Virus record (IMG/VR): IMGVR_UViG_3300007735_000647
Location: 1 to 34,010 of that record
Direction: 5' to 3' (one strand)
Length of the DNA stretch: 34,010 bases
DNA from: a virus
Made by a program: the position numbers and the translations under genes. The notes beneath the pieces were generated by a model. The model had not been told where the DNA came from. It was given only the letters and a program-made list of their open reading frames with translations, and made no database searches. This document shows positions 1 to 34,010 of this stretch, one piece after another (position 1 is the first letter of the stretch; each line of letters begins with the position of its first letter).

Positions 1-126
1 TTCTATTTAATTTTTCTAGTGTGAATACAATTTGTTTACCAAAAGCCTCCGACATTTTTAATTCAAAGTCTTTACCAAAGGTTGCATTAAGTGCATCGGT
101 AAAGTAATTTGTTTTCTTAATACCAA
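1..126. repeat. Terminal direct repeat, left copy (circular overlap)
   Basis: Bases 1-126 are identical to 33884-34009; the next base differs (A at 127, G at 34010, the last base of the window). The repeat lies inside a coding sequence and has a length typical of a k-mer overlap. The simplest reading is that the molecule is circular or circularly permuted and the overlap comes from assembly, rather than being a true packaged terminal repeat. The unit genome is then 33883 bp. Confidence 0.9.
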
Positions 127-622
127 AACGTTTAATTAAGTAAACTAACTGATTTGTTTGTGCATCTATTAAACTTAATTTTTTCTTTTCCAATCCTATG
201 CCTAAAGCCTTATCTTTTGTTTTTGTTACCGTTGCAATCTTTGCCCTGCCAGATTGTATGTACTGCCTAATACTTGCCCTACCCTCATCACTCATTCCAT
301 AAGTTTTATACTTGTATGGACTTGTAGGTGCGTTCTTAGAACTCTTAACACCTCGTACACCTTCATTAGGGTAATCGTAGTAATCGGGTAATATAATTCG
401 CATTACGTTGCCCTCTATTTCAAACTTTGTTTGGCTCAACAAATTACCACTTGCAACTACTTTTTTATCATTAGCAGACTTACCTAAGTTTAATAAAAAC
501 TGCCTACCATATTCTTCAAATACAGTATTGACAAAAGTAAATTCATCTTTACCTTCGCCAACACTATCAAGAAAGCCACTACCTATTGTACTTTTCTGTA
601 CTGACCCTATGTTGCTCGGCAT
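1..622 (-). CDS. Putative neck / head-tail completion protein (split by the window ends)
   Basis: I translated this frame by hand; it is open from ATG at 622 to base 1 and, on the circle, continues through 33883 to a TAA at 33881-33879, giving 208 residues. The window therefore holds the start but not the stop at this end, and the last 43 codons are repeated at 33879-34010. The segment with YDYPNEGVRG followed by SPYKYK (about residues 81-104) resembles the Tyr/Gly-rich core of HK97 gp10-like neck proteins seen in Bacteroidota siphophages. It lies 54 bp downstream of the 216-residue protein gene and stops 3 bp before the next gene starts on the circle (33875). Role as a virion component is inferred from position between terminase and tail genes. 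Confidence 0.75.
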   Translation of the reverse strand, partial: MPSNIGSVQKSTIGSGFLDSVGEGKDEFTFVNTVFEEYGRQFLLNLGKSANDKKVVASGNLLSQTKFEIEGNVMRIILPDYYDYPNEGVRGVKSSKNAPTSPYKYKTYGMSDEGRASIRQYIQSGRAKIATVTKTKDKALGIGLEKKKLSLIDAQTNQLVYLIKRFGIKKTNYFTDALNATFGKDFELKMSEAFGKQIVFTLEKLNR

Positions 623-676
623 CGTGTTTACCTTTAAATTTTATATATAATAACCCGTTTAAAAATTGTATCACCC

Positions 677-1327
677 CTAATTGCCAAACCTGTTCAAGAG
701 GTATGCCCTCGTATTCAGCGACCATTTTGGCATTGTAAACCCATCCAAAATGCTTTGTAAATTGTTCAACGTCTGTATTACTGCTTCCTTCTCCACTCCC
801 ATCGGTGTCAGCTCTTTCACCAAATAAGGCTGGATAAGTTGCATTGATACTTGATATTGAGTGTAAAAAAAAACCGCTGCGTGATATGCAGCCTCAAAGT
901 TTACACTTTCCATATCGAATGCAATCTCATCGTGTTCCCTATGATAAGGCTTACCCATAAAGGTAACAGGCGTGACAATAGATGCCATTACCTTATGCAA
1001 GTTTTCAACTATGTTAGTACCAAAGGTTAACACCTCTACATACTTACCTGCTGTTATTGGCTTCTTATCTACCTTGTAATTGATACGGTAAAACCTACCG
1101 TTAACCATTACTAATTTTTTAGGCTTACCTTTTAAAAGGTTTTTATCAAATACATAAAACTCCTTTTGAATACGTTGGCATACTCGATTAAACTTAGCCA
1201 TAGGCATAGTTTCAATTTGCTCTGGGGTTTGTCCTGTAATAACACCAACCATCTTAATAGACTTATCAAAGTCGTATTCTTTATTTTGGGCAATAAAGTA
1301 TAATTCTTGGAATTGCTTTATAGTCAT
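677..1327 (-). CDS. Conserved-looking phage protein of unknown function
   Basis: A 216-residue soluble protein that I do not recognise. It has no signal peptide, membrane segment or obvious catalytic motif. The N-terminal 60 residues are helix-rich, with a TPEQIETMPMAKFNRV segment that resembles the short N-terminal domain of small phage tail-assembly or chaperone proteins, but this is only an impression. It sits between the large terminase (33 bp upstream) and the neck-like protein, so it is transcribed with the late genes. The start ATG at 1327 is preceded by an AT box (1332-1344) that is identical to one upstream of the glycosyltransferase at 6309. Confidence 0.7.
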   Translation of the reverse strand: MTIKQFQELYFIAQNKEYDFDKSIKMVGVITGQTPEQIETMPMAKFNRVCQRIQKEFYVFDKNLLKGKPKKLVMVNGRFYRINYKVDKKPITAGKYVEVLTFGTNIVENLHKVMASIVTPVTFMGKPYHREHDEIAFDMESVNFEAAYHAAVFFYTQYQVSMQLIQPYLVKELTPMGVEKEAVIQTLNNLQSILDGFTMPKWSLNTRAYLLNRFGN

Positions 1328-1360
1328 ATAAATATTATATAAAATTTTAGATATTGTAAC

Positions 1361-2533
1361 CTAACCGATAATGTAGTTGCCGTAACCCTTATGTTCAATA
1401 CGGCATTTATTGGCTAGTGCTAAGGCGTTTACGCAGTCATCGTGAAAGCCTTGCGGTGCGGAATACTTTACACCTGTTGATGTAAATACATATTCAAATA
1501 TTTCTAATTCATCTTTAATAACACCTTGCGGAAAACTAATCTCGCCTTTGTGTATTGAAGATGCAAGGCTTTCCATTAGTTGCTGTTTACTTGTTGCAGT
1601 ATATTTAAACCCGTGCATAGAATTAAAGTGCTTTTGTAAATCTTCTACAATAGCATCTCCCACACCAGTGCTATCAATTACAATAGGTTTATTCTTATGG
1701 CATATTGTTATAATACTTTCTTTAGTTTGTAGCCAGTCTTTTTGAAAACGATATACTTCAGTTGTATTGCCTTGCCTATCCATTCCAATTATAACGGTCC
1801 AATCCACAGACTTTGCCAAATCAATACCGTAGTAATCTGTTGGCTGCCTACTAAGTTCTTTTGTACATTTGTTTATGTGTTCACTACCAAAAGGGTTGGC
1901 AGCATTTTCCATTGGGTTAGCCATATACTCCTGCTCAAATACAACGTTTGGTAATTGTATCTTTGCTGCATCTATTTCGGTAGCATCTATGTGTGGGTTG
2001 TCGTAGGTAGTAAATTTAAAGCTCTCCCAATCAGGTTCATCGGACTTCATATAAAGTGAATAAAAGTAATTTTTACCTTTAGGTGTTGATAGGAATATTG
2101 CTTTACCTTTATAATCGGTTAAGGTGGGGCGTATAGAGTTATTCCAGCCATCTTGTAGGTTAGGTATATAACTTGCCTCATCTATAATAACTAAGTGAAA
2201 TTTAAGCCCTCTAAGGGCATCTAAGCGTTCCCCTGTAAAAAAACGTATTGAGCCGCCTGTAATAAAAGTAATTGTTAAATCGCTTTCATTCTTTTTATAA
2301 ATATCTTCGGTAAGTACTTTGCATATCTCTTGAAAGAATATCTTACCTAATTGGTAGGTAGGTGTTAAGTAAGCAACCCTTTTGCCGTTTAACCCATTCT
2401 CAATACTTATGCTTTGACTTATTAAAGATTTACCAAACCTACGTCCGCACATCATAACCCTAAACCGTGCTTTGCTATCTAAAACCGTACGTTGTGCATT
2501 GTGAGGCTCTGGCAATTTAATCTCTATTACCAT
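1361..2533 (-). CDS. terL: Terminase large subunit
   Basis: This 390-residue protein is the DNA-packaging motor. Residues 29-37 (CGRRFGKSL) form the adapted Walker A loop and residues 114-120 (LVIIDEA) the Walker B with catalytic Glu. A coupling motif, FLSTPKG, follows. The C-terminal half has the acidic pattern of the RNase H-like nuclease: an Asp in YYGIDLAKSVDW, an Asp in IVIDSTGVGD and the pair in FHDDCVNALA. Length is slightly short but both domains are complete. It overlaps the small subunit gene by 17 bp, as is usual for translationally coupled terminase pairs. Cutting of concatemers at the portal is the established role of this family; cos or pac mode cannot be told from the sequence alone. 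Confidence 0.95.
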   Translation of the reverse strand: MVIEIKLPEPHNAQRTVLDSKARFRVMMCGRRFGKSLISQSISIENGLNGKRVAYLTPTYQLGKIFFQEICKVLTEDIYKKNESDLTITFITGGSIRFFTGERLDALRGLKFHLVIIDEASYIPNLQDGWNNSIRPTLTDYKGKAIFLSTPKGKNYFYSLYMKSDEPDWESFKFTTYDNPHIDATEIDAAKIQLPNVVFEQEYMANPMENAANPFGSEHINKCTKELSRQPTDYYGIDLAKSVDWTVIIGMDRQGNTTEVYRFQKDWLQTKESIITICHKNKPIVIDSTGVGDAIVEDLQKHFNSMHGFKYTATSKQQLMESLASSIHKGEISFPQGVIKDELEIFEYVFTSTGVKYSAPQGFHDDCVNALALANKCRIEHKGYGNYIIG

Positions 2534-2888
2534 AAGTTATTTTTATCTCACTTACCGTTTCGCTTTCAATCTGTATCATATCAGTTGACTTGCCGTGTGT
2601 TCTATTAAGCAAAGTATCTATTGAATAAAGGCTGCCCTTTTCGAGTGAACGCTTTAAAGCTGCTGCAATAGTTTTTTCTAGTATTGTAGCGTTTGGGTTT
2701 TCAAAGATAGTTTTAAGCTCAACTATATTCATAGCTAACATTGCATTGATAGTTGTAGCCGCTTCTGCTTTAGTGTACCCAATCATTTTTAATTGTGTAG
2801 CTAACTTGCGTGGCTGACCTTTAGGGTTTCCGCTTTGCCCTTTAACAAAAGGCTTAGGTGCTAATTTATTTCCTTTTTGAAATGGCAT
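2517..2888 (-). CDS. terS: Terminase small subunit-like protein (DUF5681-like start)
   Basis: This 123-residue protein begins with a basic, Gly/Pro-rich segment (FVKGQSGNPKGQPRK, about residues 14-28) typical of DUF5681-type phage proteins encoded next to large terminases. A mostly helical body follows, with an AAALKRSLEKGSLYSIDTLL segment. It would bind phage DNA and recruit the large subunit. Position is the strongest evidence: it ends inside the start of terL and begins inside the end of the ParB-methyltransferase gene (23-bp overlap). No separate DNA-binding residues can be assigned with certainty. Confidence 0.8.
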   Translation of the reverse strand: MPFQKGNKLAPKPFVKGQSGNPKGQPRKLATQLKMIGYTKAEAATTINAMLAMNIVELKTIFENPNATILEKTIAAALKRSLEKGSLYSIDTLLNRTHGKSTDMIQIESETVSEIKITYGNRD

Positions 2889-4011
2889 TACCGTTCTTTT
2901 TAATTATTAATGTAGGGTCTAATTTAATCATTCTATCTATTATCACTTGGCAGTATTTAGGGTCTAATTCCATTCCATAACATTTTCGTTTTGTATTATG
3001 ACTTGCAACCATTGTAGTACCAGAACCTAAAAATAAATCTAAAATATTATCTTTTGCTTTGTAATTAGTAAATGACCATTCTACTAAAGCAATTGGTTTT
3101 TGTGTTGGATGTACTCTTTTTTCGCCCATCTCACTACCTTTTATCATTCCGTGCCATTGATGTCTAAATACATCTACTTTAACTCCTTTATTTACAAAAG
3201 CTAATTCTGCACCACTAAAAGTATCTCCTTCTTTTTGCTTATCCCAAACCAACCAACCAAATCCATTAGGCAAACAAGATGAATAATAATTGGCTCCCCA
3301 AAATATCATTGTTGCATCGCTAAATAAAGATTGACACAAATTAAAAGCATCTATTGCAACAGTAACATCATTATCTCCTAATATTTCGCCAAAATTATTT
3401 TCTTTAGCATTACCTTTTATTCCTTTACCACTATGTGAGATTCCATAGGGAGGGTCTGTAAATACCATATCAATCTTTTGTCCATTCATTAACTTTGCCA
3501 CTTGGTCGCTATCTGTACTATCCCCACAAAGCAATCTATGTTCTCCTATTTCAAATAAATCACCTAATACAATATCAGTTTCGCTTCCACCGTCAGGCAC
3601 CGAAAAGTCATCTTCCTCAGCCTCTATTACTTCCGGATCAAAGTTTGGTATATCCAATCCCCAATCGGTTAATAATTGTGCATCCCAATCATTAGCCAAA
3701 TCATCCCAATCCCATTCTCCAAAACCTACATTATCTTTAATCAAAAATTGTGCCTTTTGTTCTTCAGTCCAATCGTCTGCTAGTAAAATAGGCAGCTCCT
3801 TTAACCCTACTTCCTTAGCCGCTTTAAGCCTCATATTGCCACCCAATACAACTAGCTTACCATCTGTATCGGTAAAGCAAATTAAAGGTCGCTTCTCTAA
3901 CATTTGCGGAAATTCCTTAATTGACTTTACTAATTTAGCAAACTTGTCATCCTTGATAATTCTAGGGTTCTTTGGGTTTGTCTTAATGTCTGCAATAAGT
4001 TTGTAAATCAT
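2866..4011 (-). CDS. ParB-like domain fused to DNA (adenine-N6 or cytosine-N4) methyltransferase
   Basis: A 381-residue two-domain protein. Residues 1-120 form a ParB/Srx-like domain, with GGNMRLKAAKEVG at 57-69 in place of the usual GxxRxxA box. Residues 150-365 form an S-adenosylmethionine-dependent methyltransferase. The catalytic DPPY is at 186-189 and the cofactor loop DLFLGSGTT at 325-333, so the order (catalytic motif first) is that of the beta class. No restriction endonuclease is encoded nearby, so it is an orphan enzyme. It sits directly upstream of the terminase small subunit, suggesting that DNA is modified just before or during packaging; this is inference. The gene starts one base inside the stop of the upstream glycosyltransferase gene. 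Confidence 0.93.
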   Translation of the reverse strand: MIYKLIADIKTNPKNPRIIKDDKFAKLVKSIKEFPQMLEKRPLICFTDTDGKLVVLGGNMRLKAAKEVGLKELPILLADDWTEEQKAQFLIKDNVGFGEWDWDDLANDWDAQLLTDWGLDIPNFDPEVIEAEEDDFSVPDGGSETDIVLGDLFEIGEHRLLCGDSTDSDQVAKLMNGQKIDMVFTDPPYGISHSGKGIKGNAKENNFGEILGDNDVTVAIDAFNLCQSLFSDATMIFWGANYYSSCLPNGFGWLVWDKQKEGDTFSGAELAFVNKGVKVDVFRHQWHGMIKGSEMGEKRVHPTQKPIALVEWSFTNYKAKDNILDLFLGSGTTMVASHNTKRKCYGMELDPKYCQVIIDRMIKLDPTLIIKKNGNAISKRK

Positions 4012-4619
4012 TATGCTTTATTTTTTTTTATGTAAGTATCTTTTGTTCCATTCATATATCCCTCAACATCTTTTATGTGTTGGTTATGGTATTTCTCAAC
4101 TAAGGCTGCTTTATCCCAACCGTATTCGTTGCCAGAAGCGTGGTCGCCTATATGTAGTGCAAGGCAATCCATAACGTAATAAGTTTTTAAACCTTTAACG
4201 TAACAGCGTTGGCAGTAGTCCAAATCTATTGGACCGTAAGGAAACATACTCTCGTTAAAGTAACCAATCTTTTCAATCGTTTCTCTGCTTATTAACCAAT
4301 TAGATATAACAACTTCGTTTTGTATTTCAGTTCTATTGTGGTCAAGGGAACTAGCAACTATCCCTGCGTTTGGATATGTTGTTAATGCTTGTACTTTTTT
4401 AAACAACCAATCTTTAGGCTCTATTATATCATTAGCCAAAAAGCCTATTGCATCAAAATCATTCTGCATCATATATTCTATGCCTTCGTTTAATGCGTTG
4501 GCAATACCCTCTGTATTTATATTTACATAGGTTGCATCGTACCCTGCCTTTAATTCGTTATCGATTAAAATGTTGTAAGGTCTATCCCCGTAAATTAGTT
4601 GACAAACTAATACTTTCAT
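4011..4619 (-). CDS. GT-A (family 2-like) glycosyltransferase
   Basis: This 202-residue protein has the features of a single-domain GT-A glycosyltransferase. Residues 1-60 give the nucleotide-binding beta-alpha start. A FDAIGFLANDIIEP segment holds an xND motif in the place of the metal-binding DXD. A late GPIDLDYCQRCYVKGL segment matches the acceptor-side (E/D)DxDYCxR motif common in family 2 enzymes, and LALHIGDHASG carries the conserved His. It overlaps the acyltransferase gene by 4 bp and the ParB-methyltransferase gene by 1 bp, so it is tightly coupled. A surface or virion glycan is the likely target; the donor and acceptor are unknown. Confidence 0.8.
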   Translation of the reverse strand: MKVLVCQLIYGDRPYNILIDNELKAGYDATYVNINTEGIANALNEGIEYMMQNDFDAIGFLANDIIEPKDWLFKKVQALTTYPNAGIVASSLDHNRTEIQNEVVISNWLISRETIEKIGYFNESMFPYGPIDLDYCQRCYVKGLKTYYVMDCLALHIGDHASGNEYGWDKAALVEKYHNQHIKDVEGYMNGTKDTYIKKNKA

Positions 4620-5125
4620 AATATAATATTTTCGCCTATGTCCTTTGCAGGGACACCAGCATATTTACGATATGGGTTTAATTCAGTTTTCTTACCTATA
4701 AAGGCACTAGCACCAATCATACATCCTTCTGGTATTGTTACCTTTTGATGTATAACAGCATTAAGTCCAATATTACAATGTTTACCAATTACTGAATGCC
4801 CACCAATTTTAGCACCACAAGATATAGTAACATTTTCTCCTATAATAGCATCGTGTCCAACGTGCGAATGTTTCATTAGATAAGAGTTTTGCCCTATAAT
4901 TGTTTTATGTACTGCACCGCTGTCAATAGTAACTAAGCCTGTTAGCCTTACATTATCGCAAATTAATACACCCATATCATTATCCTCTTTGCCTTTCCAT
5001 TCCGCAGGGTAGCCAATAATACATAACGGTCCGATGTAGCAATTATTACCTATTGTTACGTTTGGTCCTATTACTGCCGTTGGATGTATAAAATATTGAT
5101 TAGCACCTGTTTGTTTTTTTATCAT
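4616..5125 (-). CDS. Left-handed beta-helix acyltransferase (hexapeptide repeat, LpxA/sugar O-acyltransferase-like)
   Basis: This 169-residue protein is built almost entirely of hexapeptide repeats, [I/V]Gxxxx, from IGPNVTIGNNCYIG at about 20 to VIGKHCNIGLNAVI at about 120. These fold into a left-handed beta helix. A His-containing loop, HSHVGHDAIIG, resembles the catalytic region of LpxA-type O-acyltransferases, and the C-terminal YAGVPAKDIGENI is the usual cap of sugar O-acetyltransferases (PAK motif). It is flanked by two glycosyltransferases, so a role in decorating a sugar with an acyl group is the most likely inference. The gene overlaps its upstream neighbour by 26 bp and its downstream neighbour by 4 bp. 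Confidence 0.88.
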   Translation of the reverse strand: MIKKQTGANQYFIHPTAVIGPNVTIGNNCYIGPLCIIGYPAEWKGKEDNDMGVLICDNVRLTGLVTIDSGAVHKTIIGQNSYLMKHSHVGHDAIIGENVTISCGAKIGGHSVIGKHCNIGLNAVIHQKVTIPEGCMIGASAFIGKKTELNPYRKYAGVPAKDIGENIIL

Positions 5126-5375
5126 ACCATCTATAAATTAAATCTAAAAATTCCGCTACACAAATAGGGCAGCTCATTGAATAAGTATAGTAAGGGTCTT
5201 TTAAAGCCCTGTAAGCCGTTAACAATTCTAATTGTATGGGGTGGTGAAAGTTAACTAACTCCCCTGCCTTATTAAATAATTCGTAAATATGCCTATGTTC
5301 AGCAAATACTTTTAAATGCTGCTCTCCTTCCTTCGTTAATTTTTTCGATACTATATTTTTCTTTTGCCCACTCAT
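5100..5375 (-). CDS. Small protein with CPIC motif, unknown function
   Basis: A 91-residue protein that I do not recognise. A CxxC pair (SCPICVAEFLDLIYRWYDKK, near residue 70) and a terminal Cys could bind metal. The first half is basic and helical. It lies within the glycan gene run and overlaps the upstream glycosyltransferase gene by 77 bp and the acyltransferase by 26 bp. The long upstream overlap is unusual; a later non-ATG start is possible, but ATG at 5375 is the only upstream ATG in frame. Confidence 0.6.
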   Translation of the reverse strand: MSGQKKNIVSKKLTKEGEQHLKVFAEHRHIYELFNKAGELVNFHHPIQLELLTAYRALKDPYYTYSMSCPICVAEFLDLIYRWYDKKTNRC

Positions 5376-6309
5376 AAAGTTTATTGCCTAATTCTACCCT
5401 AGCATTGGGGTTATTTATTAAATAATTAAGATGCGTAAACCAATCCTTTTGGCTGTTTACCCATAAAACTGGGCAATCCTTTTCAACGTTATAAGGTTGC
5501 ACATTAGATACTATGCAAGGTACTCTTTTACTTGCAGCTTCTAATATTTTTAAATTGCTTTTGCAAGAGTGCCATTCGCTATCTTCTAAAGGTATAACCA
5601 TTATGTCAGCGTGTTCGTACATTTGCATATAGTTTATCGGCTTTGTACCGTGTAGCTTTATGTAAGGTAATTGCCCACCACAAGTAAAATAAGAAAACAT
5701 CCTATCCCATATTGATTTGCTATATTCATCAGTATCAGTAAAACCACCTATAACCATTTGTATTTTATCTGCATACATTTTTAGTTTAGTTATCGGACCT
5801 TTAAGCAATCGTAAATCTTCTTCGTGTGTAACACCACCACACCAAAATATTCTAATTCTTTCCGAAGTTCTTTTATCTTCTATGTATTGATTACGCCCAA
5901 AAGGAATAGCGTTTGGAAATATTAGTACATTATTATTAAATTCTCTAGCTTTAACAGCAAGTGCCTCGTTAGTTACGGTAACTAAGTCAGCCGTTGCAAT
6001 ATTGTTTTCTATTCTTTTACCAAAAGTTTCATAGTGTCCGTAGTTGATATGGTTAGGTGGTAGCTTCCAATAGTCATCAATATCCATTACCACTTTGCAT
6101 TTTAAAATATTCCTTGCCTCTTGCCATTTGCTATCAAAAGTGCTTAGTCTATTGTAAAGTAATACATCCCAACCGTCTGTCTTATCAGGTGTAATTAAAT
6201 TAGTAACGTACCCTTTAATATCCTGCATAAAGCCTAAAGGTAGTAATACCCTATGATAACCACATCCGCTATTCTGGTCTGTCATACCAATAACATTAAG
6301 CACACCCAT
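5299..6309 (-). CDS. GT-B glycosyltransferase (family 4-like)
   Basis: This 336-residue protein has a two-lobed GT-B layout. The N-terminal lobe begins with the GxGYHRVLLP acceptor loop (about residues 15-24). A VVMDIDDYWKLPP segment follows at about 94-106, typical of phage family 4-like enzymes. In the C-terminal lobe, IRIFWCGGVTHEEDLRLL opens the donor-binding domain, and HSCKSNLKILEAASKRVPCI corresponds to the EX7E-region helix that binds the nucleotide sugar. No membrane segment is present, so it acts in the cytoplasm. It heads the glycan gene run (glycosyltransferase, CPIC protein, acyltransferase, second glycosyltransferase). Its start is preceded by an AT box (6313-6325). Confidence 0.87.
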   Translation of the reverse strand: MGVLNVIGMTDQNSGCGYHRVLLPLGFMQDIKGYVTNLITPDKTDGWDVLLYNRLSTFDSKWQEARNILKCKVVMDIDDYWKLPPNHINYGHYETFGKRIENNIATADLVTVTNEALAVKAREFNNNVLIFPNAIPFGRNQYIEDKRTSERIRIFWCGGVTHEEDLRLLKGPITKLKMYADKIQMVIGGFTDTDEYSKSIWDRMFSYFTCGGQLPYIKLHGTKPINYMQMYEHADIMVIPLEDSEWHSCKSNLKILEAASKRVPCIVSNVQPYNVEKDCPVLWVNSQKDWFTHLNYLINNPNARVELGNKLYEWAKEKYSIEKINEGRRAAFKSIC

Positions 6310-6337
6310 AATATATTATATAAAAATTAATTATTTG

Positions 6338-6577
6338 TTATTGAACTTTAGCACCGATAAACCCTGCTGCAAATATTACTGCAAAAAATTGTGCTATCTC
6401 TATTGGTAAAAAATAAAAGACAATAGCCAACCAAACGCTAAAGCATTGAACACAATCAAAAGGTTTTATTCTTTTAACGGGGTCTAACTTTAGTACCCTT
6501 TTTATTCTCATTGGAGCTTGTAATACATTTACAAAATAGTATGCAGTACAAAACCCTGCTATTGAAATAGTAAGCAT
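6338..6577 (-). CDS. Small inner-membrane protein, DUF1360-like
   Basis: A 79-residue protein with two or three predicted membrane segments (about residues 2-20, 45-58 and 60-75). Between the first two is a loop with KPFDCVQCFSVWLA, which matches the CxxCxSxW signature of DUF1360 membrane proteins (known mainly from Gram-positive bacteria and some phages). The Cys pair may bind metal or take part in disulfide chemistry, but the function of the family is unknown to me. It overlaps the sigma-like gene upstream by 19 bp and precedes the glycosyltransferase by 28 bp, so it belongs to the same late transcript. Confidence 0.65.
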   Translation of the reverse strand: MLTISIAGFCTAYYFVNVLQAPMRIKRVLKLDPVKRIKPFDCVQCFSVWLAIVFYFLPIEIAQFFAVIFAAGFIGAKVQ

Positions 6578-7071
6578 TTTAAATCTTTTTTAACTTTAGC
6601 AATAATGTTACAAGTGTGATTAACTGGTATTCCGTAGTATCGTGCAACTGAACGACAGCTACCTAATTCAATAAATTTATTAAACAATAGCATCTCGTGG
6701 TAATCGTGTTGGTCTTTATTTTTATTGTCAAGATGCGTTTTAGCTACATCTGCAAACTTAATAGGTATTGACGGTGCAGGTTGTGTTGCCCTAAGGTACT
6801 CGACTGCTTTTGTTAAATCACTTTTTTTGTATTTGTAATAAAAAGGGCTTGTGGTTGATGTAGCCATTAACCAACATACTTTAATAGCGTATCGTAAAAG
6901 ATTATCCCCTGCAAATAGTGCTGCTATTTTTTCGCAGGGTTGTTCAAGTAAAGATATTGCAACCTCTTGTCTAAGGTCATCTCTTATGGTTTCGGGTTTT
7001 ATTTTAGATATTAATTTTAGCAGGTCTGGATGGCTATATACATCTTCGATGTACTTATTGCAATCTCCCAT
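6559..7071 (-). CDS. Sigma-70-like / late transcription regulator candidate
   Basis: This 170-residue protein resembles the small sigma-like proteins found in many Bacteroidota phages. Residues 30-70 (DDLRQEVAISLLEQ and following) look like a shortened region 2. Residues about 130-165 (FNKFIELGSCRSVARYYGIPVNHTCNIIAKVKKDL) look like a region-4 helix-turn-helix. Identification is from pattern only; conserved sigma residues are weak. It is the first gene after the repeat-rich 375-bp region and the first gene of the long leftward late operon, which fits a regulator that switches on packaging and virion genes. A DNA-binding protein of another kind remains possible. Confidence 0.6.
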   Translation of the reverse strand: MGDCNKYIEDVYSHPDLLKLISKIKPETIRDDLRQEVAISLLEQPCEKIAALFAGDNLLRYAIKVCWLMATSTTSPFYYKYKKSDLTKAVEYLRATQPAPSIPIKFADVAKTHLDNKNKDQHDYHEMLLFNKFIELGSCRSVARYYGIPVNHTCNIIAKVKKDLKCLLFQ

Positions 7072-7110
7072 TATATAAGTATTTTAACAAATGTAATATT
7101 ATTTTTCATA

Positions 7111-7118
7111 CAAAAGTA
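7111..7118 (-). promoter_or_regulatory. Candidate late-operon promoter, -7 element TACTTTTG
   Basis: On the minus strand this reads TACTTTTG, matching the Bacteroidota TAnnTTTG -7 element, about 40 bp upstream of the sigma-like gene start at 7071. No good TTTG is found at the usual 19-bp spacing, so the match is partial. Confidence 0.4.
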
Positions 7119-7149
7119 TATTTATTTTTTTAATGTAAAAAACCAACTT

Positions 7150-7181
7150 ACACAAGATACACAAAAGTTACACTGTTTTAC
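7150..7181. repeat. Duplicated module, copy 1
   Basis: Contains ACACAAGATACAC (7150-7162) followed, after six bases, by TTACACTGTTTT (7168-7179). The same two blocks occur in the same order at 7213-7240. The join also creates an inverted copy of the 15-bp motif (7159-7173). Confidence 0.8.
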
Positions 7182-7212
7182 TTTTTATAACTATTTGATA
7201 ATCAGCAAAGAT

Positions 7213-7242
7213 ACACAAGATACACTACTTACACTGTTTTTT
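7213..7242. repeat. Duplicated module, copy 2
   Basis: Same two blocks as copy 1 (ACACAAGATACAC at 7213-7225, TTACACTGTTTT at 7229-7240) with a shorter spacer (3 instead of 5 bases). An inverted, nearly matching arm lies at 7303-7318 (centre CACTACTTACA against TGTAAGTAGTG). Confidence 0.8.
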
Positions 7243-7349
7243 GCTTTGCGTCCCCTTTATTTAAGTAAATATATATAGATATATATATTTATACTCTATA
7301 GAGATACACTGTAAGTAGTGCAACTCCACGCTAGTAGGGCATCTACGTA

Positions 7350-7385
7350 GTGTAACTTTAGTGTTTCTTGGTGTAACTTTGGTGT
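7350..7385 (+). repeat. Tandem 15-bp motif GTGTAACTTTNGTGT
   Basis: Two copies on the plus strand at 7350-7364 and 7371-7385, starts 21 bp apart (two helical turns), and a third inverted copy at 7159-7173. Regular spacing suggests a protein-binding site. Confidence 0.7.
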
Positions 7386-7426
7386 ATTTTGCCGTAAAAA
7401 TTGTAAAAGTTGACTTGACTTTGCAC

Positions 7427-7450
7427 AAAAAAACCTGCAAAAGCAGGTTA
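7427..7450 (-). terminator. Rho-independent terminator after the primase-helicase gene
   Basis: On the minus strand the hairpin AACCTGC-TTTT-GCAGGTT is followed directly by a run of T. The stem overlaps the stop codon of the 741-residue protein. It separates the replication transcript from the late operon. Confidence 0.85.
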
Positions 7451-9673
7451 TAATTTTTGATAAACACCGTATTCTATTTTCCTAAATAGTGCTTTAAAGT
7501 CTTTCCGCCTCAAACTTACCTCAAATTTCCTTTCATCTATATTTATTCTTTTGCAAATAGCTTGTGCTTCTTTGCGGCTAAACGTTTCGGGCAGCGATTG
7601 ATAAAGCAGCTCCAAAGATGCAGGTAAGCCTGTATCTATCTCATCCGTAAGTTTAGATATTATCTTCATAGTTGACTTAGCAAAATACTTGTATAAAGTA
7701 TAAGCATCTTCAACTACTTTTTTATTTATGTCTGGTGTTGTAGGGTTGTTTATTATTGCCAATATTTGTACAAGTCTTGGAAAGTATGCAGACATTTTAG
7801 CTTCCGTGCCAATAACATACTGCTCTGCCTTGTTTAGGATGCGTTTGTTGGCTTCTTTTAAGTTTTCCTTATAATACCCTCGATAAGTATTTTTAGCCTC
7901 TATATCCATACTTATATGAATAGCAGCCATATCGCCCTTATTGTAGTTTTCACCACCCCGATACAAAACTTCCAATAAATCTACCCATTGTTTGCATACT
8001 TCTTTTGATTTTGCAAACGGGTCAACTTCAGTATTAAGTTCTATGTATTCGCTTTCTACCATTATAAATCTAGATGCAAAACCGCTGCTAAGTCTATCTT
8101 CAGTAAATATATTTTTTAGCCTTGCAGGTTGCGTACCCATTAATAGATTGATATTCATATTAGGTACTATGCGTTCCTTATCCCTATCAGCTCTTACTTG
8201 TGTAAAACGCCCACCAGAAAAACATTGAGTGAAAAAACTTATAGCATCGTTAGTTCCTTTAAAAGAACCTGCGTTAAATATGCTTTCTGCCTCATCGTGA
8301 TAAACACCTATGCCGTTGGGCTGGTCCACAGATAAAGCAACGTACCCTTCCGTTGTACCGTCAACAGCTAATGGTATAAAGCGTCTAGGCTTTTTTGTTT
8401 TGTTTTTATCGTCTTGTATTTTTTCGTATTCTTTAATATCTTTTGCAAAGTTTTTATCCGCAGCCTCTTGTATTAACTTTAAAGGCGTTTCGCACATTGA
8501 TTTGTATGCAGGTGTTTTACCAACCGATACAGGTGCAATTAGTAAACAAAATAATATGTTTTTTGCATCACCATTAAAATCACTTGTGTAATGCGTACCC
8601 GCTAAAGAACTTACTGTAAACAATGCAGTCAAAGCTAAAAACTCTGGTGCAAGTGAACGAGCTTGTGCAACTTCTAATATAGATTTTTGTATTGGGTATG
8701 GAAATACTTGTATAGGAAATTCGCCTGTGTAAGTATTGGTTGTACATTCTATTCCTTCACTATCTGCAATCATATTCATTTTTGCAAAGGTAACATCCCA
8801 ATCCCTATTGCATTGATAAAATATTACAAAGGACGGTGGCAAACTCCATACAGGGTAATCGTGTTTATTGTGCCAGTTAGGGTAATCGTGCAATGATGCT
8901 GAAAATACCATTAACCTCTTTGTGTTAAAATATACCTTTGCACTAATTGTATTAGCACCACTACCTAAGCGTTTAAAAGCAACAAATTTATCTTTTGCAT
9001 TATACTTATAATTTGTCATAGGCACAAGGCTACTATCTTTTAGTAATTGCAACCAAGTGTCATCGTTAATCTTTGTATCAAAGTCGGTACAAAATTTTTC
9101 CATACCTAAAGGGTACGATACTGCTTTTAAATTTGGGTCGTACTTAGGTTTGTACTCATTGTAGTATTGACTTGTTTCAATAAGTAAATTATATTCGTTG
9201 GTAGATAGTTCCTGCAAATCTTCCATACTACCACTTACAATACTATATCCTGGCGTTGGGTATGTATAAACTAACGGACCACCTGCATATAGAGCAATCA
9301 CTTCAGCACCAACATCGCTATCCGCTAAGGACTGCTTATGTAGGTCTGCATCGTATTTAAGCCAAACGTGGTAGCCTTTGTTACGGGTTTCTTCAATATA
9401 TAGTTTTGCAATTATATCAGGGTTTATGTTTACTATTGTATTTAACCATTTATGATAAAGGTTTTTATCTTTAGTGTTCTTTATGTCAAAATCTAAGCAA
9501 TGGATAGGCTGTGTTGTACGTATCATTATAGCATTATGCTTAGGGTATAAGTCCATTGGCTTACCATCAGCCCAAGCCCTATGTGATACGGGTTGTTTCT
9601 TTTCAATATCCCATTCAATAGGAATAACTGTAAGCCCTAATTCTTTGTAGTCTTGGTAATAGTTTGCTATCAT
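7448..9673 (-). CDS. Primase-polymerase / DUF3987 helicase fusion
   Basis: This 741-residue protein is the main replication enzyme. The N-terminal part looks like a bifunctional primase-polymerase domain: a DxD (LDFDIK, Asp61 and Asp63) for metal binding and GYHVWLK (His102) as the nucleotide-binding motif. The C-terminal half is a DUF3987-type helicase-like ATPase: APVSVGKT at 380-387 (Walker A-like) and HDEAE at 459-463 (Walker B). A helical tail, with an EAQAICKRINIDERKFEVSLRR segment, resembles a winged-helix. No DNA polymerase is encoded, so host replication enzymes are probably recruited. The ATG at 9673 overlaps the stop of a 16-codon leader ORF (ATGA). The gene ends in a terminator. 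Confidence 0.88.
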   Translation of the reverse strand: MIANYYQDYKELGLTVIPIEWDIEKKQPVSHRAWADGKPMDLYPKHNAIMIRTTQPIHCLDFDIKNTKDKNLYHKWLNTIVNINPDIIAKLYIEETRNKGYHVWLKYDADLHKQSLADSDVGAEVIALYAGGPLVYTYPTPGYSIVSGSMEDLQELSTNEYNLLIETSQYYNEYKPKYDPNLKAVSYPLGMEKFCTDFDTKINDDTWLQLLKDSSLVPMTNYKYNAKDKFVAFKRLGSGANTISAKVYFNTKRLMVFSASLHDYPNWHNKHDYPVWSLPPSFVIFYQCNRDWDVTFAKMNMIADSEGIECTTNTYTGEFPIQVFPYPIQKSILEVAQARSLAPEFLALTALFTVSSLAGTHYTSDFNGDAKNILFCLLIAPVSVGKTPAYKSMCETPLKLIQEAADKNFAKDIKEYEKIQDDKNKTKKPRRFIPLAVDGTTEGYVALSVDQPNGIGVYHDEAESIFNAGSFKGTNDAISFFTQCFSGGRFTQVRADRDKERIVPNMNINLLMGTQPARLKNIFTEDRLSSGFASRFIMVESEYIELNTEVDPFAKSKEVCKQWVDLLEVLYRGGENYNKGDMAAIHISMDIEAKNTYRGYYKENLKEANKRILNKAEQYVIGTEAKMSAYFPRLVQILAIINNPTTPDINKKVVEDAYTLYKYFAKSTMKIISKLTDEIDTGLPASLELLYQSLPETFSRKEAQAICKRINIDERKFEVSLRRKDFKALFRKIEYGVYQKL

Positions 9674-9720
9674 AAAAATAAAAAAGCTGCCAGTGTAGTG
9701 AGTTTACCAGCAGCCTTCAT
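9670..9720 (-). CDS. 16-residue leader peptide overlapping the primase-helicase start
   Basis: The ORF reads MKAAGKLTTLAAFLFL and stops with TGA that overlaps the start of the primase-helicase gene as ATGA. The coding bases also form a hairpin (GCTGC at its start, GCAGC near its end) followed by six T. This arrangement resembles a translationally coupled leader or attenuator. A chance ORF is possible, as no homologue can be checked. Confidence 0.4.
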   Translation of the reverse strand: MKAAGKLTTLAAFLFL

Positions 9721-9784
9721 TCGAGAGTTAAAAAACCCAGTTGCACAATCACTACTTTGTATAACTGAATTGGTTGCAAATGTA
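9670..9784 (-). promoter_or_regulatory. Promoter and structured 5' leader of the primase-helicase gene
   Basis: A TAnnTTTG element (TACATTTG, 9777-9784 on the minus strand) would start a transcript with a leader of about 95 nt. The leader holds two stem-loops, each followed by six T: one with TTGC/GCAA and CAAT/ATTG pairing, then GCTGC/GCAGC. The loop of the first contains GTAGTGA (9749-9755) and the loop of the second the exact complement TCACTAC (9695-9701), so a loop-loop contact or alternative pairing is possible. Confidence 0.45.
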
Positions 9785-9791
9785 TAAAATA

Positions 9792-9923
9792 TTATTGACT
9801 TAAAAAATTATTCCAAGATTGCATCTGTTTAATCTTTTTAATCTTTTCTTTTAATTTTGTTTTGTCTTTAGCTTTTTTAGTTGCAGTTGTTAAAGCTGCA
9901 ATGTGCTTTTCAAATGGTGTCAT
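9792..9923 (-). CDS. Small Lys-rich protein, unknown function
   Basis: A 43-residue ORF starting MTPFEKHIAAL and continuing as a basic helix with alternating Lys and Thr, then QMQSWNNFLSQ. Its ATG at 9923 lies 14 bp inside the end of the nuclease gene in another frame, a spacing typical of coupled phage genes. It is followed by the primase-helicase leader. I do not recognise a family. Confidence 0.55.
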   Translation of the reverse strand: MTPFEKHIAALTTATKKAKDKTKLKEKIKKIKQMQSWNNFLSQ

Positions 9924-10386
9924 AAATAGTTAAAAATTGTTGAAATGATTTTATAAAATAATAGTTACCCCCTGCATTAGTTTCTTTTTGTTGCTCTAAT
10001 AGTTGTGCAGCACTTGGTTTGTCCGAGCCAATTTTTATTTCCCACATATAGCTTTTACCTTTTATCGTGCTAGAAATATCAGCAGTCCCTTTGCGAGTTT
10101 GCCCATAAATATATTTACCATTAACAACCCTACCTGCACTCGATATTCTTGTAGCCCTGTACCCGTTCCAATTTATAAAGTTAACGATTGCTAAGGTAAG
10201 CCCATTAGCTTTATTTGTATCGGGTATTTTAGCAGTAAAGGTATATCCATTTTTTTTAACTATTTGACTAAAGGATAAATCGTGTGCATCTTGATACCTT
10301 TTTTTGCACCAATCTGGCATTGGTATTGCTTTAGGCTTTGCATTCATCTTTACTCTTATAGGTGGTATCCAGTCAAATTCACTCAT
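9910..10386 (-). CDS. VRR-NUC-like PD-(D/E)XK nuclease
   Basis: This 158-residue protein has the restriction-enzyme-like nuclease core in its second half: GTAD at 100-103 (metal-binding Asp), EIK at 116-118 (the ExK pair) and a conserved Gln in SAAQLLEQQK at 125-134. This order is typical of VRR-NUC or Holliday-junction resolvase-like phage nucleases. The first 60 residues are basic and less conserved. It lies just upstream of the primase-helicase and probably processes replication or recombination intermediates. It overlaps the upstream 60-residue gene by 8 bp. Confidence 0.8.
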   Translation of the reverse strand: MSEFDWIPPIRVKMNAKPKAIPMPDWCKKRYQDAHDLSFSQIVKKNGYTFTAKIPDTNKANGLTLAIVNFINWNGYRATRISSAGRVVNGKYIYGQTRKGTADISSTIKGKSYMWEIKIGSDKPSAAQLLEQQKETNAGGNYYFIKSFQQFLTIYDTI

Positions 10387-10561
10387 TAATTATTTTTTTA
10401 AGTTGATTAATAGAAAGCCAAGTAGTTCTGTTAAGCCTCCAAGATAGCACACCGTTATTGATTTGCTTTTTTAAATATACAAAATTATTTGTTAATCTAA
10501 TATTTAAACCACCATCCCAATCAAATTCAATATTTTTATGTATATAGGTTTTTGTTTGCAT
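10379..10561 (-). CDS. Small hypothetical protein
   Basis: A 60-residue protein, beginning MQTKTYIHKNIEFDW and ending in a helical TTWLSINQLKKIINE segment. No recognisable family. It overlaps the nuclease gene by 8 bp, which supports translation. It is the first phage core gene downstream of the cassette-like module; its start is 38 bp past the last core-like site (10600-10606). Confidence 0.6.
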   Translation of the reverse strand: MQTKTYIHKNIEFDWDGGLNIRLTNNFVYLKKQINNGVLSWRLNRTTWLSINQLKKIINE

Positions 10562-10599
10562 ATCAATTAGTTAAGTAAGGTAGTTGCTGCAATCAATGA

Positions 10600-10606
10600 G
10601 TTATAC
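10600..10606 (-). other. Cassette core-like site (half site) after the Mom-like gene
   Basis: On the minus strand, five bases after the Mom-like stop codon, the sequence reads GCGTATAAC. It is the exact reverse complement of GTTATACGC at the upstream end of the same unit (11483-11491). A matching 3' core and stem are missing, so this is a truncated or half site. Confidence 0.5.
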
Positions 10607-10612
10607 GCAAGG

Positions 10613-11410
10613 CTACATTTGTGCATCTATTGAACATTTGTCGGTTAAGTCGGTTTTATTAAAAAAAATAACCCCACGCTCTTCAACTTTTTCAAAGTTG
10701 TTAGGTTTTTCAATGTAGTGCTTAGGATATGGCATCTCTTTTAATAGTGCTTTCTTTTTCCATTTTTGGTCAATAAACTTTATGTATCTAAATTGCCTTA
10801 AACTCATTTTAACGGCTTTATCTTTATTGGCTTGTAATTTCCTTACAGTATTGTTATATCGCTTTGTATCGTTTGCGGAAATAGTCATTTGAATATTATG
10901 GAATACTTCTCCATCAAGTTCCCAAAAATCGCTTTTATGTTCTCCATAATATGAAAAACTACAAGCCTGATAAACTATCCCAAATCCTCCGCATCTTTCA
11001 TCCGCAAATGATTGTATCCATTTAACCTTTGGATATTTGCCTCTTATGTATTTTATACTTGCACTTATGGCTCTACTTTCAGGGTATTCGGTTGCTTCAT
11101 CGCTAATCCACATTCTATTTAGTTCAAGGTATTGGTCTATTTCCGTTCCTTCAACTACACTTCCTCCGCTTGCTGGGTTTAAAGCCGCACCAAATTGCAA
11201 TACTCCAAGCATTTTAGAGTTTACAAATATTCCCAAATGAATAAAGCTACCCGCATATACTTTTTTTGAGTAGTGATTTTCTTTAATGGTTTTTATAGCA
11301 AGGTTGCGGTCAATTTCTTTTACGGAAAATGCACTATCTCCAAAGCCTATAATTTCTTTACTTCCAAACATCATCATTTGGTCGCTAAATATGTAATCTT
11401 TTTTTTCCAT
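10613..11410 (-). CDS. Mom-like DNA modification protein (GNAT-type adenine modification)
   Basis: This 265-residue protein resembles phage Mu Mom and its relatives, acyl-transferase-fold proteins that add a carbamoylmethyl-type group to adenine and block many restriction enzymes. Supporting segments in order: KTIKENHYSKKV (about 42-53), YLELNRMWISDEATEYPESRA (about 93-113), IQSFADERCGGFGIVYQACSF (about 132-152), and the C-terminal RQFRYIKFIDQKWKKKALL followed by YPK. The family assignment rests on this motif order, which I recall from Mom relatives; chemistry here is inferred. No Com-like translational activator is seen. The gene is bounded by matching core sequences (11483-11491 and 10600-10608), like a mobile cassette. 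Confidence 0.72.
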   Translation of the reverse strand: MEKKDYIFSDQMMMFGSKEIIGFGDSAFSVKEIDRNLAIKTIKENHYSKKVYAGSFIHLGIFVNSKMLGVLQFGAALNPASGGSVVEGTEIDQYLELNRMWISDEATEYPESRAISASIKYIRGKYPKVKWIQSFADERCGGFGIVYQACSFSYYGEHKSDFWELDGEVFHNIQMTISANDTKRYNNTVRKLQANKDKAVKMSLRQFRYIKFIDQKWKKKALLKEMPYPKHYIEKPNNFEKVEERGVIFFNKTDLTDKCSIDAQM

Positions 11411-11484
11411 CGCTCTGCTATTTTTTTTAATAAAACCTTAGTTCGGTGTTCCAATTCAACATTTGTGCTATAATACCGCCCAGC

Positions 11485-11583
11485 GTATAACAGCGGTTTT
11501 GTGCTATTTGCCCCATTAATATTTGTGGTAACTTGAAACTTTGTGCAAGGGGCAAACAGACACAAAGCCACAAAACGTTAGGT
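11485..11583 (-). repeat. attC-like imperfect hairpin between methyltransferase and Mom-like genes
   Basis: On the minus strand it begins with ACCTAAC (a perfect RYYYAAC) and ends with GTTATAC (6 of 7 for GTTRRRY). Between them is a long stem: TTTGTG pairs with CACAAA, CT with AG after one unpaired T, then a G-T wobble, then TTTGCCCC with GGGGCAAA; the loop is about 33 nt. Core boxes at the base, unpaired single bases in the stem and a variable loop are the layout of integron attC sites. No T run follows, so it is not an ordinary terminator. Confidence 0.65.
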
Positions 11584-11602
11584 GCAATTCCAAAATACGC
11601 AA

Positions 11603-12754
11603 CTACAACTTCAACAACCATTGTTCATATATTTTAGTTGATATTTGAGCTGTCATTACAGGTGGCACACTCATTCCTAATAAATATAAATAAGGCATAT
11701 TTAAAAAGTTGTAATCTTTTGGGTATGTTTGCCCAGATGTGTTTTCGTTAAAATTACAATGTCTTGGTTCATCAAAAAGTACATCATTCTTTTTTGAAGT
11801 AATAGTATTTAATGGCTTATTTCCATATAAATAATTATTGTTAAACATTGAATTTGGTCTGTTTTCAATTCTCCCTAATGTGCAGCTAAAATCACTATCT
11901 CCATTAATTCTATTATTCCATATATTTCTTTTTACATCGGTCATTTCGCATTTTTCATCATTGGCACTATTATCTTTAATATCATTCAATGTGATTACAG
12001 GTTCGTTAAATTCCATATCAATTTTTGGTAATTCTGTAAACATATCAGCATAATATAAAAATGGTTGTGCTAAATCCTTTCTTAAAGCAATAAAGAAAAC
12101 TCTTTCTCTACGTTGTGGCACTCCCATTTTTGAAGCATCAAGTAAAAAATGTTGCACATAATATCCAGCTTTATCAAACTCTTTGTAAATTTTAATAACG
12201 TATTTTTTTGCTTCTGCTAATAACAAACCTTTTACGTTTTCAGCCACAACTACTTTCGGTTGTAATTCTTTTGCTAAATCAATAAAATCAAAGAATAAAG
12301 TATCTAAAACTTGTTCAGCTTGTCCTTCTCTAAACACTTTTTCTTTACCCCAGTCTTTTTCTCTATTACCAGCCATTGAAAAACTGCTACAAGGTGGCGA
12401 ACCATCTAAAATATCAAGTTCATAAAGTTCTTTTGGTAAATCCTTTCTTTCGGCAAAAGTTGTAATACTTTCTAAAAATGAATATTTAGGTTTATGATTT
12501 TCTTTATAAACTTCAATCATTTTTTTATCAATATCGTTATGTCCTATCACATCAAATCCAGCTAATTTATAACCCATTGTAGAACCACCACCACAAGCGA
12601 AGCAACTAAATACTTTTCCTTTGTCTTTTGTAAAGTTTGCATCTTTTAAATTCCAATCATAAGAAAATTTGTGAACAGGAACTGCACCTAACACCGCATT
12701 GGCAATATTGGGGCTTTCGTGCTTAATTTGAGCTTCTGTGCTTTCTACTATCAT
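11603..12754 (-). CDS. C5-cytosine DNA methyltransferase
   Basis: This 383-residue protein has the motif set of C5-cytosine methyltransferases. Motif I is VFSCFACGGGSTMGYKLAGF (about 48-67), motif IV DGSPPCSSFSMAG with the catalytic Cys (about 115-127), motif VI VVAENVKG, and motif VIII QRRERVFFIAL. The target recognition region follows, with motifs IX-X near the end (LLGMSVPPVMTAQIS). All catalytic residues are present, so it should be active; its target site is unknown. There is no partner endonuclease. It is flanked by attC-like sequence on both sides (31 bp on the upstream side, a full hairpin downstream), so it appears to be a cassette. It may protect phage DNA from host restriction. Confidence 0.93.
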   Translation of the reverse strand: MIVESTEAQIKHESPNIANAVLGAVPVHKFSYDWNLKDANFTKDKGKVFSCFACGGGSTMGYKLAGFDVIGHNDIDKKMIEVYKENHKPKYSFLESITTFAERKDLPKELYELDILDGSPPCSSFSMAGNREKDWGKEKVFREGQAEQVLDTLFFDFIDLAKELQPKVVVAENVKGLLLAEAKKYVIKIYKEFDKAGYYVQHFLLDASKMGVPQRRERVFFIALRKDLAQPFLYYADMFTELPKIDMEFNEPVITLNDIKDNSANDEKCEMTDVKRNIWNNRINGDSDFSCTLGRIENRPNSMFNNNYLYGNKPLNTITSKKNDVLFDEPRHCNFNENTSGQTYPKDYNFLNMPYLYLLGMSVPPVMTAQISTKIYEQWLLKL

Positions 12755-12787
12755 TTGTTTTTAATTTGAACATTTGTACTTTCTAAT

Positions 12788-12818
12788 CCCCAACATCGCC
12801 AATCCGAAAACGTTAGCG
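12788..12818 (-). other. Short or decayed attC-like site upstream of the methyltransferase
   Basis: One base after the TAG of the 58-residue protein, the minus strand reads CGCTAACGTTTT and then, 24 bases on, GTTGGGG (6 of 7 for GTTRRRY). CTAACGTTTT is also the left end of the full site at 11583. No good stem forms, so it is probably truncated. Confidence 0.45.
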
Positions 12819-12819
12819 G

Positions 12820-12996
12820 CTATTTTACCGACCACTCCGAAAGTTTAGACTTGACAATTATTTTCAGTTCATCAACTTTTGACAATGGGCAGCGAAAAGC
12901 AACCGTTTTAGTTTGCTCACTATATTTAGGTTTAGCACCCGACCCTTGCCGAGTGCCTCCCCTACCAATTTTCTTTTTTTGTATATTTTTTTCCAT
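12820..12996 (-). CDS. 58-residue basic protein with GRGGxRxGSG motif
   Basis: Translated by hand: it begins MEKNIQKKKIGRGG, continues TRQGSGAKPKYSEQTKTVAF, then RCPLSKVDELKIIVKSKLSE, and stops at TAG (12822-12820). The glycine-rich basic start followed by a strand (TVAFRCP) and helix (VDELKIIVKSKL) resembles small ribbon-helix-helix-like proteins that have a GRGGxRxGAGRK start, common in mobile genetic elements. DNA binding is a reasonable guess only. It overlaps the end of the 83-residue gene by 35 bp in another frame. The stop codon lies one base from a cassette core-like site. Confidence 0.65.
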   Translation of the reverse strand: MEKNIQKKKIGRGGTRQGSGAKPKYSEQTKTVAFRCPLSKVDELKIIVKSKLSEWSVK

Positions 12997-13213
12997 TTTT
13001 TGCTACTCTGTAATTTCTAAAGTTTGCATTTGTACTAAAAGAACCGCTTGGATAATGAAAACCCAAATACGTTTGAAGTCTTGACATTTCATCAGAAACT
13101 ATACCAGTTGATAAGCATATCTGTTGATTGCCTTTAGCTATTTGGCTATCAATAAATTTTTCAAACTTTTCAATTTCTTGCTTTGTAAATGTTGGTTTTG
13201 TGTACGTTTCCAT
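12962..13213 (-). CDS. 83-residue protein of the cassette module, unknown function
   Basis: It starts METYTKPTFTKQEIEKF and ends in the basic segment RVAKNGKKYTKKENW. The N-terminal half is amphipathic helix; no known domain is recognised. It has its own promoter (13237-13267) with both elements at ideal spacing, giving a short leader of about 15-20 nt. The 58-residue gene begins inside its 3' end, so the two probably act as a pair; a regulator or toxin-antitoxin-like role would be speculation. Confidence 0.65.
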   Translation of the reverse strand: METYTKPTFTKQEIEKFEKFIDSQIAKGNQQICLSTGIVSDEMSRLQTYLGFHYPSGSFSTNANFRNYRVAKNGKKYTKKENW

Positions 13214-13236
13214 TGTCTTATAATTTAATTACCTTA

Positions 13237-13267
13237 CAAATATACAACCTTATTTTGATTGTGCAAA
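13237..13267 (-). promoter_or_regulatory. Bacteroidota-type promoter (TTTG-N19-TATATTTG)
   Basis: On the minus strand, TTTG (13267-13264) is followed after exactly 19 bases by TATATTTG (13244-13237). This is a full match to the Bacteroidota primary sigma consensus TTTG, 19 bp, TAnnTTTG. The transcript would begin near 13230, just before the 83-residue gene. A second -7-like element, TATCTTTG, lies at 13274-13281. Confidence 0.8.
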
Positions 13268-13330
13268 CTATTTCAAAGATATTTTTAATTTATTTTCTAA
13301 AGTGCTGAAAATCAAAGAAATAAAAACAGC

Positions 13331-13385
13331 AGCTAACAGCACCTATGCGCCATTAAAACGAGCGCATAGCTGCAATCCGTTATCC
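13331..13385 (-). repeat. attC-like imperfect hairpin after the 40-residue gene
   Basis: On the minus strand it begins GGATAAC and ends GTTAGCT. Between these TAAC/GTTA boxes the stem is GCA with TGC, an unpaired G on each side, then CTATGCGC with GCGCATAG, around an 11-nt loop. The 5' box overlaps the stop codon of the 40-residue gene. Length (55 bp) and structure fit a short integron attC site, though the boxes deviate from RYYYAAC/GTTRRRY at two or three positions. Confidence 0.6.
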
Positions 13386-13502
13386 ACTATATTTTTTTTC
13401 AATAGCTGCAATTTCTTTTTGTACTTTTACTACGTGCTTTGCTTTTACCCAGCATTTTACTAGGGTAATTAATTCTTTTTTATCTATTTTTTTACGTGCC
13501 AT
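13380..13502 (-). CDS. 40-residue basic protein, unknown function
   Basis: The ORF can be extended upstream to 13598, but that part runs through the divergent promoter region and is unlikely to be translated. ATG at 13502 (MARKKIDKKELITLVKCWVK) is preceded 14 bases upstream by a TATCTTTG -7 element, giving a short leader. The protein is Lys-rich and helical, with AAIEKKYSG at the end. The TAA stop lies inside the box of the attC-like hairpin. Function unknown. Confidence 0.6.
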   Translation of the reverse strand: MARKKIDKKELITLVKCWVKAKHVVKVQKEIAAIEKKYSG

Positions 13503-13516
13503 ATTTGTTATTTTTG

Positions 13517-13524
13517 CAAAGATA
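13517..13524 (-). promoter_or_regulatory. Leftward promoter -7 element TATCTTTG
   Basis: Exact match to TAnnTTTG on the minus strand, 15 bp before the ATG of the 40-residue gene. At 19-bp spacing the -33 position reads TTTT (3 of 4). Confidence 0.65.
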
Positions 13525-13570
13525 GTTATAAAATAGTAATAAAAAAATTTTTTTATTTGAAATAATGTAT

Positions 13571-13578
13571 TATCTTTG
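13571..13578 (+). promoter_or_regulatory. Rightward early promoter -7 element TATCTTTG
   Basis: Exact match to TAnnTTTG, 25 bp before the ATG at 13604; the -33 position reads TTTT (3 of 4). It forms a divergent pair with the leftward element at 13517-13524, within about 60 bp of AT-rich DNA. Confidence 0.7.
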
Positions 13579-13603
13579 TATCCTAAACCAAAAAACAAAT
13601 ATT

Positions 13604-13807
13604 ATGGCACATCAAAAAATTACAGAGCAAATTGAATTAATGCACCAAGCGTTACAATATCAAAGGGATATTGACACCATTACTAGACTTATTAAGCCAG
13701 TTGACTTTAACACCTATTTAGAAATGAAGGTGGAATTACAAGAAAAGTACTTAACAACTATGCAAGATTTATTCGCTAACCTTTTAATTGTAGCAAATGT
13801 CGTATAA
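13604..13807 (+). CDS. Small early protein, helical, unknown function
   Basis: First gene of the plus-strand operon, 67 residues, starting MAHQKITEQIELMHQAL. An upstream extension to 13565 is in frame but covers the promoter -7 element, so ATG at 13604 is preferred. The sequence is almost all helix, with heptad-like spacing of hydrophobics. No known family. The next gene starts inside its last codons, in another frame (11-bp overlap). Confidence 0.65.
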   Translation: MAHQKITEQIELMHQALQYQRDIDTITRLIKPVDFNTYLEMKVELQEKYLTTMQDLFANLLIVANVV

Positions 13808-13997
13808 TAAAGATGCTTACTTTGCCTATGAGCAAAGAAAATTAGAGCCAACGGATGCAATAATATGTGGCGAAATTTATAAAAAGGTATCAACACTTTT
13901 TGAAAAATGGAAGTGGATAGATAGCCTTACACCAGAACAACGTGCAGACCTTAAACAAGATTATGAAAACGAAAAAAAACGTTATGAACTCTATTAA
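13797..13997 (+). CDS. Small early protein, unknown function
   Basis: A 66-residue acidic and basic mixed protein, starting MSYNKDAYFAYEQRKLEP and ending in the charged helix DYENEKKRYELY. It has two Trp in KWKWIDSL. It is tightly packed between neighbours (11-bp and 14-bp overlaps), as is typical of early phage operons. No recognised domain. Confidence 0.65.
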   Translation: MSYNKDAYFAYEQRKLEPTDAIICGEIYKKVSTLFEKWKWIDSLTPEQRADLKQDYENEKKRYELY

Positions 13998-14067
13998 AAA
14001 ACAAAAAGCTAAGGATAGAGCTGCAAGAATACTGTGGCTAATTAGTCTAGTTAAAAAAAGATTATAA
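13984..14067 (+). CDS. 27-residue basic peptide
   Basis: MNSIKKQKAKDRAARILWLI then SLVKKRL; a strongly basic amphipathic helix. The ATG lies 14 bp before the end of the previous gene, and the stop is 18 bp before the ERF gene. Coupled position and lack of other content support translation, but at this length it may be chance. Confidence 0.4.
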   Translation: MNSIKKQKAKDRAARILWLISLVKKRL

Positions 14068-14085
14068 ACCAAAAAAACAAAAACT

Positions 14086-14655
14086 ATGCAATCATCTCAA
14101 ACAATTACAAAAATCTCAGCAGCCTTAGTAAAGGCTCAACTCGAAATGGGTAACGCAGTAAAAGACGCTACCAACCCTTTTTTCAAATCAAAGTACGCAG
14201 ACCTTAATGCTATTAGAGAGGCTTGTTTGCCTATCCTAAATAAGAACGGCATAAGTGCAATACAACCCACCTGCGTAATAGACGGTGTAAACTATGTAGA
14301 AACTATATTGCTGCACGAAAGCGGTGAATACATAAGCAGCCTTACACCAATAATTACGGCTAACCATAACGACCCACAGAAACACGGGAGTGGACTTTCT
14401 TATGCTAGGCGTTACTCTTTGCAATCTATATGTAACATTGGTGCAGAAGATGACGATGCTAATAAGGCTACGCCAGTTAAAAAGGAATACACACCTGCTC
14501 AACTATTGCCGTATCAAAATAAGCTGCAAAGGGCTACTGATTACGCTACTTTAGCAGAGGCTTGGGTAAACATACCTAACGAAATTAAACCGCTTGTAGA
14601 GGCTTTAAAAAACCAAATAAAAGATAAACTAAATGATACAAACACACGGGTATAA
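14086..14655 (+). CDS. erf: ERF-family single-strand annealing recombinase
   Basis: This 189-residue protein has the signature of ERF proteins. The NPFFKSKYADLNAIREACLP segment (about 27-46) is the family's most conserved stretch, followed by NGISAIQP and a strand ETILLHESGEYISS. DPQKHGSGLSYARRYSL (about 103-119) is the usual GSAITYARRYxL-type motif. ERF proteins anneal complementary single strands for phage recombination and repair. It sits two genes upstream of an SSB-like protein, its expected partner. The C-terminal third is less conserved and helical. Confidence 0.92.
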   Translation: MQSSQTITKISAALVKAQLEMGNAVKDATNPFFKSKYADLNAIREACLPILNKNGISAIQPTCVIDGVNYVETILLHESGEYISSLTPIITANHNDPQKHGSGLSYARRYSLQSICNIGAEDDDANKATPVKKEYTPAQLLPYQNKLQRATDYATLAEAWVNIPNEIKPLVEALKNQIKDKLNDTNTRV

Positions 14656-14827
14656 GGAAGTAGAAACGTACAAGGGCTGCAATATTTGCCTTGTTAACTA
14701 TCGCAATGTATCGCAATACATTGGGATAGTTATTGACGGGCAGCTATCTTGTATTTCTTTGTCATCAGTTAAAGCAGCAAAAACTATTATTGATACACAC
14801 GAAAAAAATAAACTTATTCAACTCTAA
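14633..14827 (+). CDS. Small protein, unknown function
   Basis: A 64-residue protein, MIQTHGYKEVETYKGCNICL followed by NYRNVSQYIGIVIDGQLSCI; it looks like a small beta-rich fold with a CNIC pair. It overlaps the ERF gene by 23 bp, indicating coupling. Function unknown. Confidence 0.6.
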   Translation: MIQTHGYKEVETYKGCNICLVNYRNVSQYIGIVIDGQLSCISLSSVKAAKTIIDTHEKNKLIQL

Positions 14828-14858
14828 AACATAGCGGCTCTGTTAACCGTCAAATATT

Positions 14859-15158
14859 ATGGCAGATGAATTATTACCAGAAGGTCTTAGATTTTTTAAC
14901 AAAAAGGATACGCAACCCGACTTTGTTGTTGGTGCGTTGGTTGTTACAATGAATGACCTGTTTAATTTTTGTAAACAAAACCCCGACCTTATTACCGACT
15001 ATAAGGGGCAAAAGCAATTAAGGTTACAACTTTTAAGAAGCAGCAAAGGAAATTTGTATGCTAAAGTAGATACTTGGAAGCCAGACGCAGCAGCTTTGCC
15101 TTCAGCACCTATTGGCGAACCAACGGATGTAGCAGATATAGAAAGTTTACCATTTTAG
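14859..15158 (+). CDS. SSB-like single-stranded DNA-binding protein
   Basis: A 99-residue protein ending DVADIESLPF. The acidic stretch that closes with a hydrophobic Pro-Phe is the tail by which SSB proteins recruit partner enzymes. The middle, KQLRLQLLRSSKGNLYAKVDTWKP, has the strand pattern of a compact OB fold. It lacks the full length of bacterial SSB (about 110 residues for the fold). Last gene of the plus-strand operon, after the ERF recombinase. Assignment rests on the tail and the location; I did not see SSB aromatic residues clearly. Confidence 0.6.
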   Translation: MADELLPEGLRFFNKKDTQPDFVVGALVVTMNDLFNFCKQNPDLITDYKGQKQLRLQLLRSSKGNLYAKVDTWKPDAAALPSAPIGEPTDVADIESLPF

Positions 15159-15178
15159 TTTTTGTTTTTTTTTGGTTA

Positions 15179-15207
15179 AGTAGCAGCTAATAACTGCTAC
15201 TTTTTTT
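15179..15207 (+). terminator. Rho-independent terminator of the plus-strand operon
   Basis: AGTAGCAG, a 7-nt loop, CTGCTACT, then seven T. It starts 21 bp after the stop of the SSB-like gene. Confidence 0.9.
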
Positions 15208-15217
15208 ATGCGTAAAA

Positions 15218-15243
15218 ATACCCCTCGTAGAAACGAAGGGTAT
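15218..15243. terminator. Second hairpin in the convergent region
   Basis: Inverted repeat ATACCC-c-TCGT with ACGA-a-GGGTAT around a 4-nt loop, 10 bp beyond the first terminator. It lacks a clear T run but may act as a back-up or as an RNA end-protecting stem. Confidence 0.45.
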
Positions 15244-15287
15244 AAACCAAAACTCAAACCAAAACTACTATGAAAAAAACTAATATG

Positions 15288-15361
15288 TTGCCCTACTTAA
15301 CAATTTTTTAAACTACTAACCACAGCTTGTTTTTTTAAATTGTTTTTAAGTTGTAGGGCAA
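15288..15361. terminator. Long imperfect palindrome between convergent operons
   Basis: TTGCCCTAC (15288-15296) pairs with GTAGGGCAA (15353-15361), and AACAATTT (15299-15306) with AAATTGTT (15337-15344). It begins directly after the end of the minus-strand metallopeptidase gene (15367). It may end the leftward lysis transcript, although it lacks the T run of a standard terminator. A 13-codon ORF (15270-15311) overlaps one arm. Confidence 0.5.
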
Positions 15362-15366
15362 ATGTT

Positions 15367-15615
15367 TTATATATCTATTTTCCTATACCCTTGCTGCCAC
15401 AATAACTCCGCTAGTTCTTTTGAATGTCCTATTATCTTAATCTCTGCCCAGCGTGGGTTTTGTATGTGCATAATCTCGTGTACAATCGTTTCTAAGCACT
15501 CAATACCTTTAAGCCTATTATCTATTATAATTTCCCTATCTTCCTTGTACGCAAGTCCGTGAGCCTGTTGTCTGCCTAGTTTACAATACGTTATTTTGAT
15601 AGGTGGGTTTTTCAT
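15367..15615 (-). CDS. Small zinc-metallopeptidase-like protein
   Basis: An 82-residue protein with HEIMH in a helix (TIVHEIMHIQNP, about residues 45-56), the HExxH zinc motif, followed 20 residues on by GHSKELAELLWQQGY that may carry the third ligand. Very short phage proteins of this kind are common at the end of lysis or accessory operons. Its substrate is unknown. It overlaps the upstream coiled-coil gene by 4 bp and is the last gene of the leftward late operon. Confidence 0.7.
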   Translation of the reverse strand: MKNPPIKITYCKLGRQQAHGLAYKEDREIIIDNRLKGIECLETIVHEIMHIQNPRWAEIKIIGHSKELAELLWQQGYRKIDI

Positions 15616-15860
15616 TTTAGCGTATCTGGTCTGTCATCTATTCTAATAGTTGGCATCCCCATTATTTTTATTTTTAGTAACCTCATTTCCTCTTTTAATC
15701 TTTTTGCTTTACGGTGGCAATCCTCAAAGTCTTTAAGTAACTTATCTAACTTAGCTTGTGCTTTTTCTTTTTCGTTCATTTTTATAGTTTTTGGTTTTGG
15801 TAACCCATTAAAAATATCTTTAAGTGATACCAGTTTATTTATGTTTGTATCCTGTTCCAT
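15612..15860 (-). CDS. Coiled-coil protein, unknown function
   Basis: An 82-residue, highly charged protein. Residues about 28-66 (NEKEKAQAKLDKLLKDFEDC and on) form a clear coiled coil. No signal peptide or membrane segment. It overlaps both neighbours by 1-4 bp, so it is coupled with the phosphoesterase and the metallopeptidase. Confidence 0.65.
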   Translation of the reverse strand: MEQDTNINKLVSLKDIFNGLPKPKTIKMNEKEKAQAKLDKLLKDFEDCHRKAKRLKEEMRLLKIKIMGMPTIRIDDRPDTLK

Positions 15861-16849
15861 TATAATATTTTTCCGTTAAATATTCGTTTATTTCTAAACT
15901 CAAAATCGTCTTTATTAGCACCCAAATCTACAATAGCAAATCCGTGATTCCAGCGGTTTAATGGCATATAGGCAGGATGCAATTCGCATAAGCAACCTAA
16001 GCTCCAAGTAGTAACCATTTTGCCCGTAAGCGTTGGCTCTGTATGTTCACTTGTTTGGTGATTATGCCCCTGAAAACAACTTGTCTTTGCCTTTAAAAAC
16101 AAACCTCTTGCAGGGTTTACTGGTGCAGATATACCGCCTATATACTCGTGTCCGTGTATTCCTGACAAACCATTTAAGGTCATATATCTTTTATCTGCAA
16201 TAATATCAATACCCTTTGCCCTTGCCTTGATTATATTCTCAAAATCAAATTCCTCAACCCCTACTAACTCCTTTGCCTTTTCAAATAAAAAGTGCTCGTA
16301 GCGTTCCTCGTGATTGCCAATCTTAAAAAATATTTTACATTGAAGCTGCTTATCTAATACATCAAATAAAGCTTTAAACGTATCTAACTCCTCTTTAAAT
16401 TTTCTTTTACGAGGGTCTTTTGTAAAGCGGCTTAAACCAAAAAAGTCTATTGTATCGCCATTAAGCAATAACGCATCAACTTTTTCTTTTTTAAGAAATT
16501 GTATTGCTGCTGTAAGTGATGGGATGTTATGATAAGGTACGTGTATATCGGATAAAATACCTACCTTTTTATAACCTTTAATTTCAAATGGCAAATATTC
16601 TGCTTCTTCGGATGTTGGTAAATTGTATGGGTTGTAAGGTCTTGCTTCCTCAACATAAAATTCTGTATTAACTACATTTTTTTTATTTCTATTACCAACC
16701 TTGCCCTCAATGTATCTTAGATTATACCTTGCATCCTCAACATCTTTAAACAACAAGTTATTCTCTTTATACATTATCCTTGCTAACTTAAGAGTAGGAA
16801 AAGTTGGGTTTTCTTTTCTGTACTGCCTTGCAACTTGTGTTGACTTCAT
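15860..16849 (-). CDS. Calcineurin-like metallophosphoesterase
   Basis: This 329-residue protein has all five metal-binding blocks of the family: SDIH (100-103), NGD (130-132), GNHEER (178-183), HGHEY (232-236) and GHNH (261-264). The N-terminal 75 residues are a helical extension (QVARQYRKENP, LARIMYKENN) like the small helix-turn-helix-like domain fused to phage phosphoesterases. It would cleave phosphoesters, possibly nucleic acid ends or nucleotides. Its location after the lysozyme in the late operon is uncommon for a replication enzyme. The ATG at 16849 follows an intergenic gap of 37 bp. Confidence 0.9.
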   Translation of the reverse strand: MKSTQVARQYRKENPTFPTLKLARIMYKENNLLFKDVEDARYNLRYIEGKVGNRNKKNVVNTEFYVEEARPYNPYNLPTSEEAEYLPFEIKGYKKVGILSDIHVPYHNIPSLTAAIQFLKKEKVDALLLNGDTIDFFGLSRFTKDPRKRKFKEELDTFKALFDVLDKQLQCKIFFKIGNHEERYEHFLFEKAKELVGVEEFDFENIIKARAKGIDIIADKRYMTLNGLSGIHGHEYIGGISAPVNPARGLFLKAKTSCFQGHNHQTSEHTEPTLTGKMVTTWSLGCLCELHPAYMPLNRWNHGFAIVDLGANKDDFEFRNKRIFNGKIL

Positions 16850-16886
16850 AAATTGGTTTTAGGTTAAACAAAACTAAACTATTATT

Positions 16887-17519
16887 TTATATATCAACAA
16901 TATCTTTTTGCTCATACACCCTATTACTTGTTTCAACTAATACGGCTTCCCTTTCCCTACGCCCTACTAAGCCATTATTCCAAAGCCTTTTCATACTTCT
17001 AAATTGTGCAGCTATGCCATTATAATCTTTAGCAATTACTAACGGTTGTATAGCTTTCATTTCTTTACGCCTATCGCCTGTTAAATCTGTACCCCTATTG
17101 TACACTAAACTAAGCAATGCCCCTGCTGCATCTGGCGTTAAACTACCTGCGGTTGGATATATGCTTAACACTTTGCGTACATACTTCGGTGCAGATGTTT
17201 TAATAAAAACACTCATAGCAGCATCAAAAGAAATCTTTACCTCTTTTGCAATAGTTTTTTCAGCAACTGCTTCTCTTGCTTTATTACCTGCCAAACCAAT
17301 AAACATTTTTAATATAGCTATTTGATAGCTACTTATTAAGCCACGCCAATCTTTTTCAATATCGTTTGTTGTGTGGTGTGCTAAGTCGTAACCAATACCA
17401 ATAGTTGCACCACTCATTCCTGGCGGTACAATGATGCCTTGATATTTATTTTCGTAAATCTTTTGGCTACTCACTTCCTCAAAAACTATTAAGTCTATTG
17501 CCTTTTTTGAAATAACCAT
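16887..17519 (-). CDS. Endolysin, lysozyme/pesticin-like muramidase
   Basis: A 210-residue protein with a T4-lysozyme-like active site: Glu14 or Glu15 (VFEEVSSQK), Thr39 and Asp45 in SGATIGIGYDLAHH. The spacing Glu, about 24, Thr, 6, Asp is close to that of pesticin C-terminal-domain enzymes. A C-terminal LSLVYNRGTDLTG and NNGLVGRREREAVL match the helical domain of the family. No signal peptide, so it needs a holin for release. It cleaves peptidoglycan. The neighbouring genes are spanin-like and holin-like, as in a standard lysis cassette. Confidence 0.87.
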   Translation of the reverse strand: MVISKKAIDLIVFEEVSSQKIYENKYQGIIVPPGMSGATIGIGYDLAHHTTNDIEKDWRGLISSYQIAILKMFIGLAGNKAREAVAEKTIAKEVKISFDAAMSVFIKTSAPKYVRKVLSIYPTAGSLTPDAAGALLSLVYNRGTDLTGDRRKEMKAIQPLVIAKDYNGIAAQFRSMKRLWNNGLVGRREREAVLVETSNRVYEQKDIVDI

Positions 17520-17595
17520 TGCCTTCTTTTAAATTGTTACTTTCCTTTGTAAAAGTGTATCCAAAGCCTAAACATTCGTTAATAAAAATGTAAAG

Positions 17596-18168
17596 TTACT
17601 TTTTTTTATACTGTAAATAATTAACACCCAAACTTGCCAATAGTGCAATTAATAAGTAAAGTAAATATTTATTTTTCTTTGCAATCTTAGCTTCTAACTT
17701 TTCAATACTATCGTTTGCCTTAGACGTTTCGTAAAAGGAAGTAAGTAACGCATCGTTTAACTGAAATATCTTAGCACTATCCTCAACCTTTTGTACCACC
17801 GTTATAGTCTTAATCGGTATGTAATGTGGGATTTTAACAACTTTATTTTGTGTTACTATTTTGTTTATGTAAACCGTATCGCTGCTTATATATTCGTTTG
17901 CTGTTCCATTTACTACACTAGGGCAGTCAATATAAATAAGGCTATCTACATAGCTTATAATAGTATCGTTTTTATTAACAATGCAGGGAAACCAATCTCT
18001 AGTCTTAGTTGCTACCATTGGCGGATAAGTCAAATAAGCCTTGTTAACTTGATACTCTGCTTTAGGCATAGTGTACTTATTACAACTTGTTAGCAGCCTT
18101 AAAAATATAATTATCACTAACAACAATAATATTGCAAATGCTAGTCTTGTTAATTTTACTTGGTGCAT
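17596..18168 (-). CDS. Unimolecular spanin-like protein (lipoprotein start and C-terminal membrane anchor)
   Basis: A 190-residue protein with a hydrophobic N-terminal segment (about 9-25) ending in a lipobox-like LLTSC (Cys29), then a periplasmic region with a helical stretch (about 130-165), and a C-terminal membrane segment (LLYLLIALLASLGVNYL, about 168-184) followed by basic KKK. A lipoprotein N-terminus in the outer membrane together with a C-terminal inner-membrane anchor is the layout of u-spanins, which join the two membranes at the last step of lysis. Gene order (holin-like, this, lysozyme) supports that. If the N-terminal segment is not processed it would be a two-anchor membrane protein. 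Confidence 0.65.
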   Translation of the reverse strand: MHQVKLTRLAFAILLLLVIIIFLRLLTSCNKYTMPKAEYQVNKAYLTYPPMVATKTRDWFPCIVNKNDTIISYVDSLIYIDCPSVVNGTANEYISSDTVYINKIVTQNKVVKIPHYIPIKTITVVQKVEDSAKIFQLNDALLTSFYETSKANDSIEKLEAKIAKKNKYLLYLLIALLASLGVNYLQYKKK

Positions 18169-18177
18169 ATTGTTATT

Positions 18178-18564
18178 TTATATTGTGCTATTAGTATTGT
18201 TGGTAGGGTATAACATTTTACTAACAACATTTAAAAACATCGTTATTAAAGTAATTACAAAACGTAGCCATTGACTTGCAACTGCACCAATATCAACAAT
18301 AGTAAACATATCATTTAAAGCTCCAAATGTTGCTACTAAAGCCAATACAAGCGTAGGTTTTATAGCAGCATTATCAATTTCATTACTTAAAAATTGCTTC
18401 CAAGTTGTTAAGCCAGTTACCATAAACATTGTAACGGCACTAACTATTGTTATGGCTGTTGCATTGCTTATTGGCATCGTTGGTATTACACCTTGAAAGG
18501 CTGTAAAAAATACTACCAAAATAGTAAATACGTTTGCCCATTTGTTTTTTGTACTTATACTCAT
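18178..18564 (-). CDS. Holin-like membrane protein
   Basis: A 128-residue protein with three or four hydrophobic segments (about 10-26, 37-55, 69-87 and 98-116), a short cytoplasmic N-terminus and a polar tail (YPTNNTNSTI). It precedes the spanin-like and lysozyme genes, so a holin role is likely by position and topology. I see no family-specific motif. Confidence 0.6.
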   Translation of the reverse strand: MSISTKNKWANVFTILVVFFTAFQGVIPTMPISNATAITIVSAVTMFMVTGLTTWKQFLSNEIDNAAIKPTLVLALVATFGALNDMFTIVDIGAVASQWLRFVITLITMFLNVVSKMLYPTNNTNSTI

Positions 18565-18575
18565 AATTTTATTTT

Positions 18576-18824
18576 TTAATAATTTCCTGCTATTTTAATT
18601 TCTATATCTTTAAGTTTTTCCATAATGCTGTCAATCTTATTGACTAACTTATCTTCTAAGTCTTGTACTCTCTTTTCAACCTTTGTTAAATCAATTCGTA
18701 GATAATCAATCTCGGCTTTATTGGTAGCCATTTTTCTTTCGTGCGAAACATATATCAATACCACACTTCCTGCCATTGTTATAAGTCCTATTGCTGCACC
18801 TACTATTTCCCCTAAAGCCATCAT
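18576..18824 (-). CDS. Small membrane protein with coiled-coil tail (XhlA-like architecture)
   Basis: An 82-residue protein: one membrane segment (about 6-27), then a coiled coil from about 32 to 78 (IDLTKVEKRVQDLEDKLVNK and on). Such proteins accompany holins in phage lysis cassettes (haemolysin XhlA-like). The ORF begins with two Met codons; either could start. Placed 11 bp before the holin-like gene. Confidence 0.6.
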   Translation of the reverse strand: MMALGEIVGAAIGLITMAGSVVLIYVSHERKMATNKAEIDYLRIDLTKVEKRVQDLEDKLVNKIDSIMEKLKDIEIKIAGNY

Positions 18825-18845
18825 TATATTTTATTAAATTTGTTA

Positions 18846-19349
18846 TTAATTTAGTTTGCCACTTTGCCCTGCTGCCACTCCAATAGCTTTTATTGTACTT
18901 TGTAATTTTTGGTTGCTATCAAAACCCTTAACCAAATAATCATAATAACCCATACAAGCCGTTGTTAGTTGATAATTGCCATTAGGTAGCTTTACATAGT
19001 CGTTGCCTTGCGGTATGCCATACAATGCTAATACATCTTTAATGCTACCAACATAAGCACCTGTGCTACTTACTACGTATTGCTTATTACTAACCGTTAC
19101 ATTTTTAAAGTATGATGTTGCAAATTTTAATTCTTGATTTTGCCCGTAAAATTTAATTACAAATCTTAACGAAATTTGCTTTACTTTTTGATTGTAATTT
19201 AAACTTTCAAATGTAGCCTTACGTTTCATTACAATACCATCTTCAGTACTATCCGTTAAGTTAAATCTTATAGCATCGTTATAGGTGCTATCCTGTGCAA
19301 AAACTGTTACTGAAACTAAAAGGCTAAGTGCTATTAATATTTTTTTCAT
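18846..19349 (-). CDS. Secreted protein, unknown function
   Basis: A 167-residue protein with a clear Sec signal peptide, MKKILIALSLLVSVTVFAQ, with cleavage likely after FA or FAQ. The mature part is beta-rich (IRFNLTDST, KQISLRFVIKFY) without recognised family. It lies between the S74 fibre (which also carries a signal peptide) and the lysis genes. It may be an exported protein that acts in the periplasm or at the outer membrane late in infection. Confidence 0.65.
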   Translation of the reverse strand: MKKILIALSLLVSVTVFAQDSTYNDAIRFNLTDSTEDGIVMKRKATFESLNYNQKVKQISLRFVIKFYGQNQELKFATSYFKNVTVSNKQYVVSSTGAYVGSIKDVLALYGIPQGNDYVKLPNGNYQLTTACMGYYDYLVKGFDSNQKLQSTIKAIGVAAGQSGKLN

Positions 19350-19414
19350 TTTATATTTTTATTTATTTATAATTTTAATACAATTAACGTATATATATAT
19401 TTAATATTTTACTA

Positions 19415-21772
19415 TTACTTTCTTTGGTTTTTATTTAACCTTTTTACTAATTTTGCATTTTGCTTTACAAGGTTTTCAACTTTAGTATTCAGTTCTTTTA
19501 CAGCGTTTACAAGTGTTGCCATTATTGCTCTATCTTGTAAAGATAAGTAACCTTCTTTATTTTCGCCTGTGCCAAGTGGTATATTAGCTTTTACATTTTG
19601 TGCCGAAAACCCTGCGTAAGTTCCTTCCGTTTCCATTTTACTTTTTTCATTCCATTTGTATTGGATAGGTTTGATTTGTAGTAATTCTTTTAACCCCGTT
19701 TTATAAGATTTTATATTTGTCTTTAAGCGAATATCCGATGAAGATGAAATGTTACCATTTGCATCAAAGGTTGCTGTACCTGCACCGTATCCAATAAATT
19801 GTATAATATTGTCCGCATTGCTACCAGATACTCTTATAGCTAAACTATTTGTTACATCACCTAAGTAGCAATCTGCTGGTGTGTTTACATTAAACCCTCC
19901 GCTAATCGACACATCACCCACCACATCTAAAGCTACTGAAGGAGTAGTGGTGTTTATGCCGAATTTTACATTATGTGAATTGTTATCAGCATAGGTAACG
20001 TATGACTCATCTGTTTTAACATTTAATACATTGCCATCTACGTTTGCGTTAAAATCACCAACATAATTATTTGTACCATCGCTTTTGTAACCACCACTAC
20101 TAACTGCTGCTTTAAATTCGTAACCCTCGTTATAAATTAAACCAATACTACTTGTCATTAAGTTACTTGCACTTCCAAAAGCTATTTGTGTAGATGTAAG
20201 TGTAGGTGAACCAGTTGTATCTGCCATACTTAACTGACCTGTCGCATTTATCCGCAAAGCCTTAGTACCTACCCCCGTTGGTAAGCCACTTAACCTTACA
20301 CCTCTTTTAGCAAATAACCCTTGTTGAACTGTTAACAAACTATCTGGCGTTGCCGTACCTATGCCTACGTTAGCACTATTTAAAATAGTCATAGCTTCAG
20401 TTGCACCATTATTTCCCACTTGGAAAATATGCCTTGCACCCGTTGCCCCTATGCCCGTTGTTGTTTTAAATGTTAGTGGCGAGGTTGTTGTAGTACCGCC
20501 AATCAATAAAGGTGTAGTAACGCTTGTACTTGCCGTAGCCGTTGTAAAAGCACCCGTTGTTGCAGTTGTTGCACCTACCGTTCCGTTAATGTTTAACGAT
20601 GCCGTTCCCGTAATATTAGTACCTACTAAAGCACTTGGAGTTCCTGCATTACCATTAAATAATACCACCGCACCTGCACTACCCGTATTCACTCCTAAAG
20701 CTGTTGCAACACCCGTACCAAGTCCAGATATAGAACCGACCGCTGGAGTTATTGTTACATTTGCTGCCGCTGTTAATAAGCCTTTACCATTAACGGTATA
20801 AGTTGGTGATTGTGTTGCACTACCAAATGAGCCTACATTAGCATTAACCGTTGCTAAAGTTAAAGCTGTTGAGCCTGTTGCATCGCCTGTATGATTAGCG
20901 TTGCTTACTAATCCACTATATTGAGTATTGGTAGCATTATCACCTGTATTAGTTCCGCTTAAATTACTGCCTGTTACCGTTCCACTAGCAGCCACACTTG
21001 TTGGAGTTATAGCACCTAAACTTATTGTTAAATTAGGGGTTGTACCACCACTACTTGTGCCACTTACACCGTTAGCCGTTGTAACCCCTATTGCTGTCAC
21101 TGGACTTGTCCCACTTGACGCAGCCGTAATTAAACCTTTACCGTTAACTGTTATTGTAGAGTTAGTAAAAGTTCCTACATTAGAATTAACCGTTGCTAAA
21201 GTTAAAGCGTTTGTATTATTTGCTGTACCATTAAAAGTACTTCCTGCACTTGTTGCATCACCCGTTGTTGTACCTATTGTTCTTGCAGTTTGTAAAGCTG
21301 TTGCCGTTCCTGCATTACCCGTTATAGTTGTTTGGTCGCCTGTATTTGTACCACTTAAATTAGCTACTGCACCGTTAGCTAATAATGCATTACCTATTGC
21401 ACCAGCAGCCGTTGTAAAAGTTCCCGTAAATGTAGGGCTGTTAATATTTGCTTTTAAGTTTATTCTATTACTTAAACTTGCCGTATCAATTTTTCTTAAA
21501 TAAGGTGTAAGCATTGTAGCCGTATCACTTATGTTTAATTTTGTTGCATCGGTTACAGTAGATGCTGTCCATTTAGTACCATTACCAATATACAACACCG
21601 TTCCAATACGTGCAACACCTGTCTTATTAGTTGTTGTATCGCTAGGCAATAATAAAACTAATGTAGCATTTACTCTTTTCATTTCATAGCCATATTGAGG
21701 CAATACTTGGTAAACCTGCCCAAAACATTTTATAGAAATCAAAACAATAAGTAAAGAAAATAATTTTTTCAT
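19415..21772 (-). CDS. Tail fibre-like protein with signal peptide and S74 chaperone domain
   Basis: The longest frame starts at a TTG (21796) inside the previous gene, but ATG at 21772 opens a signal peptide (MKKLFSLLIVLISIKCFG) and removes the overlap; I use that start (785 residues). The middle is low-complexity Gly/Thr/Asn repeat (GTNTGD, ATAL, TVNGKG recur) typical of trimeric fibres. The last 110 residues (SDIRLKTNIKSY, then IKPIQYKWNE) are the intramolecular chaperone of endosialidase, peptidase S74, which trims itself after folding. A signal peptide on a phage fibre is unexpected. It may instead be an exported, host-derived adhesin-like protein. Confidence 0.85.
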   Translation of the reverse strand: MKKLFSLLIVLISIKCFGQVYQVLPQYGYEMKRVNATLVLLLPSDTTTNKTGVARIGTVLYIGNGTKWTASTVTDATKLNISDTATMLTPYLRKIDTASLSNRINLKANINSPTFTGTFTTAAGAIGNALLANGAVANLSGTNTGDQTTITGNAGTATALQTARTIGTTTGDATSAGSTFNGTANNTNALTLATVNSNVGTFTNSTITVNGKGLITAASSGTSPVTAIGVTTANGVSGTSSGGTTPNLTISLGAITPTSVAASGTVTGSNLSGTNTGDNATNTQYSGLVSNANHTGDATGSTALTLATVNANVGSFGSATQSPTYTVNGKGLLTAAANVTITPAVGSISGLGTGVATALGVNTGSAGAVVLFNGNAGTPSALVGTNITGTASLNINGTVGATTATTGAFTTATASTSVTTPLLIGGTTTTSPLTFKTTTGIGATGARHIFQVGNNGATEAMTILNSANVGIGTATPDSLLTVQQGLFAKRGVRLSGLPTGVGTKALRINATGQLSMADTTGSPTLTSTQIAFGSASNLMTSSIGLIYNEGYEFKAAVSSGGYKSDGTNNYVGDFNANVDGNVLNVKTDESYVTYADNNSHNVKFGINTTTPSVALDVVGDVSISGGFNVNTPADCYLGDVTNSLAIRVSGSNADNIIQFIGYGAGTATFDANGNISSSSDIRLKTNIKSYKTGLKELLQIKPIQYKWNEKSKMETEGTYAGFSAQNVKANIPLGTGENKEGYLSLQDRAIMATLVNAVKELNTKVENLVKQNAKLVKRLNKNQRK

Positions 21773-21777
21773 ATAAT

Positions 21778-22209
21778 TTATGTTGGTGTATCGCAACCGT
21801 CAAAGTCGCTTGTTACTGTAATATTTGTTGTAAATTCTACCCCTGCTAAGTAATCTTCATACTTATCGGATATTGTATTAAAAGGTATTACATCTTCAAT
21901 AGTATATTCCCTTTTAGTTCCCCTAATTGTTTCTATAACATCGTTTGCTATCTGCAACTGGTCGCTTATAACTTCCTGCTCAAACTCCATTTCCGCACCA
22001 CTCTTATCTAAAAAGAAAAATTGCACATTAAAAATATGCTGCCTCCCTATATTTAACTGACCGCTATTTAAAGAATAACAGCAAATAGGATAAACGGGTT
22101 GCTCATCTCGGTTTAACCACTCCTTTGGAGTTAAGTTTTTTGCCGTCTTTATTATTGGGTTTGCTTCCAACAATGTTTGTATTTCTGCTATCAGTTGGTT
22201 GTATGTCAT
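21778..22209 (-). CDS. Putative tail terminator / head-tail joining protein
   Basis: A 143-residue protein with helical start (MTYNQLIAEIQTLLEAN), a strand-rich middle (HIFNVQFFFLDKSG) and a late VEFTTNITVTS. This mixed layout and location after portal and connector are typical of tail terminator or tail-completion proteins of Bacteroidota phages. Assignment is from position more than motif. It is followed by the fibre gene after a 5-bp gap. Confidence 0.5.
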   Translation of the reverse strand: MTYNQLIAEIQTLLEANPIIKTAKNLTPKEWLNRDEQPVYPICCYSLNSGQLNIGRQHIFNVQFFFLDKSGAEMEFEQEVISDQLQIANDVIETIRGTKREYTIEDVIPFNTISDKYEDYLAGVEFTTNITVTSDFDGCDTPT

Positions 22210-22252
22210 AAAACAATACTTTGTCTATTAATTTTTGTTTATATTTTGCCAT
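22103..22252 (-). CDS. Possible overlapping 49-residue ORF
   Basis: It starts two bases after the stop of the DUF6712-like gene (ATG at 22252), MAKYKQKLIDKVLFYDIQPT, then runs through the start of the 143-residue gene in another frame to TGA at 22105-22103. The start spacing is ideal and the first 15 codons fill the intergenic gap, but the rest is Asn/Lys-rich and could be chance. Either a real small overlapping gene or only an unused ORF. Confidence 0.25.
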   Translation of the reverse strand: MAKYKQKLIDKVLFYDIQPTDSRNTNIVGSKPNNKDGKKLNSKGVVKPR

Positions 22253-22254
22253 AT

Positions 22255-23052
22255 TTATCTATAAGTAAAAGAAAATATTTCATCAACTCCTACAACATCG
22301 CCAGTCGGTAAAGTGCAAGTAGTGCCATTAATTTGTAAATATAATGTGTTTGCCGTTGCTGCGTTTGTAACTCCTTTAACCAATCCTGACCTTGTTGCAA
22401 TTAACACTGTACTTGAAGCTGTCATATCAGGAATAGTAAATGAAGATACCCCTACCGTTGGTGTAATATACACCGTAAACGTACTGCCATTAGTTGCATT
22501 GTTACCACTAAAAGAACGGTTTTTAAAATCGCTAATATTTCTACCTAAATAAATAGGCGAAGTGTAACCCCTTAACTCTGGGAAAATAACATCGTAACCT
22601 GCACCCGTACTAAAATACTCACTATACATTGTGTAATTCTCACGCAAATAGTTAATCATTCTTTGCTTATAGAACTCTGCTGTTGACTTATAAGAACTTG
22701 CTATAAGTTCCAAATCGCCTCTTGACGGTGCGTTACTTTCTTCTGCTGTCTTTTGTAAAACACCCTTGCTAAAAAACTGATAACCTAAAGCCATTGGCAA
22801 TAGGCTCATAGTGTACCATACAAGGCTATCTGTGATGTAATTATCCAAAAGTATAGTTTCATTAACCGTTAAATTATCTGCCTCTACACCAGCCTGTAAA
22901 CGCAAATAAAGCGTACTACCTAAAGCCGTTTGTAAATACATATCTTGTGCTAACTTAATATGTGGTTTTAGTTGCTTACTATCAATAGCATCGCTTATGC
23001 CCGTTCTACTCTTTAAAGTAGTTTCATTAATGAATAAAACATTTGCACTCAT
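22255..23052 (-). CDS. Head-tail connector-like protein, DUF6712-like
   Basis: A 265-residue protein. The first 150 residues are helical, beginning MSANVLFINETTLKSRTGI and containing HIKLAQDMYLQTALGSTLYL, the conserved start of DUF6712-type proteins of Bacteroidota phages. Residues about 165-265 form a beta-rich extension (TFTVYITPTVGVSSFTIPDM), like a small Ig-like or stalk domain. It lies 2 bp after the portal gene and probably acts as an adaptor in the neck. Confidence 0.7.
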   Translation of the reverse strand: MSANVLFINETTLKSRTGISDAIDSKQLKPHIKLAQDMYLQTALGSTLYLRLQAGVEADNLTVNETILLDNYITDSLVWYTMSLLPMALGYQFFSKGVLQKTAEESNAPSRGDLELIASSYKSTAEFYKQRMINYLRENYTMYSEYFSTGAGYDVIFPELRGYTSPIYLGRNISDFKNRSFSGNNATNGSTFTVYITPTVGVSSFTIPDMTASSTVLIATRSGLVKGVTNAATANTLYLQINGTTCTLPTGDVVGVDEIFSFTYR

Positions 23053-23054
23053 AA

Positions 23055-25061
23055 TTAATTATTTTTTCTTACTACCGTTAAAGCAAACCACCTATGCCTA
23101 CAAAATGGACGGTGTGTTCCGTCTGGCTGTGTAAACCAACCACCTCGCCTATCCCATACCGAATAGCCTAACCTTTCGCTAATTGTTTCTATATCTGCTC
23201 TGCTATATAATCTATTTAACTCCATTAGCTTTGCACAAAATGGTCTGTTTTTATCGTCTTGTGGACCGTCATAACTATACCTTAATAGTATTTCAGTTGT
23301 TGTAGGCTTAGGTGCTTCAATGTTAATATTTGTTGCTGTCCTTTCTACAATTATATCTTCGCCTTGTTTTACATTTGATACGGTAAATATACCATTATCT
23401 TCCATACTAGTTAAAGCCTTTGCTATTACAGCCTTTTCAACTTTTAATGTACTTGCTAAAACTTCCGTTGTAATTCTTTTATCCTTTTTTATAAGGTTTA
23501 AAATATTACTTTCTAATTGGCTTAACTCTTGCACATCGGCAAAGTATTCCGATTGTATTGCATCCTTACGGCTTAATTCCTCAAAGCTATTTTTATCCTC
23601 ACCGAATTGTGCAAACTGCTCTAATAAGGCAAAGTCAATTTCATCTTCCATAGCAAATTGTGCATCGGAACTATTGTCATCTAAAAATAACCCTACCTCG
23701 TCATCGCTTATGCCAAATGAATTTTTAAGCATCATAGCCGCAGCTTGTCTTGTTATTTTGCCAGACTTGTATTTCCTTACTATCCTTTCTAATTGCTGAA
23801 ATTTACGCCCACTCATTCCTGCTAAATTCTCATTAACTGGTGCTATTGTATTTCCACTAATATCGGTTGTGTTGTCAATAATTGGCAAAGCACCCGTTGA
23901 ACGTACAGAAGGTAAAGTATAGTATTTTTGGTCCACACCTAACTTATCCAAAAAGTATTCTCTAGGCATTACATCTAACAACAACTCATCTCTTAAATTA
24001 AATCCTAAAGGCTCAACTGGTGTTATTTTGTAACCCGTTGCATCACCCATTAATGTCAATAATTTATTAAATACTTCCTCGTGTTGTTGCTGCCTTTCTG
24101 CTACGTATGTGTTGTTAAATATTTCGTAACTATCCCTAATCTCACTACTGCCACCCAACTGCCCTTCAGTCTTTATACCGAATAACATTGGCGAAGTAAT
24201 TTGATGCCCCGCAAAAATCTCTTGTTGTATTAAATTATTGATATTAGTAAAATCTTCCTTAGTAAGCATTGTTTGTGACAATGGTATTACCTCTGCTGCT
24301 GTATCTTTGCTCTTATTAAAAAACAATAATACCCTATCGCCCTCGCTACCCGTAAACTTCTTTTTAATATCTTTCTCTACTTGCTCTTTTTGTTCCTCAT
24401 TAGGCTCACCATTATTTAAGTTGATAGCAGTCGTTGCCACAAACCCGTCCTTTGCATTACCTAAAATATGCCTACTAACTTGCACATCACTTTCTATATA
24501 ATTAAGGGCTTGGTAGTAATTAGGTGTAGGGTATATCTCATCGCCTGGATTGTATTGTTTTACAAATAATACTTGCGACGGGTTATCCTTATTGTATGTC
24601 CCACTAAATGCTGGGTAAGCTCTTGCCTTTTCTCTATTATCTTGCCAATCATTTTTTACATAAAAACAATTTTGCTCTTTGTTAGTACGTACCTTTTTAA
24701 AGTCTAAGTGGTAAACATCTTTTATCTTGCCCTCTAAATTGTAAATTATTTGTAAATAATAACCACAAAATATCTCGTCATCCTTTACTGCTTTCTTAAA
24801 TATATTGTTAAAGGTTTCGCCTTGTGTATTTGCCATTAAATCTTTAGGAAAATTAAAGCCTTTACCGTAAATGTAATTAGACTTTCCTTTGATTATAGCA
24901 CCGTGCTTAGAACTTTCTTTGTAAAGATTAAGCAAGTAATCGGGGTAATCGTTATTTGCACCATACTGAATATACCCTTGCCCCTTACGTTCCTCAAACT
25001 TTGGTTGCTCTGCTTTGGCAAACTTTACAGAAATTAAGTTATATTTTCCTATGTTATCCAT
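23055..25061 (-). CDS. Portal protein with C-terminal head-morphogenesis-like extension
   Basis: This 668-residue protein has the portal core in its first 400 residues: YIQYGANNDYPDYLLNLY (about 27-44), GKSNYIYGKGFNF, a YLQIIYN segment and the HQITSPMLFGI clip-stem region (about 285). Portal proteins form the DNA channel at one capsid vertex. After a low-complexity linker, residues about 520-585 hold a winged-helix-like segment (RITTEVLASTLKVEKAVIAK), and about 605-660 a Cys/His motif (NRPFCAKLMELNRLYSR, GTHRPFCRHRW) resembling the C-terminus of SPP1 gp7/Mu F-like head morphogenesis proteins. The fusion appears to combine two proteins that are separate in many phages. It overlaps the upstream gene by 8 bp. 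Confidence 0.85.
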   Translation of the reverse strand: MDNIGKYNLISVKFAKAEQPKFEERKGQGYIQYGANNDYPDYLLNLYKESSKHGAIIKGKSNYIYGKGFNFPKDLMANTQGETFNNIFKKAVKDDEIFCGYYLQIIYNLEGKIKDVYHLDFKKVRTNKEQNCFYVKNDWQDNREKARAYPAFSGTYNKDNPSQVLFVKQYNPGDEIYPTPNYYQALNYIESDVQVSRHILGNAKDGFVATTAINLNNGEPNEEQKEQVEKDIKKKFTGSEGDRVLLFFNKSKDTAAEVIPLSQTMLTKEDFTNINNLIQQEIFAGHQITSPMLFGIKTEGQLGGSSEIRDSYEIFNNTYVAERQQQHEEVFNKLLTLMGDATGYKITPVEPLGFNLRDELLLDVMPREYFLDKLGVDQKYYTLPSVRSTGALPIIDNTTDISGNTIAPVNENLAGMSGRKFQQLERIVRKYKSGKITRQAAAMMLKNSFGISDDEVGLFLDDNSSDAQFAMEDEIDFALLEQFAQFGEDKNSFEELSRKDAIQSEYFADVQELSQLESNILNLIKKDKRITTEVLASTLKVEKAVIAKALTSMEDNGIFTVSNVKQGEDIIVERTATNINIEAPKPTTTEILLRYSYDGPQDDKNRPFCAKLMELNRLYSRADIETISERLGYSVWDRRGGWFTQPDGTHRPFCRHRWFALTVVRKNN

Positions 25062-25425
25062 TGTATGTTTTAAAGTCGTTAGATTGTTCTGCGTATTCCG
25101 TTGGTGTAAATTCTGTTGACGGGTTTAAATACATATATCCCGTTTCAACTATTACACCGTAAGTAGGTGAACTTGGATATGTTCCTGTAAACTCCTTAAT
25201 ACTATATGTATAAAAACCCGTTGTTGATGTACTAAAGTAAGTATTAACTACCACACTAGCTTTATCATATCTATCCGTTGTACTTGTGTTTGTTATTGGT
25301 ATAATTACAACCTCGTTAGTTTCTCTATTTGTAAAAGTAAATAAAAATTTCGGAACTGATAAGGTTGCATTTTCAGTTCCCGTAAAGTATATTGTTTGCG
25401 TAAGTCCTTTTGTTAAATTTATCAT
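25054..25425 (-). CDS. Small beta-sandwich structural protein
   Basis: A 123-residue protein of alternating strands (FLFTFTNRETNEVVIIPI, GFYTYSIKEFTGTY), like the Ig-like head or tail decoration proteins near capsid genes in Bacteroidota phages. It starts just after a terminator (25429-25456) and overlaps portal by 8 bp. Role inferred from location. Confidence 0.6.
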   Translation of the reverse strand: MINLTKGLTQTIYFTGTENATLSVPKFLFTFTNRETNEVVIIPITNTSTTDRYDKASVVVNTYFSTSTTGFYTYSIKEFTGTYPSSPTYGVIVETGYMYLNPSTEFTPTEYAEQSNDFKTYNG

Positions 25426-25428
25426 ATT

Positions 25429-25456
25429 AAAAAACCCCTGCTTTCACAGGCAGGGG
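25429..25456 (-). terminator. Terminator after the 172-residue structural gene
   Basis: On the minus strand CCCCTGC/GCAGGGG (7 bp, 8-nt loop) is followed by six T. Placed 24 bp after the stop at 25481; it may lower expression of portal relative to the preceding genes. Confidence 0.85.
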
Positions 25457-25480
25457 CTGAACTTTTAATTGTTATTGTTA

Positions 25481-25999
25481 TTAACCAGCGGTTTCTAAAG
25501 CTGCACCAACATTACTTGCTACTACAAAGAAATCTTCTAATTCAGTACCTTCAAACTTTAATACATAGCCGTTAGCATCACCAGCCGCTGCACCTGTTGC
25601 TCCCGTAGAAGCACCTAAGTACATACCATACTGCTTACCATACATTCTGTAAGTACCGTCTTTATCTTTAGTTACTATTACTACTTTGTTTTTTGCTAAA
25701 GTTGTAATTACGTTTCTTGTGGTTGCATCTCTTTTGTTGATAGGGAAATCAACCATTTGCTCAAAAAACAATGTACCGTTTTCTGTTGAACCCGTTGGGT
25801 TACTTGAAGCTGTTGCACTTGATTTTGTAGGAACTTCAAACTTGTAAAATTTCTTACCTGAAGCTTTTGTAATTCCTGTAACAGTACCAGAAGCATCTAA
25901 CATAGTAACGTTGCCAAACTCGGCAAAATATACTGCATCAATACCACCAACACCATCTCTACAATCTATTGTGTAACCTGCTGTTATTGCACAAGGCAT
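25481..25999 (-). CDS. Abundant structural protein, probable major tail (tube) protein
   Basis: A 172-residue protein, rich in Gly, Ala and Thr, with a FEQMVDFPINKRDATTRNVI segment and later YRMYGKQYGMYLGAS. Such a pattern is typical of small tail tube proteins in Bacteroidota phages. It is bracketed by two strong terminators, downstream of the major capsid gene, which suggests separate high expression. Tail tube is favoured over a head decoration protein, but motif evidence is limited. Confidence 0.55.
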   Translation of the reverse strand: MPCAITAGYTIDCRDGVGGIDAVYFAEFGNVTMLDASGTVTGITKASGKKFYKFEVPTKSSATASSNPTGSTENGTLFFEQMVDFPINKRDATTRNVITTLAKNKVVIVTKDKDGTYRMYGKQYGMYLGASTGATGAAAGDANGYVLKFEGTELEDFFVVASNVGAALETAG

Positions 26000-26012
26000 A
26001 TTATTTAGTATT

Positions 26013-26044
26013 AAAAAAGGGCAGCGTTTTGCACCGCCCTTTTT
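26013..26044. terminator. Terminator after the major capsid gene
   Basis: AAAAAGGGC pairs with GCCCTTTTT around a 13-nt loop, so a T run follows the stem on both strands. It begins 17 bp after the capsid gene stop. Confidence 0.88.
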
Positions 26045-26060
26045 GGTTAAAAATTATTTA

Positions 26061-27026
26061 TTATATAGCTGACTTAAACTTAACACATTCATTTGTGAAT
26101 GCTACGTTAACACCCATTTTCCACTCTGCTCTAAATCTTACATCGTTGTTATCTTCGCTATACCACATTTTGTAGCTGTTCTCTTCGTTTACTAAATCAA
26201 CCGCTAAAGCAATATTTGATACGCTTATTGCATAAGCATCACCTATTGAATTTAAACCGTTTACAGGTACAACTTCGATTGAAGTTCCTGGCAAAGTAAA
26301 TACTCTATCTTCTTTATCTTGTGGGTTGTAAGCATAAAGGTTTAATGCTCTGTAAGCCATTATAAGCAATCTAAACCAATCGTCACCTACGAATATCTTA
26401 ACATCACCCTTATTTAATACTGCAACAGGAATAGCTTTGTAGATACCTTCTGTTGCTGCTACTACGTTAGTTGCGTTAATAGTTGCAATCGGTGAACCAC
26501 TTACACCTGTGTAACCAGATACGTTAGCATCAACTGGTGAACCTGCATCAATCAATTTAACTAAACCGTCAAACTTATTAAGGTTTGCAGTAACCGATGC
26601 TGTATCACCTTGCCATATTGCAGTTTCTAATTGAGCTGCAATACGAATGTTTTTCTTATCTAAGAATGCTTTTTGGAAATCTGCATTACCAAAATCTTCT
26701 GTTGTGCTACCTGCTTTTAAAGCCTCTTGTGTAAAGTAAGCCTCTAAGTCTTTAGGGCAAATTTTTTCTTCAACTTTAATCTTACCAACTGTAACTGTAC
26801 GTTGTGTGAAAGTAGTTGTACCACTTGCATCAAACGAACAACTTTGAGTTGCAAACACAGCGTCCGTATCCATTAACGGAATAGCTTGTGAACTTTTTAC
26901 GTTTGGTAGTACGATACCACCTTTGATAATCATCTCTTGCGTTCTTGCACCAAAAACCGCAGAGGTTAATAGGGGCTGTACGCTTTGTCTAGTATACGCC
27001 GTTAAACTACCTAATGATAATGCCAT
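26061..27026 (-). CDS. Major capsid protein
   Basis: A 321-residue protein located after protease and scaffold genes and before a strong terminator. It has a long N-terminal helical arm (SLTAYTRQSVQPLLTSAVFG), a conserved strand pair (TVTVGKIKVEEKICPKDLEAYFTQEALKAG, about 77-106) and a helical stretch FLDKKNIRIAAQLETAIWQGD (about 126-146), followed by the beta-rich A-domain with DVKIFVGDDWFRLLI. This layout fits an HK97-like coat protein of Bacteroidota phages. No cleavage site can be assigned with certainty. Confidence 0.82.
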   Translation of the reverse strand: MALSLGSLTAYTRQSVQPLLTSAVFGARTQEMIIKGGIVLPNVKSSQAIPLMDTDAVFATQSCSFDASGTTTFTQRTVTVGKIKVEEKICPKDLEAYFTQEALKAGSTTEDFGNADFQKAFLDKKNIRIAAQLETAIWQGDTASVTANLNKFDGLVKLIDAGSPVDANVSGYTGVSGSPIATINATNVVAATEGIYKAIPVAVLNKGDVKIFVGDDWFRLLIMAYRALNLYAYNPQDKEDRVFTLPGTSIEVVPVNGLNSIGDAYAISVSNIALAVDLVNEENSYKMWYSEDNNDVRFRAEWKMGVNVAFTNECVKFKSAI

Positions 27027-27045
27027 CTCTTTTTTGTTTTATTTT

Positions 27046-27666
27046 TTAATTAAATAATATTGTACTTGCTTTTATTTTTTCTGTATCAACTGCTTTAAAA
27101 GTATTAGCTACTTTAGCCGCAGGGTCTGCTTGAGCCGCAGGTGCATCCACCATTAATTGCCCAAACTGTAATAATTTTTCAATCATTTCTTTATGCTTAC
27201 TTAATTCTGTTTTGTAAGCACCTAATTGATTTTCATTTGCTGCAAATCTTTGCTCGTAAGCACTTAACTTAGCTTCGTAAGATGCAAACTTTTCGTTAGT
27301 AGATGTTTCAAATGCTGTAAATTTAGCACCCATATCTTCATAAGAAGGTTTCATTTTTTTAGCTTCTTCAACTACATTTAATGTAGGGTCAACCATTTCA
27401 GGCATTTGTATTGCAGAAATAACTCCGTTATCGCCAATAGTTAATTTATGACCGTCTGCAAGTTCAAGTACACCAACTAAAGCTGGGTTACCGTCAATCA
27501 TTACAATACCACCAACTTCTAACTTATCAATCAATACTGTACCACCACCCATAATTTCATATTCTTTTGGTTCTGTTGGTACATCCATTGGAGCTGCTGC
27601 TGCAACTGGTGCTATTAAATCATTAAACACTTGTTTAACTTTTACTAATATTTGTTGTGCGTCCAT
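27046..27666 (-). CDS. Capsid scaffolding-like protein
   Basis: A 206-residue protein. The N-terminal part is a beta-rich module with Gly/Asp turns (LIDKLEVGGIVMIDGNPALV, then ADGHKLTIGDNG); the C-terminal part is a coiled coil (about 115-170, with FTAFETSTNEKFASYEAKLS) typical of scaffolds. Located between prohead protease and capsid genes, the standard order. The AT box precedes the start. Confidence 0.7.
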   Translation of the reverse strand: MDAQQILVKVKQVFNDLIAPVAAAAPMDVPTEPKEYEIMGGGTVLIDKLEVGGIVMIDGNPALVGVLELADGHKLTIGDNGVISAIQMPEMVDPTLNVVEEAKKMKPSYEDMGAKFTAFETSTNEKFASYEAKLSAYEQRFAANENQLGAYKTELSKHKEMIEKLLQFGQLMVDAPAAQADPAAKVANTFKAVDTEKIKASTILFN

Positions 27667-27681
27667 AATATATTATATATT

Positions 27682-28266
27682 TTATTTTACTTTGTTTAAA
27701 ATTGCAGATAATTGTGCTAACATAGCTTCGGCATTACTAGTAGGTTCTACATAATCAAACAACCCCTCAACACTAAAACCCTGAAATTCACCACTTGTAA
27801 CTTTATTCCATATTGCAGCGTTATCAATTTTGTACATACCAAACCAAGTACCGTCTGGTAAATCGCTATAAGCATCAATAGGCTTTACACCCCACTTCTC
27901 ATTTGTAATAAAAGCACCAAACATTGTAACGCCTTCAACCTTTTTTTTAGGGTCGTGCATTTCGTTTACATTATTTTGATACCCTTTCTTTGCAAACTTT
28001 ATAGCAATGCTTTCAATAGTTTGTGCTGAAAACTTAACATAGTGTTCACCAAACTTATCCGACTGCCTATATATAAGTTGGTTAGGTATCATTAACGGTC
28101 CAACTAAAACGTGGTCGCTTTCCGATAATACTTTAAACTTTACTAACTCATTAAAGGCTAAAAAATTCCTTTTGATAGCAGGGCTATCTACTAAAGCAAC
28201 AAAAGATACTTCCGCATCGTCTTGTTGTTTTTCGTTAATCTGTAATTCGTAAATAGGAAAATCCAT
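27682..28266 (-). CDS. Prohead serine protease, XkdF-like
   Basis: A 194-residue protein that resembles XkdF-type phage proteases. Segments in order: VSFVALVDSPAIKRNFLAF, VGPLMIPNQLIYR, HYVKFSAQTIESIAIKFAKK, NEMHDPKKKVEGVTMFGAFI (about 100-120, with the likely catalytic His) and SGEFQGFSVEGLFDYV (Ser). The His and Ser positions fit the expected herpes-type assemblin fold order. It would process scaffold and coat. Next gene upstream in transcription is the tape measure, separated by 150 bp that hold a plus-strand ORF. Confidence 0.85.
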   Translation of the reverse strand: MDFPIYELQINEKQQDDAEVSFVALVDSPAIKRNFLAFNELVKFKVLSESDHVLVGPLMIPNQLIYRQSDKFGEHYVKFSAQTIESIAIKFAKKGYQNNVNEMHDPKKKVEGVTMFGAFITNEKWGVKPIDAYSDLPDGTWFGMYKIDNAAIWNKVTSGEFQGFSVEGLFDYVEPTSNAEAMLAQLSAILNKVK

Positions 28267-28309
28267 ACATTATAATATATAAAGTAAAAAATAATGTTTA
28301 TTTTTGTCT

Positions 28310-28423
28310 ATGGCTAAAATTATAAAGCGTTGGCATATTTATTATCTTAATACGGGAACTAAATTAATAGCCATACATTCCCGTTATCATAATTGGGAAG
28401 GCTTTTTTATATTCCTTAATTGA
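28310..28423 (+). CDS. 37-residue plus-strand ORF in the late operon (moron candidate)
   Basis: The ORF reads MAKIIKRWHIYYLNTG, TKLIAIHSRYHNWEGF, then FIFLN. It is the only plus-strand gene candidate within the minus-strand structural cluster, filling a 150-bp gap and overlapping the tape measure stop by 8 bp. A TAnnTTTG element (TATTTTTG, 28299-28306) lies just four bases before the ATG, so the transcript would be nearly leaderless. Composition looks protein-like (aromatic, basic), but it may be chance. Confidence 0.4.
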   Translation: MAKIIKRWHIYYLNTGTKLIAIHSRYHNWEGFFIFLN

Positions 28424-30665
28424 TACGTGAAGCACGATTAAGCCTTCTTATCCGTTCTTGGTTATTACTTACATCCGTTTCAAGTACGTATGCTCTATTA
28501 GCTGCATTACCAACAGCATTAATACTAGATTGACTTAGGTTAGTTACTTGTGCTTGTGGTGCTAATGGTGCAGTAGCCGAAACGCTTGGCATTGATAAAC
28601 TAGCACTTCCTGTGCTACCTCCACCGCCACCGCCTTTGGGTACTTGTACTTTAAGAATATTCCTAACCGCTGCAAAACCAGCAAGACCTGTAACTATTGC
28701 TTGTGCTATTGCATATCCTGGAACTGGCACACCTGAAAACGCTTTAAGTTGCCCTGCAATAGCGGAGTAAGTATTTATTAATGATGCTGCAACTGCCATT
28801 GCTTTACCCGCTGCCGTTTCTTTTCCAATTATATCGGACAAAGCCGTTAACCCATCAGCAGTTGCTTTAAGCATTAATTGTCTATGTTCAAATTCTTTTT
28901 GTGCAATAGCCTTTTTTGCAACCGCTGCCTCATCATTAATTTTTACTAGGTTATTAGTGTGGTTTTGTTCTAGTAATTCTAACTCCCCTTTCTGTCCAGA
29001 TTTTTGTTCTTTCTCAATTAAATATGCTGCATTCTCCGCTTCAAGTTTAGCCGCTGCAATATTTTCAATTTTTAAATACGCTGCCTCTGGACTGTCCTCT
29101 CCCGATGCTGCATTAACCCGTAGCACCTCTGCAAGTTTAGCATCGTTATTTGCTTTTATATCAACAAGTTCTTTTTCCCTCCCCGCTTTTGTAAGAGCCT
29201 CTTTTGCTTTCCTATCCTCCTCATCTTTAATTGCCTTTGCAGTTAATAAATCGCCTTGTAAAACTTGGTACTTTTTATCAATTAATAAAGCCCTTTTTTC
29301 GTACTCTTCTTTAGTTATTTCTTTGCTATTTAAAAATGCAAGTTGTGCATCAATCTCTTTTTGGTGCTTATCTTCTAATTCTAATTGCGACTTTGTAAAC
29401 TCATTTTTTACAGCCAATAATCTATTCTCTTCAATTAAAGCATCTGTATTTTTTAATTGTTGTACCCGTATTTCTTCTGCTTTCTTTGCAGCCTCTAGTT
29501 TGTCTTTAGCCGCTTTGTCATCAATTTTTTTTGCTTTAGCTACCGTCTTTTCCTTTATATCGGTTATTTTTATAGCATTATCCTTTTCTAATTGTTCTGC
29601 TTGTGTACCTAGTTTTAATCCCTCTTGGTATAATGCCTCCGAATTTTTTTTTGCATTTTCTTTTGCAAGTTCAGTACCTTTCTTTTGACCTTCTGCAATA
29701 GTACTTGAAAACCCAGCCACACTACCTAAGTTTAATTTTACTGAAGCCGTAATTTTATCAAATAAACTTACATTATCTTCATTTGCAGCTACAATTCCTT
29801 TTGCTGCCTCATCCGCTGACTTTGCAAACAAAGCGTTTGCTTGTGCTTTCAAACCCATTATTTGAATGTAAACACCTGCCTTTTTATTGTAAAGGTCTTC
29901 AGCCTGTTCTAAATTTTTTGCTTTGCCTAGCGTATCGCCTAGCGTAGCATTGTAAATATCTAAAGCCTCTTTTTTAGAAAGTACCCCAGCCTTAGCATTA
30001 TCAAAAGCTGCCCTAACTTGATTGGTTTTTTCAATCGCTGTCTTTGCCCCACTTTCAAAATCTTTTATAGTATCGTTATATGCTTTTTGTGCAACAGTTG
30101 CAAACCCTAAAGCCGTTTTAACTTTATCAAAGTTTGCAATTAATATACCCAAGCCAACTACTAAAGCACCTATTCCCGTTGATATAATTGCACCTCTTAA
30201 AGTTGAAAATGCTGTTACAACTTTTTGAACGATAGTAGTTCCTAATATTTTAAAGCTATCAACTGCACCTGCAATTCCGCTTAGCCCTTGTTGTATAGCC
30301 ATTGCAGATTGAACTTTTAAAAGCAATTTTTCAGTTTCTTTACTTTCAACACCTAGCAAACCCATAGCACCAGAGTACGCAGAAAACCCAGCAACAACAC
30401 CTTGTACTGCACCGCCTAATGCTACAAACTTTTTATCTGGGTTAAATGTTTCTGCCAACGCTTTAGCATCGCCAATACTATCTTTTAACCCTGCTACTTT
30501 CATAGCAGCCGATTGTGCTTGACTTGATGCAAGTCCAAACTTATCAGCCATTGCAACAAGTTCGCTTTGTGCTTCCCTTAATTGTTTTTTAAAATTGCCT
30601 ACCGATTGCCCTGCTGCATCTAAGCCATCAACTTTTATTTCTGCACCTATTACTACTTTTGCCAT
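28416..30665 (-). CDS. Tail tape measure protein
   Basis: A 749-residue protein of mostly helix. It opens with AEIKVDGLDAAGQSVGNFKK and a long coiled-coil-like region. Hydrophobic segments follow, at about 85-105 (LGGAVQGVVAGFSAYSGAMG) and 160-180 (IISTGIGALVVGLGILIANF). Long charged coiled coils run from about 370 to 540, a second hydrophobic stretch at about 620-670, and a Gly-rich tail. This is the usual layout of phage tape measure proteins, which set tail length; 749 residues suggest a tail of roughly 110 nm by the usual 1.5 angstrom per residue. It follows the large tail protein gene by one base. Confidence 0.87.
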   Translation of the reverse strand: MAKVVIGAEIKVDGLDAAGQSVGNFKKQLREAQSELVAMADKFGLASSQAQSAAMKVAGLKDSIGDAKALAETFNPDKKFVALGGAVQGVVAGFSAYSGAMGLLGVESKETEKLLLKVQSAMAIQQGLSGIAGAVDSFKILGTTIVQKVVTAFSTLRGAIISTGIGALVVGLGILIANFDKVKTALGFATVAQKAYNDTIKDFESGAKTAIEKTNQVRAAFDNAKAGVLSKKEALDIYNATLGDTLGKAKNLEQAEDLYNKKAGVYIQIMGLKAQANALFAKSADEAAKGIVAANEDNVSLFDKITASVKLNLGSVAGFSSTIAEGQKKGTELAKENAKKNSEALYQEGLKLGTQAEQLEKDNAIKITDIKEKTVAKAKKIDDKAAKDKLEAAKKAEEIRVQQLKNTDALIEENRLLAVKNEFTKSQLELEDKHQKEIDAQLAFLNSKEITKEEYEKRALLIDKKYQVLQGDLLTAKAIKDEEDRKAKEALTKAGREKELVDIKANNDAKLAEVLRVNAASGEDSPEAAYLKIENIAAAKLEAENAAYLIEKEQKSGQKGELELLEQNHTNNLVKINDEAAVAKKAIAQKEFEHRQLMLKATADGLTALSDIIGKETAAGKAMAVAASLINTYSAIAGQLKAFSGVPVPGYAIAQAIVTGLAGFAAVRNILKVQVPKGGGGGGSTGSASLSMPSVSATAPLAPQAQVTNLSQSSINAVGNAANRAYVLETDVSNNQERIRRLNRASRIN

Positions 30666-30666
30666 T

Positions 30667-32724
30667 TTAATATGTTGTATAAATTACTCTTAAAAATTCC
30701 GCCTTTGTTGTTTCGTTTTCATTAGGGGCATAATCTATTAACTTTTGTAATCGATATAGTCCACCGTCAATATAAATAAATTTAGAAAAATCTAAATTGT
30801 AAATCTCATTATCATTCAATTTAACCATAGCTTGTAATAACCTACTATCCTTATCCGTAATCTCAGCCATATAAGAACTGTAATAAGTATTGAATAGATT
30901 GTTAGAAAGATTGCCGCTAACTAATGTAAAGTATATTTGCTTAGGCACTCCAAAACAAATATCTGCATTAGGTACATCGGGGTCGTCTAAATGTCCTGCG
31001 TAACCATAAAAAGTATTTGTATAAAGAGTACTTGCCCCATCCATAATTTTCCAACTTGCAACACCTGTTATTTTTTTCGCCTGCATAATTCTTATAACGT
31101 GGTCTATCCTTTCCTCTGCATCGTTATTCTTTTTAAATATTGTAGGCACTATCTTATCCTCACCTGCATAACCAACTAATACTGCATTAGCAAATATTAC
31201 TTCAAGGCTTTCTTTTTCTTTACTAAATTCAAGTCCATTGTCAAAAAGCCTATCTCCATAACCCTCGTTATAAAGTTTTTTATAAGCATCGTTGTAAAAA
31301 TCAGTATCGCTTTTATATTTTAATTCATAAAAACGTGCATTGACCTCACTCATAGGTTTTACCCTTATTTGCTTACTTCTATCTATCTTTGAACTATAAT
31401 CTAAAAATGTAGTTTTATCCGTATCGTAAAAATCAACATAAGGCTTAATGTTAAGGTGCTTATCTATTAGCTTATCCTCTGTTACCAATAAATTAAACAT
31501 CTTTAATATAGATGTAAAAAAGTCTTTTTGATAAATGTTTTTAGGTATAACATCGTTAACGGTAATAGCATCGCCAATATTTATATTAATGGGTACGGCT
31601 GCTAAGGTATTTACTTCCATAGTTCCCGTATTAATTATCATTTCTTCACCAGCTTGGATATACATTTCATACGATAAATACAATATATCGTTTGTTGCAA
31701 ATGAAATATTTGAAGCTGCAATATTGTAAGTACCTGTTGAATTTGCAACTACCGTTGTAAGCGTTGCTGCACTAGGGCTAAATTTTAATAATTTAAAAGT
31801 AACTTCAGTTAAGGGAGTTAGTTCAATATCTATATTAATATCAATATTTAATATTCTTGTATCTGTTGCCGTGTACTTTAATGTATCACCTACTAAAATA
31901 AAATCGGTAAGTGAGGATGTAAGTATTGGCACTACACCGCTAACTGATATTGGTCCAGGGTCGCCACTTGTATCAACTATTATAAAATCAAATAATACAT
32001 TAGCTAATAAAGTCCCTGACTTTGTAAGTTGCTTTGCATTATAAGGAACTATAAGCCTTTTAAAAAAATCAGTATTAAAATAATCACTAGTAAAAGTATA
32101 ACCTGCATTAGTAATTATCTTATCAATATATTCCCTTACGTGCAACGCTGGTCTAAGGGCTTGGTATTGGTAGTCTTTTTTAGCCGTGCCATAAGTTCCA
32201 TCACTTACTTTGCCTATGTCAACTAAAGGATAATAAATACCCGTTCCGCTGTTTGCATTATCATAACTTGTATTTATATTTGCTATGGTGTAATTTTGAT
32301 TGTAAGCAGAAAAATCTAAATCTTCTAACCTTAAATTGCCTACCTTAGATATAAAGCCACCTAACTCACCAAACACACTACACTCATATTCTACTTCTTT
32401 GCCATTGTAAACTATTTCTAACAACCTAAATACACCCTTTAAAATAGATAAGCCGTTTACATCTATCCTACACTTTGCAGACTTTGCTGCATTAAAATTG
32501 TAACTAACATTAGCATTGGCATCAAAGGTAAAGTTGCTGTTATTAAACTCAAAGATATTACCTAACAATTTATTGTTATTTGCAGTTCCTGGCAATACAA
32601 TAGTTTTAGTAAACGCTGTTGACTTACTATCTAAATTGTTTAAGTCATCAATGGCATACGTAATACGGTTAGTAAGCCCTTTATCAATATCTAATTCTAA
32701 ATCTTCTATAAATATCCTTGTCAT
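30667..32724 (-). CDS. Large tail protein (distal tail / baseplate hub candidate)
   Basis: A 685-residue protein, starting MTRIFIEDLELDIDKGLTNR then ITYAIDDLNNLDSKSTAFTK, which is a conserved beginning of tail proteins next to tape measures in Bacteroidota phages. Mostly beta structure, with a KLIDKHLNIKPYVDFYDTDK segment (about 420-440) that resembles the hub domain. It is translated from an ATG that overlaps the preceding gene by 4 bp. Host contact or tail-tip function is inferred from location only. Confidence 0.65.
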   Translation of the reverse strand: MTRIFIEDLELDIDKGLTNRITYAIDDLNNLDSKSTAFTKTIVLPGTANNNKLLGNIFEFNNSNFTFDANANVSYNFNAAKSAKCRIDVNGLSILKGVFRLLEIVYNGKEVEYECSVFGELGGFISKVGNLRLEDLDFSAYNQNYTIANINTSYDNANSGTGIYYPLVDIGKVSDGTYGTAKKDYQYQALRPALHVREYIDKIITNAGYTFTSDYFNTDFFKRLIVPYNAKQLTKSGTLLANVLFDFIIVDTSGDPGPISVSGVVPILTSSLTDFILVGDTLKYTATDTRILNIDINIDIELTPLTEVTFKLLKFSPSAATLTTVVANSTGTYNIAASNISFATNDILYLSYEMYIQAGEEMIINTGTMEVNTLAAVPININIGDAITVNDVIPKNIYQKDFFTSILKMFNLLVTEDKLIDKHLNIKPYVDFYDTDKTTFLDYSSKIDRSKQIRVKPMSEVNARFYELKYKSDTDFYNDAYKKLYNEGYGDRLFDNGLEFSKEKESLEVIFANAVLVGYAGEDKIVPTIFKKNNDAEERIDHVIRIMQAKKITGVASWKIMDGASTLYTNTFYGYAGHLDDPDVPNADICFGVPKQIYFTLVSGNLSNNLFNTYYSSYMAEITDKDSRLLQAMVKLNDNEIYNLDFSKFIYIDGGLYRLQKLIDYAPNENETTKAEFLRVIYTTY

Positions 32725-33875
32725 CGTAGTTGCGTATATCTTGTTGTATTTAATTCAAATTCAATCTCTAAAGGTTTTAGCCTATCTACTACGTGCTTAT
32801 TGTATTCATAGGTTGTACGCTTTATTGTTACAGGATAAAAATAACCATCGTATTCAAGTAGTATTTGTGGCGATTGCATAAGGTCTGCTATCCATACCCA
32901 TTCATCATCGTCAAGTGGTGTTGAATTTAATTTATATGTCCACGTTGCACTATTGCTATAATTTATTTTGCCACCGTAATAAACATTATTGCTGCTTATA
33001 TAATCAACCGAATTACCGTTAAACTTATAATCTCGTTCCGTAAATGATTTGCGGTCAATATCCATTGCAAGTTTACTAACTAAGTCAAATCGTTGGCTAT
33101 CGTATAAGCCCCACCTATTTAAAAAGTGTATCGGTATATTTGTGTACTTAGGGTTGCAGGTTATATATACCCTCAACTTATCTAAGCTATTAAACCAAAC
33201 ATCGTAATACTTTACACTATCATTAAAGGTTGTTGATAGCGTTGCGGATAAAGCCGTAGTGCCTATATTTAATTGTAAAAAGCCGTTCTCTACTACGGTA
33301 GTTGTACCACTTAATATTGAGCCTATTGCGTTATTACTTGCATCAAACTTTTGGCATTGTAGTATAAGATTTGCATTGGTATAAAACCCTGCAAACAAGT
33401 TCTCGCCTAAAGCTGCATTAGCATATAAAGGTCTATTTGTTAACCACTTATTTAACTTAGTATTTAAACCATCTACCCTACGTTTAAAAAGATTAGGTGA
33501 CCAGTTAAAGCCACTAACATTCCCACTAGCCATATTTAATGTTGTAACCCCACTAACTTCCTCGCCTACTCTTAAATTGTAAACAACGGCTATCTGTCCA
33601 CTAATATTAGGCTCTGCTACGTAAGCACTTGAACTAATAGGCTCAAACCATTCAAAGGTAAATTCATTCCTTATAATAGGACTTGCATCAAAATACGCTT
33701 TACCATTTGACGGCTCTGGGAATTGCTTTACTCTTACTAATTGTGTGCCACCTACATAAACATCAAATACGTACTTCATATCCGTACTGCCAGAATTATC
33801 GGAAGTGCATACGTGCCATAAAGCATCGTGTGCTGAAGGACTGCCAGACGGTGAAGTGTTTATTGTTATTGCCAT
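32721..33875 (-). CDS. Tail structural protein
   Basis: A 384-residue beta-rich protein (MAITINTSPSGSPSAHDALW; MKYVFDVYVGGTQLVRVKQF; LRVYITCNPKYTNIPIHFLN). No catalytic motif. Such proteins lie between neck and hub proteins in related phages and probably form part of the tail tip. It overlaps the next gene by 4 bp and starts three bases after the stop of the split neck-like gene. Confidence 0.65.
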   Translation of the reverse strand: MAITINTSPSGSPSAHDALWHVCTSDNSGSTDMKYVFDVYVGGTQLVRVKQFPEPSNGKAYFDASPIIRNEFTFEWFEPISSSAYVAEPNISGQIAVVYNLRVGEEVSGVTTLNMASGNVSGFNWSPNLFKRRVDGLNTKLNKWLTNRPLYANAALGENLFAGFYTNANLILQCQKFDASNNAIGSILSGTTTVVENGFLQLNIGTTALSATLSTTFNDSVKYYDVWFNSLDKLRVYITCNPKYTNIPIHFLNRWGLYDSQRFDLVSKLAMDIDRKSFTERDYKFNGNSVDYISSNNVYYGGKINYSNSATWTYKLNSTPLDDDEWVWIADLMQSPQILLEYDGYFYPVTIKRTTYEYNKHVVDRLKPLEIEFELNTTRYTQLR

Positions 33876-33878
33876 TAT

Positions 33879-34010
33879 TTATTTTCTATTTAATTTTTCT
33901 AGTGTGAATACAATTTGTTTACCAAAAGCCTCCGACATTTTTAATTCAAAGTCTTTACCAAAGGTTGCATTAAGTGCATCGGTAAAGTAATTTGTTTTCT
34001 TAATACCAAG
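33879..34010 (-). CDS. 3' end of the neck-like gene, repeated (partial)
   Basis: This holds the last 43 codons plus stop of the gene that begins at 622. Bases 33884-34009 repeat 1-126, and 33879-33883 complete the stop. Joined at the repeat, the gene is intact (208 residues). It is not a second gene. Confidence 0.85.
   Translation of the reverse strand, partial: LGIKKTNYFTDALNATFGKDFELKMSEAFGKQIVFTLEKLNRK
33884..34009. repeat. Terminal direct repeat, right copy
   Basis: Identical to bases 1-126. See the left copy. Confidence 0.9.

Follow-up and report, generated by a model that had tools for sequence, protein, structure and literature searches.

A probable three-cassette integron-type array with DNA-modification cargo in a Bacteroidota phage

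The 34,010-nucleotide phage record IMGVR_UViG_3300007735_000647 (the window, meaning this whole stretch) raises the question of whether a phage without an integrase of its own carries an array of integron cassettes, and how such cassettes would be moved. A preliminary description had proposed an integron-cassette-like array lacking an integrase; a covariance model of cassette sites, the mirrored cores and a PF00589 search bear this out, and we hold with considerable confidence that the window contains a three-cassette integron-type array in a Bacteroidota phage. The PF00589 search detected no tyrosine recombinase in the record, as had been claimed, yet some phages related to the window phage carry an integrase directly after attI. 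With three attC sites by our own covariance model and no integrase gene, the window array has the make-up of a CALIN (at least two attC sites without an integrase gene). An integrase gene adjoining attI, as in a complete integron, is absent from the window and present in phages of the L160/L168 type.

The attC sites were sought with a covariance model, R1, built only from 32 Bacteroidota chromosomal cassette sites, in which GTTA/TAAC is invariant (32/32). Exactly three matches were obtained in the window, all on the minus strand: the long-type attC of cassette 2 (12686–12818; 102.6 bits, E = 2.4e-25), the short-loop attC of cassette 1 (11485–11583; 59.7 bits, E = 5.6e-14) and the attC of cassette 3, with a very short loop (13331–13385; 40.4 bits, E = 7.5e-9; DNA fold z = −4.4). 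The next best match had an E value of 3.7, so that the attC-model check suggested earlier gave hits far above background, and the window hairpins match chromosomal cassette sites of Bacteroidota, where it had been proposed to look for them. Two full attC-like hairpins had been counted; there are three, the third spanning 12818–12686 with a 119-nt interior. The window hairpins scored 42, 39.5 and 24.5 (95% shuffle maximum, 30.5), and the short site at 13379–13337 did not reach significance by this score alone. Three hairpins in a chain, each with a mirrored end of at least 8/9, were present in the window and in none of 300 shuffles, 24 of which gave one unit. Strict RYYYAAC/GTTRRRY boxes in the hairpin finder missed two of the three window sites, and the boxes were loosened to TAAC/GTTA. 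Cores are of the GTTRRRY type, with the full RRRY sometimes lost (e.g. GTTATAC), and hairpin scores and covariance model agree on an imperfect inner hairpin between the boxes. A C.A mismatch is conserved among the sites and the two spacers differ in length (~6 and 2 nt), with no consistent bulge or extrahelical base in the alignment. We considered an extrahelical left-arm base and dropped it because the alignment shows the C.A mismatch instead, and for this reason we make no claim on canonical strand polarity. The only Rfam match was a chance miRNA similarity to the palindromic first site.

The three units tile positions 10601–13379 on the minus strand. Each is bordered by TAAC boxes and holds an attC hairpin, then the gene, then the closing box; the 9-mers at the opening and closing boxes mirror each other. 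Cassette 1 (10601–11577, 977 bp) comprises the Mom-like gene and its attC, with minus-strand cores GTTATACGC (11491–11483) and GCGTATAAC (10608–10600) mirrored 9/9. Cassette 2 (11578–12812, 1235 bp) comprises the C5 methyltransferase gene and its attC; its cores, GTTAGGTGC (12692–12684) and GCACCTAAC (11585–11577), also mirror 9/9. Cassette 3 (12813–13379, 567 bp) comprises the 83-aa and 58-aa genes and their attC, with cores GTTAGCTGC (13337–13329) and GCCGCTAAC (12820–12812) mirrored 8/9. Core mirroring is 9/9 in nearly all phage units. The counts first given for the Mom unit (9/9) and the 83/58 unit (8/9), with three genes or gene pairs between the cores, were reproduced. The methyltransferase unit, on the other hand, had been read as opening with GTTGGGG and mirroring 5/7; GTTGGGG is the left hairpin arm, the true core GTTAGGTGC lies inside the ORF, and the actual cores mirror perfectly.

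We asked whether such units move in relatives. The Mom gene is shared by three relatives (L002, L003 and L004) in which the cores are mirrored and covary and the neighbours differ; similarly, the hairpin and gene of cassette 2 are kept in L077/L189, L194 and L196 beside different upstream neighbours. Comparison of flanks, proposed earlier as a check, thus found the same units among unrelated neighbours, at exact core boundaries. Sites with a matching segment after the hairpin (0.83–1.0 identity) usually share the hairpin too (0.88–1.00), whereas hairpin identity in sites matching only before it is 0.38–0.65 (unrelated median 0.55). The hairpin therefore moves together with the gene after it, and the unit boundaries are the TAAC boxes, not those first drawn. 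The gene is shared and the hairpin is not in L036/L048, L164/L180 and L172/L079, so hairpins are also replaced, or units exchanged at the other box. A mirrored-core flank test over all Mom and methyltransferase homologues barely rose above background, as the majority of these homologues lie outside cassettes.

The clearest case came from cultured Flavobacterium phages. Between lillamy9-6 and lillamy9-7, in which one 3605-bp flank is 100% identical, a 439-bp cassette, itself 100% identical, has been relocated from the array interior to the attI edge, and at the lillamy9-7 junctions the joined sequences share only ~5 nt each. Site-specific excision and insertion at attI was seen in these relatives only. 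Fifteen Flavobacterium isolates can for the most part be tiled into units that were gained, lost or moved, with breaks at TAAC boundaries and constant edges, and the attI edge is kept across contigs whose last cassettes differ. These comparisons show that in near-identical isolated relatives cassettes are excised and enter again at a single fixed docking site. One opening core in mumin6-1 has ceased to mirror its closing partner; a joint change of the two cores was considered and rejected, as only one had changed.

Co-segregation of the hairpin with the gene after it, together with the lillamy relocation, places the crossover at the TAAC side, G|TT, and rules out a crossover at the GTTA side, in which start codons would come from the upstream cassette. 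It follows that the genes point to an attI-like edge (10560–10601, plus strand), where the G|TT crossover falls between 10600 and 10601 (minus strand GCGTATAAC|TCATTGATTGCAGCAACTACC). Integron orientation is thus the window plus strand with cassette genes facing attI, the reverse of the polarity first assumed, and the last unit ends in this edge and not in an attC. The edge is the last mirrored core in the window and has no hairpin behind it; its topology is that of the lillamy9-7 insertion edge, by analogy with which it would serve as the attI of this phage. The empty docking site of the window phage is predicted to read ...GTGGATAAC joined to TCATTGATTGCAGC.... A search with the window's own backbone found no empty-site relative and returned only three primase relatives (~59% identity, backbone rearranged). 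Directly after the attI-like edge lies a 60-aa ORF (10379–10561, minus strand), in whose place other phages have an RHH-like gene or an integrase. At the far edge, the backbone sequence holds a 40-aa ORF (13379–13502, minus strand) whose stop TAA (13382–13380) is part of the TAAC box.

All cargo genes are on the minus strand. The Mom-like DNA modification gene (10613–11410, 265 aa) belongs to PF25680 (E = 2.7e-65; 220 bits, cut-off 27) and phrog_1384, and the C5 cytosine methyltransferase gene (11603–12754, 383 aa) to PF00145 (E = 1.5e-47; 163 bits, cut-off 22). The 58-aa ORF (12820–12996) matches phrog_6696 (E = 4e-4) and has a 90% identical relative that ends a cassette in L040; the 83-aa ORF (12962–13213) is taken from the ORF list. 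The methyltransferase ATG lies in the loop of the cassette 2 attC, which encodes residues 1–21, and homologues outside arrays nearly all align only from residue 26–32, mostly 27–28. The protein thus appears to begin with an attC-encoded leader. Among the long phage sites, about half contain the start codon of their gene. DNA modification is the commonest recognisable cargo of phage cassettes, with DNA methyltransferases or Mom making up 29 of 101 non-redundant cassette proteins. Judging from the gene families and one host-range correlation in relatives, the Mom-like and C5 methyltransferase cargo most likely protects phage DNA against host restriction. A single methyltransferase cassette might account for the LMO6 plating difference, but the enzymes encoded by cassettes U9 and U16 are only 43% identical.

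Which enzyme could move the cassettes? In most of the loci inspected, the phage integrase starts 33–52 nt beyond the attI edge. Model matches were found at 34 of 44 phage integrase loci, and all of these matches (119/119) lie on the integrase strand, upstream of the integrase. Integrases also adjoin chromosomal arrays in Flavobacterium, Pedobacter and Sediminibacterium; the phage integrases fall into a single clade with them (support 1.0). The IntI-specific insertion, absent from XerC/D, was not found in the phage or array-adjacent chromosomal integrases, which lack the IntI1 stretches at residues 201–228 and 238–248 and leave TIGR02249 positions ~179–237 unmatched. Phage and chromosomal cassettes differ in orientation: 135 of 144 are reversed in phages, against 14 of 78 in chromosomes. 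Accordingly, attC does not lie 3' of the gene in phages, whereas chromosomal arrays with the same site type have it there in 64 of 78 cases. The opposite orientation means that phage cassettes are not fragments of typical host arrays.

We propose that a tyrosine recombinase of this Bacteroidota-type clade would excise and insert the cassettes, with crossover at G|TT beside TAAC, and that incoming cassettes would enter the fixed attI-like site between 10600 and 10601. Genes facing attI would be read along with the phage operon, and cassette swapping could let the phage follow different hosts. Since the window phage has no integrase, supply in trans is most likely, by a host chromosomal integron or a co-infecting integrase-carrying phage. 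It is also conceivable, if unlikely, that the array was built by the phage's own former integrase, whose place at the attI edge the 60-aa gene has since taken, with no supply in trans now; the ORF does sit where the integrase of other phages begins. However, Muminvirus-type phages without an integrase there still relocate cassettes, so supply in trans works somewhere.

Two further explanations were weighed. The hairpins might be conserved intergenic structures such as terminators or 5' UTR elements, and the units exchanged between co-infecting phages by homologous or Erf-type single-strand annealing, as ordinary mosaicism. In favour of this, phages have mosaic genomes, an Erf-like annealing protein is encoded in the window (14086–14655), and the long hairpin encloses a start codon and hence would form in mRNA too. 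We nevertheless consider this very improbable: terminators or UTRs do not explain 9-mers that mirror at both unit ends with many different cores, the lillamy9-7 junctions offer only their ~5 shared nt, and the same site type occurs in chromosomal arrays beside an integrase. Equally improbable, in our judgement, is that illegitimate recombination captured a piece of host chromosomal integron whose cassettes are now immobile. The lack of an integrase in the window agrees with such passive carriage, which is the reading given for phage CALINs in PMC9892861, but the cassettes are opposite to chromosomal ones (135/144 vs 14/78), recent movement is seen in relatives, and the attI edges are conserved phage sequence. 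Recombination by the integrase clade found in relatives and chromosomes thus remains our preferred reading. On balance we favour a separate integron lineage, with integrases lacking the IntI-specific insertion, across Bacteroidota chromosomes and phages; phages would maintain a specialised cassette pool of their own, with genes reversed and in many cases starting within the attC hairpin, and their own attI with or without an adjacent integrase, trading anti-restriction genes site-specifically. If so, phages would take an active part in cassette exchange, equipped with docking sites, integrases and cassettes of their own, and would not be chance carriers; they could exchange anti-restriction genes site-specifically, much as host integrons do with genes for defence and resistance. 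Arrays of the window type may be missed by current integron searches. Cultured phage pairs that differ in a single cassette allow direct tests of mobility, of which integrase acts and of effects on host range.

Compared with canonical IntI chromosomal integrons (Vibrio type, class 1), the system shares attI, G|TTRRRY-type cores, imperfect-hairpin attC, one-orientation insertion at attI and a tyrosine recombinase; it differs in integrases without the IntI1 stretches, the C.A mismatch, unequal spacers and phage genes that face attI. In Treponema-type integrons (PMC3607928), which are chromosomal, transcription of the integrase runs toward the array and along with that of the cassette genes, an arrangement shared by the Bacteroidota chromosomes here, whereas in the phages the integrase lies beyond attI and is read away from it, with cassette genes pointing at the integrase. 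Within Bacteroidetes proper, a 2022 survey (PMC9024848) listed a complete integron only in Salinibacter ruber. The window Mom protein is of the same family as phage Mu Mom (44% identical); unlike the latter it is carried as a mobile cassette beside a C5 methyltransferase cassette, and its own cassette has no recognisable Com gene. Phage CALINs have been described before: Qi 2023 (PMC9892861) reported attC clusters without an integrase gene in lytic phages, like that of the window and some with DNA methyltransferase genes, and in the assay of that paper IntI1 recombined 5 of 6 tested phage attC sites. The study treated them as sporadic, in 21 phages, and put them down to off-target or illegitimate recombination. 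Its Bacteroidota example, Polaribacter phage P12002L, has hardly any sites of the present type, with one weak match to our model (E = 0.0015). That work does not have relocation between isolates, a phage attI-integrase family, start codons in attC or systematic gene reversal; the integrase clade, the reversed cassettes, the start-in-attC design and the observed relocation look new.

By a covariance model built on 32 cassette sites, taken only from Bacteroidota chromosomes and independent of the window, the minus strand of the window, a 34,010-nt viral record, was matched at 12818–12686 (E 2.4e-25), 11583–11485 (E 5.6e-14) and 13385–13331 (E 7.5e-9), with no further match in the window (next best E 3.7). 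This is a stronger test of the sites than the shuffle tests, in which the two long sites had arm-pairing scores of 42 and 39.5 (95% shuffle maximum 30.5), the short site (13379–13337) scored 24.5, below that maximum, and three successive hairpins, every one paired with its mirrored end, were present in the window and in 0 of 300 dinucleotide shuffles. By this model, the window is a CALIN, a cluster of attC sites without an integrase gene.

Sequence reading and ORF listing confirmed, all on the minus strand of the array (10601–13379), a gene for a Mom-like protein of 265 aa (PF25680, E 2.7e-65), another for a C5 methyltransferase of 383 aa (PF00145, E 1.5e-47) and a pair of short ORFs. The cores named in the preliminary description are present, with one exception: GTTGGGG, taken there as the opening of the methyltransferase unit, forms the left arm of a hairpin. 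Its right arm, CCCCAATATTGCCAAT, is followed by the opening core GTTAGGTGC (12692–12684), which mirrors GCACCTAAC (11585–11577) at 9/9 positions. The window thus resolves into three units, each with a hairpin at its head (12813–13379, 11578–12812 and 10601–11577), with cores mirrored 8/9, 9/9 and 9/9.

Phage site pairs that are alike after the hairpin usually have the hairpin in common too, whereas in pairs alike only before it hairpin likeness is 0.38–0.65, no higher than among unrelated sites (baseline median 0.55); most bacterial site pairs show the same co-segregation pattern. The hairpin thus travels with the segment after it, so a moving unit is made up of a hairpin, its gene and the TAAC box that closes it, and crossover takes place at TAAC. 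There are exceptions in which a pair shares the gene and not the hairpin, so hairpin replacement or crossover at the other box also occurs over longer times. The cultured Flavobacterium phages mumin6-1 and mumin6-3 have different sequences for one opening core (GTTATAGGC versus GTTAACCGC), while the following ~650 bp, closing core GCGGTTAAC included, are identical; a core can therefore change on a single side.

Two of the IMG/VR records were traced to Flavobacterium phages that had been isolated on the Baltic strains LMO6 and LMO9. Automatic tiling of 15 such isolates resolved most of each array into units that had been gained, lost or shifted at TAAC boundaries, halting early at a weak hairpin in some isolates. 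Most of this variation falls between two constant edges, GGGAGTTGGTTTAAC| on the left and |TACAATATTACATGATAAAAAATATT on the right. Phages lillamy9-6 and lillamy9-7, whose 3605-bp flank is 100% identical, differ by one 439-bp unit, itself 100% identical in both, which in lillamy9-7 is absent from the interior and located at the right edge; only ~5 nt are common to the junctions. This relocation is the outcome that attC × attI recombination produces. The right edge was found behind varying last cassettes in thirteen more records or contigs, and acts as an attI. In mumin6-1, all four genes annotated as methyltransferases are within the array. In the main text of the paper that reported these phages, neither "integron" nor "cassette" appears.

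As the preliminary description had stated, a search found no tyrosine recombinase in the window. Two phage loci (L160, L168) encode a 267-aa tyrosine recombinase starting 43 nt past the attI edge, and a search with this type returned 49 viral loci. Model matches occurred in 34 of 44 examined integrase loci, 119/119 of them on the integrase strand and upstream of the integrase; in most examined loci the mirrored last core lies 33–52 nt ahead of the start codon. Phage and array-adjacent chromosomal integrases form one clade (support 1.0), separate both from IntI1 and from the XerC/D-type proteins that these genomes also encode. Unlike IntI1, the clade lacks the IntI1-only stretches 201–228 and 238–248, and ~59 positions of the integron-integrase model are unmatched; among structural relatives ranked by sequence, a XerA-like recombinase comes first and IntI4 next. 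The system may also be carried on plasmids, because a Chryseobacterium sp. SNU WT5 plasmid (16032–17075) encodes a same-clade integrase, 64% identical to a Flavobacterium one. We propose that this clade supplies the recombinase of the cassettes, that the window phage would use it in trans, and that the edge 10600|10601 would be its attI.

Small genes adjoin the attI edge. Directly behind it, many integrase-less phages carry a conserved gene for a ~56–72-aa protein (L048, L077, L159, L161–L164, L167, L179, L180) resembling a ribbon-helix-helix protein (FIRDAI motif), with a CPF or VPF terminus in several members and no Pfam family above cut-off. A second type with an NGGSIG...F motif holds the same position in L003, L004, L171, L172 and L196, some members again ending in CPF or VPF; the 60-aa window ORF at this position (10379–10561) is only weakly similar to it (10–19% identity). 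Elsewhere in the window, a near-perfect palindrome, about TATCGCAATGTATCGCAATACATTGGGATA, lies between plus-strand genes (14698–14729), and a 99-aa ORF (14859–15158) near the Erf-like annealing gene (14086–14655) has DVADIESLPF at its end, reminiscent of the acidic tip that single-strand-binding proteins carry.

A degenerate site pattern scanned once over 84,980 species genomes returned 34 stretches, all Bacteroidota judging from titles (Flavobacterium, Pedobacter, Sediminibacterium, Cytophagales and others). Long chromosomal arrays account for several of them, and five genomes encode an integrase-like tyrosine recombinase at 0.6–3.3 kb from the end of the array. On the Bacteroidota SSA2 chromosome (L203, L213, L214, L217, L227, L228, L239, L242), sites dispersed over at least 3.48–3.98 Mb end near the integrase, possibly as one array of some 500 kb. 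The site pattern and protein searches with Mom and methyltransferase revealed many phage contigs with such arrays, of up to 10 units per contig and with cores mirrored 9/9 nearly everywhere; the earlier-sequenced Flavobacterium phage 11b (AJ842011) has at least three such sites.

Of 78 informative units in chromosomal arrays, 64 have genes that point away from the side of the integrase, whereas phage cassette genes are opposite relative to the site, toward attI, in 135/144. Because insertion fixes orientation, phage cassettes cannot be mere host cassettes and seem to form a pool of their own. The first ORF starts within attC and reads on through the box at 62 of 124 long phage sites and at 0 of 86 chromosomal ones. 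The ATG of the window methyltransferase (12754) is within the attC loop, residues 1–21 being attC-encoded, and alignments with homologues outside arrays almost always begin only at residue 26–32, mostly at 27–28. We infer that attC doubles as the translation start region of its gene. Among 101 non-redundant phage cassette proteins (roughly ≥100 aa), 29 match families of DNA methyltransferases or Mom; for most of the remainder, no Pfam family reached the cut-off applied. The window, with Mom and C5 methyltransferase, fits this pattern, and the cassettes would most likely serve in protection from restriction.

A 2023 paper (PMC9892861) described phage CALINs, some with methyltransferases, and reported IntI1-mediated recombination of phage attC sites; the Bacteroidota phage example there has almost none of the window's site type. 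In a 2022 survey, Salinibacter ruber was the only member of Bacteroidetes proper with a reported complete integron (PMC9024848). Searches of the literature outside preprints and most subscription journals returned no description of the integrase clade, of reversed phage cassettes, of the start-in-attC design or of natural relocation; their novelty is therefore provisional. With the integrase absent, the IntI insertion missing from the clade and gene orientation reversed, the window is not a canonical integron; the array appears to work like one.
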